Source: an uncultured Caulobacteraceae bacterium (GTDB lineage: Bacteria; Pseudomonadota; Alphaproteobacteria; Caulobacterales; Caulobacteraceae). Taken from it: a stretch of 64,000 bases of DNA. Numbering within the stretch: position 1 is the stretch's first letter; every line of letters begins with the position of its first letter. Under the pieces are notes generated by a model, which saw only the letters and a program-made list of their open reading frames with translations, was not told the DNA's origin and ran no database searches. Positions 1-64,000 of this stretch are shown one piece after another. The translations under genes and the position numbers were made by a program. Location: positions 1 through 64,000 of the forward strand of contig CAIYVC010000116.1 in assembly GCA_903929535.1 (NCBI GenBank). Reading direction: 5' to 3'.

Positions 1-302
1 GGGAAGATCGACATGGTCACCTTGTCGCCGGGATTGAGGCTGTGCTTGTTCCAGCCCGAGCGGGTCATCACTCCGGTCGACGACGCCTCGATGGTCCACA
101 GCTGCGGCGCCTTGCCGTTCTGGGCGTCCGCCAGTACGTCGATCGAGATATGCGGATTGGCCCAGTTCAGTTCCTTGACCGTCCCGTGGAAGACGACCGT
201 CCGGGTATTGTCGAACATCGCGCCGGAATGGTGCGCATAGGCCGGCGCGGCCGCGGCGGCGAGCAGCAGCGCTCCCGCCAGCAATCTGATCGGTGCAGTC
301 AT
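1..302 (-). CDS. DUF6152-like exported protein (partial, runs off left edge)
   Basis: About 100 codons are visible from an ATG at 302 and the frame is open to the window edge, so the C-terminus is missing. The N-terminus is a signal peptide (MTAPIRLL, an Ala/Leu-rich core, then AYA) followed by AHHSGAMFD and a V-x-G-x-V-K-E-x-N-W-x-N-P-H pattern. That is the hallmark of the small periplasmic DUF6152 proteins, whose function is unknown. I infer export from the signal peptide. It lies downstream of the SMP-30-like gene on the same strand, with a gap of about 70 bases. Confidence 0.7.
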   Translation of the reverse strand, partial: MTAPIRLLAGALLLAAAAAPAYAHHSGAMFDNTRTVVFHGTVKELNWANPHISIDVLADAQNGKAPQLWTIEASSTGVMTRSGWNKHSLNPGDKVTMSIF

Positions 303-370
303 CACTTCCCTGTCCAAGCTCTAGTGGTTTGGTGGCGCGACTATAGCGATGATCGGTATTCGCACCAAGA

Positions 371-1507
371 CTAGCCCGGCGCCGCCCCCTGCACGCCCAC
401 CCGCACCAGATAGGCGGACTGGCTCGCGCACATCCACAGCCAGTCCCGCTTGGGCCCGCAGAAGCACAGGTTGGCGCAGGTTTCCGGCAGGCGGATGCGG
501 CCGATGCACTTGCCCGCCGGGTTCCACACCGTCACCCCCATGTAGCCGGGGACCGAGGTCGATCCGGCCCAGACGTTGCCCGCCACATCCACCCGGTGGC
601 CGTCGAACCGGCAATAGACGCCGTCCACCATCCCGTCGCTGAAGGTGCGTTGGTTGGCGATGCCGTTGCCCTTGACGTCGGCGACCTCCAGCGTCGGACC
701 CCAGACGAAATAGACCTTCGAATAGTCGGGCGAGAAGGCGATGCCGTTGGGCGCCGGTCCGCCCGCCTTGCTTTCCAAAACCACGTCCAGCCGCCCGCTG
801 GGGTCCAGGCGATAGATGCTGGGCGGACGCACCTGATGCTGCGAGCCGATCAGGCCCGCCCCGCCGTTGCCCAGCGCCGGATTGGCCAGGCCCTTGGGGT
901 TGAAGGGCGCCACGCCCGGATCGGGATGTCCCTCCGACAGCTGCGCCCCGTAGAGCGGGTCGGTGAACCAGATGCTGCCGTCCTTGTGCGGGGCCACGTC
1001 GTTGGGCGAGTTCAGCGGCTGACCCTTGTAGTTGTCGGCCAGGACGGTCATCGACCCGTCGTGCTCCCAGCGCACGATCCGCCGCAGATAGTGTTGGCAG
1101 GAGATTTGGCGGCCCTGGAAGTCGAAGGTGTTGCCGTTGGAGTTGAACGACTGCCGCCGGAACGGCGTCACCTCGCCGGTCTCCCAGATGTAGCGGTACT
1201 GGATGTCGGCGGAGACGTCGCTGAACACGACATACTGGCCCTCGCCGCTCCAGGCCGGGCCTTCCGCCCACTCAAAGCCGGTCTTCACCCGCTTGATCGT
1301 GCTGTGGCCCAGGAAGATGTCGCTGGCGCTGGGGTCCAGCAGCAGGATGTCCGGGTCCGGATAGGTGTTGGGCTGCGCGTCCGGGCCATAGATGCGCCCG
1401 TTCAGGATCGAGTTCGCCGGCGCCAGGGCCGCTTTGGGCTGGGCGTGGGTCAGGATGGGGGCGCAAGACGCGGCTCCCACAATCATCCCGCGGCGGGTGA
1501 ATTCCAT
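371..1507 (-). CDS. SMP-30/gluconolactonase/LRE-family protein, exported
   Basis: 378 residues. The N-terminus MEFTRRGMIVGAA looks like a short twin-arginine or Sec leader ending near THA-Q. The body has the marks of a six-bladed SMP-30/gluconolactonase propeller: EGPAW (about residue 82), NSPNDV, WFTDP, PNGIAFSPD and a C-terminal ANLCFCGP strand. Family members hydrolyse sugar lactones or act as calcium-dependent esterases; the substrate cannot be read from sequence. The ATG follows GGGAGG at 8-base spacing, a strong start. The C-terminal blade is rich in cysteine (C-x2-L-C-F-C). Family assignment is secure, reaction is not. Confidence 0.82.
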   Translation of the reverse strand: MEFTRRGMIVGAASCAPILTHAQPKAALAPANSILNGRIYGPDAQPNTYPDPDILLLDPSASDIFLGHSTIKRVKTGFEWAEGPAWSGEGQYVVFSDVSADIQYRYIWETGEVTPFRRQSFNSNGNTFDFQGRQISCQHYLRRIVRWEHDGSMTVLADNYKGQPLNSPNDVAPHKDGSIWFTDPLYGAQLSEGHPDPGVAPFNPKGLANPALGNGGAGLIGSQHQVRPPSIYRLDPSGRLDVVLESKAGGPAPNGIAFSPDYSKVYFVWGPTLEVADVKGNGIANQRTFSDGMVDGVYCRFDGHRVDVAGNVWAGSTSVPGYMGVTVWNPAGKCIGRIRLPETCANLCFCGPKRDWLWMCASQSAYLVRVGVQGAAPG

Positions 1508-1595
1508 GGCGCTGCCTCCCAGGCGTTTTTCTTGTCCGGCGAAGCTGTGCCTTGCGCCGCTACACTGTCAATGACGCGCGCTCCGGCTCAGGTCC

Positions 1596-1976
1596 TCAGC
1601 TCTTCAGCGTCACGTACAGCTCCCGCTCCAGCCGCCACTGCCCCCGGTCTTCGCGCCAGGCGGCCATGTAGCTCCCGCTCATCTCCACCCCGCCCTTCCA
1701 GCGCCCGACCCAGCGCCCCGTCTCCGCAGCCCGGCCGCCATCGGCGGCGATCTCGACGCTCTCGGTGGTCCGCTCATAAGCGATGAAGCTGGAGTCGGAA
1801 AACTGCGCGGCGAAGGCGGCGATCACAGCGTCCGCGCCCGAGATCAGGTCCCCGTCGCCCACGATCAGCAGCATGTCTGAGGCTAAGTGCGGGCGTAGCC
1901 GTTCGGCGTCATGCGCGGCGATCAACCGGTTGGTCAGCTTGCGCTTGGCGCGGATGGCGTCCTCGGCGTCCGGCAT
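1596..1976 (-). CDS. SnoaL-like / DUF4440 NTF2-fold protein
   Basis: 126 residues from ATG 1976, which overlaps the TGA of the upstream TPR-glycosyltransferase gene as TGATG, so translation is probably coupled. The short alpha+beta protein has an N-terminal helix (RAKRKLTNRLIAAHD), the LIVGDGDLISG turn, the AVIAAFAAQF helix and C-terminal strands with GRWVGRWKGG and WRLERELYV, as in SnoaL/DUF4440 NTF2-like proteins. These bind or turn over small molecules, or are accessory domains; no function can be assigned. It is the last gene of a minus-strand run behind the two TPR genes. Confidence 0.75.
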   Translation of the reverse strand: MPDAEDAIRAKRKLTNRLIAAHDAERLRPHLASDMLLIVGDGDLISGADAVIAAFAAQFSDSSFIAYERTTESVEIAADGGRAAETGRWVGRWKGGVEMSGSYMAAWREDRGQWRLERELYVTLKS

Positions 1977-3655
1977 CAGCCAAGCCCCTCGAGAAATTTC
2001 GGCAGCGTCTGGCGTACGTCCTCCAGCACGCTTGTCCAATCGCCCGGCTGAGCCTGCCGGAACAGCCGCGCCGACGGATACCAGGGGCTGTCGTCCCGCC
2101 CCAGCAGCCAGCGCCAGTCGGCGTTGAACATCAGCATGATCCACACCGGCTTGCCCATCGCCCCCGCCAGATGCGCCACGCTGGTGTCGACCGTCACCAC
2201 CAGGTCCATCTGTTCGATCAGCGCCGCCGTGTCACCGAAGCTCTTCAGCTGATCCCCGACATAGCGCACGCCCGAACCGTTCGCGGCGGCTTCAGCGTCG
2301 GCCGGCCATAGCTGGTTCTGCAGGCAGATCCAGTCGGCCCCCCCTGGAACCAGAACGTCCGAGATCAAGCTCCGAAACTGGTCGAACAGGATCGACCGCC
2401 CATCGTTCTTCAGCAGCCGGCTGCCGCCCCACACCACACCGATCCGTGGACGGACCTTCTCGCCCAACGCCACCGCCCATTGCGCCCGTGACGTCTCGTC
2501 CGCCGCCAGATAGCGCGCCGGCGCCGGAATGCTGTCCAGCCTCGTGCCGAAGCTCTGCGGCAGGCTGGCCATGGGGCAGTAGAAATCGAACGGCCCCGGA
2601 TCATCGTTCTGGCCGATCACCCTGACGCGCGGCTCCAGCGTCCACAGCACCGGATGCAGAGACGCCGGCGCCGCCAGCACCACCCTCGCGCCACGCCCGG
2701 CCAGCATCGCGGCGTAGCGGCAAAACTGGATCGAATCCCCCAGACCCTGCTCGTGATAGACCAGCACCGTCCGGTCCCTCACCTCCTGGCCGGTCCATCG
2801 CGGCTGCGGATAGGTGCGTGGCGCCATGCCGGCCTCCGCCAGTCCCCGCCACTCGTACCCGTCCCAGCCGTCTTCGAGACGCCCCAGCTGCAGCAGCTCT
2901 ATGCCCAGGTTGAAGCGGGCGATGGCGAAGTCGGGCTTCAGCGCCACCGCGCGGGCATGATCCGCCGCCGCCGCCTCGTGCCGGCCAAGGTCGCTGAGCG
3001 CCAGCGCCCGGTTGCACCAGGCCTCGGCATAGTCGGGGTGCAGCCGCAGCGCCGCCTCATGACTGACCAGCGCCTCTTCCAGCCGTCCCAGCGCGTGCAG
3101 AGCGTTGCCCCGGTGGGTGTGGGCGGCGGCGAAGCCGGGCATGATCCGGAGGGCCTCGTCCGCGCTCCCCAACGCCTCCTGGGCGCGGTCCAACTGCATC
3201 AGAGTCACCGCCCGATTGTTGAACCCGTCGGCGAACTCCGGATCCAGAGCGATGGCGGTGTCGAAGGCGGTCAGCGCCTCCTCGCCCCGATGCAGCGTCT
3301 GCAGCGCATTGCCCCGGTTCGCGTGCGGGCCTGCCTGACCCGGCTTCAACGCGATCGACCGGTCGTAGCTGGCCACCGCGTCCTCGTACCGGCCCAACGC
3401 ATAGAGGGCCGTGCCCCGGTTGTCGTAGGCCTCGGGGAAATCGGGCCGAACCGCGATGGCATGGTCGAACAGGTCCACGGCCTTGTCCGCCTCGCCCGAC
3501 TGGAAGGCGATCAGCCCCAGAAGATGCAGCGCCCCCGCATGCTCGGGCTGGCGTTGCAGCACCTCAAGGTAGACGCTCTGCGCCTCGCCCAGCCGCCCCT
3601 CCACATGGTGCGCGACGCCGCTGCGCATCAGTGTCTCGGTCTCGGCTTCCGTCAT
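1976..3655 (-). CDS. TPR protein with GT9-like glycosyltransferase domain (copy 2)
   Basis: 559 residues from ATG 3655, which overlaps the stop of the upstream paralogue as ATGA; a longer in-frame extension is only read-through of that gene in another frame. Roughly residues 7-275 are about eight 34-residue TPR units (A-x-x-x-x-G-x-A-L, P-x-F-x-E-A patterns). Residues ~287-555 resemble a family-9 (heptosyltransferase-type) domain: YHEQGLGD loop, DTSVAHLAGA nucleotide-sugar motif and PVWIM strand. It probably transfers a sugar to a protein or envelope glycan; the acceptor is unknown. It differs from its neighbour mainly by lacking about three TPRs, so this is a tandem duplication. Confidence 0.85.
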   Translation of the reverse strand: MTEAETETLMRSGVAHHVEGRLGEAQSVYLEVLQRQPEHAGALHLLGLIAFQSGEADKAVDLFDHAIAVRPDFPEAYDNRGTALYALGRYEDAVASYDRSIALKPGQAGPHANRGNALQTLHRGEEALTAFDTAIALDPEFADGFNNRAVTLMQLDRAQEALGSADEALRIMPGFAAAHTHRGNALHALGRLEEALVSHEAALRLHPDYAEAWCNRALALSDLGRHEAAAADHARAVALKPDFAIARFNLGIELLQLGRLEDGWDGYEWRGLAEAGMAPRTYPQPRWTGQEVRDRTVLVYHEQGLGDSIQFCRYAAMLAGRGARVVLAAPASLHPVLWTLEPRVRVIGQNDDPGPFDFYCPMASLPQSFGTRLDSIPAPARYLAADETSRAQWAVALGEKVRPRIGVVWGGSRLLKNDGRSILFDQFRSLISDVLVPGGADWICLQNQLWPADAEAAANGSGVRYVGDQLKSFGDTAALIEQMDLVVTVDTSVAHLAGAMGKPVWIMLMFNADWRWLLGRDDSPWYPSARLFRQAQPGDWTSVLEDVRQTLPKFLEGLG

Positions 3656-5646
3656 CGGCGGAGCCCTTCCAGGAAGCCCGGCAGCGCCCGCCGCACATCC
3701 TCCAACACCGCATCCCAATCGCCCGGCGCCGGCTGGCGGAACAGGCGCGCGGAGGGATACCAGGGGCTGTCGTTGCGCTTCAGCAGCCAGCGCCAGTCCG
3801 GATTGAACGGCAGCAATATCCAAACTGGCTTGCCCAAAGCTCCGGCCAGATGCGCCACGCTGGTGTCCACCGTCACCACCAGGTCCATCGCCTCGATCAG
3901 CGCCGCCGTGTCGCTGAAGGTCTTCAGCGCCTCGCCGAAATGCCGGACGCCGCCGCCCAGCACGGCCTCCGCGTCCTGAGGCCGCAGCTCCTTCTGCAGT
4001 GATACCCAATCCGCCGCATCCGACATCAGACCGCCGAACCGCTCGAACGGGATCGACCGGTTGGCGTCATTCTTGTGAGTGCGGTTGCCGCTCCACGCCA
4101 AACCGATCCGTGGTCGGACGATCTCGCCGAGCACCTCCGCCCATCGTGTCTTGGCAGCCTCGTCCGCCATCAGATAGCGCGCCGGCGCGGGGATGCTGTC
4201 CAGCACCGTGCCAAACCCCAGCGGCAGGCTCGGCGCCGGGCAATGGAAGTCGAAATCCCTGGGCCGTTCGCGCTCGCCGATCACTGTCACACGCGGCTCC
4301 AGGGTGGCCAGCACCCCGTGCAGCGCCGCCGGCGCCGCCAGCACAACCTCGGCGCCCCGCTCGGCCAGCATTGCGGCGTAGCGGCTGAACTGGATCGCGT
4401 CGCCCAGTCCCTGCTCGTGATAGACGAACACCGTCCGGTCCCGCACCTCCTGGCCCGTCCATAGCGGCTGCGGATAGGGGCGCGGCGCCAGCGCCGGCTG
4501 CGCCCGCCCGCGCTGCTCGTACTCGGGCCAGCCCTCCTCGAACCGCCCCAGCCGCAGCAGCCCCATGCCCAGGTTGAAGCGGGCGATGCCGAAGTCGGGG
4601 TTGATCGCCGCCGCCCGGCCACAGTCGGCCACAGCCTCCTCATGCCGTCCGAGGTCGGCGAGCACATGGGCGCGGTTGGACCAGGCTTCGGCGTAATCGT
4701 CTTGCGCCGCGATCGCCGCGTCGTGCGCCCGCAGCGCCTCTTCCATCCGCCCCAGCGCCTGCAAGGCGTTGCCCCGGTGCGTCTGGGCCGCGGCGAAGGC
4801 GGGCTTCAGCAGCACCGCCTCGTCCAGGCTCGCCAGAGCCGCCTCGGGTTGTCCCAGCTGCATCAACGACACGGCGCGGTTGTTGAACGCCTCGGCGAAG
4901 TCCGGCTTCAGCGCGATGGCCCTGTCGTGGCTGATCACCGCATCCTTGTGCTTGTCCCACGCCGCCAGCGCCACGCCCCGTCCGAACCAGGCCTCGGCGA
5001 AGGCCGGATTGAGCGCCACCGCCTGATCGTAGCTGGCCAAAGCCTCAGGCAGCCGCCTCAGCCCGTGCAACGCCACCGCCCGGCCCTCGAAGGCCTTGGC
5101 GTATCCGGGATTGAGCGAGATCGCCCGCGCGTGGCTGGTCAACGCTTCGCCGTACCGCTTCAGCACGCTCAGCGCCGCGCCGCGCCCATACCAGGCCTCG
5201 GCGAAATCCGGTTTCAGGGCGATGGCGGCGTCGTAGTCGGCCAGGGCTTCCGGGCCCCGGCCGAGCGCCTGCAGCGCATTGCCCCGGTTGGCGTGGGCGC
5301 CCGGCTGGCCGGGCTTCAGCGCGATGGCCCGGTCGTAGCTCGCCGCCGCCGCCTCGAACCGGTCCAGCGCATAGAGGGCCGTACCCCGGTTGTCGTGGGC
5401 CTCGGGAAAGTCCGGACGGATCGCGATGGCGCGGTCGAACAGCTCCACCGCCCGCGCCGCCTCGCCCGACTGGAAGGCGATCAGGCCCAGCAGATGCAGC
5501 GCCCGCGCGTGCGCCGGCTGGCGGCGCAGCACCTCGCGATAGGCGCGCTCGGCCTCGGCCAGCCTGCCGGCGACATGATGCGCCACGCCGCCTTGCAGCA
5601 GCGCCTCGGTCTCAGGTCCCGCGCCCGCGAACTTGCCGATCTTCAT
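3652..5646 (-). CDS. TPR protein with GT9-like glycosyltransferase domain (copy 1)
   Basis: 664 residues. About eleven TPR units fill residues ~14-380 (RGNALQALGR and AIALKPDFAEA recur almost unchanged), then a GT9-like domain at ~395-660 with YHEQGLGDAIQF, a G-x-A-W-S-G-N strand and DTSVAHLAGALGKPVW. No signal peptide or membrane segment is visible, so a cytoplasmic enzyme is likely, with the superhelix recruiting a partner or acceptor. The downstream copy is shorter by about 100 residues of TPR. The gene begins 63 bases after the TonB receptor; a GC-rich hairpin lies between them. Confidence 0.85.
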   Translation of the reverse strand: MKIGKFAGAGPETEALLQGGVAHHVAGRLAEAERAYREVLRRQPAHARALHLLGLIAFQSGEAARAVELFDRAIAIRPDFPEAHDNRGTALYALDRFEAAAASYDRAIALKPGQPGAHANRGNALQALGRGPEALADYDAAIALKPDFAEAWYGRGAALSVLKRYGEALTSHARAISLNPGYAKAFEGRAVALHGLRRLPEALASYDQAVALNPAFAEAWFGRGVALAAWDKHKDAVISHDRAIALKPDFAEAFNNRAVSLMQLGQPEAALASLDEAVLLKPAFAAAQTHRGNALQALGRMEEALRAHDAAIAAQDDYAEAWSNRAHVLADLGRHEEAVADCGRAAAINPDFGIARFNLGMGLLRLGRFEEGWPEYEQRGRAQPALAPRPYPQPLWTGQEVRDRTVFVYHEQGLGDAIQFSRYAAMLAERGAEVVLAAPAALHGVLATLEPRVTVIGERERPRDFDFHCPAPSLPLGFGTVLDSIPAPARYLMADEAAKTRWAEVLGEIVRPRIGLAWSGNRTHKNDANRSIPFERFGGLMSDAADWVSLQKELRPQDAEAVLGGGVRHFGEALKTFSDTAALIEAMDLVVTVDTSVAHLAGALGKPVWILLPFNPDWRWLLKRNDSPWYPSARLFRQPAPGDWDAVLEDVRRALPGFLEGLRR

Positions 5647-5681
5647 CCATCCCAGATACGCGCACCGCGCGCGCCGGGAAA

Positions 5682-5703
5682 GCGGGGGACTTGCGCCCCC
5701 CGC
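5682..5703 (-). terminator. GC-rich hairpin after the TonB receptor gene
   Basis: GCGGGGG (5682-5688) pairs with CCCCCGC (5697-5703) around an 8-base loop, between the receptor stop and the first TPR gene. On the minus strand the stem is followed by CTTTCCC, a poor T-tract, so it may be a weak or leaky terminator or an mRNA-stabilising stem. Confidence 0.35.
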
Positions 5704-5709
5704 CCTTCG

Positions 5710-7851
5710 CTACAGCCGGTAGTTCAGCGTGATGTTCACCGACCGCGGCTTGGCCAGATACCACTGCTGGCCGCCGTTGCCCGAAACGGTCGGATAGATG
5801 GCGTCCGTGGCGTTGTCGGCGCGCAGGTCGATCGACAGCCGGGGGGTCGGGGTGAAGCGCAGGCCCAGGCCCACATTGTCGTAGGCCGGCAGCTGGATGG
5901 TGTTGGCCGCGTCGGCGTAACGCAGGCCGACGTGCTGCAGGCCGGTGCGCACTTCCCAGTTGGGCATGAAGCGCCAGCGCACCCAGGCGTTGGCCGTCTG
6001 GGTCGGCACATTGGGCGGCCTCTTGCCCGAGCGGTTGACCAGCACCCCGCTCACCGCCTGCTGAAAGTTGTCGTACTTGGCCTGCAGCACGCTGCCGTTG
6101 GCGTCCAGCCTCCAGCCGTGGCTGAAGGCCACCATCAGCGAGCCTTCCACGCCCTGCGAGGACTGCTGGCCGACCTGCTCGGAGACGGTCGGGTTCGACA
6201 GGCTCGGCGTCAGCAGGTTGTTCTCGGTGATCTGGAAGGCCGAGACGGTCCATTGGCCGCGCTGGTCCCAGAAGGTTTGCTTGACCCCGCCTTCGAACTG
6301 CCGGCCCGTCGCCAGATTGAACTGCGACTGCGCCAGGGTGGTGGTGATCAGGGTGCCGACCGAGGCGGTCGCCGTGGCGTACTGCACATAGAGCGAGGTG
6401 TGCGGCAGCGGGTTGTAGACCAGGCCGAACCGGTAGCTCGGTGCATTGAAGGTCTTTTTGAAGTTGGCGCCGTTGTCGGTCACCTTGGTGCCCAGCGTCG
6501 GGTCGGTGTAGCGCAGGTCGGTGATGTCGTACCGTCCGCCCAGCACCAGCGACAGGTTCGGCAGCACCTTCAGCCGGTCCTCGCCGAAGAAGGCGTATTC
6601 GTTGGTGTCGGTGATCACCCGCGGCGCGAAGATGGTGGTGGTGTTCCACACCCCCGGCGAGAAGCTGTAGGGGTTCACCGCCCCCAGCGTCCCGTTGTAG
6701 GGCGAGTTGTTGGCGTTCTCGAAGTGGATGGCGTTGAAGTCGAAGCCGGCCTCCAGCTCGTTGTCCAGCCCGCCGAACTTGTTCTTGTAGGTCAGATAGG
6801 CCTGGTCGCCGACCTGGGTCTCGTTGTGGTGGATGTTGAAGAAGCCCGACAGCGCGACCAGCTTGGTGGTGGCGTTGTAGGTGTAGGTCTCCACGTCGTG
6901 CCACTGCCGGTGGGTGTTCAGCACATAGAGGTCGTTGTGCACCGACAGGTTGTCGCTGGCGGTCCAGTCCGCTTTGAACTGCAGCACGTTGTCGACGAAG
7001 TTCATGTAGCTGTCGGTGGAGGTGAAGTTGCTGTAGCGGATCGCCGGATCCAGCTTCCCCGCCAGGATCGGCGTGCCCCAGTACTCGGTCGGCGAGTTGA
7101 GGCCGAAGTCGTCCGACAGCGACAGCCGCAGGTTCGGCGACACGTCGTACTGCCCAGACACCGACACCGCCGTGGAGTCCGAGGCGCCGTCATGGTTCAG
7201 CCAGCCGGCGGAGTACTGATGGTCCACGTCCAGCCGGTAGCCGCCCTTGCTGCCGATCGCGCCGGTGGTGTCGATCGACTGCTGGTAGGTCGAGAACGAG
7301 CCCCCGCCCAGTTGCACCGTGGTCGACGGCTGGGTCGGGTTGGGCTTGCGCGGCACAACGTTGATCGTGCCGCCGATGGCGCCGACGCCGTACAGTACGG
7401 AGTCCGGCCCGCCGATCACCTCGATATTCTCCACGTTCCAGGTGCTGAACGGGAAGGAGACGGTGCCCGAGCCGATCGCCAGCTGGGTGCCGTCATACAG
7501 CTGCATCACCGCGCTGGTGCCGGTGAAGCCGCGGTAGCTCAGCCCCAGGCCGCCGTTGCCCGGGCTGCCGGCGTTGGACACGCCCGGCGCCGAGCTTTCG
7601 GCCTGCATGATCGACACCTGGCCCAGGCTGCGGATGGTGTCGCCGTCCAGCAGGGTCACGCTGGCCGGGGTCTCCAGGATCGGAATGTTCAGGCGGCTGC
7701 CCGCCAGGGTCGGCGTCTCGATATTGGTCGGCACCGCCGTCACCACCACGCCCTCGACCGCCGTCTGCGCCAAGGCGGCGGCGGGCAGCAGCAGCGGCGC
7801 GAGGCAGGCCGCATAGAGCCAATGCGCGCGCGTTTTACCGGAAATCTTCAC
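5710..7851 (-). CDS. TonB-dependent siderophore receptor
   Basis: 713 residues from GTG 7851, chosen over an ATG at 7890 because AGGGGA sits 7-8 bases before it and the signal peptide (VKISGKTRAHWLYAACLAPLLL...ALAQ) then begins at residue 1. TAVEGVVVTA is a TonB-box-like start of the mature protein. The plug has TPASVTLLDG, YRGFTGTSA and GGPDSVLYG; the rest is a 22-strand-type barrel with alternating aromatic/hydrophobic strands. The family imports ferric siderophores or similar chelates across the outer membrane. The final strand ends NYRL rather than in an aromatic residue. The PepSY gene upstream suggests reductive iron release. Confidence 0.9.
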   Translation of the reverse strand: MKISGKTRAHWLYAACLAPLLLPAAALAQTAVEGVVVTAVPTNIETPTLAGSRLNIPILETPASVTLLDGDTIRSLGQVSIMQAESSAPGVSNAGSPGNGGLGLSYRGFTGTSAVMQLYDGTQLAIGSGTVSFPFSTWNVENIEVIGGPDSVLYGVGAIGGTINVVPRKPNPTQPSTTVQLGGGSFSTYQQSIDTTGAIGSKGGYRLDVDHQYSAGWLNHDGASDSTAVSVSGQYDVSPNLRLSLSDDFGLNSPTEYWGTPILAGKLDPAIRYSNFTSTDSYMNFVDNVLQFKADWTASDNLSVHNDLYVLNTHRQWHDVETYTYNATTKLVALSGFFNIHHNETQVGDQAYLTYKNKFGGLDNELEAGFDFNAIHFENANNSPYNGTLGAVNPYSFSPGVWNTTTIFAPRVITDTNEYAFFGEDRLKVLPNLSLVLGGRYDITDLRYTDPTLGTKVTDNGANFKKTFNAPSYRFGLVYNPLPHTSLYVQYATATASVGTLITTTLAQSQFNLATGRQFEGGVKQTFWDQRGQWTVSAFQITENNLLTPSLSNPTVSEQVGQQSSQGVEGSLMVAFSHGWRLDANGSVLQAKYDNFQQAVSGVLVNRSGKRPPNVPTQTANAWVRWRFMPNWEVRTGLQHVGLRYADAANTIQLPAYDNVGLGLRFTPTPRLSIDLRADNATDAIYPTVSGNGGQQWYLAKPRSVNITLNYRL

Positions 7852-7903
7852 CTGGCCGTCCCCTGGATTGGAAGAGCGCGGGCAAGGCATGCGCCGTCAG
7901 CTT

Positions 7904-7921
7904 CAGACGCGCGTGCGTCTG
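7904..7921. promoter_or_regulatory. Inverted repeat upstream of the TonB receptor
   Basis: CAGACGC-GCGT-GCGTCTG, a perfect 7-bp dyad with a 4-base centre, lies about 53 bases before the receptor GTG in the ~180-base gap after the PepSY gene. It could be an operator for the receptor or a small stem. It does not resemble a Fur box. Confidence 0.3.
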
Positions 7922-8030
7922 AATTCCCTGAACGGCGCGGTCACCCCGCGTCTTCGGTGTTTTGGGCTTTCGCCCCCCGCGGCGGTATACGCAGGCGACG
8001 GAGCTTCCCCTCAAACGGGGCGAATATCGC

Positions 8031-9527
8031 CTAGCCGTCCGTCCGGGCCTGCCGCACGCTGAACAGCGCCTTCAGCCACCGCCCGACCGGCTCGAAATCC
8101 CGCTGGATCCGCAGCCACGACATCCACGCCCCGGTGATGCACACCGCCGTGGTCCCGCCCAGCAGGATCCAGATGATGATGTCCCACAGCGGTCGCGCCC
8201 GCATGAAGCTGAAGTCGAAGTCGTGCAGCCCCACCCGCCAGAACCGGCTCTGGCGCCCGGTCTTGTCCACCGCCTTGACCATCCGCCCGGTCTGACCGTC
8301 CAGGTAGAAGACGGTGCCGTCCGCATCGCTCAGCCGCGCCCGGTAGGCCGGAAACGACGCCCGCCGCTCCAGGCCGCTGTAGTAGTAGTCGTCCCCCGTA
8401 TCCATCCGCTCGAAGGCAGCGATCGGCGCCTTGGCGACCTTCTTCAGCTGGCCCTGCACCTGCTCCGCCGTCAGGGGGCTCGGCTTGGCCTGATCGTCCC
8501 AGCGCACCGTCCGCCCGTCGCGGTCCGTGGCCATCAGATAGAGCTTGCCGCCGAACGGCGCCGCTTCCAGCGACACCAGGTCCCCGCCCGCCGCGCCCGG
8601 CAGCCTGCCCAGCATCGCCTTCACGTCGGCGCCCGAAATCTGCCCCGCCATCCGCGTCCGCTCGGCCCGCCCCGCGTCGCTCCTTAGGAAGCCGAACGGC
8701 CCCATGGTCAGAAGCCCGCTGAACACCCAGGTCAGCGTCAGCACCCCGAACACCAGCCCGATGATGTGGTGCCAGTAGAACCAACCGCGGTACGGCGACC
8801 AGTTCCCCGTCTTGTACCGCTTGAACTTGGCGATCCCGATGTACATCCCGATCAGCGTCAGGAAGGTGCCGATGATCGAGGTCGTCACCACCACCGTGTT
8901 CCAGGTCTGCGGGTCCTTGCGCAGCGCGGTCGGATAGAGCCAGTGCGGAATCGCCCCGAACCACGAGATCAGCCTCAGCCGCGTGGTGGTTTCCTGCACT
9001 ACCTGGCCGGTCTTCTCGGCCACATAGATCTCCGTCCCCGCCTTGTCGCCGAACACGATGTGATGCATCGGCCCCGAGCGGTTGATCCCGTCCAGCGTCC
9101 ACTGGTCCACGTCCACCACGCCCAGGTCGTTGGCGGTTCCGCCCACGCCGTTAGCCTTGGCGAAGGCCTCCGCCGTCCGCGTCACTTCCCCGGCGTCCAC
9201 GACGCCCAGCGTCCCGCCGGTGTTCAGGTCCAGAATGTCCGTCCGCCCGCCGCCCCGCTGCACCTGCAGCACCGGCCGCCCGCCCATCATCTCCAGCGAG
9301 AACCCCGCCACCTTGGCATCGTCCGCCAGCTTGATCGGCGCGTCCCCCTGCAGCTGCGTCAGCCGCAGCGGCGCCAGCGCCTTCAGCCGCGCCCCGGTCT
9401 CCAGCTTGGGATAGCTCTGGTACATCATCACGAAGCCGGACACGCACCACAGCGCCATCAGCAGCCCGACCACCACCCCGACATAGCGGTGCAGCACGAT
9501 CAGTACCTTCATGAACCCAGAATTCAT
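8031..9527 (-). CDS. PepSY-associated transmembrane protein (putative iron-siderophore reductase type)
   Basis: 498 residues. Four hydrophobic segments: ~8-35 (LHRYVGVVVGLLMALWCVSG), ~208-230, ~265-290 (YWHHIIGLVFGVLTL) and ~450-475. PepSY-like periplasmic folds lie between them (GRTDILDLNTGG; DGTVFYLDGQTGRMV). Membrane-facing histidines (LHRY, PHWLYP, WHHIIG, LHDFDF) suit heme-binding inner-membrane reductases such as FoxB/FpvG, which release iron from siderophores in the periplasm. The reductase role is inferred from the family and from the adjacent siderophore receptor. It is 77 bases downstream of the MipA gene. Confidence 0.8.
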   Translation of the reverse strand: MNSGFMKVLIVLHRYVGVVVGLLMALWCVSGFVMMYQSYPKLETGARLKALAPLRLTQLQGDAPIKLADDAKVAGFSLEMMGGRPVLQVQRGGGRTDILDLNTGGTLGVVDAGEVTRTAEAFAKANGVGGTANDLGVVDVDQWTLDGINRSGPMHHIVFGDKAGTEIYVAEKTGQVVQETTTRLRLISWFGAIPHWLYPTALRKDPQTWNTVVVTTSIIGTFLTLIGMYIGIAKFKRYKTGNWSPYRGWFYWHHIIGLVFGVLTLTWVFSGLLTMGPFGFLRSDAGRAERTRMAGQISGADVKAMLGRLPGAAGGDLVSLEAAPFGGKLYLMATDRDGRTVRWDDQAKPSPLTAEQVQGQLKKVAKAPIAAFERMDTGDDYYYSGLERRASFPAYRARLSDADGTVFYLDGQTGRMVKAVDKTGRQSRFWRVGLHDFDFSFMRARPLWDIIIWILLGGTTAVCITGAWMSWLRIQRDFEPVGRWLKALFSVRQARTDG

Positions 9528-9604
9528 GGCGCTCTCCCCCGAGACCTAGCCTCAGAGGGACTACGCGGGCGGGGTGATTATCCCTCCGCCGCTGGGGGTA
9601 GCGA

Positions 9605-10438
9605 TCACCGCCCCAGCATGAACCGCACACCCCCGGCCACCGAATACTGGTTGGCCGAGCCGGTCACCCGCACGATCGGGCTGTTCGCCGCGTCGGCCAG
9701 CAGCCGGTCGTAGTTGGCCGACAGGTCCAGCCGCCACCGGTCCCGCCACCGGTACTCCAGCGACGTCGCCAGCCCCGCCGACAGTGGCCCCGCGTTCGGG
9801 CGATAGGCCGCGTGATAGTGCTTGCTGGTCAGCGCCTCCGCCGCCGTCACCCCGAAATAGGTCGAGTTATAGTTGCCGTCCGCCAGCGCCAGGCGCGGCC
9901 CCGCCGACAGGGTGAACCGCCCCTTCTGCGTCACGAAATCCGCCGCCGTATTGACCAGCAGCCCGTCCTCGGAGAACAGCCCCTTCAGCGCCTCGGCCCG
10001 CACCCGGAACGAGGGCGTCACCCACCAGTTGACGAACCCGCCGCCCTCGCCGGCCCAGCCGATCTTGCGCATCCCGGCCAGGGCGTGACTGTCCCCCCGG
10101 TCGGGGATGAAGTTGGCCGCCGGCCCCATCGAAACATTGCCGAACTTCACGATGGTCGCGCTCGGCGAGTCGTCCGGCGCCCCGAACAGGTCGTAGTCCT
10201 CGGGCCGCACGAAGGCCACAGCCACGCTGGGGAAGGGCGCATAGTGCTTGCTGCCCTGATAGGCCGACGCCGTCGCCCCCTGCACCGTGATGCTCACCGC
10301 ATAGCCCAGCACCGTAACCGGCTCCGCCGCCCGCGCCCGCGCGCCGACAAACGCCAGCGCCACGCAACCGGCCAGCGCCGCCCGCAAGACCCGCGCCCAG
10401 CGCCAGGCCTGCTTTTTATGATGAGAAATCGTACTCAC
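9605..10438 (-). CDS. MipA/OmpV-family outer membrane protein
   Basis: 277 residues from GTG 10438, preceded by GGAGGGGAC; longer in-frame starts have no comparable ribosome site and would bury the signal peptide (RVLRAALAGCVALAFVGARARAA-E). The mature protein has the MipA/OmpV barrel pattern: GYAVSITVQGATASAY near the start, FTLSAGPRLALADGNYN, YFGVTAAEAL, LEYRWRDRWRLDLSANYDRL and a C-terminal GGVRFMLGR strand. Members are outer-membrane barrels, some scaffolding murein synthesis. Here it heads a minus-strand run leading into an iron-uptake pair, so regulation with those genes is possible but unproven. Confidence 0.85.
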   Translation of the reverse strand: MSTISHHKKQAWRWARVLRAALAGCVALAFVGARARAAEPVTVLGYAVSITVQGATASAYQGSKHYAPFPSVAVAFVRPEDYDLFGAPDDSPSATIVKFGNVSMGPAANFIPDRGDSHALAGMRKIGWAGEGGGFVNWWVTPSFRVRAEALKGLFSEDGLLVNTAADFVTQKGRFTLSAGPRLALADGNYNSTYFGVTAAEALTSKHYHAAYRPNAGPLSAGLATSLEYRWRDRWRLDLSANYDRLLADAANSPIVRVTGSANQYSVAGGVRFMLGR

Positions 10439-10694
10439 GCGTCCCCTCCACTGGGAGCCACTAGGTCCAGCCACGGACCGCTCCCTCATGACCTGCAGAC
10501 GCCGAAGCGCCCGCTTCCCACCAATGCGACATAATCGCCGGACGGAAGCGAGCGCAATCAGGCCTGCGGGGCCCCAGGGCAGTCTACGGGGTTCTACGGC
10601 CGCACTGAGGGTGATAATTGACGGTTTCCTCGGTCCGCCAAGGGCTGCCGACCTGGGCGCAGTGAGGCAGTCTTTGTCGGGGAGGACGGGCGGC
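10439..10694. other. Divergent intergenic region, mipA-like / Rieske gene
   Basis: 256 bases between two divergent starts, so it must hold both promoters. I see Shine-Dalgarno sequences at both ends (GGAGG types) but no convincing operator or hairpin. An open frame crosses it on the plus strand in phase with the oxygenase but lacks protein character. Confidence 0.4.
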
Positions 10695-11732
10695 ATGTTT
10701 CTTAAAAATTGCTGGTACGTCGCTGCGTGGGGGCATGAAGTTGCCGGCGACGGCCTGCTGTCGCGGAAGATTCTCGGCGAGCAGGTGCTGCTCTATCGCC
10801 AGCGCAATGGAGAGGCGGCCGCTCTGATCGACCGCTGCAGCCACCGGTTCGCGCCGTTGTCTAAAGGCCGGCGCGAAGGCGATTACGTACGCTGCATGTA
10901 CCATGGCCTGGTGTTCAATGCGGACGGGCTCTGTGTGGAGGAGCCCGGCAGGGATCAGCCGAGCGACAACACGTCGATCCGGTCCTACCCCCTCGTCGAA
11001 AAATACAAAATGCTCTGGATTTGGATGGGAGACGCTCAAAGGGCGGACCCGAGCCTTATCCCCGATTGTCACTGGCAGGACGACCCGGCCTGGCGCTCCA
11101 TCCCGGCCTATATCCATTACGAGGCCGACTACCGCCTCATCATGGACAACCAGCTGGATTTTTCACACCTGAGTTTCGTGCATGAAAACACGCTCGGCGG
11201 GTCGCGCAAGATCGCCGAGACCGTGCCGACGCTTGAAGCGATCGAAGGCGGTATCCGGCTTACGCGATGGTACCTCAACGAGCCGGAAATCGCTCCCTAC
11301 CTTCGAGGGGTCGTAGACCTGAAGGGCGCCATTGATCGCTGGCATATCTACGACTGGTTCACCGGCGGAAACGTGCTGAATATGGATTCCGGCAGTGCGC
11401 CGGCGGGGACCGGCGCGCCCCAGGGGCATCGCGCGCCGCAGAGTCTCCAGTTTCACGCCACGCAGTGCACCACACCAGAGGATGAGCATTGCTCTCACTT
11501 CTTCTGGACCTACGCCCACAATTTCAATTTGAACGACCCCGCGTTCACCAAGGCCTTGGCTGGCCGCATCGAGATCGGGTTCGTCGAAGACCGGGAAATG
11601 ATCGAGGCGCAGCAAAAGGTGGTGGACGTCAGCGGGGACGACAAAATGGCGTTCATCTCAGTCGATTTGGGACTGACCCAGGGGCGCCGGCTTTTGAACA
11701 GAGCGATCGCCGCCGAACAGGCCGCCAACTAG
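10695..11732 (+). CDS. Rieske 2Fe-2S aromatic ring-hydroxylating oxygenase (VanA-like alpha subunit)
   Basis: 345 residues from ATG 10695 after GGGGAGGAC. The N-terminal Rieske domain has C-S-H...C-M-Y-H (residues ~47-67), binding a [2Fe-2S] cluster. The catalytic domain has NQLDFSHLSFVHENTL (~155-170), whose histidines with a later Asp bind mononuclear iron. Length and layout fit the vanillate O-demethylase/PobA-type monooxygenases (class IA), which need a separate FMN/ferredoxin reductase; none is adjacent. The substrate is unknown. Codon use is visibly less GC-rich than neighbours (AAA, AAT, TTT, CTT common), and the gene stands alone beside a rearrangement scar, so acquisition by transfer is plausible. 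Confidence 0.88.
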   Translation: MFLKNCWYVAAWGHEVAGDGLLSRKILGEQVLLYRQRNGEAAALIDRCSHRFAPLSKGRREGDYVRCMYHGLVFNADGLCVEEPGRDQPSDNTSIRSYPLVEKYKMLWIWMGDAQRADPSLIPDCHWQDDPAWRSIPAYIHYEADYRLIMDNQLDFSHLSFVHENTLGGSRKIAETVPTLEAIEGGIRLTRWYLNEPEIAPYLRGVVDLKGAIDRWHIYDWFTGGNVLNMDSGSAPAGTGAPQGHRAPQSLQFHATQCTTPEDEHCSHFFWTYAHNFNLNDPAFTKALAGRIEIGFVEDREMIEAQQKVVDVSGDDKMAFISVDLGLTQGRRLLNRAIAAEQAAN

Positions 11733-11744
11733 CGCCGCTTCCCG

Positions 11745-11905
11745 CTACTTCTTCGGCCCATTGCTCAGCATGTGCGCGAAGAACTTGTCCCCATCGACCG
11801 GGTCGATGTTCACCTGAATGCAGCCCAGGCCCTTCTTGGGCGCCTCGCAACTCATGTGGTGCCCGAACCCGGTCGAATCCGTCTGCAGCAGGAAGTTGAC
11901 GGCCC
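11745..11905 (-). pseudogene. C-terminal fragment of an unidentified gene (5'-truncated)
   Basis: On the minus strand, about 50 codons ending in TAG read VNFLLQTDSTGFGHHMSC...VNIDPVDGDKFFAHMLSNGPKK, with natural residue variety and no plausible start. Upstream of about 11905 this frame degenerates into the antisense of another reading frame on the opposite strand. I read it as the surviving 3' end of a gene cut by a rearrangement. I do not recognise the family. Confidence 0.4.
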
Positions 11906-12444
11906 TGCTGCAAACCCGCCTGCTCAAGGACATGGACGAGGCCCGCGCCCGCGCCGCCTTCGACCGCATCCGCGAGGCCGCCATGCCGCCCGTCGCCGAT
12001 GACGACGCGGAGGAGGCCCGCCGCACCGATCCCCTCTACGTCCACAAGGCCCGCGTGGAGGCCATCGTCGAGCGCATCGCCAAAGGCAAAGCCAAGAACG
12101 ATGAGGAAAAGGTCGACCGCCTGATCCGCGAGGCCGGCGAGCGGCTCGACGACGAGGACATCTACGGCGATGTGCTGGAGCGCCCCGTGGGCGAGCTGGT
12201 CGCCCTGATCTGCCGCGACCTCGGCCTCGATCCGGACTGGACGCGTCTGGCCGAGGAGGCCTGGGCTCAGGAGGAGATCAGGATCGGGGCGGAAAGGTCG
12301 CCGTTTCTGCGGGCCGCGCCAAAACAAGAACTCTCCTTCCCCCTCGAGGGGGGAAGGGACGGGATGGGGGTGAACGCACCGCCGTCATGGATTGGATCAT
12401 TGGAGGCGCCGCCTCACTCAGCCTTTGCGTCGCCGTCGGGGTAA
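11905..12444 (+). pseudogene. C-terminal fragment of a charged alpha-helical protein (5'-truncated)
   Basis: From about 11905 the plus strand encodes a convincing helical, acidic/basic segment (LLKDMDEARARAAFDRIREAA, then KARVEAIVERIAKGKAK, GERLDDEDIYGDVLERPVGE, LGLDPDWTRLAEEAWAQEEI), with no credible start at its beginning. Its natural tail seems to stop near 12330; the frame then runs through a REP-like repeat before TAA at 12444. It meets the minus-strand fragment at nearly the same base, which suggests one breakpoint removed the 5' parts of both genes. The family is unknown to me, and an intact gene with an odd start is not excluded. Confidence 0.4.
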
Positions 12445-12485
12445 ACACCCCCACCCCCGACCCTCCCCCCTCGAGGGGGAGGGAG
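12331..12485. repeat. REP-like inverted doublet built on CCCCCTCGAGGGGGG
   Basis: Two copies of one ~40-base unit face each other. Copy A (12331-12372) has CTCC-TTCCCCCTCGAGGGGGGAA followed by a G-rich tail ending GGGATGGGGGTG. Copy B (12446-12485) is its reverse complement with few differences. Each has its own stem around CTCGAG, and ~73 bases separate them. The arrangement resembles REP doublets (REPINs). It lies just after the truncated gene and before the repeat-protein gene. Confidence 0.65.
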
Positions 12486-12534
12486 CCAGCACTATGATCT
12501 GCGCCGACGGCTCTTCATCAGCTTGCGTTGCGCC

Positions 12535-13401
12535 TTAAAGCAGCGCCCCGATCGCCGACGGAATCTGCGCCAGCTGCGCCTGCAGACCCACCAGGTCCAC
12601 CGTGGTCCCCGATCCGTGGGCGACCTCGGTATAGACACCGTTGGCCGAGGCCCCGGCGTAGAACACCTCATAGGACGTATGCGTGCCGAAGGTATGGATC
12701 GCCTCCACGAACCCGGCGGCCAGCGCCTTGAAGCTGGTGTGGCTGTCCGCCGTGTACGTCGTCGCCGTCCCCGTGGGGCCGATGTGCTGGGCCGCGGTCA
12801 CCGCGCCGCCCGCCACCGTGAACTTGGCGCGGTCGTATTCATTGACCGACAGGGCCGTGGTCGCGCTGCCCACCGGGATGAAGGTCGAGCTATGAGCGGC
12901 GACGGCATACAGGCCGCCCGCCGTGGGCTGCACGTACTTGATCGTCTCCACCGCGTTGCCCTGCACCACCGTCTCGGTGATCGCGCCGCCGCTCGTGGAG
13001 AAGGTCATCGCCGGCACGATCGGCGTGGCGTGGGTCGAGGTGTGCGTCCCCATGGTCATGGTCTGGCTCATGCCGGTCACCGCCCCGCCCGTCAGGGTGA
13101 AGCTGTAGCCGTTGGTCCCGCCGTGGCCGTTGGAGGTGGTCGGCGCGGCGATCGTCGTCGTCTCCTGCGAGACCAGGTACTGGCTGGTGCCCGCCACGAC
13201 CGAATATTTGATGACCTCGGTCGCGCTGGTTCCGGTCAGGGTCTCGGTCACCGTGCCGGTGCCCACCGCGAAGGTCGCCGTGCTCGGCAGGGTGAGGGCG
13301 TGGCTGGTCGTGCCGTTGACGGCCGCCATGCCGGTGACCTTGCCGCTGGTGATGGTGAAGGTGAAGCGCACGCCGCCGGGGGCGCCGAAAGAGCCGGTCA
13401 T
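12535..13401 (-). CDS. Thr-rich protein with three ~88-residue repeats, unknown function
   Basis: 288 residues from ATG 13401, chosen over an ATG 24 bases upstream because AGGGAAGGA lies 7 bases before it. The chain is three related units (residues ~12-96, 98-186, 189-265). Each opens with an F-T-(I/L/V)-(T/A)-G-G-x-V-T strand pair and closes with a T-E-x-x-x-x-x-x-x-E-x-I-K-Y-like strand and a V/A-rich hairpin. Composition is Thr/Gly/Ala/Val, with almost no Lys, Arg or Cys. This suggests a repetitive beta structure of adhesin or secreted type. There is no signal peptide, so export (if any) would need a type I or other signal-less route. The C-terminus is hydrophobic (AQIPSAIGALL). I do not recognise the family. 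Confidence 0.7.
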   Translation of the reverse strand: MTGSFGAPGGVRFTFTITSGKVTGMAAVNGTTSHALTLPSTATFAVGTGTVTETLTGTSATEVIKYSVVAGTSQYLVSQETTTIAAPTTSNGHGGTNGYSFTLTGGAVTGMSQTMTMGTHTSTHATPIVPAMTFSTSGGAITETVVQGNAVETIKYVQPTAGGLYAVAAHSSTFIPVGSATTALSVNEYDRAKFTVAGGAVTAAQHIGPTGTATTYTADSHTSFKALAAGFVEAIHTFGTHTSYEVFYAGASANGVYTEVAHGSGTTVDLVGLQAQLAQIPSAIGALL

Positions 13402-13591
13402 GGTTAATCCTTCCCTAATGTTCATTGAGGGAGAGACGTCATGGGGCCGCCGGGCGCCCTATGGACATTTTGACGCACCCCCTGGCTGCAGGATTGGCAG
13501 GCAGCTGCAAGCGGCGCCGTGGAGGGCCCTAGCGACTCGAAACCTTCGCCGCGCGCTCAAGCAGCCGGCAGGCGTTAGCGCAAAAAAGAAT

Positions 13592-13648
13592 CTGCCCGCG
13601 CGCACACCGGATTTCCTAAGGCAAAGCTCTCGAAACTGTCGCGGGCAG
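13592..13648. promoter_or_regulatory. Long-loop inverted repeat upstream of amn
   Basis: CTGCCCGCG (13592-13600) and CGCGGGCAG (13640-13648) are perfect 9-bp complements, 39 bases apart; the distal arm ends 17 bases before the amn ATG. As RNA it could form a stem occluding the ribosome site; as DNA it could be a paired operator. The rest of the 264-base gap shows nothing else I can name. Confidence 0.4.
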
Positions 13649-13665
13649 GCGCTATCTTCGCCGTC

Positions 13666-15132
13666 ATGACACAGCAGCAAGATCTGCCGGCGATCGTTGA
13701 CCGGCTTCAGGAACTCTACACCGCCTCGGTCCGCGACCTGCGCGCCGCGCTGAAGGCCTATCTGGAAAAGGGCGTTCGTCCGTCCGCGGCGGATCGCGCC
13801 AAGGGCCTGTTCGCCTACCCCCAGATTCAGGTCACCTATGAGCCCGAGCCCGGCTCGCCCCTGTCGCAGTCGCGCGGCGCGCGCGCCTTCGGCCGGCTGA
13901 CCGATCCCGGCGTCTACGCCCTCACCGTCACCCGCCCGTCCTTCTTCGGTCCCTATCTGATCGAGCAGCTCGGCCTGCTGGTGCGCGACTACAATGTCCA
14001 CATCAGCGTGGGGCCCTCCGAGCAGGAGATCCCTTACCCTTACGTCCTCGACTCCTCGCAGGACCTGGGCCTGGACGCCATGGCCTCGCGTGAGGTCGCC
14101 CGCTGGTTCCCCACCACCGACCTGCAGGGCATCGGCGACGAGACCGCCGACGGCATGTGGAACGCGGCGCTGGACGCCACCCGCCCGCTGGGCCTGTTCG
14201 ACGCCCTGCGCACCGACTTCTCCCTGGCGCGCCTGACCCACTACACCGGCGCCCCCGCCGAGCACGTGCAGGGCTACATCCTCTTCACCAACTACCACCG
14301 CTACGTCGACTACTTCGTCAACTGGGCCTGCGAGCAGCTGCGCGACCCCAACTCCGGCTACACCCAGCTCTCCTGCGCCGGCGGCGTGGTCGTGGGCCCC
14401 GAGACCGCCGAGCCCGAGCGGGCGGTGGCCGACGGCGCCTGGCGGCGTCACCAGATGCCCGCCTACCACCTGATGCGGCCGGACGGCACGGGCGTCTCCC
14501 TGGTCAACATCGGCGTCGGCCCCTCCAACGCCAAGACCATCACCGACCATCTGGCCGTGCTGCGGCCCCAGGCCTGGCTGATGATCGGCCACTGCGGCGG
14601 CCTGCGCGCCAACCAGACCATCGGCGACTACGTGCTGGCCCACGCCTATCTGCGCGACGACCATGTGCTGGACGAGGTGCTGCCCCCCGAAATCCCCGTG
14701 CCCGCCCTGGCCGAGGTCCAGCTGGCCCTCTACCGCGCGGCCGAGCTGGTCACCGGCGAGGACGGCGAGACTCTCAAGAAGCGCCTGCGCACCGGCACCA
14801 TCGTCACCACCGACGACCGCAACTGGGAGCTGCGCTACACCTCCTCGGCCCTGCGCTTCAGCCAGTCGCGCGCGGTGGGCATCGACATGGAGTCAGCCAC
14901 CATTGCCGCCCAGGGCTACCGCTTCCGCGTGCCCTACGGCACCCTGCTGTGCGTGTCCGACAAGCCGCTGCACGGCGAGATCAAGCTGCCGGGCCAGGCC
15001 AACAAGTTCTACGACCGCGCCATCGGCGAGCACATCAAGATCGGCATCGCCACCGTCGACCTGCTCCGCCAAGAGGGCAACCGCCTCCACAGCCGCAAGC
15101 TCCGCGCCTTCGACGAACCGCCGTTCAGGTAG
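13666..15132 (+). CDS. amn: AMP nucleosidase
   Basis: 488 residues, the usual Amn length. It hydrolyses AMP to adenine and ribose 5-phosphate in the cytoplasm, tuning adenylate pools. The N-terminal Amn-specific domain holds EPGSPLSQSRGARAFGRL and YALTVTRPSFF. The C-terminal nucleoside-phosphorylase fold has NIGVGPSNAKTITDHLAVLRP, MIGHCGGLR, AVGIDMESATIAAQGYRF and CVSDKPLHGEIK with the catalytic Asp. The ATG has only a weak ribosome site and lies just past a 9-bp inverted repeat. Its 3' end overlaps the convergent methyltransferase by 8 bases. Confidence 0.95.
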   Translation: MTQQQDLPAIVDRLQELYTASVRDLRAALKAYLEKGVRPSAADRAKGLFAYPQIQVTYEPEPGSPLSQSRGARAFGRLTDPGVYALTVTRPSFFGPYLIEQLGLLVRDYNVHISVGPSEQEIPYPYVLDSSQDLGLDAMASREVARWFPTTDLQGIGDETADGMWNAALDATRPLGLFDALRTDFSLARLTHYTGAPAEHVQGYILFTNYHRYVDYFVNWACEQLRDPNSGYTQLSCAGGVVVGPETAEPERAVADGAWRRHQMPAYHLMRPDGTGVSLVNIGVGPSNAKTITDHLAVLRPQAWLMIGHCGGLRANQTIGDYVLAHAYLRDDHVLDEVLPPEIPVPALAEVQLALYRAAELVTGEDGETLKKRLRTGTIVTTDDRNWELRYTSSALRFSQSRAVGIDMESATIAAQGYRFRVPYGTLLCVSDKPLHGEIKLPGQANKFYDRAIGEHIKIGIATVDLLRQEGNRLHSRKLRAFDEPPFR

Positions 15133-15877
15133 GCTTCGAGAAGAGGTAGAGACCGAACCCGAGGGTCTCGCGCCCCTCGGCCAGGTACAGCCTGCGCCAG
15201 CCGGCGATGCGCGCCCGCATCTCGGCGGCCTCCGGGCCGGGGTTGGCCTCGGCGTGGGCCTCGACCGCGGTGGAGTAGCGCCAAGCGTACTCGTCCCACT
15301 CCTGGTCGGATGAGACCGCGGCATAGAGCGGCGTCAGCCCCGCCGCCTCGCCCGCCTGCACATAGTCGGCATGGCTGGCGTACAGCGCCGCCACCGGCCC
15401 GACCGCCCCGCGCATCGTCGGGCTCGGGTCCTTCTTCCAGAAGCTCTCGCCCCACAGCAGCCGCCCGCCCGGCTTCACCGCCTGGGCCAGCGCCCGCAGC
15501 TGCGCCGCGTTGTCCTCAGCCCCCGGGACCAGCACCCCCGCCCCCACGCTGACCAGCAGGTCGCAGGGATAGGCCGTCGCCAGATAGTCCATCGACTCCG
15601 ACACATGGAAGCTGACCCGCCCCGCCGCCGGATGGCCCTTCAGCCGCGCCTTGGCCAGGTCCAGCATGATCGCCGAGCGGTCCACCGCCTCGACCTCCGC
15701 CCCGTACCGCTCGGCCAGGTGCAGCGCCATCGTCGCCGGCCCGCAGCCGATGTCGATCACCCGCCACCCGTGCGCCAGCCCCGACACCGCCAGCACGCGG
15801 TCCAGCGTCTCCACCGACACGGGGCTCGAGAAGTGATGGCTGGAGTGCGCCACGGCGCTGAGCTTCAGAAGGTCCAT
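15125..15877 (-). CDS. Class I SAM-dependent methyltransferase
   Basis: 250 residues. Motif I (VIDIGCGPATMALHLAERYG, ~residues 40-59) and the acidic end of beta-2 (EAVDRSAIMLDLAKARL) give a standard Rossmann methyltransferase. LLVSVGAGVLVPG and AVKPGGRLLWGESFW are motifs II-III. The C-terminal part (WDEYAWRYSTAVEAHAEANP) resembles small-molecule methyltransferases. The substrate is unknown. It converges on amn with an 8-base overlap and is monocistronic. Confidence 0.85.
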   Translation of the reverse strand: MDLLKLSAVAHSSHHFSSPVSVETLDRVLAVSGLAHGWRVIDIGCGPATMALHLAERYGAEVEAVDRSAIMLDLAKARLKGHPAAGRVSFHVSESMDYLATAYPCDLLVSVGAGVLVPGAEDNAAQLRALAQAVKPGGRLLWGESFWKKDPSPTMRGAVGPVAALYASHADYVQAGEAAGLTPLYAAVSSDQEWDEYAWRYSTAVEAHAEANPGPEAAEMRARIAGWRRLYLAEGRETLGFGLYLFSKPT

Positions 15878-16118
15878 GCGCTCAACCTACCGGGGAGCTG
15901 GGCCAGAGGGTAGGCCCCAAAAGGGAGCGCGTCCGGCTCCACCTCCCGACCCAGGCAAGCCTGGACTAGAAGGGGCGCCGGACGCGCACGGGACCTTGGA
16001 CCTCCATCCCGATCTACAGATTGACGCGTCACGCGCCGGCCCGCCAATCACCATGGCGTGAGGCCGCACCTTACGATGGCCGATAGCGTCTTCGTGATGC
16101 ACGGGGTATGGGCCAGCC
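15878..16118. other. Intergenic region upstream of pabB and the methyltransferase
   Basis: 241 bases between divergent starts. Apart from a small AGGCAAGCCT dyad near 15954 I see no repeat, RNA or operator. Short open frames here have no protein character. Confidence 0.35.
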
Positions 16119-17456
16119 ATGATCCACGCCGCGATCCAGACCCTGCCCTGGCGCGACCCCGGCGACGCCCTGGCGCCCTTCGCCGAGGAGCCACACGCCC
16201 TGTTGTTCGGCGGGCCCGGCGAGCCCTGGACCTACCTCCTGCGCCATCCCGCCCGCGTCTTGGACCTGGGGCCCCGCGACAACGCCTTCGCCGCCCTGGC
16301 CGTGCCCCACGTCCCCGCCGACCCCGACGGCCCGCCCTTCCAGGGCGGCTGGGCCGGCCTCGCCTGCTACGAGCTCGGCGCCCAGGCCGAGCCCGTCGCC
16401 CTGCCGCGCCACCCCGACTGGCCGGACCTGCACGCCGGCCTCTACCTGCAGCTCCTCGCCTTCGACCGCCGCCAGCGCCGCGTCCTCGCCGTCGGCCGCG
16501 GCGACACCTCCGCCGAAGCCCGGACCCGCGCCGCCGAGGCCGCCGCCTGGCTCCAGGCCTCCGCGCCGCCCGCCAGCCGCGCCGTCCTCGCCGCCGACAT
16601 CACCGCCTCTAGCGGTCCCGCCTACGAAGCCGCGGTCGCGCAGGTCGTCGCCCGCATCGAGGCCGGCGAGATCTTTCAGGCCAACGTCGCCCGCCGCTGG
16701 ACCGGCCGCCTCACCCCCGGCGCCGCGCCTCATGACCTCCTGCGCCGCCTCGCCGCCGCCAGCCCCGCCCCGCTGGCCGCCTACTACCGCCTGCCGGGCC
16801 GCGCCGTCGTCTCCAACTCCCCCGAGCGCTTCCTCCGCGTCGATGCCGACGGCGCCGTTGAGGCCCGCCCGATCAAGGGCACCCGGCCCCGCTCGCCCGA
16901 CCCCCGCATAGACGCCGCCCTCGCCGCCGACCTCGCCGCCGATCCCAAGGACCGCGCCGAGAACCTCATGATCGTCGACCTGATGCGCAACGACCTCTCC
17001 CGCGTCTGCCGCCCCGGCTCGGTCAAGGCGCCCGACCTCTTCCGCCTGGAGAGCTTCGCCAACGTCCACCACCTGGTCTCCACCGTCACCGGCCGCCTGC
17101 GGCCCGGCGTCGGTCCCGCCGAGGTGCTCAGGGCGGCCTTCCCGCCGGGCTCGATCACCGGCGCGCCCAAGGTCCAGGCGATGAAGGTGATCGCCGCCCT
17201 TGAGGCCCCCCGCGGCCCCTACTGCGGCAGTCTGTTCTGGGCCGGCCTCGACGGCGCCATGGACGCCAGCGTCCTGATCCGCACCGCCGCCTGCGTCCAG
17301 GACGCCCAAGGCTGGCGCTACGAAGCCGGCGCCGGGGCCGGCCTCGTCGCCGACAGCGACCCACGCCTGGAGCGCCTGGAAACCGAAGCCAAGATCGACG
17401 CCATCCGCCGCGCCCTCACCGAGCCGCCTCCCGCCAGAGCGGAGGCCGCCGAATGA
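16119..17456 (+). CDS. pabB: Aminodeoxychorismate synthase component I
   Basis: 445 residues. It converts chorismate plus ammonia (from a glutaminase subunit) to 4-amino-4-deoxychorismate for folate. The chorismate-binding C-terminal domain carries ARPIKGTRPR (PIKGT is typical of PabB), ENLMIVDLMRNDLSRVC, HHLVSTVTGRL, FPPGSITGAPKVQAM and AGAGLVADSDP. The N-terminal part is the anthranilate-synthase-I-like half. Its stop overlaps the next gene as ATGA, so pabB and the pabC-like gene are coupled. No pabA is nearby. Confidence 0.92.
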   Translation: MIHAAIQTLPWRDPGDALAPFAEEPHALLFGGPGEPWTYLLRHPARVLDLGPRDNAFAALAVPHVPADPDGPPFQGGWAGLACYELGAQAEPVALPRHPDWPDLHAGLYLQLLAFDRRQRRVLAVGRGDTSAEARTRAAEAAAWLQASAPPASRAVLAADITASSGPAYEAAVAQVVARIEAGEIFQANVARRWTGRLTPGAAPHDLLRRLAAASPAPLAAYYRLPGRAVVSNSPERFLRVDADGAVEARPIKGTRPRSPDPRIDAALAADLAADPKDRAENLMIVDLMRNDLSRVCRPGSVKAPDLFRLESFANVHHLVSTVTGRLRPGVGPAEVLRAAFPPGSITGAPKVQAMKVIAALEAPRGPYCGSLFWAGLDGAMDASVLIRTAACVQDAQGWRYEAGAGAGLVADSDPRLERLETEAKIDAIRRALTEPPPARAEAAE

Positions 17457-18208
17457 CTGACGACCGCGGCCTGCTGCTGGGCGACGGCCTGTTCGAGACC
17501 ATCCTGTTCAAGGCCGCCCGCCCGATCCTCTGGGACGCCCACCTCGCCCGCCTGACGCGCGGCTGCGCGGCGCTCGGCCTGTCGGCGCCCGACGCCCAAA
17601 CGCTGGCGGATGAAGCGGCCGTCGCCGTCGCAGCGGCGGGGCTTGGCTCGGCGCGAGCAGCCGTGAGGCTGACCTGGACGGCGGGGGTGGGCGGACGCGG
17701 CCTGGACCGCCCGTCTCAGCCGCAGCCCCGTCTGATCGCCTCAGCATCCCCCAGCGCTCCGCCGCAGGGTCCGGCGCGGCTGATCACTAGCGCCATCCGC
17801 CGCAACGAGGGCTCGCCCGCCTCTCGCCTGAAGACTTTGTCCTACCTCGACAACGTCCTGGCCCGCCGCGAAGCCGCAACCGCCGGCGCCGACGAAGCCC
17901 TGATGCTGAACAACCGGGGCCTGCTGGCCTCAGCCGCCGCCGCCAACCTGTTCTGGATCGCGGAGGGGCGGCTCTACACCCCCGCTCTTTCCTGCGGGGT
18001 GCTGGAAGGGATCATGCGGTCCCAGGTGCTGGCGGCTGTGGACGTCCAGGAAGTCGAGGCGCCGGCATCAGCGCTCCATGGCGCGGAGGCCCTGTTCCTG
18101 ACCAACAGCCTGATCGGCCTGCGCCGCGTCGCCAGCCTCGACGGCCAGCCTTGCGGCGACCACCCCCTGATTGCTGACCTCGTCGGAGCCCTGGCAGACG
18201 TCGCCTAG
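17453..18208 (+). CDS. pabC: Class IV aminotransferase, probable 4-amino-4-deoxychorismate lyase
   Basis: 251 residues of PLP fold-type IV. GLLLGDGLFETILF at the start, SRLKTLSYLDNVLARREAATAGADEALMLNNRG with the Schiff-base lysine, and a C-terminal GVLEGIMRSQVL and LTNSLIGLRRV. It would release pyruvate from aminodeoxychorismate to give p-aminobenzoate. The 4-base overlap with pabB strongly favours PabC over branched-chain or D-amino-acid transaminases of the same fold. Its stop overlaps the stop of an antisense tadE-like remnant. Confidence 0.88.
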   Translation: MTDDRGLLLGDGLFETILFKAARPILWDAHLARLTRGCAALGLSAPDAQTLADEAAVAVAAAGLGSARAAVRLTWTAGVGGRGLDRPSQPQPRLIASASPSAPPQGPARLITSAIRRNEGSPASRLKTLSYLDNVLARREAATAGADEALMLNNRGLLASAAAANLFWIAEGRLYTPALSCGVLEGIMRSQVLAAVDVQEVEAPASALHGAEALFLTNSLIGLRRVASLDGQPCGDHPLIADLVGALADVA

Positions 18209-18349
18209 CAGGTCGCGCAGGCGACCGTGATCGAACGGGGCATCAGATAGGCGGTGTCGTGCAGGTCACTGGTCGCCGGCAGGTATTTGGCCGCCGGGGA
18301 TTGGAAGGTGAAGTGGGCCTCGGCCACGATCACGCTCTGGCCGACCGGC
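18205..18349 (-). pseudogene. Remnant of a TadE/TadG-like pilus protein (C-terminus only)
   Basis: The minus strand encodes about 47 codons ending in TAG: PVGQSVIVAEAHFTFQSP, then AAKYLPA, LHDTAYLMPRS. This matches the end of TadE/TadG minor pseudopilins (V-V-V-E-x-x-Y-x-Y-x-P ... L-x-x-x-x-Y-x-x-P-R). Its frame loses protein character exactly at the tadB ATG on the other strand, so the N-terminal half is gone. Its placement beside tadB and tadC points to an inversion or deletion within a tad locus. The family call rests on a short stretch. Confidence 0.5.
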
Positions 18350-19339
18350 ATGAGCGACCTGATGCTGATCGTCGTGGGCCTGCTGGCCTTCGTCTCGATG
18401 GCGGGGGTGGGGCTGGTGCTGGCCGGGGCGTCCAACGGCGGGGCCAAGGCGGCCAAGCGGGCCCAGGCCATCGCCGGGCGCGGCAGGGGCGGCGAGCGGG
18501 CCCAGCGCAAGGGCGCTCCGGGCGGCGACGCCAGCCTGCGCCGCAAGCAGCTTCAGCGCACCCTGCAGGAGCAGGAGAAGAAGCGCCGCGCCGCCGCCTT
18601 CGACGCCGCCCTGAAGCTGCGCGAGGCCGGCATCGCCATGAGCGTGACCGTCTTCTGGCTGGGATCTGGCGGGCTCGGTCTGGTGGCCGCGACCCTGGCG
18701 CTCGTGGTGCACGTCAAGCTGATCCTGGCCCTGATGATCGGCTTTGTCGCCGGGGCGGGCCTGCCTTTGTGGTTCGTCGGTGTGCTGGCCAAGGGGCGGC
18801 GCAAGAAGTTCGCCTCCGCTTTCCCTGACGCGGTGGACATCATCGTACGGGGGCTGCGCTCGGGCCTGCCGCTGCACGACTGCCTGCGGGTGATCGGCAA
18901 GGAATGCCCCGAGCCGCTCGCCGGCGAGTTCCGCCGGCTGGTGGAGGGCCAGTCCATGGGCGTGACCCTGGAGCAGGGTCTGGACCGCATGAACGAGCGG
19001 ATGCCGACGCCGGAGCTGAAGTTCTTCGCCATCGTGCTCAACATCCAGCAGAAGACCGGCGGCAACCTCGGCGAGGCGCTGGGCAACCTGTCCACCGTGC
19101 TGCGCGGGCGGCGGCTGATGCGCGAGAAGATCAAGGCCCTGTCCAGCGAGGCGGTGTCTTCCGCCGGCGTGATCGGCTGCATGCCGCCGGGCGTCGGCTG
19201 CCTGATCACCATGACCAATCCGCACTATCTGCAGGTGATGTTCACCGACCCGCGCGGTCACATGCTGCTGGGCATCGCCGCGATCATCATGACCTTCGGC
19301 ACCCTGGTCATGCGCAAGATGATCAACTTCAAGTTTTAG
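18350..19339 (+). CDS. tadB: Type II/IV secretion F-family protein, TadB
   Basis: 329 residues from ATG 18350. The upstream open frame is rejected because it is the antisense of the tadE-like remnant. An N-terminal membrane segment (LMLIVVGLLAFVSMAGVGLVL) is followed by a basic stretch, two hydrophobic segments (~90-150), the cytoplasmic T2SSF domain (FPDAVDIIVRGLRSGLPLHDCLRVIG, QKTGGNLGEALGNLSTVLR) and a final membrane helix. TadB and TadC form the inner-membrane platform for Flp/Tad pilus assembly. No tadA, pilin or secretin gene is in the window. The ATG has no clear ribosome site. Confidence 0.9.
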   Translation: MSDLMLIVVGLLAFVSMAGVGLVLAGASNGGAKAAKRAQAIAGRGRGGERAQRKGAPGGDASLRRKQLQRTLQEQEKKRRAAAFDAALKLREAGIAMSVTVFWLGSGGLGLVAATLALVVHVKLILALMIGFVAGAGLPLWFVGVLAKGRRKKFASAFPDAVDIIVRGLRSGLPLHDCLRVIGKECPEPLAGEFRRLVEGQSMGVTLEQGLDRMNERMPTPELKFFAIVLNIQQKTGGNLGEALGNLSTVLRGRRLMREKIKALSSEAVSSAGVIGCMPPGVGCLITMTNPHYLQVMFTDPRGHMLLGIAAIIMTFGTLVMRKMINFKF

Positions 19340-19452
19340 AGCGGGAGCGAAAAAGTGGGCACCGGTTTTTCGCGGAAACCCCGCTCTAACATATTAGAAT
19401 CGATCACGTTTCATGGATTTGGATTGATCCAATCCAAATCCACCGTGATCTA
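19338..19452. repeat. Palindromic mosaic repeat between tadB and tadC
   Basis: Two hairpins in series fill the tadB-tadC gap. The first runs from AGAGCGGG (19338) to CCCGCTCT (19387), enclosing AAAAAGTGGGCACCGG and GGTTTTTCGCGG. The second (19402-19450) has outer arms GATCACG/CGTGATC and a 12-bp inner stem TGGATTTGGATT/AATCCAAATCCA with a 5-base loop. This composite is a common type of dispersed intergenic element in alphaproteobacteria. Here it starts on the tadB stop codon and ends 13 bases before the tadC ATG, so it sits in the leader of tadC. Confidence 0.75.
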
Positions 19453-19463
19453 GAGGCTGGCTT

Positions 19464-20456
19464 ATGTTCGATCTCGTCGCGTTTTCGGCCGATCCGATGA
19501 ACTTCCTGACCGCCGGGGTTGGGGTGCTGACCTTCGCCACGGTGGTGACCCTGACCGCGCCCTTCGCCCGGCGCGACACGCTCGACATCCGGCTGAAGGC
19601 GGTGGCCAACCGGCGCGAGGAGCTGAAGCGGCGCTCGCGTCAGGCGATCAAGGGCGGCGGTGGTCTGCGCCAGCGGGACGAGGGCCTCTACAAGAAGGTG
19701 GTGGAGCGGCTGCAGCTGTCGCGCCTGCTGGAAGACCCCAAGGTGGTCGACCGGCTGGCGGAGGCCGGTTATCGCGGTCCGGGGCCGATCTCGACCTTCT
19801 ACTTCTTCCGCTTTGTCAGCCCGTTCGCGATGGCGGCCCTGTTCGCCATCTATCTGTTCGGCATCAAGAGCTTCGGCTGGTCGGCCAATACCCGGGCGAT
19901 CGCGGTGTTCATGGGCTTCGGCCTGGGCTTCTACGCGCCCAACATCTTCCTCTCCAACCAGGCCTCCAAGCGGCGCACCAGCATCGTGCAGGTGTTTCCC
20001 GACGCGCTCGACCTGCTGTTGATCTGCGTGGAGGCGGGCATGTCGATCGAGGCGGCGCTGCAGAAGGTGGCCCAGGAGATCGGCGCCAACTCCGTGGAGC
20101 TGGCCGAGGAGCTCTCTTTGCTGGTGGCCGAGCTGAGCTACCTGCCCGAACGGCGGCTGGCCTATGAGGGCATGTCGCGGCGGGTCAACTATCCGGGGGT
20201 CAAGTCGGTGATGACGGCGATGACCCAGGCCGAGCGCTACGGCACGCCGCTGGGCAACGCGCTGCGCGTCATGGCCAAGGAGAACCGCGATCTGCGCATG
20301 TCCGCCGCCGAGAAGAAGGCCGCGGCCCTGCCGGCGCAGCTGACCGTGCCGATGATCCTGTTCTTCCTGCCGGTGCTGTTCATCGTCATCCTGGGCCCTG
20401 CCGGCATCCACGTGCAGGACACCCTGAACCACTCAGGCGCGCTGAAGGGGCACTAG
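19464..20456 (+). CDS. tadC: Type II/IV secretion F-family protein, TadC
   Basis: 330 residues. An N-terminal membrane helix (VGVLTFATVVTLTAPF), a basic linker, two helices around 125-170, the T2SSF domain (FPDALDLLLICVEAGMSIEAALQKVAQEIG, TQAERYGTPLGNALRVMAKE) and a C-terminal pair (LTVPMILFFLPVLFIVILG) fit TadC, partner of TadB in the Flp pilus platform. GAGG lies just before the ATG, inside the edge of the palindromic repeat. It converges on the tadD-like gene with an 11-base gap. Confidence 0.9.
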   Translation: MFDLVAFSADPMNFLTAGVGVLTFATVVTLTAPFARRDTLDIRLKAVANRREELKRRSRQAIKGGGGLRQRDEGLYKKVVERLQLSRLLEDPKVVDRLAEAGYRGPGPISTFYFFRFVSPFAMAALFAIYLFGIKSFGWSANTRAIAVFMGFGLGFYAPNIFLSNQASKRRTSIVQVFPDALDLLLICVEAGMSIEAALQKVAQEIGANSVELAEELSLLVAELSYLPERRLAYEGMSRRVNYPGVKSVMTAMTQAERYGTPLGNALRVMAKENRDLRMSAAEKKAAALPAQLTVPMILFFLPVLFIVILGPAGIHVQDTLNHSGALKGH

Positions 20457-20467
20457 GCCCCGGCGGC

Positions 20468-21250
20468 CTACTTGCCGGAGGCGGCCTTCAAGTACGCGAG
20501 GTTGTTGGCCGCCATCTGCGGGGGCAGGTCCTGGCGCTGGAGCTGTTCGGCTTCCGCCAGCTTGCCTTGCAGGCCCAGCACGAGGGCCAGGTTCTGGCGC
20601 ACCTGAAGCCCTGCGCCGGGCAGGCCCGCCGCTTTGCGCAGCAGGGTCTCGGCGCGGGCCACGTCACCCTCGGCGGCGTAGAACATGGCGGCGTTGGAGA
20701 GGACCGTGGGGTTGTCGGGGGCGAGCATCAGGGCTTGAGTATGGGCCGCCTTGGCCTCGGCGGAGCGGCCGGCCTGAGCCAGGCCGACGGCCAGCAGGGA
20801 GGCGCCGCGCCAGTCGCGGGGCGCGATGACCATGGCCTTGCGGGCGGGATCGACGGCGAAGAAGCCCTGGTTGTCGCTGATCGCCGCGCGGGCAGCCTCC
20901 AGCAGGGCCTCGACATTATTAGGCTGGGTCAGGAGCACCGCCTCGGCGGCGTCGGACGCCTCCTGGTAGCGGCCGATGGTGCGCAGGGCGGCGGCCAGCC
21001 GGACCCCGGCCTCGGCGTCCTTGGGATCGGCGTCGACCTGCGAAGCCCAGAAGGCTGCGCGGGACAGGGGATCCAGCCGCTCGGCGGCGGCGCGGTCCTG
21101 GGCGTTGGCCTTGCCGAAGTCCGGCTTGGCCGAGGCGGGCGCGGGCGCCGGGGCCGGCGGTTTGGCGGGCCCCCAGGCCAGGGCGGGGGCGGCGGCCAGC
21201 AGCAGCGGCAACATCACGGTAGTTGCGGTCAGGACGAGCTTGCGCGACAT
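20468..21250 (-). CDS. TPR protein, TadD-like
   Basis: 260 residues with a signal peptide (MSRKLVLTATTVMLPLLLAAAPALA-W) and a short Pro/Ala linker, so periplasmic or membrane-associated. TPR-like helices follow (~55-250): AALRTIGRYQEASDAAEAVL, VGLAQAGRSAEAKAAHTQAL, MFYAAEGDVARAETLLRKAA, LGLQGKLAEAEQLQRQDL. TadD proteins are TPR pilot/assembly factors of Tad pili; the position next to tadC supports this. It lacks an obvious lipobox cysteine, unlike many TadD lipoproteins. Confidence 0.72.
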   Translation of the reverse strand: MSRKLVLTATTVMLPLLLAAAPALAWGPAKPPAPAPAPASAKPDFGKANAQDRAAAERLDPLSRAAFWASQVDADPKDAEAGVRLAAALRTIGRYQEASDAAEAVLLTQPNNVEALLEAARAAISDNQGFFAVDPARKAMVIAPRDWRGASLLAVGLAQAGRSAEAKAAHTQALMLAPDNPTVLSNAAMFYAAEGDVARAETLLRKAAGLPGAGLQVRQNLALVLGLQGKLAEAEQLQRQDLPPQMAANNLAYLKAASGK

Positions 21251-21303
21251 GGATAGGCTCCGGATCGATTGGCGGCATCATCGCCTATCGGCCCGAATCA
21301 AAA

Positions 21304-21321
21304 GTTAACCTGGCGGTTAAC
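21304..21321. promoter_or_regulatory. Inverted repeat containing a near-CtrA motif
   Basis: GTTAACC-TGGC-GGTTAAC is a perfect 7-bp dyad between the divergent tadD-like and aminopeptidase genes, 32 bases before the latter's ATG. It contains two TTAA half-sites separated by 8 bases; the Caulobacter CtrA box has 7. It may therefore be another regulator's operator or a weak CtrA site. Confidence 0.35.
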
Positions 21322-21352
21322 GCCCAGGCTCCACTCCTTAACCGTGCGCCCC

Positions 21353-22723
21353 ATGTCCGACGTTCTGATCCAAGCCTCCGACGCCGCCATCCCCCTGGTC
21401 CCGCTGACCGAGGCGGGGCTGGACGCGCTGCCGCCGTTCCTTAAGGGGCTGGCCGGGCAGGAGGGGTTCAAGGCCAAGGCCGGGCAGGTGCTGAAGGCCT
21501 CCGCCGCCGGGGACGGCAAGCTGGAGCGCGTGTTCGTGGGCCTCGGCGATCAGCCGAAGGCGGAGCTTTTCCGCGCGGTCGCGGCGCGCCTGCCGGCGGG
21601 CGAGTACCGGCTGGAAACCCTGCCCGAGGGGATCGATCCGACCCAGGCAGCCATTTCCTGGGGTCTGGGGACCTATCGCTTCGATCGCTACAAGCCCGCC
21701 AAGGAAGGCCCCGCACGGCTGGTGGCGCCTGAGGGCGCTGATCTCCAGCTGAGCCGCGCCATCGTCCACGCCTGCGCCCTGGCGCGGGACATGGTCAACA
21801 CCCCGGCCAACGACATGGGGCCGCTGCAGATCGAGACCATCGCCCGCGAGATCGCCGAGCAGTTCGGGGCCGAGATCGCGGTGGTGACCGGCGACGCCCT
21901 ACTGGACGAGAACTACCCGGCGGTCCACGCCGTCGGCCGCGCCGCCGCCCCGCACCGGGCGCCGCGCATGATCGAGATCGGCTGGGGCGACCCTGCTGCT
22001 CCTGTGGTGGCCATCGTCGGCAAGGGCGTGGTGTTCGACACCGGCGGGCTCGACATCAAGCCGTCGTCCGGCATGCGGCTGATGAAGAAGGACATGGGCG
22101 GCGCCGCCCACGCCCTGGCGCTCGGGCGGATGGTGATGGCGGCCAGGCTGCCGGTGCGGCTGGTGGTGCTGGTCCCGGCGGTGGAGAACGCTATCTCCGG
22201 CGACGCCATGCGGCCGGGCGATGTGATCGGTTCGCGCGAGGGCCTGACCATCGAGATTGGCAACACCGACGCGGAGGGCCGGCTGATCCTGGCCGACGCC
22301 CTGGCCCGCGCGGCGGAGCTGGACCCGGTGCTGACCATCGACATGGCGACGCTGACCGGAGCGGCGCGGGTGGCGCTGGGGCCGCAGGTGATCCCCTTCT
22401 TCACCGCCGACGAAATCCTGGCCGCCGAAATCGCCGCCGCCTCCCTGGCGGTTGCCGATCCGCTGTGGCGTCTGCCGCTCTGGGCGGGGTACGCGGAGTC
22501 CGTCGAAAGCGACATCGCCGACCTCAAGAACGATCCGGACGCCTGGGCTCAGGCCGGGGCGATGACCGCCGCCCTGTTCCTGCAGCATTTCGCGCCCAAG
22601 GTAGGCTGGGTTCACCTGGACATCTTCGCCTGGAATTCGAAGGCCCGGCCCGGTTTCGCCACCGGCGGCGAGGCCCAGGCGGTGCGGGCGCTGTTCCACC
22701 TGCTGAGGACGCGGTTCGGATGA
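21353..22723 (+). CDS. M17 leucyl-aminopeptidase-family protease
   Basis: 456 residues from ATG 21353. The C-terminal peptidase half shows the two-metal M17 site: VGKGVVFDTGGLDIKP with MKKDMGG, and the signature NTDAEGRLILADAL; TIDMATLTGAARVALG follows. The family removes N-terminal residues from peptides in the cytoplasm. The N-terminal domain is divergent, as in the PepB-like branch. It overlaps the NlpC/P60 gene as ATGA, so peptide turnover and cell-wall peptide hydrolysis may be linked. Confidence 0.9.
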   Translation: MSDVLIQASDAAIPLVPLTEAGLDALPPFLKGLAGQEGFKAKAGQVLKASAAGDGKLERVFVGLGDQPKAELFRAVAARLPAGEYRLETLPEGIDPTQAAISWGLGTYRFDRYKPAKEGPARLVAPEGADLQLSRAIVHACALARDMVNTPANDMGPLQIETIAREIAEQFGAEIAVVTGDALLDENYPAVHAVGRAAAPHRAPRMIEIGWGDPAAPVVAIVGKGVVFDTGGLDIKPSSGMRLMKKDMGGAAHALALGRMVMAARLPVRLVVLVPAVENAISGDAMRPGDVIGSREGLTIEIGNTDAEGRLILADALARAAELDPVLTIDMATLTGAARVALGPQVIPFFTADEILAAEIAAASLAVADPLWRLPLWAGYAESVESDIADLKNDPDAWAQAGAMTAALFLQHFAPKVGWVHLDIFAWNSKARPGFATGGEAQAVRALFHLLRTRFG

Positions 22724-23535
22724 GCGATCCGCGCGTGACCCTGGCGCGGGCCGACTTGGCGGACGCGGCGCTGGAAGGACAGGTGCGGGCCGAGCGGTTC
22801 GCGCGGACCCTGCCCTACCGCTGCGCCATCCCCGCCGCCGCGATAAGGAGCGCGCCTGACGCCGCCGCCGAGCAATGGGACCAGCTGCTGTTCGGCGAGG
22901 ACTTCGCGGTGCTGGAAACCGGGCGCGGCTGGGGCTGGGGCCAGGCAACGCGCGACGGCTATGTCGGCTATGTGCGGATGGCCGATCTGGCGGCGGGCGC
23001 CCTGCCGCCCACGCACCGGGTCAGCGCTCTGCGCGCCTACGCCTTCACCAGCGCCCACATCAAGTCCGCCCCGGTGGGGCTCTACAGCCTGAATGCCCTG
23101 GTTTCGGTCGAGGGCGAGGAGGGGCGGTTCCTGAAGGCCGAGGGCAGCGGCTGGTTCGCCCGCGAGCAGCTTGAGCCGATCGGCCAGTTCGAGAGCGACC
23201 CCGCGGCGGTGGCGCTGACCTATCTGGGCGCGCCCTATCAGTGGGGCGGGCGCGAGAGCCTGGGCCTGGACTGCTCGGGGCTGATCCAGCAGGCGCTGTA
23301 TGCCTGCGGCCGGGCCTGCCCGCGCGATTCCGACATGCAGGCGCTGCTCGGCGAGCCGGTGGCGCTCAAAGCCCTGGCGCGAAACGATCTGGTCTTCTGG
23401 AAGGGCCACGTCGGCATCATGCTGGATGCTCAGCGGATGCTGCACGCCAACGCCTTCCACATGCAGGTCCAGATAGAACCGGTGGCCGAGGCCATCGCCA
23501 GGATCGGAGAACCGGCGGCGCTACGCCGGCTGTAG
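22720..23535 (+). CDS. NlpC/P60-family peptidoglycan hydrolase with SH3-like domains
   Basis: 271 residues, coupled to the aminopeptidase by a 4-base overlap. Residues ~45-155 look like two bacterial SH3-like domains (FGEDFAVLETGRGWGWGQATRDGYVGYV). The C-terminal NlpC/P60 domain has the catalytic cysteine in GLDCSGL, a histidine in GHVGIML and a third polar residue in HANAFH. Such enzymes cut gamma-D-Glu-diaminopimelate bonds in muropeptides. No signal peptide is visible, so it resembles cytoplasmic muropeptide-recycling endopeptidases (YkfC-like). Confidence 0.88.
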   Translation: MSDPRVTLARADLADAALEGQVRAERFARTLPYRCAIPAAAIRSAPDAAAEQWDQLLFGEDFAVLETGRGWGWGQATRDGYVGYVRMADLAAGALPPTHRVSALRAYAFTSAHIKSAPVGLYSLNALVSVEGEEGRFLKAEGSGWFAREQLEPIGQFESDPAAVALTYLGAPYQWGGRESLGLDCSGLIQQALYACGRACPRDSDMQALLGEPVALKALARNDLVFWKGHVGIMLDAQRMLHANAFHMQVQIEPVAEAIARIGEPAALRRL

Positions 23536-23553
23536 TCACCAAGGGAGATACCG

Positions 23554-24480
23554 ATGCGTCTGAGCCGTCTCGCCGCCGCCCTCACGGGTCTCCTGATCCT
23601 CGCCATGCCGCCGACCGTCCGCGCGGCTGCCGAACACGCCGCCTTCCCGGCCAAGGGCGATCTGTCGTCCGCCACCAAGCGGGTGCTGAAGTTCCGGGGC
23701 GCGTCACGGACCTATCTGGTGCGGCCGGTGGCTGGGCCGGGACCCTGGCCCCTGGTGGTAATGTTGCATGGCGCCACCATCTCGGCGGAGCGGACCTGGA
23801 CCCAGACCAGCCTGCCGACGCTGGGGGCCAAGGAGAAGTTCATCGTCGTGGCGCCTCAGGGCGTGGACAACCGGTGGGACGAGAGCTTCGGGTCCGGGCC
23901 GGACAACGACGTGGAGTTCCTGCGCGCGGTGATGCGCGACGTGGAGGCCAAGGATCACGCCGACCCCAAGGCCGTGTTCCTGATCGGCATGTCCAACGGC
24001 GGCTTCATGACCATCCACTTCGTCTGCGCGGGCGGCGGCGGAGAGCTGCGCGCGGCGGGCGTGGTGTCGGCGACCCTGGGCGAGGACGAGATCGCCGACT
24101 GCGTGCCAAGGAAGCCCCTGCCGTGGATCGAGATGCACGGCGACGCCGACCAGATCGTGCCGTTCACGGCGGGCGAGGGCCTGCTGTCGGCCGAACAGAC
24201 CTTCGCCTATTTCGCCGACAAGGCAGGCTGCACCGCCGCCATCAAGCGCGACAAGCTGCCGGACGTTGTGGCCAACGATGGGTCGACGGCGGAGAAGCGG
24301 GTGCGTTCCGGCTGCGCCGGGGGCAAGCAGACCTCGACCTTCTATGTGCTGCACGGCGCGGGCCACAGCTGGCCCAACAGCCGCTCGGGCCCGCCCGGCG
24401 AGCGCGGGGCGGTCAATCAGGATATCGACGGCGGAACAGTCGCCTGGGAGCACTTCCGCGCGACGCTGACGCCGCGCTAG
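23554..24480 (+). CDS. Secreted alpha/beta-hydrolase, PHB-depolymerase/feruloyl-esterase type
   Basis: 308 residues starting after GGGAGAT. A signal peptide (MRLSRLAAALTGLLILAMPPTVRA-A) precedes an alpha/beta-hydrolase of the LpqC/esterase-PHB group: VVMLHGATIS (oxyanion region), GMSNGGFM (nucleophile serine), HGDADQIVPF (Asp) and GAGHSWPN (His). These extracellular or periplasmic enzymes hydrolyse polyesters or hydroxycinnamate esters. The substrate is undetermined. The gene follows the NlpC/P60 gene by 18 bases. Confidence 0.85.
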   Translation: MRLSRLAAALTGLLILAMPPTVRAAAEHAAFPAKGDLSSATKRVLKFRGASRTYLVRPVAGPGPWPLVVMLHGATISAERTWTQTSLPTLGAKEKFIVVAPQGVDNRWDESFGSGPDNDVEFLRAVMRDVEAKDHADPKAVFLIGMSNGGFMTIHFVCAGGGGELRAAGVVSATLGEDEIADCVPRKPLPWIEMHGDADQIVPFTAGEGLLSAEQTFAYFADKAGCTAAIKRDKLPDVVANDGSTAEKRVRSGCAGGKQTSTFYVLHGAGHSWPNSRSGPPGERGAVNQDIDGGTVAWEHFRATLTPR

Positions 24481-24486
24481 AGGCGT

Positions 24487-25224
24487 CTACTTGCCGCCGC
24501 CGTTGCCGGGGTTGGCGGCGACCGCAGCCGGGGCCTTGGCCGGGGCAGGCGTAGCGGCGGCAGGGGCGCCCGTGGCGGCCGCGACAGGAGCGCCGGCGGG
24601 AGCCGCGCCCGGAGCCGGAGCAGCAGCGCCAGCCGCAGCCGGGGCAGCGCCAGCGGCGGGAGCCGCGGCCTTGGGATTGGGCGCGGGGATCGGCGGGGGG
24701 GCGTCGCCCAGGGTCCGCAGATAAGCGATCATGTTGATGCGGTCTTCCGGCTTCTTCAGCCCGACGAAGGTCATCTTGGTGCCGGAGATGTCCTGCTGCG
24801 GTCCACGCAGGAAGACGTAAAGCTCGTCATAGGTCCAGGTCGGGTGCTTGGCCCCGAAATCGGTCATGGCCGACGAATAGGCGAAGCCGGCGTGGGTGCC
24901 GGGCTTGCGGCCCTCGACGCCGAACAGGTTGGGCCCGGTCAGGTTGGGGCCGCCGCTGGCGAGGTTGTGGCAGGACTGGCACTTCTTGGCGACGTCGGCG
25001 CCGGCCGTGACGTTGGCGGCGGGCAGGACCGTGCCCCAGTCGGGAATCACATCCGCCGCTTCGGCGGGCCCGCCGGTGTCTTCGACAATGGCGATGGCGT
25101 AGCCGGGCTTCTTGGCCGGCTCGAACTTGTAGATGATGCCGGAGAGCTGATTCAGCCCGATCACGGCGAGGCCCGTCGCCAAAAGGGCGCCGGCGATTTT
25201 ATTGAATCCGAGGTCGCTGCTCAT
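24487..25224 (-). CDS. Membrane-anchored c-type cytochrome with Ala/Pro-rich tail (CycM-like)
   Basis: 245 residues from ATG 25224. An uncleaved N-terminal helix (~9-30: IAGALLATGLAVIGLNQLSG) anchors a class I cytochrome c domain (~75-175) with heme motif CQSCH, a GPNLFGV loop and the axial Met in GTKMTFVG. The last ~65 residues are low-complexity Ala/Pro/Gly, probably a flexible periplasmic extension. Similar CycM-type cytochromes carry electrons from the bc1 complex to terminal oxidases. It is divergent from kdsB-pheA, an order I recall as common in alphaproteobacteria. Confidence 0.85.
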   Translation of the reverse strand: MSSDLGFNKIAGALLATGLAVIGLNQLSGIIYKFEPAKKPGYAIAIVEDTGGPAEAADVIPDWGTVLPAANVTAGADVAKKCQSCHNLASGGPNLTGPNLFGVEGRKPGTHAGFAYSSAMTDFGAKHPTWTYDELYVFLRGPQQDISGTKMTFVGLKKPEDRINMIAYLRTLGDAPPPIPAPNPKAAAPAAGAAPAAAGAAAPAPGAAPAGAPVAAATGAPAAATPAPAKAPAAVAANPGNGGGK

Positions 25225-25446
25225 GTGTGCCCGTCGGCCCTCTAAGAACTTGGTCGCTAAGACCCCCTGGCGGGACGGAATCACCGGGGAGGATTCTCAG
25301 TCTCGCGCTTGCGTGGCGCTCTCTGACACGCTACCGGCCCTGGCGCAACATGCCGTTCGCACCTGCACTCGTCCAGGCGCATACAAGGGCGGATTCGCCG
25401 CAATCTTGTTCGCTTCGCACCGCCCTCTGATGAACACGCCAGCCGC

Positions 25447-26187
25447 ATGAACCCGATCGTCGTCATTCCGGCCCGCATGGCCGCCACCCGACTGCCCGAT
25501 AAGCCCCTGGCCGACATCGGCGGCACGCCCATGATCGTGCGGGTGCTGCGCTGCGCCGAGCGGGCGGGCGTCGGGCCGGTGGCGGTAGCGGCGGGCGACG
25601 AGGCGATCGTGCGCGCGGTGGAGGCGGCGGGAGGCCGCGCGGTGCTGACCGATCCGGCCCTGCCCTCGGGCTCGGACCGCATCCTGGCGGCGCTGAAGGT
25701 GCTCGATCCGGACGGCAGGCACGACGCGGTCATCAACCTGCAGGGCGACATGCCGTTCGTGGGCGCCGAGGTGCTGACCGCCTGCGCTGATTTGCTTGCC
25801 GGGGAGCCGGGCTGTGACATCGCCACGGTGGTGGCGGCGGAAGACTCGGCGGCGGATCGGACCAATGCGGACGTGGTCAAGGCGATCCTGGCGCTGAAGA
25901 GCGGCCAGGCGCGCGGCCGGGCCCTCTATTTCACCCGCTCAACCCTCTATGGCGACGCGCCGATCTGGCGGCACATCGGCATCTACGGCTATCGCCGCGC
26001 AGCCCTGGAGCGGTTCAACGCCGCCGAGCCCTCGCCGCTTGAGCGCCGGGAGAAGCTGGAGCAGCTGCGGGCGCTGGAGCTGGGCCTGTCGATCTGGGCC
26101 TCGGTTATCGACAAGCCGCCCATCTCGGTGGATACCCCGGCGGACTTGGAACGGGCGCGGGAAGCCGCGCGCACGGAGCAGCCATGA
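25447..26187 (+). CDS. kdsB: 3-deoxy-manno-octulosonate cytidylyltransferase (CMP-KDO synthetase)
   Basis: 246 residues, the usual length. It activates KDO with CTP for lipopolysaccharide inner core. IPARMAATRLPDKPLADIGGTPM is the N-terminal nucleotide loop; GSDRILAAL, NLQGDMPFV (metal-binding Asp), the HIGIYGYR strand and LEQLRALELG are typical. It overlaps pheA as ATGA. The 222-base upstream gap shared with the cytochrome gene shows no clear operator. Confidence 0.93.
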   Translation: MNPIVVIPARMAATRLPDKPLADIGGTPMIVRVLRCAERAGVGPVAVAAGDEAIVRAVEAAGGRAVLTDPALPSGSDRILAALKVLDPDGRHDAVINLQGDMPFVGAEVLTACADLLAGEPGCDIATVVAAEDSAADRTNADVVKAILALKSGQARGRALYFTRSTLYGDAPIWRHIGIYGYRRAALERFNAAEPSPLERREKLEQLRALELGLSIWASVIDKPPISVDTPADLERAREAARTEQP

Positions 26188-27032
26188 CCACGCGGCCGAA
26201 AATCGCCTTCCAGGGAGAGCTTGGGGCCAACAGCGACGAGGCCTGCCGGACTCACTTCCCCGACCATGAGCCCCTGGCCTGCGCCACCTTCGAGGACGCC
26301 TTCGAGGCGGTGAAGTCCGGTGTGGCGGCGCTGGGCATGATTCCGGTGGAGAATTCCATCGCCGGGCGCGTGGCCGACGTGCACCACCTGCTGCCGGATT
26401 CCGGCCTCTACATCATCGGCGAACGGTTCAAGGCGATCCGCTTCCAGCTGATGGCCAACAGGGGCGCCAAGCTGGCGGACATCAAGGCGGTGGCCTCAAT
26501 GCCCATCGCGCTCGCCCAATGCCGCAAGACCCTGCGCAAGCTGGGGGTGAAGCTGGTGGGCGCCAGCGACACGGCGGGGGCGGCCAAGGAGCTGTCAGAG
26601 CATCCGGACCCGACCCGGGCGGCGGTCTCCCCGCGCCTGGCGGCTGAAATCTACGGTCTCGATATCCTGCTGGAGGACATCGAGGACGAGCACAACAACA
26701 CCACCCGCTTCATCGTCATGGCGCGCGAGCGGGCCCATCCGCCCGAGGGCTCCGCCTGCGTCACCAGCTTCGTATTCAAGGTAAGGAACATCCCGGCGGC
26801 CCTCTACAAGGCCATGGGCGGGTTCGCCACCAACGGCGTCAACATGACCAAGCTGGAAAGCTACATGGAAGACGGCGGCTTCACCGCGACCCTGTTCTAC
26901 GCCGAGGTCGACGGCCGCCCGGAGGACCACGCCCTGGCCCTGGCGTTCGAGGAGCTGAGCTTCTTCTGCGAGCGCTTCCAGATCCTGGGCGTGTTCGAGG
27001 CGGATGCGTTCCGCGACGGGCTCGCGGGTTAG
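26184..27032 (+). CDS. pheA: Prephenate dehydratase
   Basis: 282 residues, a stand-alone enzyme without a chorismate mutase domain. It converts prephenate to phenylpyruvate. The catalytic region has [30 protein letters not shown] and NTTRFIVMA with the conserved Thr-Arg-Phe. A C-terminal ACT domain (~190-275; [15 protein letters not shown]) implies phenylalanine feedback. It is coupled to kdsB and its end meets dapD tail to tail with a 4-base overlap. Confidence 0.93.
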
Positions 27033-27850
27033 TCCCGCAGCAGCTCATTCGGCGAGGTCTTGGAGCGGGTCTGGGCGTCCACGCGCTTGACGATCACGGC
27101 GCAGTAGAGGCTGGGGCCGCCCTTGGGGTCGGGCAGGGCGCCGGGCACCACCACCGAATAGGGCGGCACCTTGCCGACGAACACCTCGCCGGTGGCGCGC
27201 TCGACGATCTTGGTCGAGGCGCTGATGAAGACGCCCATCGACAGCACGCTGCCCTGGCCGACGATGACGCCTTCCACCACTTCGGAGCGGGCGCCGATGA
27301 AGCAGTCGTCCTCGATGATGGTGGGGTTGGCCTGCAGGGGCTCCAGCACCCCGCCGATGCCGACGCCGCCCGACAGGTGCACGTTCTTGCCGATCTGGGC
27401 GCAGGAGCCGACGGTGGCCCAGGTGTCGACCATGGTCCCCTCGCCGACATAGCCGCCGATGTTGACGAAGGACGGCATCAGGATCGCGTTCCTGGCGATG
27501 TAGGCGCCGCGGCGGACCATGGCGCCGGGCACGGCGCGGAAGCCGGCGGCTTCGAACTCGGCCTGGCCCCAGCCGGTGAACTTGGTGGCGACCTTGTCGA
27601 ACCAGGGGCCGGCGCCGCCGCTATCGTCGCCCATGACGGTGTTGGGGTTGAGACGGAAGGACAGCAGCACCGCCTTCTTCAGCCACTGATTGACCACCCA
27701 GTCGTCGCCGACCTTCTCGGCCACGCGGGCGGCGCCGGAGTCCAGCGAGGCCAGGGCCGCATCGACCGCGTCGCGCACGGCGCCGGTGGTGGAGGCGTTG
27801 ACGCCGTCGCGGGCGTCCCAGGCGGCTTCGATGGTGGCTTGCAGGCTCAT
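27029..27850 (-). CDS. dapD: 2,3,4,5-tetrahydropyridine-2,6-dicarboxylate N-succinyltransferase
   Basis: 273 residues, the standard DapD length. It succinylates tetrahydrodipicolinate in lysine/diaminopimelate synthesis. The N-terminal helical domain ([17 protein letters not shown]) precedes a left-handed beta helix of hexapeptide repeats ([56 protein letters not shown]). It overlaps the stop of the upstream nucleotidase gene as ATGA. Confidence 0.95.
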
Positions 27851-28521
27851 GCGGCGGGTTCCTTGACGCGCGCTTCTCTGAGGAAGCTCGCGAGATCGGC
27901 GGTGCGGTGATTGACGAAGGCGTGGTCGGATTCCAGGGCGTGCGGCCCGACTAGCACGGTGGTCATGCCGAGGTCGGCGGCGGGCGGCAGGTTGCGGGCG
28001 GAGTCCTCGAAGAAGGCGGTGGTCGCGGGGTCGACGTCGTGCGCCTGAATCATCCGGGCGAAGGTCTGCGGATGGGGCTTAGGGATGTAGTCGGCCAGGG
28101 CGATGTGGAAGGTGGCCTCGAACAGGTCGTCCAGCTGCAGCTTGGCCAGCACCCGCTCGGCGTGGCGCTTGTCGCCGTTGGTGAACACCAGTCGGCGGCC
28201 GGGCAGGGCGGCGATGGCGGCGCGCAAGGCCGGGTCCGGGACCAGGCTGGCCATGGAGACGTCGTGCACCTCGTCCAGAAAGGCTTCCGGGTCGACGCCG
28301 TGGTTGGCGATCAACCCGGCCAGGGTGGTGCCGTGCTCGTTGAGATAACGCTTCTGCAGGGCGTAGGCGTCGGCCTTGGACATGCCGGTCTGGCGCGCCA
28401 CGAAATGGGTCATGCGCCCTTCGATCAGGCTCATGAACTCCGCCTCGGGCGGGTAGAGGGTGTTGTCCAGATCGAACAGCCAGGTGTCGATATGGCGAAG
28501 GTCGGCGGCCGGCTGGCTCAT
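27847..28521 (-). CDS. HAD-family pyrimidine 5'-nucleotidase
   Basis: 224 residues. HAD motif [14 protein letters not shown], motif [17 protein letters not shown], and motif III/IV KPHPQTF with [12 protein letters not shown] place it in the SDT1-like pyrimidine 5'-nucleotidase group, which dephosphorylates UMP/CMP and damaged nucleotides. It sits between argB and dapD with 4-base overlaps on both sides, so the three genes form one transcript; the link to amino-acid synthesis is positional only. Confidence 0.88.
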
Positions 28522-29435
28522 GCGTGGATCAGGGTGCCGGCGCCCGTATCGGTGAACAGCTCGGCCAGCATGGCGTGGGACTGGCGCCCGTCCAGGATGA
28601 CCACGGCCTCGACCCCGGCATTGACCGCGGCGATGGCGGTCTCCAGTTTGGGGATCATGCCGCCGGTGGCCACGCCCGTGGCGATGGCCTCGATGGCCTC
28701 GGCCACGCTCATCTTCTCGATCAGCTTGCCGTCCTTATCGAGCACGCCGGAGACGTCGGTGAGCAGCAGCATACGCTTGGCCTTCAGCGCCCCGGCCAGG
28801 GCGCCGGCCACGGTGTCGGCGTTGATGTTGTAGGTCTCGCCCGCGTCCGACACGCCGATGGGCGCGATCACCGGCACATAGTCCTCGGCGGCGTGGATCA
28901 GGGCGTGGATGATCTGCGGGTCGATGTGGCGGGGCTCGCCAACGAAACCCAGGTCGATGATCTCTTCCAGACCAGTATCCGGGTCGCGTTTGACCTTCTG
29001 CGCCTTGTCCACGGTGATCAGCCGGGCGTCCTTGCCCGACAGGCCCACGCCGCGCACGTCGGCCTCGGCGCCGGCCTGGTTGATGAAGTTGACGATTTCC
29101 TTGTTGATCGCCCCCGACAGCACCATTTCGGCGACCTCCATGGTCGGCTTGTCGGTCACCCGCAGGCCGTCGATGAAGGTGCTCTCGACCCCGGCCTTCT
29201 TGAGCATGCGGCTGATCTGCGGGCCGCCGCCGTGCACGATCACCGGGTGCACACCCAGAAGCTTGAGCAGCACGGCGTCGGCGGCGAACAGGCGCGCGAC
29301 CTCGTCCTCGCCCATGGCGTGGCCGCCGTATTTGATGACCACGACCTCGCGGTCGTAGAGCTGAATGAAGGGCAGGGCCTCGGCCAGGGTCTTGGCCGTC
29401 GCCCAGCCGCTCTGCGCGCGGGGGGTGTCAGTCAT
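28518..29435 (-). CDS. argB: Acetylglutamate kinase
   Basis: 305 residues. It phosphorylates N-acetylglutamate in arginine synthesis. VVIKYGGHAMG (phosphate-binding lysine), HGGGPQISRMLKKAG, the GLSGKDARLI loop, and YNINADTVAGALAGALKAKRMLLLTDVSGVLD are the amino-acid-kinase fold motifs. The ~25-residue N-terminal helix before the fold suits the arginine-sensitive hexameric type. The stop overlaps the nucleotidase start. Confidence 0.95.
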   Translation of the reverse strand: MTDTPRAQSGWATAKTLAEALPFIQLYDREVVVIKYGGHAMGEDEVARLFAADAVLLKLLGVHPVIVHGGGPQISRMLKKAGVESTFIDGLRVTDKPTMEVAEMVLSGAINKEIVNFINQAGAEADVRGVGLSGKDARLITVDKAQKVKRDPDTGLEEIIDLGFVGEPRHIDPQIIHALIHAAEDYVPVIAPIGVSDAGETYNINADTVAGALAGALKAKRMLLLTDVSGVLDKDGKLIEKMSVAEAIEAIATGVATGGMIPKLETAIAAVNAGVEAVVILDGRQSHAMLAELFTDTGAGTLIHA

Positions 29436-29498
29436 GATCGAGGTCTCTAGCTGGGAGCGGGATGCGGGAACGGGGATTAGCGGGCGGGGCCCGGTTTG

Positions 29499-30185
29499 TC
29501 ACCCCAAAGGCGCGGGGATGATCTCGCAGGCGGCCAGGATTTCGGCGCGCAGTTCGGGCAGGCCCGCGCCCTTTTCGGCCGAAGTGGCGACCACGCGGGG
29601 GAAGGCGGCGGGGCGGCGGACGATGGCCTTGAGGGTGGCCTCGACAGTTTCGGCGACCTCGGCGGGCTTGATCTTGTCGGCCTTGGTCAGGACGATCTGA
29701 TAGGAGACGGCGGCGACGTCCAGCGCATCCAGGGCCTCCTTGTCCACGTCCTTCAGACCGTGACGGGCATCGATCAGCAGATAGACCCGCTTCAGGTTGG
29801 GGCGCCCGCGCAGATAGGCGCGGCCGAGATTCTGGAAGTCCGCGGCGGTGGAGCGCGACACCCGGGCGAAGCCGTAGCCGGGCAGGTCGACCAGGCGCAG
29901 CCGTTCGTCGGCGACGAAGAAGTTCACCTCGCGCGTGCGGCCGGGCTCGTTGGAGGCGCGCGCCAAGCCGTGGCGGCCCACCAGCCCGTTGATCAGCGAC
30001 GACTTGCCGACGTTGGAGCGGCCGGCGAAGGCCACCTCGGGCAGGTCCGGCGCGGGCAGGCCGGAGATGGCCACGGCCCCCATCATGAAGCTGACCGGAT
30101 GAGCGAAGAAGACGCGGGCGGTCTCCAGGGCGTCGGCGTCGAACACCCCGGATTCGTAGGCCTGACCGCCTCTGTCGATGCTCAT
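29499..30185 (-). CDS. engB: Ribosome biogenesis GTPase EngB/YihA
   Basis: 228 residues. GTPase motifs: G1 [11 protein letters not shown]2/G3 GRTREVNFF and [11 protein letters not shown]4 LTKADK and G5 TSAEKGAG, in the TrmE-Era-EngA-YihA class. It is needed for 50S assembly. A ~35-residue N-terminal extension precedes the core. It overlaps yidC as ATGA, part of the conserved rpmH-rnpA-yidC-engB order. Confidence 0.95.
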
Positions 30186-32005
30186 GGTGCGGGCGCTGGC
30201 GCGCCGGTGAAGCGGCGGATGATCTGATCGATCGGGTTATCCACCTGGAAGCGGCGCATGATGATGTACTGCTGCACGATCGACAGCACATTGCTCCAGG
30301 CCCAGTAGATCACCAAGCCCACGGCCACGCCCGAGATCGAGAACATGAAGATCAGCGGCATGAACTGCATGATCTTCTGCTGGGTCGGATCGACGCCGGT
30401 CTGCGGGCTCATCTGCATCGTCAGCCACATGGTCGCCAGATAGACCAGCGGCCACAGGCCGATGTGCAGCGGGCCGTTCAGCACCGCGCCGATGGCCGGG
30501 ACCATGGCGGGGTCGTAGGGCGCCAGGCCGAACAGGTTGGTGAAGGTGGTCGGGTCGCGCGCCGACAGGTCATGCACCCAGCCGAAGAAGGGGGCGTGGC
30601 GCATCTCGATGGTGACGGACAGCACCTTGTAGAGGGCGAAGAAGACCGGGATCTGCAGCAGCATGGGGATGCAGCCCATGAAGGGATTGATCTTCTCCTT
30701 GGCGTACAGCGCCATCATCTCCTGCTGCTGCTTGGCCGCGTCGCCGCCCGCGCGCTTCTTGATGGCCTCCAGCTGCGGCTGGACCTTCTTCATCTTGGTC
30801 AGAGACTCGTAGCTCTTGTTGGCCAGGGGGAAGAAGACGATCCGCACGGTGACGGTCAGCAGCAGGATGGCGATGCCGAAGTTGCCGACGTGCTGGTAGA
30901 AGAACTCCACCACGGTGAACAGCGGGCGGGTCAGGAACCAGAAGTTGCCCCAGTCCACCGCCTGGTCGAATTCCGGCACGCCCAAGGCCTTCTGATAGGC
31001 GCTCAGCAGCGGCACGGTCTTGGCCCCGGCATAGAGGTGGATGGTCTGGCTGACGGCGGCTCCGGGCGCGGCGGTCTTCAAGCCGCCGACATAGTTGGCC
31101 TCGAACACATTGGCCGTCTCGGTGGGGGTGACGCGGAAGGTCCCCTGGATCGCCTGGGTCTGATCGGGGACCAGGGCGGCCATCCAGTATTTGTCGGTGA
31201 TCCCGAGCCAGCCGCCGGTGGAGGGAGTGACCTCGGCTTCGGTCTTCTTCTTCCAGCCGCTGTATTTGTCGAGCCGCAGGCGCGCGCCGAGCCAGCCGAT
31301 GGCGCCTTCGTGCACAACGCCGCTGCGCAGGGTTCCGGGCGGCAGACAGGGGTCCTTGTCCGCAGCCGGGCAAAGGCGCTGCACAGAGCCGTAGGGGGCC
31401 AGGGCGACCGGGGCCGCGCTCTTGTTGGCCACAGCATCCGTGACCGTGAACATGGCCTTGTCGTCGACCGAAAGGGTGCGGGTGAACATCAGGCCGGAGG
31501 GGGCCGTATAGGTCATCACCACTGGATGAGTGGGGGTCAGGGCCTCGCCGGCGGCGGCGGACCAGACGGTGTCCTCATTGGGCAGGCCGGCCAGGTTGGC
31601 GCCGGTCCAGCCGGTCTGGACGAAATAGGCGTGGTCGGCGCCTTCGGGGCGCAGCAGTTGCACCAGGGGCGAGGAGGGATCGGTGGTCTCGCGGTAACCC
31701 TTCAGATCCAGATCGTCGATGCGGCCGCCCTTCAGCGCCACAGAGCCGGTCAGGGTCGGGGTGTCGATCTTGATCCGCGGCGAGGCGGCCAGGGCCTTGT
31801 TCAGCGGCAGGTAGACCGCCTGGGGCGTGGCGCCCGGCGCCAGGGGAATGCCCGGGTGCAGCTGCTGCTGCACGGCGGCGGCCCGCTTGGCCTCGGCTTC
31901 CTTGCGCTTCTCCGCCGGACCCATGACGAAGGTCTCGTAGGCGAACAGGATGGCGAGCGCGCAGACGAAGAAGATGATGGTGTTGCGGTTGGACTCTTTT
32001 TCCAT
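30182..32005 (-). CDS. yidC: Membrane protein insertase YidC
   Basis: 607 residues of Gram-negative type. The N-terminal helix ([20 protein letters not shown]) and a large periplasmic beta domain (~60-350) are followed by five membrane segments: [19 protein letters not shown] with the groove arginine, [22 protein letters not shown], and the C-terminal [20 protein letters not shown]. It inserts inner-membrane proteins with or without Sec. It lies 16 bases after rnpA. Confidence 0.96.
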
Positions 32006-32021
32006 GGGACGCTGCTGCGGC

Positions 32022-32489
32022 TCAGTCGGACGAGGGCGACGAGAGCGTAGGGGAGGAAGGGGCGGATCGGCCGGCGGCGGACTTGTAACCCGGTCCGGGG
32101 GCGCCGTCTTCGGCGGCGAGCCTTATCAGCGCGCTTTTTACATCGTCAAGCAGACGCGGCCAGGGCCGCTCGGCGGTTCCCTGGCGGGCGACGAACACAT
32201 AGTCGAAGCCGGGACGGCCCAGATCGGGCAGCAGCAGGCGGGCGGCTTCGCGCAGGCGGCGCTTGCAGCGGTTGCGCACCACCGCCCCGCCGACCTTGCG
32301 GGTGGCGGTGAAGCCTAGGCCCATGCTGGGCTTGTTGGGGGGACGGCGAAGGGGCTGGGCCAGCAGCTGCACGACCACGGCGCCGCGGGCGCACGATCCG
32401 CCCTTGGCGCAGGCCAGGAACTCCTCGCGCCGCTTGAGGCGGGCGATGGATGGGGCGGGCGATGACGATGGCTGGCTGAGGTCCGTCAG
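32022..32489 (-). CDS. rnpA: Ribonuclease P protein component, apparent CTG start
   Basis: About 155 residues if started at CTG 32489. The conserved core begins ARLKRREEFLACAKGG and continues VVVQLLAQPL, GFTATRKVGGAVVRNRCKRRLREAARLLLP (the RNR signature) and DYVFVARQGTA; a Ser/Pro tail ends it. It is the protein subunit of the tRNA 5'-processing ribozyme. In frame there is no ATG, GTG or TTG upstream of the core, through all of rpmH, although the frame stays open. The nearest GTG (32378) would delete about 25 conserved residues. CTG 32489 has GAGGG seven bases upstream, so it is the best start; ATC 32447 is an alternative. Confidence 0.85.
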   Translation of the reverse strand: MTDLSQPSSSPAPSIARLKRREEFLACAKGGSCARGAVVVQLLAQPLRRPPNKPSMGLGFTATRKVGGAVVRNRCKRRLREAARLLLPDLGRPGFDYVFVARQGTAERPWPRLLDDVKSALIRLAAEDGAPGPGYKSAAGRSAPSSPTLSSPSSD

Positions 32490-32512
32490 GGTCGGACCCT
32501 CGAAAGCTCGGC

Positions 32513-32647
32513 TTAAGCCGACAGCTTCTTGCGGCCCTGAGCGCGGCGGCGGTTCAGGATCTTGCGGCCATTCTTGGTCGACATACGCAGGCGGAAACCG
32601 TGGCGGCGGCTGCGCACGAGGCGGCTCGGCTGGAAGGTGCGCTTCAC
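32513..32647 (-). CDS. rpmH: 50S ribosomal protein L34
   Basis: 44 residues from GTG 32647: [41 protein letters not shown], a complete L34. The start follows GGAG at about 9 bases. It is first in the rpmH-rnpA-yidC-engB cluster, and a good promoter lies about 70 bases upstream. Confidence 0.97.
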
Positions 32648-32715
32648 GGTATAGAACTCCGCATCAAGAAAGGCGTCGGTCCGCGCCAGCGAGAGCGGGC
32701 GGCGGTGAGCGGCGG

Positions 32716-32744
32716 TGCATAGACAAAGGCTGGGGGTGAGTCAA
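32716..32744 (-). promoter_or_regulatory. Sigma-70-like promoter for rpmH-rnpA-yidC-engB
   Basis: Reading the minus strand, TTGACT (32744-32739) and TATGCA (32721-32716) are separated by exactly 17 bases, in the 123-base gap between the GST gene and rpmH. This is the best-looking vegetative promoter I found in the window. Confidence 0.5.
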
Positions 32745-32770
32745 CTAAAACGGAGGCAGGGGGAGCGCGC

Positions 32771-33478
32771 CTACCCCGGCCGTTTCGGGATATCCACCGC
32801 CCGCTGCACCGCCGGGCGGGCCAGGCCGCGCTCCAGCCAGGCGCCGACGCGGGGGAAGTCCTTGAAGCCGACCAGCTCGCCTGCATCATAGAAGCCGATC
32901 AGGTTGCGCACCCAGCCGAGCATGGAGATGTCGGCGATGGTGTAGTCCTTGCCCATGATCCAGTCGCGGCCGTCCAGGCGCGTCTCCAGCACGCCCAGCA
33001 GGCGCTTGGACTCGGTCACGTAGCGGTCGCGCGGGCGCTTGTCCTCGTAGTCCTTGCCGGCGAACTTATGGAAAAAGCCGACCTGGCCGAACATGGGGCC
33101 GATGCCGCCCATCTGGAACATGATCCACTGCAGGGTCTCGTAGCGGCCCGCCGGGTCCGCCGGGATGAACTTGCCGGTCTTCTCGGCCAGATACATCAGG
33201 ATGGCGCCGGACTCGAACAGGGCCAGGGGTTTGCCGCCCGGACCGTCCGGATCGATGATCGCCGGGATCTTGCCGTTGGGATTGAGGGCCAGGAACTCCG
33301 GGATCCAGGTCTCGTTGGCCATGATGTTGATGAAGTGGGGCTCGTAGGGGATGCCCAGCTCTTCCAGCAGGATCGACACCTTCACCCCGTTGGGCGTCGG
33401 CACCGAATAGAGCTGCAGCCGGTCCGGATGCTGGGCGGGCCAGCGGGTGGCGATCGGGAAGGCGTCGAGAGCGGACAT
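32771..33478 (-). CDS. Glutathione S-transferase, YghU/Ure2p-like (nu class)
   Basis: 235 residues from ATG 33478 with AGGGG eight bases before it. The thioredoxin-like N-domain has RLQLYSVPTPNGVKVSILLEE, NPNGKIPAIID and ALFESGAILMYLAE, giving the N-T/P-N-G pattern of nu-class GSTs that bind two glutathiones. The helical C-domain has WIMFQMGGIGPMFGQ and DYTIADISMLGW. The family reduces disulfides or organic peroxides. It precedes the rpmH operon on the same strand. Confidence 0.88.
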   Translation of the reverse strand: MSALDAFPIATRWPAQHPDRLQLYSVPTPNGVKVSILLEELGIPYEPHFINIMANETWIPEFLALNPNGKIPAIIDPDGPGGKPLALFESGAILMYLAEKTGKFIPADPAGRYETLQWIMFQMGGIGPMFGQVGFFHKFAGKDYEDKRPRDRYVTESKRLLGVLETRLDGRDWIMGKDYTIADISMLGWVRNLIGFYDAGELVGFKDFPRVGAWLERGLARPAVQRAVDIPKRPG

Positions 33479-33531
33479 GCTGGTTACCCCTGAAACGAGG
33501 CCAGACACATAGGACGGGGCTTGAGGCTTAG

Positions 33532-34503
33532 CTAGTCGTTGGAAGCCAGGGCCGCCGGAGCGCCGATGACCGCGCCCTTGGCCTGCAGCCGGTCCAGCAC
33601 CCCGCCCTGGGGCAGCATCCAGGCCAGGTCGATCACCGCCACCGTCTTGCCGGGCTTCTGCAGCGCCGCCCACAAGCGGTCGACCGCCTTGCTCATCTCG
33701 TCCTCGACGATCTGCTTGGCGCCGGGGGCGCGCATCAGACAGTGCTGGGCCGCCGACCCGCGATAGCGGGCGTTGACCGCGCGGATGTCGCCCCTGGCCC
33801 AGTCGTCGTCGATATCGTGCGGATGGGCGGCTTCGTATTCCAGCTCTTCCAGGGCGTCCGAGAGGCACCCGAGCTGCTGCTCCGGGCTGAGCTGGGTGGC
33901 GGTCTTGATGAGCAGGCCCATGCGGTAGGCGCCCAACGGCTGCTGCGGCACATGCAGGTCCGCGGCGCGGTGCTGCACGGTGGAGCCGGGCTTGGCGTCG
34001 GAGAGACCGACTTCGTGGCGCAGGTCCGACAGCAGCATGAAGCCTGCCGCCGCCGGCTTCCAATGGGCGTAGCGGTCGGCCTTGGTCTTGGCCAGGGCGC
34101 GGCCGTGCTCGAACCGGGCGCGCAACTCGGGCGGCAGGGACGGCTCCAGCGCCGACATCTGGCGCACTTTCCAGAGCTGAGTGGCGACCAGGCCCACCAC
34201 CTGCACGGGTCCAAGGTCGGCCCTGGGTGGCGACAGCAACGCATTGGCCCCGGTCAGAGCGGCGGTCAGCTGGCGCTCGTCCCATTCCAGCCGGTGCGGC
34301 ACCGGGGTCACGGCGCCTAGGATGATGACGGTGGAGTCGCCGCGGGTGACCCGCCACATGGCCGGGCCGGGCGGATGGGCGATGACCACCAGCTCCGACA
34401 GGGCGTCGTCGGGCGCCGCGTCCGGCGCGGGAGCCTGGGCCGAGGCGGGCAGCGCCATGCAGGCGCAGGCGGCGGCGATGAGACTGAGGCGGGTGCGGAT
34501 CAT
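33532..34503 (-). CDS. TraB/GumN-family exported protein
   Basis: 323 residues from ATG 34503, overlapping the upstream stop as ATGA. A signal peptide (MIRTRLSLIAAACACMALPASA-Q) leads into a TraB/GumN domain: AMWRVTRGDSTVIILGAVTPVP near the start, the central helical section, and the C-terminal KTVAVIDLAWMLPQGGVLDRLQAKG. TraB-family proteins have erythromycin-esterase-like folds and may be metalloproteases; function here is unknown. It is the last of three coupled genes (DUF72, TonB-C-like, this one). Confidence 0.8.
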   Translation of the reverse strand: MIRTRLSLIAAACACMALPASAQAPAPDAAPDDALSELVVIAHPPGPAMWRVTRGDSTVIILGAVTPVPHRLEWDERQLTAALTGANALLSPPRADLGPVQVVGLVATQLWKVRQMSALEPSLPPELRARFEHGRALAKTKADRYAHWKPAAAGFMLLSDLRHEVGLSDAKPGSTVQHRAADLHVPQQPLGAYRMGLLIKTATQLSPEQQLGCLSDALEELEYEAAHPHDIDDDWARGDIRAVNARYRGSAAQHCLMRAPGAKQIVEDEMSKAVDRLWAALQKPGKTVAVIDLAWMLPQGGVLDRLQAKGAVIGAPAALASND

Positions 34504-34892
34504 GGACCGGTAACGGGGGCGTCCCCAAAGGGATGCGCCTTCATGTAGGCGTCGCAGTCCGGCTCGGGGCGCGGCGGGGCGCCGGTGAAGGACAGGCCCA
34601 GGCCGACCCATTCGCCCTCATAGCCGTCCGGCACGCGCCAGGGGATGGATCGGATCATGGCGGGGGCCTCGGCGTCGATCTTGGCGTCGCCGGAAGATTC
34701 CGCGATCACTACGTCGGAAACATGGCTCTGATCGGCCCCGCCCCAGCGCACGCAGACCCCGGTCGCGCCGTGGACGGTATCGACGTCAGGCGGGGTGAAC
34801 AGGAAGGGCTCGGCGGTGGGGCCCTGGGCGTGGGCGGCCAGGGGCAGGGCGAGCGCCGCCAGCATCCCCAGCATCCCGGCCCGCCTCAGCAT
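34500..34892 (-). CDS. Small exported protein with TonB-C-terminal-like domain
   Basis: 130 residues from ATG 34892, which shares one base with the stop of the DUF72 gene (TGATG). A signal peptide (LGMLAALALPLAAHA-Q) is followed by a domain resembling the C-terminal fold of TonB: VSDVVIAESSGDAKIDAEAPAMI, WRVPDGYEGEWVGLGLSF. It lacks the Pro-rich spacer and membrane helix of a true TonB, so it is probably a periplasmic protein built only of that fold. Two cysteines (CVRW and DCDAY) could form a disulfide. Confidence 0.62.
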   Translation of the reverse strand: MLRRAGMLGMLAALALPLAAHAQGPTAEPFLFTPPDVDTVHGATGVCVRWGGADQSHVSDVVIAESSGDAKIDAEAPAMIRSIPWRVPDGYEGEWVGLGLSFTGAPPRPEPDCDAYMKAHPFGDAPVTGP

Positions 34893-35689
34893 CACTTCAC
34901 CCGCTCGATCAGGGCCTTGGCGGCCGCCGGGGCGCGGACCTTGCCCTCGTGGATGACGTAGGCGAACACGTCGCGGGGCTTGGGCTGCGGAACAAGGTCG
35001 CGCTCGACGCGGGGCAGGTCGTTCGGCTGACCGCCGCCCGCCCAGGCCTTCAGCCGCCCGGCCCAAGCGTCCAGTTCGCCCTCGGGATAGGCGGTGACAA
35101 TGTCGTCCGAGCCCTTCTGCAGCCGGGCGTAGACGAAGTCGGCGGTGACGTCTGCCATCTCCGGGTACTGGAAGTGCTCGGCGTAGACGAGGCCGATGTT
35201 CCGTTCACGAAGCAGGGCCATGAACTCCGGATCACGGAAGCTGTCGTGGCGCACCTCCACCACGTGACGCAGGCCCCGGCCCCCGGCCTTCTGCGGCAAG
35301 GCGTCGAGGAAGCCGGCGAAGTCGCTGGGGTCGAACTTCTTGGTCGGGGCGAACTGCCAGAGCAGCGGCCCCAGCCGGTCCTCCAGTTCCAGCACGCCGG
35401 ACTCGATGAACCGGGTGATCGACTCCCCGGCTTCGGAGAGCACCTTCCTGTTGGTGGTGAAGCGCGAACCCTTGACCGAGAAGACGAAACCTTCGGGCGT
35501 GCTGTCGCGCCATTTGCGGAAGGTCTCGGGCGACTGGCTGCCGTAGTAGGTGCCGTTGATCTCGATCGAGGTCAGCTGGCGGCTGGCGTATTCCAGCTCT
35601 TTGGCCTGCACGAGCCCTTCTGGATAGAAGACCCCGCGCCAGGGCTCGAAGGTCCAGCCGCCGATGCCGATGTAGATGCCGCCGCTCAT
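34892..35689 (-). CDS. DUF72 (YecE-like) protein
   Basis: 265 residues. IGIGGWTFEPWRGVFYPEGL at the N-terminus, YASRQLTSIEINGTYYG, FVFSVKGSRFTTNRK and RHVVEVRHDSF are the DUF72 TIM-barrel landmarks. Biochemical function is unestablished in the family. It heads a coupled trio with the TonB-C-like and TraB/GumN genes. Confidence 0.88.
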   Translation of the reverse strand: MSGGIYIGIGGWTFEPWRGVFYPEGLVQAKELEYASRQLTSIEINGTYYGSQSPETFRKWRDSTPEGFVFSVKGSRFTTNRKVLSEAGESITRFIESGVLELEDRLGPLLWQFAPTKKFDPSDFAGFLDALPQKAGGRGLRHVVEVRHDSFRDPEFMALLRERNIGLVYAEHFQYPEMADVTADFVYARLQKGSDDIVTAYPEGELDAWAGRLKAWAGGGQPNDLPRVERDLVPQPKPRDVFAYVIHEGKVRAPAAAKALIERVK

Positions 35690-35876
35690 GCGCGCTCCGG
35701 GTTGTAGACGAGCGGGCTCGCCGCCGGTGTCATCGTAGAACGCACGCGCGTCAGGAAAAGCGGCAATCGGCGGGATGCGGACCCCAAAGGTGTTTTGCGG
35801 GCGGTAATCGTTGCGCGCTTGTCAGCCGCAAAACCCCGAGCGATGGTGCGCGCCTCGGTTTTGGGAGGAGCCATCC

Positions 35877-36800
35877 ATGAAGCACGAACGCATCAAAATC
35901 CCCGCGGAAGCGGTGGAGCTCTACACGCAATTCATCCACGGCGAGATCAGCCGCCGCGCCTTCAACGCAGGCATCAAGAAGTTCGCCGTTGTCGGCCTGA
36001 CCGCCGGCGCCCTCGTCGACGCCCTGATGCCCAAGTACGCCGAAGCCCAGCAGGTGCGTAAGGACGACGAGCGCATCCGCGCCGAATATGTGACCGTCCC
36101 CTCGCCCAACGGCAACGGTTCGATCAAGGGCTATCTGGTGCGTCCCTACGGCGCCGACTCCCGCGAAGCCAAGTCCTTCAAGCTGCCGGGCGTGCTGGTG
36201 ATCCACGAGAACCGCGGCCTTAACCCGCACACCGAGGACGTGGCCCGCCGCTTCGCGCTGGAAGGCTTCATGGCCTTCGCTCCGGACGCCGTCTCCACGC
36301 TCGGCGGCTATCCCGGCGACGACTTCAAGGGCGGCCAGATGTTCGCCAAGATCGACAAGCCCAAGCTGACCCAGGACTTCATCGCCTGTGCCCACTATCT
36401 GAAGTCGCGCCCGGACTCGACCGGCAAGATCGGCGTGACCGGCTTCTGCTTCGGCGGTGGCGCCTCCAACAGCCTGGCGGGCCTGCTGGGCGACGACCTG
36501 GCCGCGGCCGCGCCCTTCTACGGCGCTCCGACGCCTCCGGCCGACGTGCCGAAGATCAAGGCCGCGATCCTGATCAACCACGGCGCCCTGGATAAGGCGC
36601 TGGCGGGCGGCTACCCGGCCCAGGAAGCTGAGCTGAAGAAGAGCAACATCCGCTACGAGGGGCACATCTACCCCAACTCGGTGCACGGCTTCTTCAACGA
36701 CGCCACACCCGAGCGCTACAACAAGGCCGCCGCCACGGAAGCCTGGACCCGCACCGTCGACTGGTTCCACCAGTACGTCGGCGTGGCGGTCACGGCCTAA
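35877..36800 (+). CDS. Tat-exported dienelactone hydrolase family protein (YghX-like)
   Basis: 307 residues from ATG 35877 after GGGAGGAG. The N-terminal ~55 residues include ISRRAFNAGIKKFAVVGLTAGALV, a twin-arginine signal placed unusually far in, then the hydrolase: VIHENRGLNPHTED (Glu of the triad environment), GFCFGGGAS (nucleophile Cys), and SVHGFFND (His). Classical dienelactone hydrolases open chlorinated muconolactones. Exported YghX-like members have unknown substrates. Confidence 0.85.
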   Translation: MKHERIKIPAEAVELYTQFIHGEISRRAFNAGIKKFAVVGLTAGALVDALMPKYAEAQQVRKDDERIRAEYVTVPSPNGNGSIKGYLVRPYGADSREAKSFKLPGVLVIHENRGLNPHTEDVARRFALEGFMAFAPDAVSTLGGYPGDDFKGGQMFAKIDKPKLTQDFIACAHYLKSRPDSTGKIGVTGFCFGGGASNSLAGLLGDDLAAAAPFYGAPTPPADVPKIKAAILINHGALDKALAGGYPAQEAELKKSNIRYEGHIYPNSVHGFFNDATPERYNKAAATEAWTRTVDWFHQYVGVAVTA

Positions 36801-36809
36801 ACCCCAAGC

Positions 36810-37436
36810 TCAGGCTTTGGCGTCCAGATAGCCGAGCATCGCCCGCACGATCCGGTCGATGACCCTGTCCCAATCGGTGTCCCCGCGCTCCCCCGCGGCG
36901 GACATCAGGGACTTGGCTATGACGCCGATGTCCTGCGAGGCGATCTCCAGATTGTCGACGAGGATCTGGTTGCCGTAACGCTGCAGCAGCCGGATCATCG
37001 CCGCGCGCACGGCGACGTGGGAGGAGGCCTTGTTGATATGGCCCTCCAGCCGCTGGAACTCGTCTTCCAAGAGGCGCACCAGGTTCGGCCGGCGCAGGTG
37101 GCTGACCAGCCCCATCTGCAGCATGAATTTCAGGTCCTCGCCCAGGGTATCGCCCGGCGCGCCGTCGATGGCTTCGGCCAGGGTCTGGGAGAAGAGCACC
37201 AGGCTCTGCTCCATCAGGGCCACCAGGATGGCGTCCTTGCTGGGGAAGTACTGGTAGAGCGAGCCGATCGAGACCCCGGCGCGCACCGCCACGGCGTTGG
37301 TGTTGAACCCCGCCAGCCCCCGATCCTCCAGAATGTGAGCCGCCGCCGCCAGCACCGCTTCGACGGTCGCCTTCGAGCGCCCCTGGATAGGTTTTTTCCG
37401 AGGCGTAACAACGATTTGTGAAGGAGACGCCGTCAT
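36810..37436 (-). CDS. TetR/AcrR-family repressor
   Basis: 208 residues from ATG 37436 (a TTG nine bases upstream is possible). The helix-turn-helix lies at ~20-65 (ATVEAVLAAAAHILEDRG, TNAVAVRAGVSIGSLYQYFPSKDAIL). The C-terminal ligand-binding domain is all-helical. It is divergent from the RND efflux operon with a palindromic site between them, the usual arrangement for a ligand-relieved repressor of efflux. Confidence 0.9.
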   Translation of the reverse strand: MTASPSQIVVTPRKKPIQGRSKATVEAVLAAAAHILEDRGLAGFNTNAVAVRAGVSIGSLYQYFPSKDAILVALMEQSLVLFSQTLAEAIDGAPGDTLGEDLKFMLQMGLVSHLRRPNLVRLLEDEFQRLEGHINKASSHVAVRAAMIRLLQRYGNQILVDNLEIASQDIGVIAKSLMSAAGERGDTDWDRVIDRIVRAMLGYLDAKA

Positions 37437-37459
37437 TCTGACCAATGCGAGTGGAAATG

Positions 37460-37473
37460 TGAGTAATTACTCA
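37460..37473. promoter_or_regulatory. Candidate TetR operator
   Basis: TGAGTAATTACTCA is a perfect 14-bp palindrome, strikingly AT-rich for this genome, in the 123-base gap between the divergent tetR and efflux genes. Its location favours control of both promoters. Confidence 0.6.
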
Positions 37474-37559
37474 TATTCTCTCGACTGACCGGTGAACGCA
37501 AGCGCGGACCCAACCGCACCGCCCGCCGGCCGGCAAATGCATCATCTGGTGTCCCTTCC

Positions 37560-39068
37560 ATGCCCGTCCGGGGTGAACGCAGTTTCGACTCCCGCCTTGT
37601 GCGCGGGCTCCTGATCGCCGCAGCGGCCGCTCCCCTGCTGGCCGCCTGCGCGACCGGAGACGTGCGCTCGGCCGACGCGCGCCTGCCCACCGCCTTCGAG
37701 GCGCCGCAGTCCAAGGACGCCGCCCCCGCCCAGGCGCTCGATCAGTGGTGGACCCTCTATAACGACGCCCAGCTGACCAGCCTGGTGCAGCAGGCCCTGG
37801 CCAACAGCCCCGACGCCAAGGACGCCGCTTCCAAGCTGGATCAGGCCATGGCCGTGCGCCAGGCGGCGCTCTACGCCTACAATCCCCAGGGCCAGATCGT
37901 GGCCTCGGGCAGCAAGGCCCACTACGCCCCCCTGGCGGACCACGCCTCGCTGGCCTCGGTGGAAGCCGGGCTTGGCGGAGCCGGCGGGGCCGGCGCGCAG
38001 TCGCTGCTGGTCAGCGAGAGCTACAGCCTCGGCTTCAACGTCTCCTGGGAAGTGGACCTGTTCGGCCGCCGCCGCGCGGCCAAGCGGTCCGCCGACGCGG
38101 AGCTGCGCAACGCCGAGTTCACCTACGACGCCACCCGCTGGAGCCTGACGGCCAATGTCGCCGACAGCCTGTTCCAGGCGCGCGGCCTGGCCATCCAGCT
38201 GGATCAGGCCAGGGAGACGGTGCGCATCGAGCAGCAGCTCTATGACGTGTCCAAGGCGCGGGTCGATCATGGCCTGGCGCCCTCGTCCGACGCCGCCCAG
38301 ACCCAGTCCAATGTGCAGAGCGCCCAGGCCCAAGCCGAGGCCCTGACCGCCCAACTCGCCGCCGCCCGCCGCCAGCTGCTGTTGCTGGTCGGGCGTGGAA
38401 CCGATCCCCTGGCCAGCCTGCCGGTGCCCGGTGAGATCGGCGCTCCGCCGCCCGTGCCCGCCACCCTGCCGGGCGAACTGCTGGTCCGCCGCCCCGACGT
38501 GCGCGAGGCCCAGGAGCGGGTCGAGGCCGCCGCCGGCAAGCTGACCCTGTCCAAGCGCGCCCTTCTGCCGACCTTCACCTTCCAGCCCGGAGGGGCCCTG
38601 CTACAGGACGGCTCTTCCGTCGCCGACCGCCTCAGCGTCTGGACCATCGCCGCCAACGCCGCTCTGCCGGTGCTGGACCGTCCGCGCCTGCTCTCCCAGG
38701 TGCGCCAGCAGCGCGACGTCGCCGAGCAGGCGGTGATCGCTTACGAGAAGTCGGTGCAGACCGCCTATGGCGACACCGAGAACGCCCTGACCTCGTTCGA
38801 TTCCGACAAGCGCCGGGTGGCGCTGCTGGTGGCCGCCGAGAAGAACGCCAACTTCGCCTACAACGCCAAGCAGACCGGCTACAGCCGCGGCCTCAACGAC
38901 CTGCAGACGGCTTTGACCGCCGAGGCCTCCTGGCGCCAGGCGCGCCTGGCCCTGGCCCAGGCTCAGGTCACGATGATGCAGCGTTCGGTGCAGATCTTCA
39001 AAGCCCTGGGGGGCGGCTGGTCGGCCGGCCTCCAGACCGCAGACACCCGCGGCGGAGCCGCCGGATGA
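37560..39068 (+). CDS. RND efflux outer-membrane factor (NodT/OprM-like lipoprotein)
   Basis: 502 residues. A lipoprotein signal with lipobox LLAACATG gives an acylated cysteine near residue 30. Two OEP repeats follow: DQWWTLYNDAQLTSLVQQAL, SYSLGFNVSWEVDLFGRRRAAK, then LLVRRPDVREAQERVEAAAGKL and YEKSVQTAYGDTENALTSF. It forms the trimeric channel-tunnel of the tripartite pump. The next gene overlaps as ATGA. Confidence 0.92.
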   Translation: MPVRGERSFDSRLVRGLLIAAAAAPLLAACATGDVRSADARLPTAFEAPQSKDAAPAQALDQWWTLYNDAQLTSLVQQALANSPDAKDAASKLDQAMAVRQAALYAYNPQGQIVASGSKAHYAPLADHASLASVEAGLGGAGGAGAQSLLVSESYSLGFNVSWEVDLFGRRRAAKRSADAELRNAEFTYDATRWSLTANVADSLFQARGLAIQLDQARETVRIEQQLYDVSKARVDHGLAPSSDAAQTQSNVQSAQAQAEALTAQLAAARRQLLLLVGRGTDPLASLPVPGEIGAPPPVPATLPGELLVRRPDVREAQERVEAAAGKLTLSKRALLPTFTFQPGGALLQDGSSVADRLSVWTIAANAALPVLDRPRLLSQVRQQRDVAEQAVIAYEKSVQTAYGDTENALTSFDSDKRRVALLVAAEKNANFAYNAKQTGYSRGLNDLQTALTAEASWRQARLALAQAQVTMMQRSVQIFKALGGGWSAGLQTADTRGGAAG

Positions 39069-40162
39069 GGAATTCGATGAGCTTTTCCAGCAGCGCGCGC
39101 CTGTCCCTCGTCACCGTCGTGGCCCTCGCCGCCGCCGCCTGCCACCCCGCGCCCAAGGCCTCGCCCGAAGCGCCGCCGCGCGCCGTCCGTGTCGCCCGTA
39201 TCCAGAACATGCCCTTATCCAGCGCCCTGACGATTTCGGGCGTCCTGACGTCCCGCGAAGAGGCGGCAGTGACGTCGGAGCTGGGCGGCTACCGGGTGCT
39301 GAAGGTGTTCGTCGACCAGGGAGATTGGGTGAAGGAGGGTCAGCCCCTGGCCCAACTGGACGACACCCTGCTGCGCTCGCAGATCGCCGAACAGACTGCC
39401 CTCCTGACCCAGCAGACCCTCGCCGCCGAGCGCGCCGAGAGCCAGGCCAGGAACGTCGAAGGTCTCGACAACCAGGGGGTCCTCTCGCAAGAGGACCTCG
39501 ACACCCGCCGCTTCCAGGGCAAGAGCGCCCGCGCCGCCGCGGTGGCCGCCCAGGCCCAGCTCAACGATCTGAAGACCCGCCAGTCCCGTCTGACCCTGCG
39601 CGCCCCGGTGTCCGGCCGTGTGCTCGCCCGCTATCTGCGCCCCGGCGACCTGCCCACCGGCCAGACCGCCGGCCAGCCCCTGTTCCGCATCTCCCGCGAC
39701 GGCCTGATCGAGATCGACGCGGAGGTCCCCGAGTCCGACCTCGGCAAGCTGCGGCCCGGCCAGAGCGCCGAGGTGACCCTGCCGGACGGCGCCAAGACCA
39801 CAGGCCAGATCCGCCTGCTGTCGCCGGAAATCGACCAGCAGTCCAAGCTCGGCCACGCCCGCGTCCTGCTGCCCGTGCGTCCCGATCTGCGCCCTGGCGG
39901 CTACGCCTACGCCCGCCTGCCCAGCGTCAAGACGATCGGCCTGGTCGCGCCCGACAAGGCGGTGACCTATGACGCCGAGGGCGCCTCGGTGTTCGTGGTC
40001 GATGCGAATAACCGGGTGCACAAGGTGATCGTGCGCACCGGCGAGCGGGCCAACGGCTTCGTCTCGCTGCTGCAGGGCCCGCCGCCGGGCTCGCGCGTGC
40101 TGGTGACGGGCGCCAGCTTTGTGCTGGACGGCGACAAGGTCGCGCCGGTCGAGGGCAACTGA
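39065..40162 (+). CDS. RND efflux periplasmic adaptor (MFP)
   Basis: 365 residues; a second ATG 12 bases in has AGGA before it and is an alternative. A lipobox (LAAAACHP) gives a membrane-tethered lipoprotein. The lipoyl/hairpin section (RVLKVFVDQGDWVKEGQPLAQLDD, coiled coil ~95-165, LRAPVSGRV) and the beta-barrel domain (IDAEVPESDLGKLRPGQSAEVTL) are typical. It links the inner-membrane pump to the outer-membrane channel. Its stop overlaps the pump start as TGATG. Confidence 0.92.
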   Translation: MRNSMSFSSSARLSLVTVVALAAAACHPAPKASPEAPPRAVRVARIQNMPLSSALTISGVLTSREEAAVTSELGGYRVLKVFVDQGDWVKEGQPLAQLDDTLLRSQIAEQTALLTQQTLAAERAESQARNVEGLDNQGVLSQEDLDTRRFQGKSARAAAVAAQAQLNDLKTRQSRLTLRAPVSGRVLARYLRPGDLPTGQTAGQPLFRISRDGLIEIDAEVPESDLGKLRPGQSAEVTLPDGAKTTGQIRLLSPEIDQQSKLGHARVLLPVRPDLRPGGYAYARLPSVKTIGLVAPDKAVTYDAEGASVFVVDANNRVHKVIVRTGERANGFVSLLQGPPPGSRVLVTGASFVLDGDKVAPVEGN

Positions 40163-43100
40163 TGGCCGGCTTCCGCGTCTCCACCTGGGGCATCCGGAAT
40201 CCGGTTCCGGTGGCCCTGCTGTTCCTGGCCCTGACCATCGCGGGTCTGGCCGGCTACATGACCATGCCGATCAAGGCCTTCCCCGAAGTGTCCTTCCCGG
40301 TGATCATGGTCACGGTCACCCAGAGCGGCGCCGCGCCCTCTGAAATGGAGACCCAGATCACCCGGCCGGTGGAGGACGCCGCCGCGGCCATCTCCGGGGT
40401 CAAGCACATCTCCTCGACCGTCACCCTGGGCTCCTCGGTGACCACGGTGGAGTTCCAGTTCGGCTCGGATTCCCAGCGGGCGCTGGACGACATGCGCTCG
40501 GCCATCGACCGCACGCGGGTGATCCTGCCGCCGGGCATCGATCCGCCCAACGTCACCCGTCTCGACATCGACGATCAGCCGCTGATGTTCTACGCGGTGT
40601 CCTCGCCCAACATGTCCGCGACCGAGCTGTCGTGGTTCATCGACAACACCGCCTCGCGCGCCATCCAGGCGGGCAAGGGCGTGGGTCAGGTGGTGCGCAC
40701 CGGCGGGCTGGACCGCGAGATCAACGTCATCCTCGATCCCGACCGGATGGCGGACCTGGGCGTCACGGCGCCCCAGATCAACCAGGCCCTGCTGGCCTTC
40801 ACCAACGACCTCGGCGGCGGCCGGGCGCGGATCGGCGGGCGCGAGATGACCGTGCGGGTGCTGGGCTCGACCCGCAGCCTGGACGCGCTGCGCGCCATCC
40901 AGATTCCCCTGCCGGGCGGCCGCTACGCGCGGCTGGACGAGCTGGCCACGGTCGGCGACGGCGCCGGCGAGAAGCGCGGCTTCGCCATGCTCGACGGGCG
41001 GCCGGTAGCCTCCTTCCAGGTGTCCAAGTCAAAGGGCGCCTCGGACGTTGCGGTCGAGAAGCAGGTGCTGAAGGCCATCGGCAAGCTGCAGAAGGACCAC
41101 CCGGAGGTGACCTTCACCCCGATCCTGTCCACCGTGGCCAATACCCGCGAAGCCTTCTCCTCCACCGTGCACGTGCTGCAGGAGGGGATGATCCTGGCGG
41201 TGATGGTGGTGTTCCTGTTCCTGCGCGAATGGCGCGCGACGGTGATCTCGGCCATCGCCATGCCCCTGTCGCTGATCCCCACCTTCGGGGCGATGGCGGT
41301 GTTCGGCTTTAGCATCAACATCGTCACCCTGCTGGCCCTGACCCTGGTGGTCGGCATCCTGGTGGACGACGCGATCGTCGAGATCGAGAACATCCAGAAG
41401 CGGATCGAGCGGGGCCAGAAACCCTATCAGGCCGCCATGGAAGGCGCCGACGCCATCGGCCTGGCGGTGATCGCCACCACCTTCACCATCGTGGCCGTGT
41501 TCACCCCCGTGTCGATGATGAACAGCTCGGTGGGCCAGTTCTTCCGCGAGTTCGGCGTCACCGTGTCGATGGCGGTGCTGTTCTCGCTGCTGGTGGCGCG
41601 GCTGCTTACGCCGCTGCTGGCCGCCTATTTCATCAAGCCCCACGCCCACCCCAAGCCGCCCAAGCCCCTGCCTCGCCGGTACAAGCAGGCGCTGGACTGG
41701 GCGCTGGACCACAAGTGGATGTCGAGCGCCATCGGCGGCGCCTTCCTGGTGCTGTCGGTGATCCTGGCGTCGCAACTGCCCACCGGCTTCCAGCCCTCGG
41801 GCGATCCCGGCTACATCTACATGCAGGTGCAGGGTCCGCCCGGCGCCACCAAGGACGACATGCAGCGCGCGGTGCTGGAAACCACCCGCCTGTTCCGCGC
41901 CCAGCCCGACGTCAACATGGTGTTCGGCCAGATCGGCTCCACCGGCGCCGGCGGCGACCTGACCTCGGGGCGGATCATCGCCCTGCTGAAGGCGCAGCGC
42001 TCGCACACCACCGACCAGATGAAGCAGCTGATGCGCGACAAGCTGCGCGCCATTCCCGACGCCCGCGTCACCTTCCAGGGCAACGGCGGCGGATCGGACG
42101 TGGAGATCATCCTGGCCAGCCAGGACGGCGCACTGCTGGCCCGCACCCAGGAGGTGCTGCTGCGCCAGATGCGGGGGCTGGACATGATCGGCGACCCGCG
42201 CCCGGCGCCGCCGCCCGCCTCCGCCGAACTGATCATCCGGCCCAAGGCAGCCGAGGCGGCCAAGGTAGGCGTCACCGCCGACACCCTGGGCCAGATCGCA
42301 CGCGTCGCCACCATCGGCGACATCGACGCCAACGTCGCCAAGTTCCCCGACGGCGAGCGGCGCATCCCGATCCGCGTGCGTCTGCCCCAGGCGGCGGTGG
42401 CCGACCTCAACGTGATCGGCCGTCTGCAGGTGCCGACCCTCAGCGGCAAGCCGTCCGATCTGCGCAGCGTCGCCGACATCGACTTCGAGGCCGGGCCTGC
42501 CCGCATCGTGCGCTACGACCGCGAGCGGCGCGCCTCGGTCCAGGCCGACCTGAAGCCTGACGTCATCATCGGCACGGCGCTGAAGGCGGTGCACCAGCTG
42601 CCGGTCATGAAGAACCTGCCGGCGGGCATTCGCGAGGCCCAGACCAATGACGTGGAGAACATGGCCGACCTGTTCGGCGGCATCGTCATGGCCATGCTGG
42701 CCGGGGTGGCGCTGATCTATGCGGTGATGGTCCTGCTGTTCAAAAGCTTCTTCAAGCCGATCACCATCCTGTCTGCCCTGCCGTTGTCCTTGGGCGGCGC
42801 CTTCTTCGCCATGTTCATCACCCACAAGGCCTTCGACCTGCCGTCGATGATCGGCATGCTGATGCTGCTGGGCCTGGCGGCGAAGAACTCGATCCTGCTG
42901 GTGGAGTTCGCCATCGAGCGCGAGCGCGAAGGCATGCCCCGCCACGAAGCCCTGGTGATGGCCTGCACCGAACGGTCGCGGCCGATCGTCATGACCACCG
43001 TGGCCATGATCATGGGCATGCTGCCTACCGCCTTCGGCATCGGCCAGGGCGCCGAGTGGCGCGCGCCCATGGCCACCGCGGTGATCGGCGGGCTGATCTC

Positions 43101-43251
43101 CTCCACGGGTCTGTCGCTGGTGCTGGTGCCGGTGGTCTATGAGATCATCGACGACTTCGAGACTTGGCTGAAGCCCCTGTTCGGACGCTTCGTCACGCCC
43201 TCAGGCGAGACGCCCGAGGAGCCTTCGGCGGCGGCCAAGGCGGCGGAATAG
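40162..43251 (+). CDS. RND efflux pump, AcrB/MdtB-type
   Basis: 1029 residues. Twelve membrane helices with two large periplasmic loops: TM1 at ~14-34, TM2-TM6 at ~335-500, TM7 at ~523-543, TM8-TM12 at ~860-1000. The proton-relay aspartates are in VVGILVDDAIVEIENI (TM4), and a lysine-bearing GLAAKNSILLVEFA lies in TM10. It uses the proton gradient to expel drugs or other hydrophobic compounds. The operon order outer-membrane factor-adaptor-pump is less common than adaptor-pump-factor. Substrates are unknown. Confidence 0.94.
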   Translation: MAGFRVSTWGIRNPVPVALLFLALTIAGLAGYMTMPIKAFPEVSFPVIMVTVTQSGAAPSEMETQITRPVEDAAAAISGVKHISSTVTLGSSVTTVEFQFGSDSQRALDDMRSAIDRTRVILPPGIDPPNVTRLDIDDQPLMFYAVSSPNMSATELSWFIDNTASRAIQAGKGVGQVVRTGGLDREINVILDPDRMADLGVTAPQINQALLAFTNDLGGGRARIGGREMTVRVLGSTRSLDALRAIQIPLPGGRYARLDELATVGDGAGEKRGFAMLDGRPVASFQVSKSKGASDVAVEKQVLKAIGKLQKDHPEVTFTPILSTVANTREAFSSTVHVLQEGMILAVMVVFLFLREWRATVISAIAMPLSLIPTFGAMAVFGFSINIVTLLALTLVVGILVDDAIVEIENIQKRIERGQKPYQAAMEGADAIGLAVIATTFTIVAVFTPVSMMNSSVGQFFREFGVTVSMAVLFSLLVARLLTPLLAAYFIKPHAHPKPPKPLPRRYKQALDWALDHKWMSSAIGGAFLVLSVILASQLPTGFQPSGDPGYIYMQVQGPPGATKDDMQRAVLETTRLFRAQPDVNMVFGQIGSTGAGGDLTSGRIIALLKAQRSHTTDQMKQLMRDKLRAIPDARVTFQGNGGGSDVEIILASQDGALLARTQEVLLRQMRGLDMIGDPRPAPPPASAELIIRPKAAEAAKVGVTADTLGQIARVATIGDIDANVAKFPDGERRIPIRVRLPQAAVADLNVIGRLQVPTLSGKPSDLRSVADIDFEAGPARIVRYDRERRASVQADLKPDVIIGTALKAVHQLPVMKNLPAGIREAQTNDVENMADLFGGIVMAMLAGVALIYAVMVLLFKSFFKPITILSALPLSLGGAFFAMFITHKAFDLPSMIGMLMLLGLAAKNSILLVEFAIEREREGMPRHEALVMACTERSRPIVMTTVAMIMGMLPTAFGIGQGAEWRAPMATAVIGGLISSTGLSLVLVPVVYEIIDDFETWLKPLFGRFVTPSGETPEEPSAAAKAAE

Positions 43252-43344
43252 CCGGATCATCTCGCCAAAGCGGGTTTTGCTGCGTTCCGAAACGTCTTAG
43301 TCGTGAAGGCCTGCTAAGCCTTGGCTGAGCGACGGGAGCAAACC

Positions 43345-44793
43345 ATGATCCGCAAGCGGCGAACGCGCATTGTCGCGACCCTGGGGCCGGCCAGCCGGAC
43401 CCTGGACAAGGTCGTGGCCCTGGCGCGGGCCGGCGCGGACGTCTTCCGCCTGAACTTCAGCCACGGCACCCATGACGACCACGCCGCCAACTTCGCCCTG
43501 GTGCGCGAGGCGTCCAAGATCGTCGACCGGCATCTGGGCATCCTGGCCGACCTGCAGGGCCCCAAGCTGCGCCTGGGGGCCTTCGAAAACGGCTTCATCG
43601 AGGTCAAGCCGGGCGACACCCTGACGCTGGACATGGACAAGACCCCCGGCAACGCCAAGCGCGTGGGCATGCCGCATCCGGAAATCTTCGCCGCCATGAT
43701 CCCCGGCGCCCACCTGCTGGTCGACGACGGCAAGGTGCGGCTGGTGGTCAAGAGCTGCGACAAGACCTCGGCGGTGGTCGAGGTGGTGGACGGGACCAAG
43801 CTGATGGACCGCAAGGGCGTGACGCTGAAGGGCGCCGTGCTGCAGATGCCGGCCATGACCGACAAGGACCACAAGGACCTGGCCTTCGCCCTGCGTCTGG
43901 GCGTGGACTGGATCGCCCTGTCCTTCGTCCAGCGCCCCGAGGACGTGGCCCAGCTGCGCAAGCTGGTGGAGGGCCGCGCGGCGGTTCTGGCCAAGATCGA
44001 GAAGCCTTCGGCCATCGACTATCTGGAGGAGATCCTCGACTTCTGCGACGGGCTGATGGTGGCGCGCGGAGACCTCGGGGTGGAGATGGACCCTGAAGAC
44101 GTGCCGGTGGCGCAGAAGACCATCCTGCGGGCCGCCCGGCGGCGCGGGGTGCCGGTGATCGTGGCCACCCAGATGATGGAGTCGATGATCTCCTCGCCGA
44201 CCCCGACCCGGGCCGAGGCCAGCGACGTGGCCAACGGCGTCTACGAGGGCGCCGACGCCTTGATGCTGTCGGCGGAGTCCGCCTCGGGCGCCTATCCGCT
44301 GGAAGCGGTGTCGATGATGAACCGCATCATCGAGCGGGTGGAGCAGGACCCCCACTGGCCGACCCTGATGCTGGCCGAGCATGGGCCGCTGGAGGACGTC
44401 GACGCCGACATCCTGGTGGCCGCCGCGCGCCGCGCCGCCGACACCCGTTCGATCAACTGCCTGGTGGCCTTCACCACCACCGGCGGCACCGCCCGCCGCA
44501 TGGCGCGCGAGCGGCCGCTGCAGCCGGTTCTGGCCCTGACCCCCGACCCCGCTGTCGCGGGCCGTCTGGCCCTGTTCTGGGGGCTGGAGGCGCGGGTCGC
44601 GGCCCAGCCCGACAGCATGGACTCCATGACCGACGAGGCGGTGGAGATCGCTACCAACCTGGGTCTGGTTCCGCCTGGCGGACGTCTGCTGATCGTGGCC
44701 GGCACGCCGTTCGGGGCGCCGGGCGCGGCCAACCTGCTGCGCATGGCCCATGCCCCGACCCGCTTCCGCCGCAAGGCCGGCAAGGCGACCTGA
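43345..44793 (+). CDS. pyk: Pyruvate kinase
   Basis: 482 residues from ATG 43345 (GGGAG seven bases upstream; an in-frame TTG 24 bases earlier lacks one). It makes pyruvate and ATP from phosphoenolpyruvate and ADP. RIVATLGPAS, FRLNFSHGTH, DLQGPKLRLG, LAKIEKPSAI (catalytic Lys), DGLMVARGDLGVEM and VIVATQMMESM are the family landmarks; the C-terminal effector domain is present. It is followed by KDGal kinase and KDPGal aldolase genes that also feed pyruvate. Confidence 0.95.
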   Translation: MIRKRRTRIVATLGPASRTLDKVVALARAGADVFRLNFSHGTHDDHAANFALVREASKIVDRHLGILADLQGPKLRLGAFENGFIEVKPGDTLTLDMDKTPGNAKRVGMPHPEIFAAMIPGAHLLVDDGKVRLVVKSCDKTSAVVEVVDGTKLMDRKGVTLKGAVLQMPAMTDKDHKDLAFALRLGVDWIALSFVQRPEDVAQLRKLVEGRAAVLAKIEKPSAIDYLEEILDFCDGLMVARGDLGVEMDPEDVPVAQKTILRAARRRGVPVIVATQMMESMISSPTPTRAEASDVANGVYEGADALMLSAESASGAYPLEAVSMMNRIIERVEQDPHWPTLMLAEHGPLEDVDADILVAAARRAADTRSINCLVAFTTTGGTARRMARERPLQPVLALTPDPAVAGRLALFWGLEARVAAQPDSMDSMTDEAVEIATNLGLVPPGGRLLIVAGTPFGAPGAANLLRMAHAPTRFRRKAGKAT

Positions 44794-44832
44794 CCTTCGG
44801 GAAACACCCGCGCCCTGAGGTGTTCTGACCCC

Positions 44833-45747
44833 ATGAGCGATCCTTCTTCCGACTTTCTCGCCGCCGATTGGGGCACCAGCAACCTGCGGGCCTGGCGGCT
44901 GAGCGCCGAGGGCAAGGTACTGGATGTGCGCCGCTTCCCCTGGGGCGTGGCGCACCTGCAGCCGGGCGAAGCGGCGCGCAAGCTGAAGGACGAGGTTCGC
45001 CCGGCGCTCCAGGCGCAGGAGCTGCCCGCCATCCTCTGCGGCATGGTCGGTTCGGCCATGGGCATCGCCGCGGCGCCCTATGCCGACTGCCCGGCGGGCG
45101 GGGCGGAGCTAGCGAAGAACCTGTTCAAGGTCGACGACCTGACCGCCATCGTCCCCGGCCTGCGCTGCACGCGCCCGGACGGCTATCTCGACGTGATCCG
45201 GGGCGAGGAGACCAAGGTGCTGGGCTGGCTGGCGCTGGACGCCAAGCGGGCCAGTGGGGACCATGTGCTGTGCCTGCCCGGCACCCATGGCAAATGGGTC
45301 TTGGTCCGCGATGGCCGCATCCACCACTTCATGACCTGCATGAGCGGCGAGCTGTTCGCGCTTCTGAACGAGCACAGCGTACTGAAGACGGGCGCGGCGC
45401 CCTCCGACGAGGCCAGCTTCGCCGAGGGGCTGGAGTTCGGGGCGGCGGACGGGCCGCTGGCCTCGCGCCTGTTCACCGTGCGGGCGCGGATGGTCGGGCA
45501 GGGGCTGGAGGGCGGCAAGGCGGCGTCCTACCTCTCGGGCCTGCTGATCGGCGACGAGACGGCGCATCTGCCGCCGCTGCTGGGCCTCAGGGCTGGATCG
45601 GTCATCGGCCTGATGGGCGAGCCGGCCCTGTGCGATCTCTATGCGCCCGCCCTCAAGGCGCAGGGTCTGACGGTGGAGATGGCGGACGGCGAGGCGGCGG
45701 TGATCGCCGGCCTGACCTCGCTTCGCAAGCAAGGAGCCAAAGCATGA
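44833..45747 (+). CDS. dgoK: 2-dehydro-3-deoxygalactonokinase
   Basis: 304 residues. It phosphorylates 2-keto-3-deoxygalactonate in the De Ley-Doudoroff route. LAADWGTSNLRAWRL at the N-terminus, MVGSAMGIAAAPY, LPGTHGKWVLV, FMTCMSGELFALL and SYLSGLLIGDE match the DgoK family. It overlaps the aldolase gene as ATGA, forming the usual DgoKA pair. Confidence 0.93.
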   Translation: MSDPSSDFLAADWGTSNLRAWRLSAEGKVLDVRRFPWGVAHLQPGEAARKLKDEVRPALQAQELPAILCGMVGSAMGIAAAPYADCPAGGAELAKNLFKVDDLTAIVPGLRCTRPDGYLDVIRGEETKVLGWLALDAKRASGDHVLCLPGTHGKWVLVRDGRIHHFMTCMSGELFALLNEHSVLKTGAAPSDEASFAEGLEFGAADGPLASRLFTVRARMVGQGLEGGKAASYLSGLLIGDETAHLPPLLGLRAGSVIGLMGEPALCDLYAPALKAQGLTVEMADGEAAVIAGLTSLRKQGAKA

Positions 45748-46367
45748 CGCTGGAAGAAGCCCTGGCCGAGAGCGGCATCGTCGCCATCCTGCGCGGCGTC
45801 AAACCCGACGAGATACTGGCCGTCGCCGACGCCCTCTATTCGGCGGGCGTGCGGGCCATCGAGGTCCCACTTAACTCCCCCGACCCCTTTGACAGCATCG
45901 GCAGGCTGGCCGCCGAATACCGGGGGCGCATTCTGTGCGGCGGCGGCACCATGCTGACCACCGGCCATGTCGAGAAGGTCTGCGCGGCGGGCGGGCGGCT
46001 GGCGGTGTCGCCCAACGTCGACGGGGCGGTGATCCGGCGGGCGGTGTCGCTGGGCATGACGCCGTTCCCCGGTTTCGCCACCGCGACGGAGGCCTTCCTG
46101 GCCATCGAGTCCGGCGCACGGTTCCTGAAGCTCTTCCCCGCCTCCACCTATGGCGTGGGCCATCTGAAGGCGCTGAAGGCGGTGCTGCCGCCGGAGGTGG
46201 TGGTGGCGCCGGTCGGGGGCATCGGGCCGGACGATCTGGCGGAATGGCGCAAGGGCGGGGCCGGCTGTTTCGGCATCGGCTCGGACATCTACAAGCCCGG
46301 CATGGCAGCTGAGGAAGTCCACCGCCGCGCGCTGGCCCTGGTGGCGGCGGATAAAGCCTCGCAGTAA
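45744..46367 (+). CDS. dgoA: 2-dehydro-3-deoxy-6-phosphogalactonate aldolase
   Basis: 207 residues. It splits KDPGal to pyruvate and glyceraldehyde 3-phosphate. GIVAILRGVKPDE, IEVPLNSPDPF (in place of the ..TL.. of KDPG aldolases), GGGTMLT, RFLKLFPAS with the Schiff-base lysine and VAPVGGIGPDD mark a class I KDPG/KDPGal aldolase; the pairing with dgoK favours KDPGal. No galactonate dehydratase is present in the window. Confidence 0.92.
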   Translation: MTLEEALAESGIVAILRGVKPDEILAVADALYSAGVRAIEVPLNSPDPFDSIGRLAAEYRGRILCGGGTMLTTGHVEKVCAAGGRLAVSPNVDGAVIRRAVSLGMTPFPGFATATEAFLAIESGARFLKLFPASTYGVGHLKALKAVLPPEVVVAPVGGIGPDDLAEWRKGGAGCFGIGSDIYKPGMAAEEVHRRALALVAADKASQ

Positions 46368-46393
46368 GGTCCCCGCATGGGGCGGGACCTTCC

Positions 46394-47083
46394 ATGAGTT
46401 TGACGCCTGAGGAATGGCAGGCGCTGGCGACCAGCCTGGCGGTGGCCGGGCGGGCGCTGCTGTTCGCCCTGCCGCTGGCGGTGCTGACCGCGTGGCTGCT
46501 GGCGCGGCCGAGACTGCCGGGCCGTTTCGCGCTGAACGCCCTGGCTCACGTTCCGCTGGTGCTGCCGCCGGTGGTGGTGGGTTACGCCCTGCTGCTGTTG
46601 TTCGGGATCAAGGGGCCGATCGGCCATTGGCTGTTCCAGACACTGCACATTCGCCTGGCCTTCACCGGCGCGGGCGCGGCCCTGGCGGCGGGGGTGATGG
46701 CCTTTCCGCTGATGGTTCGGGCTCTGCGCCTGGCGTTCGAGGCCATCGATCCGGGGCTCGATGTGGCTGCGCGCTCCCTAGGCGCCGGGCCGTTGGACCG
46801 CTTCCTGCACGTCTCCCTGCCCCTGGCGGCGCCGGGCGTGGCGGCAGCGGCCATCGTCGGCTTCGCGGCCTGCCTGGGCGAATTCGGCGCGGTCATCACC
46901 TTCGCAGCCAATGTGCCGGGCGAGACCCAGACCCTGCCGCTGGCCATCTATGCCGCCCTGCAGACGCCGGGGGGCGACGCCGCCGCGCTGAAGTTGTCCC
47001 TGCTGTCCTTCGCCATCGCGCTCGTCGCCCTGGCCCTGTCCGAAGTTCTGGCCCGGCGGGCGCAGACCCTGGCCGGCCGCTGA
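46394..47083 (+). CDS. modB: Molybdate ABC transporter permease
   Basis: 229 residues with about five membrane helices (LLFALPLAVLTAWLLA; LVLPPVVVGYALLLLFG; AGAALAAGVMAFPLMV; VAAAAIVGFAACLGEF; LSFAIALVALAL). The EAA loop (DVAARSLGAGPLDRFLHVSLPL) contacts ModC. It imports molybdate across the inner membrane. It starts 26 bases after dgoA on the same strand and overlaps modC as TGATG. No modA is adjacent. Confidence 0.93.
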   Translation: MSLTPEEWQALATSLAVAGRALLFALPLAVLTAWLLARPRLPGRFALNALAHVPLVLPPVVVGYALLLLFGIKGPIGHWLFQTLHIRLAFTGAGAALAAGVMAFPLMVRALRLAFEAIDPGLDVAARSLGAGPLDRFLHVSLPLAAPGVAAAAIVGFAACLGEFGAVITFAANVPGETQTLPLAIYAALQTPGGDAAALKLSLLSFAIALVALALSEVLARRAQTLAGR

Positions 47084-48180
47084 TGCTGAAGGTCGAGGTC
47101 AAGAAGCGCCTGGGCGCCTTCACCCTGGACGCCGCCTTCGAAGGCGCGGAGCAGGGGATCACGGTCCTGTTCGGTCCGTCCGGCGCGGGCAAGTCCAGTG
47201 TGCTGGCGGCTGTGGCCGGGGCCCTGAAGCCGGACGCGGGGCGCATCGCCCTGAACGGCGACCCCCTGTTCGACAGCCAGGCCCGCATCGACATCCCCAT
47301 GGAGCGGCGCCGGATCGGCTGGGTGTTCCAGGACGCGCGCCTGTTTCCGCACCTGTCGGTGGAGGGCAATCTGCGCTTCGGGCTGAAGCGGGCGCCGGCT
47401 GGGGAGCGCCCGATCGGGTTCGACGAGGTGATCGCGGTGCTGGGGATCGGGCGGCTGCTGGAGCGCCGCCCGCGCGATCTGTCCGGCGGCGAGCGCCAGC
47501 GGGTCGGACTGGGCCGCGCCCTTTTGAGCCAGCCCCGGCTGTTGCTGATGGACGAGCCGCTGGCTGCGCTGGACGCCCCGCGCCGCCACGAAATCCTGCC
47601 CTTCTTCGAGGCGCTGAAGACCCGGTTCGGCGTGCCGGTTCTGTACGTAACCCATAGCCTGGCCGAGGCCGTGCGCCTGGGCGACCGCATGGTGGTGATG
47701 CGCGATGGCAAGGTGGCGGCCGAGGGGCCGGTGTCTGAGATCGTCCTGCGCCCAGACCTGATGCCGGCCGGCGCAGGGGGCCAGATCGGAGCGGCGCTGG
47801 ACGGTGAGGTCGCGGGCCATGAGGGGCTGCTGTCCACGATCCGGGTCGGCGGTTGGGACTTCCGCGTACCTCGCCTGGACAGGCGGCCGGGAGCGGCTGT
47901 GCGTCTCTATGTGCTGGCCCGAGACGTGATGTTGGCGCTGGAGCCGCCACGGAGGATTTCCGCCCGCAATGTGCTGGAGGGCGAGATCACCGGTATCGAG
48001 TCGGAAGACCGGCGGGTGCTGGTGCGTGTCGCCCATGCGGGCCGCGAACTGATCGCCACCCTGACCCCGGACGCGGTGGAGGACCTCGGCTTGCGCTCCG
48101 GCCTGAAGGTCTGGGCGGTGGTCAAGTCCGTGGCTATCGACGGGCTCAACGGCGGGCTGCTGAAGGCGCTGGAGGACTAG
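47083..48180 (+). CDS. modC: Molybdate ABC transporter ATPase
   Basis: 365 residues. Walker A FGPSGAGKSSVL, signature LSGGERQRVGLGRAL, Walker B LLLMDEPLAALD and the switch histidine in VTHSLAEA form the ATPase (~1-230). A C-terminal Mop/TOBE domain (~290-360; ARNVLEGEITGIESED) is typical of ModC and binds oxyanion for regulation. It powers ModB and converges on moeA with a 4-base overlap. Confidence 0.94.
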   Translation: MLKVEVKKRLGAFTLDAAFEGAEQGITVLFGPSGAGKSSVLAAVAGALKPDAGRIALNGDPLFDSQARIDIPMERRRIGWVFQDARLFPHLSVEGNLRFGLKRAPAGERPIGFDEVIAVLGIGRLLERRPRDLSGGERQRVGLGRALLSQPRLLLMDEPLAALDAPRRHEILPFFEALKTRFGVPVLYVTHSLAEAVRLGDRMVVMRDGKVAAEGPVSEIVLRPDLMPAGAGGQIGAALDGEVAGHEGLLSTIRVGGWDFRVPRLDRRPGAAVRLYVLARDVMLALEPPRRISARNVLEGEITGIESEDRRVLVRVAHAGRELIATLTPDAVEDLGLRSGLKVWAVVKSVAIDGLNGGLLKALED

Positions 48181-49382
48181 AGCCGGTCCAGTCGCAGCAC
48201 CTCGACCATGGTCCCGGCAGGCGCGGCGGGAGCGCTCGCGGCGCGGCGCATCAGCCCGTCGGCCTGAGCGTAGACGGTGACCAGCGAGGAGTCCTGATCG
48301 GCCATGGGCCGCACGGTCATCACCCCGTCGTCCGCGTAGGTGATCAGCAACCGCATCAGATGCATCCGCGCCCCGTTGGCTTCGAGCGGAACCAGCATCC
48401 TGGCGGGCAGGAAGCGGGGCTCGGGGTCGGCCCCCATCATGGCGCGCAGCATCGGCTTCAGGAACAGTTCGGCGCAGACCATGGCGGCGGCGGGATTGCC
48501 TGGCAGGCCCAGCACATTGCGCCCGTCGCCCAGGCGTCCGAACCAGGTCGGCTTGCCGGGGCGGATGTTGACCGTCTGCACGCTCAGTTCGAGGCCGAGC
48601 CGTCCCAGCGCCGGCTTGACGATGTCGTATTCGCCAACCGAGGCGCCGCCGACGGTGACGATCAGGTCCGCCTCGACGCCCTGCACGGCCTCGATCACCG
48701 CATCCTGCTCGTCGCAGGCGGCGGCAAGGCGCTGGGCTGTCCCGCCCCAGGTTTCGATCAGAGCGCACAGGGCCAGGCTGCCGGATTCGTAGATCTGCCA
48801 GGGGCCGGGCTCGGCGGGCGGGCGCACCAGTTCTTCGCCGGTGCAGAGCACCGCGATGCGCGGGCGGCGGGCGACGCTGAGAGTCCCGCGTCCGGCGGCG
48901 GCGGCCAGGGACAGCCGCCAGGCGTCCAGCCTCTGACCGGCTTCCAGAAGTCGCGCCCCGGCCATGAAGTCGCCGCCGCGCGGGCGGATGTTGTCGCCGT
49001 CGCCGTCCAGCGGGCCGAGCCGAACCTTGTCGCCCAGCCGCTCTGCGTTCTCCTGGATCACCACCCGGTCGGCGCCGGATGGGATCGCCGCGCCGGTGAA
49101 GATGCGCACCGCCTGGCCGGGCTGCAGGGTTCCGTCGAAGCCGTGGCCCGCCGCGCTTTCGCCGGCGATATCGAGCAGCACGCTGCCGGCTTCAGCATCG
49201 GCTCCGCAAATGGCCCAGCCGTCCATGGCCGAGCTGTCGAACGGCGGCTGGTCGCGCACCGCCACCACGGGCTCGGCGAGGAAGCGGGCGTGGGCCTGCT
49301 GGATATCCACCGTCTCGGCGCCGAGGGGTGCGGCCTGGGCCAGCATCCGCCCGCGGGCGTCCTCGATGGTCAGGTTTTTCAT
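48177..49382 (-). CDS. moeA: Molybdopterin molybdenumtransferase
   Basis: 401 residues from ATG 49382 (TGATG with moaC). It inserts molybdate into adenylylated molybdopterin. PPFDSSAMDGWAI, GQAVRIFTGAAIPSGADRVVIQE, IAVLCTGEELV, TVGGASVGEYDIVKPAL and GLPGNPAAAMVCAELFLKPML are the MoeA signature regions in order. It is the last gene of the minus-strand Moco/formate cluster. Confidence 0.95.
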   Translation of the reverse strand: MKNLTIEDARGRMLAQAAPLGAETVDIQQAHARFLAEPVVAVRDQPPFDSSAMDGWAICGADAEAGSVLLDIAGESAAGHGFDGTLQPGQAVRIFTGAAIPSGADRVVIQENAERLGDKVRLGPLDGDGDNIRPRGGDFMAGARLLEAGQRLDAWRLSLAAAAGRGTLSVARRPRIAVLCTGEELVRPPAEPGPWQIYESGSLALCALIETWGGTAQRLAAACDEQDAVIEAVQGVEADLIVTVGGASVGEYDIVKPALGRLGLELSVQTVNIRPGKPTWFGRLGDGRNVLGLPGNPAAAMVCAELFLKPMLRAMMGADPEPRFLPARMLVPLEANGARMHLMRLLITYADDGVMTVRPMADQDSSLVTVYAQADGLMRRAASAPAAPAGTMVEVLRLDRL

Positions 49383-49864
49383 CAAGCTTCCGGACGTTGG
49401 AAGTCGCCGGAGGCGCCGCCGCTCTTGGAGATCAGGCGCACCGCCTCGATGACCATGGCTTTGTCGGCGGCCTTGAGCATGTCGTAGAGGGTCAGCAGCG
49501 CCACCGAGACGGCGGTCATGGCCTCCATCTCGACCCCGGTCGGGCCGGTCGTCTTGACCCGCGCGGTGACCGCCAGCCCAGAACCATCCGTAGACGGATC
49601 GACCTGCACCTTGACCGAGGAAATCGCCAGGGGGTGGCACATCGGGATCAGGTCGGAGGTGCGCTTGGCGGCCATCACGCCGGCCAGTTGGGCCACCGCC
49701 ATGACCTCGCCCTTCTTGCCCTGCCCGGAAATGGCCAGCGCCAGGGTTTCAGGCTGCATCAGGATGCGCCCTGCGGCGACCGCCTCACGCGCCGTGGACG
49801 GCTTGTCGGAGACGTCGACCATCCGCGCGCGGCCGTCGGAGTCCAGATGGGTCAGCTTGCTCAC
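49382..49864 (-). CDS. moaC: Cyclic pyranopterin monophosphate synthase
   Basis: 160 residues. With MoaA it turns GTP into cPMP, the first Moco step. [60 protein letters not shown] and [10 protein letters not shown] are diagnostic. It overlaps both neighbours (ATGA with moaB, TGATG with moeA). Confidence 0.96.
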
Positions 49865-50421
49865 GTTTCCAGCAGCCTCGGCATCAGCTCGACCATGTTG
49901 CAGGGCTTGTGCCGGCTATCCAGCTGCCAGCGGATCACCTTGTCCCAGCCGTCGCGGCAGGCGCCCGGCGAGCCCGGCAGGCAGAAGACGAACACGCCCT
50001 TGACGATCCCCGCCACCGCCCGGCTCTGCAGGGTCGATAGGCCCACGCTCTGATAGCTGACCATGTGGAAGACCACCGAGAAGCCGTCGAGCACCTTGTC
50101 GAACAGGGGGGCCATGGCCTCGGGCGTGACGTCGCGTCCGGTAATGCCGGTGCCGCCGGTGGTGACGATGGCGTCGACGGTTCCTGATGCGCAGAACTCC
50201 AGCACCTTGGCGCGGATCGCCTCGACATTGTCGGGTACGATCACCTGGCCGGCGGGTTCGAACCCGGCTTCGGCGATACGCGCGGTCAGCAGCGGTCCGG
50301 TGGTGTCGGTCTCCTCGTCGCGGGTGTCGGAGATGACCACGACCGCCACGCGCACCGGAATGATGGGCCCATCGACGAGCTTGCCGCCGGGCGCGGGCAG
50401 GGTGGGCAGTTCTGTAGTCAT
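49861..50421 (-). CDS. moaB: MoaB-type molybdopterin adenylyltransferase
   Basis: 186 residues. [54 protein letters not shown] and [18 protein letters not shown] identify the MoaB/MogA fold, which adenylylates molybdopterin before metal insertion. The MoaB-like N-terminus and length separate it from MogA. It overlaps moaE and moaC by 4 bases each. Confidence 0.93.
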
Positions 50422-50876
50422 GAGGTGCGGTTCCAGCGTTTCGCGTCTTGATAGTCCGGCTCACGCGGTTCGATCCAGCGTTCTCCGTCCGGCCCGGTCT
50501 CCTTCTTCCAGAAGGGCGCCTCGGTCTTGAGCCGGTCCATCAGATAGTCGGCGGCCTCGAAGGCGGCCCGGCGGTGTTCGGCGGCGGTCGCCACGAAGAC
50601 GATGGCCTCGCCGGGTTGGATCGGGCCATGGCGGTGGACGATCAGCACATCCTGCATCTCGAAGCGGGCGCGGGCCTCGGTCTCCATCGCCTCGATGGCC
50701 GGTTCGGTGAAGCCGGGATAGGCGTCCAGTTCCAGCGTCGCCACGGCGGCCCCGCCGGTGACGTCGCGTGCGATGCCGGTGAAGCTGACCACGGCGCCCG
50801 AGCCCGTGCGTCCGGCGGAAAAGCGCGAGAGCAGGGCCCCCGCGTCGAACGCCTCGGTCTGCACCCGCACCGTCAT
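50418..50876 (-). CDS. moaE: Molybdopterin synthase catalytic subunit
   Basis: 152 residues. It adds the dithiolene sulfurs carried by MoaD. GAVVSFTGIARD, LELDAYPGFTEPAIEAME, IVHRHGPIQPGEAIV and HRRAAFEAADYLMDRLKTEAPFWKKE hold the conserved Arg/His and lysines of the family. It begins one base after the moaD stop. Confidence 0.95.
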   Translation of the reverse strand: MTVRVQTEAFDAGALLSRFSAGRTGSGAVVSFTGIARDVTGGAAVATLELDAYPGFTEPAIEAMETEARARFEMQDVLIVHRHGPIQPGEAIVFVATAAEHRRAAFEAADYLMDRLKTEAPFWKKETGPDGERWIEPREPDYQDAKRWNRTS

Positions 50877-50877
50877 C

Positions 50878-51123
50878 TCAGCCCCCGCTCATCGGCGGCA
50901 GGAAGGCGATCTCGTCGCCGGGGTTGAGCGCGATGTCGCCCCGCGTCACTGCCTTGTTGACGGCGGCCTGCACCCCGCGCCCCGCCAGGGCCTCTCCCAG
51001 GGCGGCGTCCTCACGGGTCAGAAGGTCGCGCAGGGCCGAGAGGGTGGCGGGCGCCGGGTCGATGGATCGTTCGCGCCAGCCGGCCACATCGCGCAGGCGG
51101 CCCAGGAGCAGGACTTTCGTCAT
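50878..51123 (-). CDS. moaD: Molybdopterin synthase sulfur carrier subunit
   Basis: 81 residues with a ubiquitin-like fold ending in the essential Gly-Gly (FLPPMSGG), the site of thiocarboxylation. VLLLGRLRDVAGW and LNPGDEIAFLPP are typical. The ATG 51123 shares one base with the moaA stop. Confidence 0.95.
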   Translation of the reverse strand: MTKVLLLGRLRDVAGWRERSIDPAPATLSALRDLLTREDAALGEALAGRGVQAAVNKAVTRGDIALNPGDEIAFLPPMSGG

Positions 51124-52166
51124 CAGCCGCCCGTGGTGGACATCGAGCGGGCCACCGCCGGCGCGGCGCCCCGGCGCTCGATCTTGAAGTCGTGGCCCTT
51201 GGGCTTGCGGGTGATGGCCTCGCGGATGGCGGCGATCAGGGACGCGTCCTCGGCGTTCTCGCGCAGCGGGGCGCGCAGGTCGGCCCGGTCGTCCTGGCCC
51301 AGGCACATGTAGAGCTCGCCGGTGCAGGTGACCCGCACCCGGTTGCAGCTTTCGCAGAAGGTGTGGCTGAGCGGGGTGATGAAGCCGAGCTTGCCGCCCG
51401 TCTCCTCGACCCGGACATAGCGCGCGGGACCGGCGGTGCGTTCGTCCAGCGGGGTCAGGGTCCAGAAGGACTCAAGATTGGCGCGGACCGCGGCCAGGGA
51501 GAGGTACTGGTCGGTGCGGTCTTCCTCGACCTCGCCCAGAGGCATGGTCTCGATCAGGGTGATGCCGAGCCCGCGCCCATGCGCCCACTGGATCATGGCG
51601 GGCAGCTCGTCCGCGTTGTCGTTCTTCAGGGCCACGGTGTTGATCTTGACGGCGATGCCCGCCGCCTGGGCGGCGTCGATGCCGGCCAGCACCTGGTTCA
51701 GGTCGCCGCCCCGGGTGATGTGCTTGAAGCGGTCGGGGTCGAGACTATCGAGCGATACGTTCAGGCGGCGTACGCCGTGGGCGGCCAGTTCGTCGGCGAA
51801 GCGGGCCAGCCGGGTGCCGTTGGTGGTCAGGGTCAGCTCGTCCAAGACGCCCGTGCGCAGGTGGCGCGACAGGCTCTCCACCAGCTGCATGAAACCGCGC
51901 CGCCCGAGCGGCTCGCCGCCGGTCAGGCGCAGGCGGCGGGTCCCCAGGCCGATGAAGGCCGTGCACAGACGGTCCAGCTCCTCGATGGTCAGGATCTCGG
52001 ACTTGGGCAGGAAGGCCGGGTGCTCGGACATGCAGTAGACGCAGCGCAGGTCGCAGCGGTCGGTCACCGAGACGCGCAGATAGTCGATGGTCCGGCCAAA
52101 GGGGTCGACCAGGGGCTGGTTCGCTTGAGCGGGCGCGGCAGGCAAACCGAGATCGTAGGGGCTCAT
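51123..52166 (-). CDS. moaA: GTP 3',8-cyclase (radical SAM)
   Basis: 347 residues. The radical-SAM cluster motif is CDLRCVYC (C-x3-C-x2-C). The second cluster is in [62 protein letters not shown] and the catalytic C-terminal ...STTGG tail complete it. It overlaps fdhD as ATGA. Confidence 0.96.
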
Positions 52167-52990
52167 GCGGCGGCCCCTTCCGCGACGGGGTCCAGCACCC
52201 GCTGGGCGCCGGTGAAGACGGCGTGGCCGTCGGCCCGGGCCAGGGCGATCAGGGTCAGGTTGGCGCCCTCGGCCTTGCGGATGGCCAGGGCGGTGGGGGC
52301 GGAAATGGCCACCAGCAGCGATATGCCGGCCAGAACCGTCTTCTCGACCATCTCGTAGGAGCAGCGGCTGGTGACGATGACGAAGGCGCGGGAAGGGTCG
52401 AGCCCCGCCTTGAGCGCCGCACCGATCAGCTTGTCGAGCGCGTTGTGCCGCCCGACGTCCTCACGCACCAGCAGCAGGCGCCCGTCGGCGTCGGCCCAGG
52501 CGGCGGCGTGGGTGGCGCGGGTCTGGGCGCCGAGGGTCTGACGGGTTTCAAGGGCGGTAAGAGCCGCCTGGATGGTCTGGCGCGTGACGGTCAGGCCGGA
52601 CGGCAGGACTGGCAGGGCGCGCAGGGCGTCTTCCGGGCTCTGCACGCCGCAGAGGCCGCAGGAGGAGCGGCCCTCCATATTGCGCCGGCGGCGCTCCAGG
52701 GCGGACTTGGCGCCCGCTCGCGACAGCAGCACGTCGGCCACCAGCCCCTCGTCGTGCTCGGAGACGCGGATGTCGAGCACATCGGCCCCCGCCGCGATCC
52801 GCTCGCTGACGGTAAAGCCGAGGGCCAGATCGGCCACGTCCTGGGGCGTCGCCATCAGCACGGCATAGGGCTCGGAGTCGTAGCTGATGCCGATCGCCGT
52901 CTCTTCCGGCACGGCGCGGCTGATCGCCTCGGAGCCTGCGGCCCCGAGGCGCCATTGCAGCGCCGGCTGGATGTGGACGGGTTCGGTCAT
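52163..52990 (-). CDS. fdhD: Formate dehydrogenase sulfurtransferase FdhD
   Basis: 275 residues. It passes sulfur from a cysteine desulfurase to the molybdenum cofactor of formate dehydrogenase. The catalytic SCGLCG has Cys at ~111 and ~114. [53 protein letters not shown] and [18 protein letters not shown] are family landmarks. It is 77 bases downstream of the MFS gene, so it may share the fds transcript or have its own promoter. Confidence 0.95.
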
Positions 52991-53067
52991 GTCAGAGGCG
53001 GTTCAGGGTCAGTCTCTTGAATGGGTTGCAGGATAGCATTTTTCAACTTGCGGGACGACTTCGGGTC

Positions 53068-54669
53068 CTAATGGAACAGCACCGCCGCCTTGGTGAGCGT
53101 GATCCACACACCCCAGGCCAGCGGCAGCACAACCAGGGCCCAGGCGATGGCGGTCATGCCGTCGAACCGGCCCCGGCCGATGCCGCCGCCCTGGCTGGTT
53201 GAGCCGGAGGCGGTCGCCGAGGCTTCGTCGTGGCCCATATGCCAGCGCTCCGACACCGGGCGCACCATCAGGTTGGCCAGGAAACCCACCACCAGCAGCC
53301 CGGCCAGGATCAGGAAGATCGGCGGATAGATGCCGGCGCGCGGCGCGTTGGCGGCGATGGCCTTGTCGCGCAGAACCGTGACGATGAAGGGGCCCAGCAC
53401 CCCCGCCGTGGACCAGGCGGTCAGCAGCCGCCCGTGGATGGCGCCGACGAACTGGGTCCCGAACACGTCGGCCAGATAGGCTGGCACGGTGGCGAAGCCG
53501 CCGCCGTACATCGAGGTGGTGACGGCGAAGGACAGGACGAATACGCCCAGGATGGCCGCCGTGGCGGCCCCGTTGGCGACGGCGCCGAACATCACCGCTC
53601 CCAGCGCCAGCATGATGGCGTAGGTGGTCTTGCGGCCCAGGCGGTCGGAGATCGAGGCCCAGAAGAAACGGCCGCCGATGTTGAACAGGCTGAGCAGGCC
53701 GACGAAGCCGGCGGCGACCGCCGCGGCGGCCTTCTTCTGGCCGTCGTCGAGATTGGCGAAGGAGATGGCGGGAGCGCCGGCCAGCCGCCCGCCGAAGATC
53801 TCCTGGATCATGGGCGAGGCCACCCCGATGATGCCGATCGAGGCGGAGACGTTGAGCAGCAGCACGGTCCAGATCAGCCAGAACTGGGGCGTCTTGTGCG
53901 CGTCCCTCAGGTGCACATTGAAGCCTGAGACCAGGCGCTTGGAGGCGGCGGGCGCGGTCCAGCCCTCGGGGTTCCAGTCGGCCGGGGGTACACGGAAGCT
54001 GAGGGCTCCGCCCAGCATGAAGACGAGATAACCGGCGGCCAGCACCAGCAGGGTCTGCCAGACGCCGACCTGGGTCGCGCTGCCGAAATGCTTCATCAGG
54101 ATGTCGGCCAGGGGCGAACCGATCAGGGCGCCGCCGCCGAAGCCCATGATGGCCATGCCGGTGGCCATGCCGCGCCGGTCGGGAAACCATTTGATCAGGG
54201 TCGAGACCGGGGTGATGTAGCCGAGCCCCAGGCCGATGCCGCCCAGGAGGCCCGCGCCCAGCCACAGCAGCCACAGCTGGTGGATCATGACGCCTACCGC
54301 GCCGATGGCGATGCCGCCGCACCAGCAGACCGCCGCGACCACCCCCGCCTTGCGCGGCCCGGCCTTCTCCAGCCAGCCGCCCCACAACGCCGCAGCCGAG
54401 CCCAGCACCACGAAGAACAGGCTATAGGTCCAGGTCAGGTCGCTGACCCGCCAGTCGCAGGTGGAGGTGGTGAGGGCCTGGCCCAGGGTCATGCCGGCGC
54501 AGGCGACCGACTTGGTGATGCCGAGCGAGCGGGACAGGGGCAGCCAGAAGACGCTGAAACCGTAGGCCATGCCGATGCAGAGGTGGATGGCGAGCGCGCA
54601 GGGCGGGATCAGCCAGCGGTTGAAGCCCGGCTTGGCGACGATGGTCTCGCGGTCGAGGAATCCGATCAT
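53068..54669 (-). CDS. OFA-family MFS transporter (oxalate/formate antiporter-like)
   Basis: 533 residues from ATG 54669 after GGGAGG. About 12-14 membrane helices with MFS loop motif FPDRRGMATGMAIMGFGGGALIGSPLA and GRFFWASISDRLGRKTTYA. The WLPLSRSLGITKS start and GLGLGYITPVSTLIKWFP are typical of the OFA (OxlT/YhjX) branch. Substrates in the branch are oxalate, formate, pyruvate or similar carboxylates. A hydrophobic helix follows a Ser/Gly linker at the C-terminus. Placement between fdsD and fdhD supports formate or a related acid. Confidence 0.88.
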   Translation of the reverse strand: MIGFLDRETIVAKPGFNRWLIPPCALAIHLCIGMAYGFSVFWLPLSRSLGITKSVACAGMTLGQALTTSTCDWRVSDLTWTYSLFFVVLGSAAALWGGWLEKAGPRKAGVVAAVCWCGGIAIGAVGVMIHQLWLLWLGAGLLGGIGLGLGYITPVSTLIKWFPDRRGMATGMAIMGFGGGALIGSPLADILMKHFGSATQVGVWQTLLVLAAGYLVFMLGGALSFRVPPADWNPEGWTAPAASKRLVSGFNVHLRDAHKTPQFWLIWTVLLLNVSASIGIIGVASPMIQEIFGGRLAGAPAISFANLDDGQKKAAAAVAAGFVGLLSLFNIGGRFFWASISDRLGRKTTYAIMLALGAVMFGAVANGAATAAILGVFVLSFAVTTSMYGGGFATVPAYLADVFGTQFVGAIHGRLLTAWSTAGVLGPFIVTVLRDKAIAANAPRAGIYPPIFLILAGLLVVGFLANLMVRPVSERWHMGHDEASATASGSTSQGGGIGRGRFDGMTAIAWALVVLPLAWGVWITLTKAAVLFH

Positions 54670-54748
54670 ATGCAGCCTCCCGTCACGCCTTCTGCCGAGG
54701 CGTTCGCGCCATGCTTCACCCCATCGGCGCCGGGGGTCAAATGCGCTG

Positions 54749-55000
54749 CTATTTCTGCAGGGCCGAGATGGCTTCCAGCGCCAGGGGTTCCAGGCCCGCG
54801 CCGCCGGCGGCGGCATGGTCGCGGATGCGCTGGCGCATGCGCGGGTCCCAGAAGTCGGCGATGTGCTTGGTCATGCCTTTGACCGCCTTGTCGTGCGGCT
54901 GGGAGACGAAGAACTTGCTGATCTGGTTGGCCATGTAGATCAGCCGCTCGCCGCTGGTGGTGGTGATGTGCTCGGCGTCGTCGAACAGGGAATGGGCCAT
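54749..55000 (-). CDS. fdsD: Formate dehydrogenase delta subunit
   Basis: 83 residues. LIYMANQISKFFVSQPHDKAVKGMTKHIADFWDPRMRQRI is the FdsD/FdhD-delta signature (MANQI..FF, W.P.MR). The small subunit is needed for assembly or activity of the NAD-dependent Mo formate dehydrogenase. It begins four bases after the fdsA stop. Confidence 0.93.
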   Translation of the reverse strand: MAHSLFDDAEHITTTSGERLIYMANQISKFFVSQPHDKAVKGMTKHIADFWDPRMRQRIRDHAAAGGAGLEPLALEAISALQK

Positions 55001-55004
55001 GGGA

Positions 55005-57911
55005 CTACTCCGCCGGTTCCGCGTTCACCCGGCGGCTCTCGCGGGCGAAGATGTCGTAGCGCTGCTGCCATTCGGTCGGGCCGTTGGCCAGGGTCACCTG
55101 CACCGCCGTAACCTTGTACTCGGGGCAGTTGGTCGCCCAGTCGGAGTAGTCGGTGGTGATGACGTTGGCCTGGGTCTCGGGGTGGTGGAAGGTCGTATAG
55201 ACCACCCCCGGCGCGACCTTCTCGGTGATCGTGGCGTGCAGAGCGATGGTGCCGGCGCGGCTGCGTAGCGTGACCAGATCGCCCTCGCGCACGCCCCGAT
55301 CCTCGGCGTCCTGCGGGTGCACCTCCAGCACGTCCTTCTCATGCCAGGTGGAGTTGGCAGTGCGGCGGGTCTGGGCGCCGACATTGTACTGGCTGAGGAT
55401 GCGGCCGGTGGTCAGCAGCAGCGGGAAGCGCGGCCCGACCTTCTCGTCGGTGGGCACATATTCGGTGAGCATGAAGCGGCCCTTGCCGCGCACGAACTTG
55501 TCGATGTGCATGGTCGGGGTGCCTTCCGGCGCCGCGTCGTTGCACGGCCACTGCACCGAGCCCTTTTCCTCCAGCATCTTGAACGAGACGTTGGCGAAGG
55601 TCGGGGTCAGGGCGGCGATCTCGTCCATGATCTGGGACGGGTGCTCGTAGGTCCAGTCCAGGCCCATCTCGCGGGCCAGCAGCTGGGTCACTTCCCAGTC
55701 GGCGTAGCCGTTCTTGGGCGTCATCACCTTGCGGATCAGCTGGATGCGCCGCTCGGCGTTGGTGAAGGTGCCGTCCTTTTCCAAGAAGGAGCAGCCTGGC
55801 AGGAAGACGTGGGCGAAGGTGGCGGTCTCGTTGAGGAACAGGTCCTGCACCACCAGGCATTCCAGCGCGGCGAGGCCGGCGGAGACGTGCACCGTGTCGG
55901 GGTCGGACTGGAGAATGTCCTCGCCCTGGACGTACATGCCCTTGAACACGCCATCGACGGCGGCGTCGAACATGTTGGGGATGCGCAGGCCCGGCTCGGC
56001 GTCCAGCTCCACGCCCCACATATCGCCGAACTGCTTGCGCACCACGTCGTTGGAGATGTGGCGGTAGCCGGCCAGCTCGTGCGGGAAGGAGCCCATATCG
56101 CAGGCGCCCTGGACGTTGTTCTGGCCGCGCAGCGGGTTCACGCCCACGCCCTTGCGGCCGATATTGCCGGTGGCCATGGCCAGGTTGGCGATGGCGATGA
56201 CGCAGGTCGAGCCCTGGCTGTGCTCGGTGACGCCCAGGCCGTAGTAGATGGCCGCTCGGCCGCCGGTGGCGTAGAGGCGCGCGGCGCCGCGCACGTCGGC
56301 GGGATTGACGCCGGTATGGGGCTCGGCGGCCTCGGGGCTGTGCTCGGGGCGGGCAACGAACTCCGCCCACTCCTGGAATTCCTCCCAGTCGCAGCGCTCG
56401 CGCACGAAGTCTTCCTGCACCAAGCCCTCGGTGACGATGACATGGGCCAGGGCGTTGAGCATGGCGACGTTGGTGGAGGGGCGCAGCGGCAGGTGGAAGT
56501 CGGCCTCGATATGGGCCGAGCGGACCAGGTCGGTCTTGCGCGGGTCGATCACGATCAGCTTCGCGCCCCCTCCTCCTTCAGAAATTGGGCGGATGCGCTG
56601 CTTCATGCGTGAAGCGAACACCGGGTGGGCGTCGGGCGGATTGGCGCCGATCACCAGGATCACATCGGTGTCCTCGACGCTGTCGAAGTCCTGGGTGCCG
56701 GCGGAGGTGCCGTAGGTCTGCGACAGGCCATAACCGGTGGGCGAGTGGCAGACGCGGGCGCAGGTATCGACGTTGTTGTTGCCGAAGCCCTGGCGGATCA
56801 GCTTCTGCACGAGGAAGCTTTCCTCGTTGGTGCAGCGGCTGGAGGTGATGCCGCCCACCGAGCGCTTGCCGTACTTGTCCTGGATGCGCTTGAACTCGCT
56901 GGCGGTATGGCGGATCGCCTCTTCCCAGCTGACTTCGTTCCAAGGCTCATGGATCGAGGCGCGGATCATCGGCTTGGTGATGCGCTCGCGGTGAGTGGCG
57001 TAGCCCCAGGCGAAGCGGCCCTTGACGCAGGAGTGGCCGCGGTTGGCCTTGCCGTCCTTCCAGGGGACCATGCGCACCAGGGTCTCGCCGCGCATCTCCG
57101 CCTTGAAGGTGCAGCCGACGCCGCAGTAGGCGCAGGTGGTGACCGCCGAATGTTCCGGCTGGCCGATGTCGATCACGGCCTTCTCGGTCAGGGTGGCGGT
57201 GGGGCAGGCCTGCACGCAGGCGCCGCAGGACACGCACTCGGACGACAGGAAGGGATCGTTCTGGCCGGGCGACACCCGGCTGTCGAGGCCGCGCCCGGAG
57301 ATGGTCAGGGCGAAGGTGCCCTGCACCTCGTCGCAGGCCCGCACGCAGCGATTGCAGACGATGCACTTGGACGGATCGTAGGTGAAATAGGGGTTGGTCT
57401 CGTCCTTCTTGAGGAAGTCCGGATTGGCCTGACCGTCCTTCTTGGCGAAGACGTGATTGCGCCCCTCGTAGCCGTAACGGACCTCGCGCAGACCGACCTG
57501 CCCAGCCACATCCTGCAGTTCGCAGTCGCCATTGGCGGCGCAGGTCAGGCAGTCCAGCGGGTGGTCGGAGATGTAGAGCTCCATGACCCCGTTGCGCAGG
57601 CGCTTCAGCTTGTCGGTCTGGGTATGAACGACGATGCCGTTGGCCACCGGAGTGGTGCAGGAGGCGGGCGTGCCGTTGCGTCCATCGATCTCGATCAGGC
57701 ACATCCGGCAGGAGCCGAAGGCCTCCATGTTGTCGGTGGCGCAGAGCTTGGGGATGGTGGTGCCGGCCAGCTGCGCCGCGCGCATGATCGAGGTGCCCTC
57801 GGGCACGGTCACTGACTGGCCGTCGATGGTCAGGGTGACGGAGGCGACCGCCAAGCCGTCCGGGACGCGCGGAGCCGGGGTGCCGTAATCGATCTCTTTG
57901 ATGAGCGCCAT
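55005..57911 (-). CDS. fdsA: NAD-dependent formate dehydrogenase alpha subunit (Mo/bis-MGD, Fe-S)
   Basis: 968 residues. The catalytic subunit oxidises formate to CO2. N-terminal [2Fe-2S] domain (KLCATDNMEAFGSCRMC), a His/Cys cluster (HPLDCLTCAANGDC), two ferredoxin clusters (CIVCNRCVRAC, CVSCGACVQAC), CAYCGVGC, then the molybdopterin domains with ARVCHSPTGYG, where Cys (not selenocysteine) ligates Mo, and a C-terminal MopB domain (VGAQTRRTANSTWHEKD). It lies between fdsB and fdsD with gaps of four bases. Confidence 0.96.
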   Translation of the reverse strand: MALIKEIDYGTPAPRVPDGLAVASVTLTIDGQSVTVPEGTSIMRAAQLAGTTIPKLCATDNMEAFGSCRMCLIEIDGRNGTPASCTTPVANGIVVHTQTDKLKRLRNGVMELYISDHPLDCLTCAANGDCELQDVAGQVGLREVRYGYEGRNHVFAKKDGQANPDFLKKDETNPYFTYDPSKCIVCNRCVRACDEVQGTFALTISGRGLDSRVSPGQNDPFLSSECVSCGACVQACPTATLTEKAVIDIGQPEHSAVTTCAYCGVGCTFKAEMRGETLVRMVPWKDGKANRGHSCVKGRFAWGYATHRERITKPMIRASIHEPWNEVSWEEAIRHTASEFKRIQDKYGKRSVGGITSSRCTNEESFLVQKLIRQGFGNNNVDTCARVCHSPTGYGLSQTYGTSAGTQDFDSVEDTDVILVIGANPPDAHPVFASRMKQRIRPISEGGGGAKLIVIDPRKTDLVRSAHIEADFHLPLRPSTNVAMLNALAHVIVTEGLVQEDFVRERCDWEEFQEWAEFVARPEHSPEAAEPHTGVNPADVRGAARLYATGGRAAIYYGLGVTEHSQGSTCVIAIANLAMATGNIGRKGVGVNPLRGQNNVQGACDMGSFPHELAGYRHISNDVVRKQFGDMWGVELDAEPGLRIPNMFDAAVDGVFKGMYVQGEDILQSDPDTVHVSAGLAALECLVVQDLFLNETATFAHVFLPGCSFLEKDGTFTNAERRIQLIRKVMTPKNGYADWEVTQLLAREMGLDWTYEHPSQIMDEIAALTPTFANVSFKMLEEKGSVQWPCNDAAPEGTPTMHIDKFVRGKGRFMLTEYVPTDEKVGPRFPLLLTTGRILSQYNVGAQTRRTANSTWHEKDVLEVHPQDAEDRGVREGDLVTLRSRAGTIALHATITEKVAPGVVYTTFHHPETQANVITTDYSDWATNCPEYKVTAVQVTLANGPTEWQQRYDIFARESRRVNAEPAE

Positions 57912-57915
57912 GGTT

Positions 57916-59472
57916 CTACTCCGCCGCCTCGAGCTGGGGCTTGGGCCTGCCGAAATCTTCGGGGAAATGGGTCAGGGCGCTCATCACCGGATAGGGGGTG
58001 AAGCCCCCCAAGGCGCAGAGCGATCCCAGCTTCATGGTGTGGCAGAGGTCCTCGATCAGCACGAGGTTGGCCTCCGCGTCTTCGCCCGCCGCGATCTTGT
58101 CCAGCACCTCGACCCCGCGAGTCGAGCCGATGCGGCAGGGCGTGCACTTGCCGCAGCTTTCCACGGCGCAGAACTCCATGGCGAAACGGGCCTGTTTCAG
58201 CATGTCGGCAGTGTCGTCGAACACTGTGACCCCGGCGTGGCCGATCAGCCCGTCCTTGGCCGCGAAGGCCTCGTAGTCGAAGGGGGTGTCGAACAGGGAC
58301 GGCGGGAAATAGGCGCCCAGCGGCCCGCCCACCTGGACAGCCCGCACCGGGCGTCCGGAGTCCGTGCCGCCGCCGATGACGTTGACGATCTCGCCCAGGG
58401 TCACGCCGAAGGGGGTCTCGTAGAGGCCGCCGTTCTTGATGTTGCCGGCCAGCTGGATCGGCATGGTCCCGCGCGAACGGCCCATCCCATAGTCGCGGTA
58501 GGCGGCGAAGCCCTCGGCCAGGATGTAGGGGACGGCGGCCAGGGACAGGACGTTGTTGATCACGGTGGGCTTGCCGAACAGGCCCTTGTGCGCCGGCAGC
58601 GGCGGCTTGGCGCGGACCAGGCCCCGCTTGCCCTCCAGGCTCTCCAGCAGTGAGGTCTCTTCGCCGCAGACATAGGCGCCCGCGCCCATGCGCACTTCCA
58701 TGTCGAAGTCGTAAGCGCCGCCGCCGATCCCCTTACCCAGCAGCCCGCGCTTCCTGGCGGTGAGGATGGTCTGCTCCATCGCCGTGACGGCGAAGGGGTA
58801 TTCGGAGCGGATGTAGACGTAGCCCATGGTCGCGCCCACCGCGATGCCGGCGATGGCCATGCCCTCGATCAGCTGGAAGGGGTCGCCTTCCATGACCATG
58901 CGGTCGGCGAAGGTGCCGCTGTCGCCCTCATCGGCGTTGCAGACGATGTACTTCTTCGAACCCGCAGCTTCGGCCACGGTCTTCCACTTGATGCCGGTGG
59001 GGAAACCCGCCCCGCCGCGCCCGCGCAGGCCCGACTGGAACACCTCGTCGACGATGGCCACGGGGCCCAGCTCCAGCGCCCGCTTCAGCCCCTTCATGCC
59101 GCCGTGGGCGACATAGTCGTCGAACGACAGGGGATCGCTGATCCCGTTGCGGGCGAAGGTCAGCCGGGTCTGGCTCTTGAAGAAGGGCAGCTCCTCGGGC
59201 TTGCCGACGCATTTGGCGTGGGGTTTGCCTTCGAACAGGCCCGCCTCGACCAGCGCCTTCACGTCTTCCGGAAACACCGGGCCGTAGCCGATGCGGCCGT
59301 CCGCCGTCTCGATCTCCACCAGAGGTTCGATTGGGAACAGGCCGCGCGAGCCGTTGCGGACGATCTCGATGGCCATCGACCGCTTGGCCGCTTCCAGCGC
59401 CAGAGCGCCGCAGACCTCGTCGGCGCCGAGCGCCACCGAACACATGTCGCCGGGAACGAAGACGCGGATCAT
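57916..59472 (-). CDS. fdsB: NAD-dependent formate dehydrogenase beta subunit (NuoF-like)
   Basis: 518 residues from ATG 59472 (ATGA with fdsG). A short thioredoxin-like N-domain precedes the NuoF-like FMN/NADH module: GLRGRGGAGFPTGIKWKTV, CNADEGDSGTFADRMVMEGDP, GAGAYVCGEETSLLESLEG; the C-terminal [4Fe-4S] cluster is in ESCGKCTPCRIG. It passes electrons from FdsA to NAD+. Confidence 0.96.
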   Translation of the reverse strand: MIRVFVPGDMCSVALGADEVCGALALEAAKRSMAIEIVRNGSRGLFPIEPLVEIETADGRIGYGPVFPEDVKALVEAGLFEGKPHAKCVGKPEELPFFKSQTRLTFARNGISDPLSFDDYVAHGGMKGLKRALELGPVAIVDEVFQSGLRGRGGAGFPTGIKWKTVAEAAGSKKYIVCNADEGDSGTFADRMVMEGDPFQLIEGMAIAGIAVGATMGYVYIRSEYPFAVTAMEQTILTARKRGLLGKGIGGGAYDFDMEVRMGAGAYVCGEETSLLESLEGKRGLVRAKPPLPAHKGLFGKPTVINNVLSLAAVPYILAEGFAAYRDYGMGRSRGTMPIQLAGNIKNGGLYETPFGVTLGEIVNVIGGGTDSGRPVRAVQVGGPLGAYFPPSLFDTPFDYEAFAAKDGLIGHAGVTVFDDTADMLKQARFAMEFCAVESCGKCTPCRIGSTRGVEVLDKIAAGEDAEANLVLIEDLCHTMKLGSLCALGGFTPYPVMSALTHFPEDFGRPKPQLEAAE

Positions 59473-59945
59473 CGCACCGTCTCCGCCATCAGGGCGTCGA
59501 ACCGGTCGGGCGTCAGGCGCGCGTGTGGGCGTCCGTCCACCAGGGCGTTGGGGCCAGAGGCGCATAGGCCCAGGCAGTAGATGGGTTCGAGCGACACGGC
59601 GCCGTGGGTATGGCCATGCGCGTCGATCTTGGTCCCCAGCTTCTGTTCGGCGTGGGCGGTCAGGGCGACGCTGCCGCGGGCCTGGCAGGCCTCGGCCTGG
59701 CACAGCTTGACCACGTGGCGCGGAGCCGGGTGGCGGCGGAAGTCGTGGTAGAAGGTCAGGGTCCCGTGCACGTCGGCGCGCGACAGGTTGAGAATCCCGG
59801 CGATCAGGGGCACGGCCTCGTCAGGCACCCAGCCGAAGGTGCGCACCAGAGCGTGCAGGATGGGCATCAGCGCGCCTTCCTTGTCCGCTTCCGCGCCGAT
59901 CACCTCGACGGCTTTTTCGGGACTCCAGGCGATATAGTCGGGCAT
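59469..59945 (-). CDS. fdsG: NAD-dependent formate dehydrogenase gamma subunit (NuoE-like)
   Basis: 158 residues from ATG 59945, with GGAG six bases upstream; a longer start is less likely. The NuoE-like fold binds a [2Fe-2S] cluster through CQAEACQARG and CLGLCASGP. MPILHALVRTFGWVPDEAVPLIA and GTLTFYHDFRRHP are typical. It is the first structural gene, immediately after a LysR-type box. Confidence 0.95.
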   Translation of the reverse strand: MPDYIAWSPEKAVEVIGAEADKEGALMPILHALVRTFGWVPDEAVPLIAGILNLSRADVHGTLTFYHDFRRHPAPRHVVKLCQAEACQARGSVALTAHAEQKLGTKIDAHGHTHGAVSLEPIYCLGLCASGPNALVDGRPHARLTPDRFDALMAETVR

Positions 59946-60013
59946 GGCCACTCCGGTCGTTGGGACCACAAAGCGCCGATGACGGCATTAATCAACGCCG
60001 AATCTATATGTCT

Positions 60014-60032
60014 TGATAGGTAGAGACTATCA
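60014..60032. promoter_or_regulatory. LysR-type regulator box upstream of fdsG
   Basis: TGATAG-N7-CTATCA, a perfect 6-bp dyad containing ATAG-N7-CTAT, i.e. the T-N11-A motif bound by LysR regulators. It overlaps the stop codon of the LysR gene and lies about 70 bases before the fdsG start, in a local AT-rich stretch that could hold the fds promoter. Confidence 0.6.
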
Positions 60033-60926
60033 GCCTTGTAATTGCTGACCTAATTCCCGCGCCGCAACCCCTAGGGCGCGCACCAAGGGGGTCATGGGCT
60101 CGCGGTCGGAGACCAGCAGACCGACGCTATGGGTCATCACCGGATCGACGATCGGCAGGCGGCGGACGTTGGAGCCCAGAGCGATGGCGTCGATCAGCAC
60201 CGGCGGCATGATGCTGGCCCAGCGCCCGGACGACACCAGGGCGGCCATCACCAGGCTGGAATTGGTTTCGGTGGAGACCACCGCCGGGCCGCCGGCATGA
60301 TCCAGCAGCATCTGGTCGACGATGCGGCGGTTCTGCATGTCGGAAGTGAACAGGCACAGCGGCAGCTCCGACAGCTCGGCCCAGCGCACCTCGCTGCGCC
60401 CGAAGAACAGGCCGTCGGTGGCGGTCACCAGGCGATAGGCCTCCGCATAGATGGGGGTGGCGGCCATGCCGGGCGCAGGCTCGGACTCCAGATAGGTGAG
60501 GCCGCCGTCGACCTGGAAGTCGGCGATCATGCTGGCGATAGCCTTGGAGGAGGCGGACTGGATCGAGAAGCTGACCCCCGCGTGCCGCTCAGCCAGGGTG
60601 GTGCAAAGGCGCGCCGCGATGGGCAGGGCGGTGGGGATGCAGGCCAGGCGGATGACCCCCGCCACGCCCCGCTTCAGGACATCGATCTCCTGGCGCATGG
60701 CGTGGGCGTCGCCGGTCATGCGCCGCGCCCAGTCCAGCACCCGCTCGCCCTCCGGCGTCAGACCGACATAGCGTGACCCCCGGTTGACCAGGGCGGCGCC
60801 GAGCGTCTCCTCCAGCGCCCGGATGCCCGCCGAAAGGGTCGGCTGGGTCACCCCGCAGGCCTCCGCGGCGCGGCGGAAATGCCGCTCGCGGGCCAGGGCG
60901 ATCAGGAACTCGAACTTCTCCAGCAT
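60030..60926 (-). CDS. LysR-family regulator, probable control of fds genes
   Basis: 298 residues from ATG 60926 (ATGs at 60953 and 60962 are possible; none has a clear ribosome site). The winged helix-turn-helix (RAAEACGVTQPTLSAGIRALEETLGAALVNRG) begins near residue 15. The effector domain follows from ~90. Unlike many LysR genes it is on the same strand as its presumed targets, 84 bases before fdsG. FdsR-type proteins in other alphaproteobacteria regulate the same operon. Confidence 0.9.
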   Translation of the reverse strand: MLEKFEFLIALARERHFRRAAEACGVTQPTLSAGIRALEETLGAALVNRGSRYVGLTPEGERVLDWARRMTGDAHAMRQEIDVLKRGVAGVIRLACIPTALPIAARLCTTLAERHAGVSFSIQSASSKAIASMIADFQVDGGLTYLESEPAPGMAATPIYAEAYRLVTATDGLFFGRSEVRWAELSELPLCLFTSDMQNRRIVDQMLLDHAGGPAVVSTETNSSLVMAALVSSGRWASIMPPVLIDAIALGSNVRRLPIVDPVMTHSVGLLVSDREPMTPLVRALGVAARELGQQLQG

Positions 60927-60986
60927 GAGGCGGAGGCTACGGGGGTCCGGCATCGGCGGCAATCTTGTGCGCTACCGCTTCGCTGC

Positions 60987-62078
60987 ATGAGCGCGTATCG
61001 TCTCCCCGTGCAAGAGACAGCCGTTCAAATGGCGGATGCCGCTCCCGACTGGTCGCTGCCGGCTTGGCCGGTGTTCGGCGTGCAGTCGGACGTGCGCTCC
61101 GCGCTGGCCTCGGCGCTGGACGCCGGACGCGCCGCGGTCCTTGCCACTCTGCACACCCACGAGGGCGCAGCGCCGCTGGGCGAGGGCGCGCAGATTCTGT
61201 TCGATCAGGGCGCGGTGGCTGGTTTCCTGTCGGGCGGCTGCGTCGAGGGCGATGTGGCCCTGCACGCTCAGGACGTCCTGGCCGACGACGCGCCGCGCTG
61301 GCTGGTCTATGGCCGAGGCGGACCGGCGGATATCCAGCTTCTGTGCGGCTCGCGCATCGAGGTGCTGGTGGAGCGGATCGGGCCGGATGACGAGGCCGCC
61401 CATCGTCTGCAGGCTCTAGCGGCCGAGCGCCGTCCCGCCCTGTGGCTCAGCGACGGCCGCGCTCATGTCTGCCTGGCGCAGGGAGAAGCGGGCGAGGGCC
61501 TGTCCGAGCCTCTGCGCGCGGCCCTGGCCAAGGCGCTGGAAAAGCCCGCCGCCACCGGTTTCGCCGAGGGCGCCATCTTCCGCCGCCACGCCCCGCGTCT
61601 GCGTCTGGTGGTGGTCGGCGGCGACCCGATTACCCTGGCGGTGGCCAAGCTGGCGTCGGAGGCCGGGTTCGAGACGGCCCTGGTGCGGCCTAAGGGCCCC
61701 TCCGCCCCGCCGCCCCTGCCGGGCGTGCGCTATTTCCGGGGCGAGCCCGCAGAAGCCTTCGCCGCCCTGGACCTCGACCCCTGGACGGCCGTGGCCATCG
61801 CCACCCATGACATCGACATCGATCACGCCGCCCTCTGCGCCGTCCTGCCCAGCGCGGCCGGCTACATCGGGGCGTTGGGCAGCCGCCGCCGCCTGCCCGA
61901 GCGGATCGCCCGCCTGCAGTTGGCCGGGCTGGCCGAGGCCGACATCGCCAAGCTGCACGCCCCCATCGGCCTCAACATCGGCGCCCGCTCGCCCTGGGAG
62001 GTGGCCGTCTCGGTGATCGCCGAGGTCATCCAGGCGCTGAAGGCGCAGGAGGCCGCGCGGGCCTGGACCGCGTCTTGA
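60987..62078 (+). CDS. XdhC/CoxI-family molybdoenzyme maturation protein
   Basis: 363 residues from ATG 60987; ATG 61029 is an alternative and neither has a strong ribosome site. The XdhC-CoxI domain has GFLSGGCVEGDVALHA and the C-terminal Rossmann part has RLVVVGGDPITLAVAKLASEAGFE, AIATHDIDIDHAAL, YIGALGSRRRLPERI and LHAPIGLNIGARSPWEVAVSVIAE. XdhC proteins bind and sulfurate Moco for xanthine-dehydrogenase-type enzymes; no such enzyme is nearby. Its stop overlaps the next start. Confidence 0.9.
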   Translation: MSAYRLPVQETAVQMADAAPDWSLPAWPVFGVQSDVRSALASALDAGRAAVLATLHTHEGAAPLGEGAQILFDQGAVAGFLSGGCVEGDVALHAQDVLADDAPRWLVYGRGGPADIQLLCGSRIEVLVERIGPDDEAAHRLQALAAERRPALWLSDGRAHVCLAQGEAGEGLSEPLRAALAKALEKPAATGFAEGAIFRRHAPRLRLVVVGGDPITLAVAKLASEAGFETALVRPKGPSAPPPLPGVRYFRGEPAEAFAALDLDPWTAVAIATHDIDIDHAALCAVLPSAAGYIGALGSRRRLPERIARLQLAGLAEADIAKLHAPIGLNIGARSPWEVAVSVIAEVIQALKAQEAARAWTAS

Positions 62079-62644
62079 GCTTTCACGCCATCGTCCTGGC
62101 GGCGGGTTTCGGCTCCCGGTTTGGGGGCGGCAAGCTGCTGGCCCCCTGGCGCGGCGGGGCATTGCTCGATGGCGCGCTGGACGCCGCCATGGCCTCGCCG
62201 GTGGCGGACATCCGGGTGGTGGTCGGGGCCGACGCCGCCGTGGCCGCCCACGCCGTCTCGCGCTGCGAAGTGCGGCTGGTGCTGGCCAAGGATCATGCGC
62301 TGGGCCTCTCCGCCTCGCTGAAGGCGGGCATCGCCGACCTGCCGCCCGAGGCCGCCGGCGTCCTGATCCTGCTGGGCGACATGCCGCTTGTTCCGCAGGC
62401 GGTGCTGAGGCCCCTGGTCCAGGCGGTGATGAACGGCGCCCCGGCGGCGGTCCCGGTCTGGCGCGGTCGGCAGGGCCATCCCGCCGCGATTTCGGCGGCC
62501 CTGTTCCCGCAGATCATGGCGCTGGACGGCGACCGCGGCGCCCGCTCGGTGCTGGACGGCCTCGGCGAGGCCCTGGCTCTGATCGAAGCCCCGGACGGCG
62601 GAATCCTACTGGATGTGGACCGCCCCGAGGATGTTCCGCTTTAG
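62075..62644 (+). CDS. MocA/MobA-like NTP transferase (Moco nucleotidylation)
   Basis: 189 residues from a TTG start that overlaps the xdhC stop (TTGA); no upstream alternative exists. VLAAGFGSRFGGGKLLAPWRG is the nucleotide loop of MocA-type Moco cytidylyltransferases, and LILLGDMPLV holds the metal-binding Asp. GRQGHPAAIS and LLDVDRPEDV match the end of the fold. MocA makes molybdopterin cytosine dinucleotide; MobA makes the guanine form used by formate dehydrogenase. The G-G-G-K-L-L loop and coupling to xdhC favour MocA. Confidence 0.88.
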   Translation: MSFHAIVLAAGFGSRFGGGKLLAPWRGGALLDGALDAAMASPVADIRVVVGADAAVAAHAVSRCEVRLVLAKDHALGLSASLKAGIADLPPEAAGVLILLGDMPLVPQAVLRPLVQAVMNGAPAAVPVWRGRQGHPAAISAALFPQIMALDGDRGARSVLDGLGEALALIEAPDGGILLDVDRPEDVPL

Positions 62645-62692
62645 AACCGTCGCCGGTTTCAGGTATCGATGAGCGGAACGGTCGAGGACAGC

Positions 62693-64000
<1,308 letters not shown>

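Follow-up and report, generated by a model that had tools for sequence, protein, structure and literature searches.

A Thr-rich three-unit beta-repeat protein of a Caulobacteraceae bacterium, a rare family with a possible route of leaderless export

In Caulobacter vibrioides the S-layer leaves the cell through a type I secretion system (T1SS), and the HasA-type proteins are small T1SS substrates that do not belong to the RTX group. We examined a window of 64,000 nucleotides of DNA from an uncultured Caulobacteraceae bacterium, which encodes a Thr-rich protein built from three repeat units, and compared this protein with the closest described systems. RTX proteins (PF00353) are likewise leaderless, as judged by eye, free of Cys and poor in Lys and Arg, and some of those from genomes that carry the family described here end in the same V-x-L-V-G tail; the window protein differs from them in having no nonapeptide repeats and no recognised linked transporter, and its repeat unit is of another kind. 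Like the HasA-type substrates, the window protein is small, leaderless and without RTX repeats, but no PDB sequence matches it at E values up to 10. Runs of antiparallel beta hairpins such as are predicted for the window protein occur in the single-layer sheets of OspA-type proteins and in Rhs/YD-repeat shells, but the similarity to either falls below our Foldseek standard of E 0.001. Two published observations frame the question of export. CdzC, a small T1SS-exported protein, is kept on the Caulobacter surface (PMC5380434), and because of this precedent T1SS export of small surface proteins would be an ordinary idea in this group, CdzC itself being a different kind of protein. RTX C-termini are described as having a last 20 residues rich in D, L, T, V, I and F and poor in R, K, E and P, a last 60 residues rich in G, and a last-two-residue pattern of [FLI][VAI] (PMC8861453).

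The gene, its repeat units and their predicted fold

The gene and the sequence ahead of it are as follows:
12535 to 13401, minus strand: gene for the Thr-rich three-unit beta-repeat protein of 288 aa, identified from its open frame and its relatives
13408 to 13415, minus strand: Shine-Dalgarno-like GGGAAGGA, 6 nt ahead of ATG 13401, role putative

A second in-frame ATG at 13425 would give a 296-aa version of the protein. Because GGGAAGGA precedes ATG 13401 at this spacing and no Shine-Dalgarno-like sequence is visible ahead of ATG 13425, ATG 13401 is the likely start. The gene is real, a spurious open frame in high-GC DNA being ruled out by the open three-unit relatives at 43 to 46% identity. 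The initial annotation had described a product rich in Thr, Gly and Ala, nearly free of Cys and basic residues and lacking a signal peptide, and the points on composition held up. The 296-aa version contains 19.3% T, 13.5% A and 12.8% G, the 288-aa version contains no Cys and only 7 Lys and Arg residues together, and inspection by eye found no hydrophobic leader-like N-terminus in the three-unit members. For comparison we used genes from the neighbourhoods of family members, called with a simple composition-based ORF caller that has no gene finder behind it. The Lys+Arg fraction of the four three-unit members, including the window protein, lies below that of all 199 comparison genes, a set that holds several family members since it retains the L071 to L075 copies that were removed from the 193-gene set used for the C-terminal analyses. 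Cys was absent from 8/8 members counted, the corresponding figure being 26/164 for comparison genes of at least 170 aa; in the Cys, Lys+Arg and tail-pattern counts the L044 protein was entered 12 residues short. A longer call for the L075 protein has three Cys, all within an upstream stretch that is probably non-coding.

The protein can be divided into three units and a tail:
13126 to 13374, minus strand: repeat unit 1, residues 10-92, strands 12-84, boundaries set by hand
12874 to 13119, minus strand: repeat unit 2, residues 95-176, strands 96-174, nearest to unit 1, boundaries set by hand
12604 to 12852, minus strand: repeat unit 3, residues 184-266, strands 186-264, D-x-D/N-x-D-G loop lost
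12538 to 12603, minus strand: C-terminal tail of 22 residues, 267-288, predicted helices 270-277 and 282-287, a candidate type I secretion signal

Three homologous repeats of about 88 residues had been proposed, and comparison with shuffled sequences substantiates them. Units 1 and 2 align with a BLOSUM62 score of 112 (maximum of 74 in 500 shuffles) and units 2 and 3 with a score of 63 (99% of 500 shuffles at 56, maximum 71); the score of 44 for units 1 and 3 is not significant by itself (99% of shuffles at 58). When alignments of the relatives were included by use of hhalign, the three pairs scored 87.8, 19.8 and 24.2 against shuffle maxima of 19.5, 18.7 and 19.8, all pairs thus exceeding 200/200 column shuffles. 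Spacing of the repeats, measured from the predicted strands, is 84 and 90 residues. By these sequence comparisons the three units are real, with unit 3 much more distant from units 1 and 2 than these are from one another, and this pattern suggests a duplication of an N-terminal unit in the lineage of the window protein. Unit 3 is the one most clearly common to the window protein and its two-unit relatives.

A repetitive beta structure had also been anticipated, and structure prediction of both the whole protein and a single unit agrees with it. AlphaFold2, run on the whole protein with five input sequences and five models, predicted 21 strands, seven per unit, followed by two short C-terminal helices. 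The best model had a pLDDT of 87.5 and a pTM of 0.81 and the other four had pLDDT values of 65 to 66, so that confidence in the predicted whole-protein fold depends on one model of five. Unit 3 modelled alone again gave seven strands and the helices, less confidently (75.4, 73.3, 65.6, 45.6 and 45.1). A meander of antiparallel beta hairpins describes the predicted fold best. Foldseek found no match in the PDB at E 0.001 or better for either the whole model or unit 3 alone, nor for the whole protein among viral models at E 0.001; DNA sliding clamps, which ranked first in the PDB search with the whole model, have E 3e-3 with a TM score of about 0.1 and were taken as chance. OspA was found by Foldseek at E 6.3e-3 and TM 0.16, and a weak second-look structural alignment with an OspA mutant gave Z 3.4 over 49 residues at 2.1 A. 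In this second look the whole model reached a Z of at most 3.5, and unit 3 alone reached Z 5.2 with Rhs/YD repeats (70 residues, rmsd 4.2 A), for which there is no supporting Pfam match. Z values of this size may reflect only a common arrangement.

Relatives and genomic setting

No named family was found for the window protein in Pfam (E up to 10), NCBIfam, PHROGs or PDB sequences (E up to 10), and weak PDB sequence and Pfam rows under the cut-offs were taken as chance, as were ARF_AD (0.0015) and DUF6760 (0.003) on the two-unit proteins P0003 and P0004. Phage records, plasmid records, viral contigs and PHROGs gave no match. A search of the literature by title found nothing on this beta-repeat family, which is no proof of its absence from print. 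Among 60 close genomes the window's own copy was the only one found. In 390 genomes of the same family, three other full-length relatives were detected at E 1.9e-63, 9.8e-60 and 2.7e-56, with 43, 46 and 44% identity in the alignment; all three have three units and open frames. The remaining 39 of the 43 matching genomes in this search had best E values from 0.009 to 0.9 and were taken as chance. With the single protein as query, neither the genome contigs nor the viral contigs yielded a relative. A profile scan of genome contigs found four loci: L022 in an Alphaproteobacteria bin, L024 and L025 in Phenylobacterium bins, and one in a Telmatospirillum bin, three of the four apparently corresponding to the G373, G335 and G339 relatives. 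The Telmatospirillum match, of 180 residues, is a fragment whose open frame begins past a stop inside the second unit; on its contig there is also a gene whose product matches DUF4214 weakly (E 0.012, short of the cut-off).

Profiles extended the family to a shorter form. When 289 genomes of the class were searched with a four-protein profile, proteins with two units and a length of about 190 residues came to light in a second alphaproteobacterial family (f56), in two of its genomes, the other matches of that run being the window's own genome and one marginal; G570, at E 0.006, was taken as chance. A profile of the two f56 proteins matched 6/59 f56 genomes, all of one genus and including both seeds. 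Applied to 149 genomes of the window's family, this profile recovered the window protein at E 1.1e-4 together with two-unit proteins in three genomes. Profile-profile comparison joins the two-unit and three-unit groups at E 3e-13, a value for a one-target comparison. A combined unit profile, of the kind the initial annotation had proposed as a check, then found relatives in 12/390 genomes of the window's family, the own genome included, 7 of these 12 having supplied rows to the profile. Four of the carriers have three units (G000, G335, G339 and G373) and eight have two unit matches, so that unit number varies between two and three. In 385 genomes of the class a two-unit profile matched just the two f56 genomes already identified, and it missed the window at E 0.001. 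The beta-repeat family is thus rare and patchy in the sampled genomes. Within the libraries searched it qualifies as the undescribed repeat family that had been suspected: it matches no named domain, it has relatives, and the frame is open in 3/3 of the full-length ones. Two of the two-unit loci are unusual in structure. The G271 relative (L071, about 7060-7750) has a stop between its units and is likely a decaying copy; in L043 (8282-9028) a long acidic linker separates the units.

Calcium binding by loops of the D-x-D/N-x-D-G type is established for other proteins. Such a loop occurs in nine rows of a 13-row alignment of units, with D-x-N-x-D-S in one row and neither motif in three, including that of the window protein. 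By analogy the loops of the relatives probably bind calcium, and the window protein is a Thr-rich three-unit form in which the loop was lost.

The gene lies between two features:
11897 to 12310, plus strand: 5'-truncated copy of a multi-copy gene, a scar, with 86% DNA identity to L130 1531-1935 of the own genome
13629 to 15132, plus strand: amn and its upstream edge (PF10423, PF01048), with DNA homology to two genomes of the same genus

Its earlier description as a stand-alone gene between a rearrangement scar and amn is in agreement with these assignments. DNA homology upstream of amn begins at 13629 in both same-genus genomes, G001 and G002, a sharp end of synteny. Beyond this edge a gene for a ribonucleotide reductase small chain follows in G001; in G002 the sequence there holds an SMP-30-like gene together with part of the truncated element seen in the window. 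The repeat gene is absent beside amn in both genomes and has no match anywhere in them at E up to 10, G001 being only 79% complete. The scar gene, a full copy of which encodes 255 aa at L130 1275-2042, belongs to a family with 5 sites in the own genome, 7 in G002 and 1 in G001, and with no site in three other genomes searched; it has no Pfam match and may be a dispersed element. SMP-30-like genes (PF08450) are found at window positions 371-1507, 12 kb from amn, and at L128 3394-4590, next to amn in G002, two positions that suggest rearrangement of shared content. The segment that carries the repeat gene is a variable site, whose gain or loss may have brought the gene in or removed it. Reading of translated starts by eye at the 14 member loci found no constant partner gene; neighbours are common to L045 and L046, which are of one genus, and some metabolic neighbours to L072, L074 and L075.

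Evidence bearing on export

The C-terminus of the window protein has the composition described for RTX C-termini in PMC8861453: its score over the last 60 residues is reached by 1/193 comparison genes and its score over the last 20 by 8/193. This composition spans the whole protein, other 60-aa segments scoring 15, 15 and 20 compared to 14 at the C-terminus. The last two residues are LL, which departs from the [FLI][VAI] pattern given there. A V-x-L-V/T-G tail is found in the four three-unit members and in the Telmatospirillum fragment. We used four tail patterns, all picked after the tail had been seen. The strictest, V-x-L-V-G, occurs in 0/193 comparison genes and in 6/22 RTX tails of carrier genomes, a set that comprises the 23/30 retrieved RTX loci whose end is complete and one substrate adjacent to a T1SS, less two duplicates, and a few of which are perhaps not true RTX C-termini. 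Of the 193 comparison genes, the three looser patterns match 15, 13 and 3. The tail pattern was present in 8/10 members first counted and in 10/16 after six more were added, one of them the L071 fragment. It is missing from the two-unit members L042, L044 and L072 to L075, and the C-terminus of L072 is average. An RTX-tail profile gave the window protein 3.3 bits (E 0.93) with five non-family genes higher, and it did not separate the family from background. Because six two-unit relatives lack the tail and the RTX-tail profile is not significant, we treat export as unsettled.

We also determined whether carriers of the family encode a suitable transporter. A PrtD-type transporter above the curated cut-off is found in 11/12 carriers of the window's family versus 69/125 sampled non-carriers (one-sided Fisher p 0.012), an association that ignores relatedness and genome size and for which up to 53 candidates were scored per genome in carriers versus 10 in the sample. 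With G587 added, the transporter is found in 12/13, and in the family sample overall in 72/129. The carrier G324 has its PrtD-type gene in two pieces only, and the control Caulobacter vibrioides falls below the PrtD cut-off. Inspection by eye of the gene starts near the 14 member loci and within window positions 1-40162 revealed no recognisable PrtD-type T1SS locus. About 5 kb away from the G324 member lies an ABC exporter whose score on the PrtD model, 204 bits, is far under the cut-off of 510; other transporter genes were seen by eye near some member loci. On another contig of the own genome, C140 (L084 3-3851), the gene for a PrtD-type transporter is next to one for a DUF4214 protein, the latter truncated where the contig ends; this is a candidate S-layer-like export locus. 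The own genome has no PF00353 match at E 1e-5; the other 11 of the 12 genomes searched have one.

Explanations and significance

Our leading explanation, to which we give a probability of about 0.4, is that the window protein, a beta-repeat protein lacking a leader, works at the surface or outside the cell and is exported by a T1SS whose genes lie elsewhere in the genome. The support is circumstantial and consists of the lack of Cys, the scarcity of Lys and Arg, the RTX-like tail and the presence of a transporter in the genome. The gene is an orphan of a rare and undescribed alphaproteobacterial family, and its product is predicted to fold into antiparallel beta hairpins, with three seven-strand units and a short helical tail. 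According to this model, export would most likely proceed through a PrtD-type T1SS with no leader being cleaved off, the C-terminal tail putatively guiding it, and the protein would work outside the cell as a surface-associated or matrix protein; an adhesive or structural role, such as the adhesin, sheath or secreted fibre of the initial annotation, is a guess. The window copy has lost the loop that probably binds calcium in its relatives and has become Thr-rich.

It is also possible that the protein stays in the cytoplasm as a beta-repeat protein with a binding role, its composition being that of a soluble Thr-rich beta sheet. Such a location is consistent with the RTX-like composition being spread along the whole protein, with the tail missing from six two-unit members and with no T1SS neighbours having been recognised by eye; the Lys+Arg fraction below that of all 199 comparison genes, the lack of Cys and the conservation of the tail across all four three-unit members as well as in the Telmatospirillum fragment argue against it. 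A surface or extracellular protein released in some other way, for example by lysis or in vesicles, would account for the RTX-type C-terminal composition, the lack of Cys and the low Lys+Arg content just as T1SS export does, but we consider it improbable: by eye the three-unit members have no leader-like N-terminus, and alternative routes find no support in our data.

The gene occupies a variable segment next to a truncated gene copy and is absent from two same-genus genomes. These facts, together with the interrupted relative in G271, could mean that it was detached from a larger adhesin or is decaying as a mobile gene. The three-unit architecture is nevertheless open in 3 relatives at 43 to 46% identity and in different surroundings, which makes this origin very unlikely. 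Beta-rich repeats and a patchy distribution might likewise be expected of a structural protein of a phage or plasmid, but with no match in phage records, plasmid records, viral contigs or PHROGs we give this origin hardly any weight.

Returning to T1SS export, the model can be carried further to a surface family of a new seven-strand unit, with a calcium-loop two-unit form and a calcium-independent Thr-rich three-unit form, that would build extracellular sheets or a matrix without RTX repeats; in this extended form we regard it as unlikely. If export proves false, there would still be a domain family that can be described, one for which our searches of Pfam and NCBIfam gave no match. If export proves true, a small non-RTX class of leaderless beta-repeat proteins would be added to the type I cargo of alphaproteobacteria, and the family, having two or three units with or without the probable calcium loop, would be suited to asking whether calcium-driven folding is needed for secretion.
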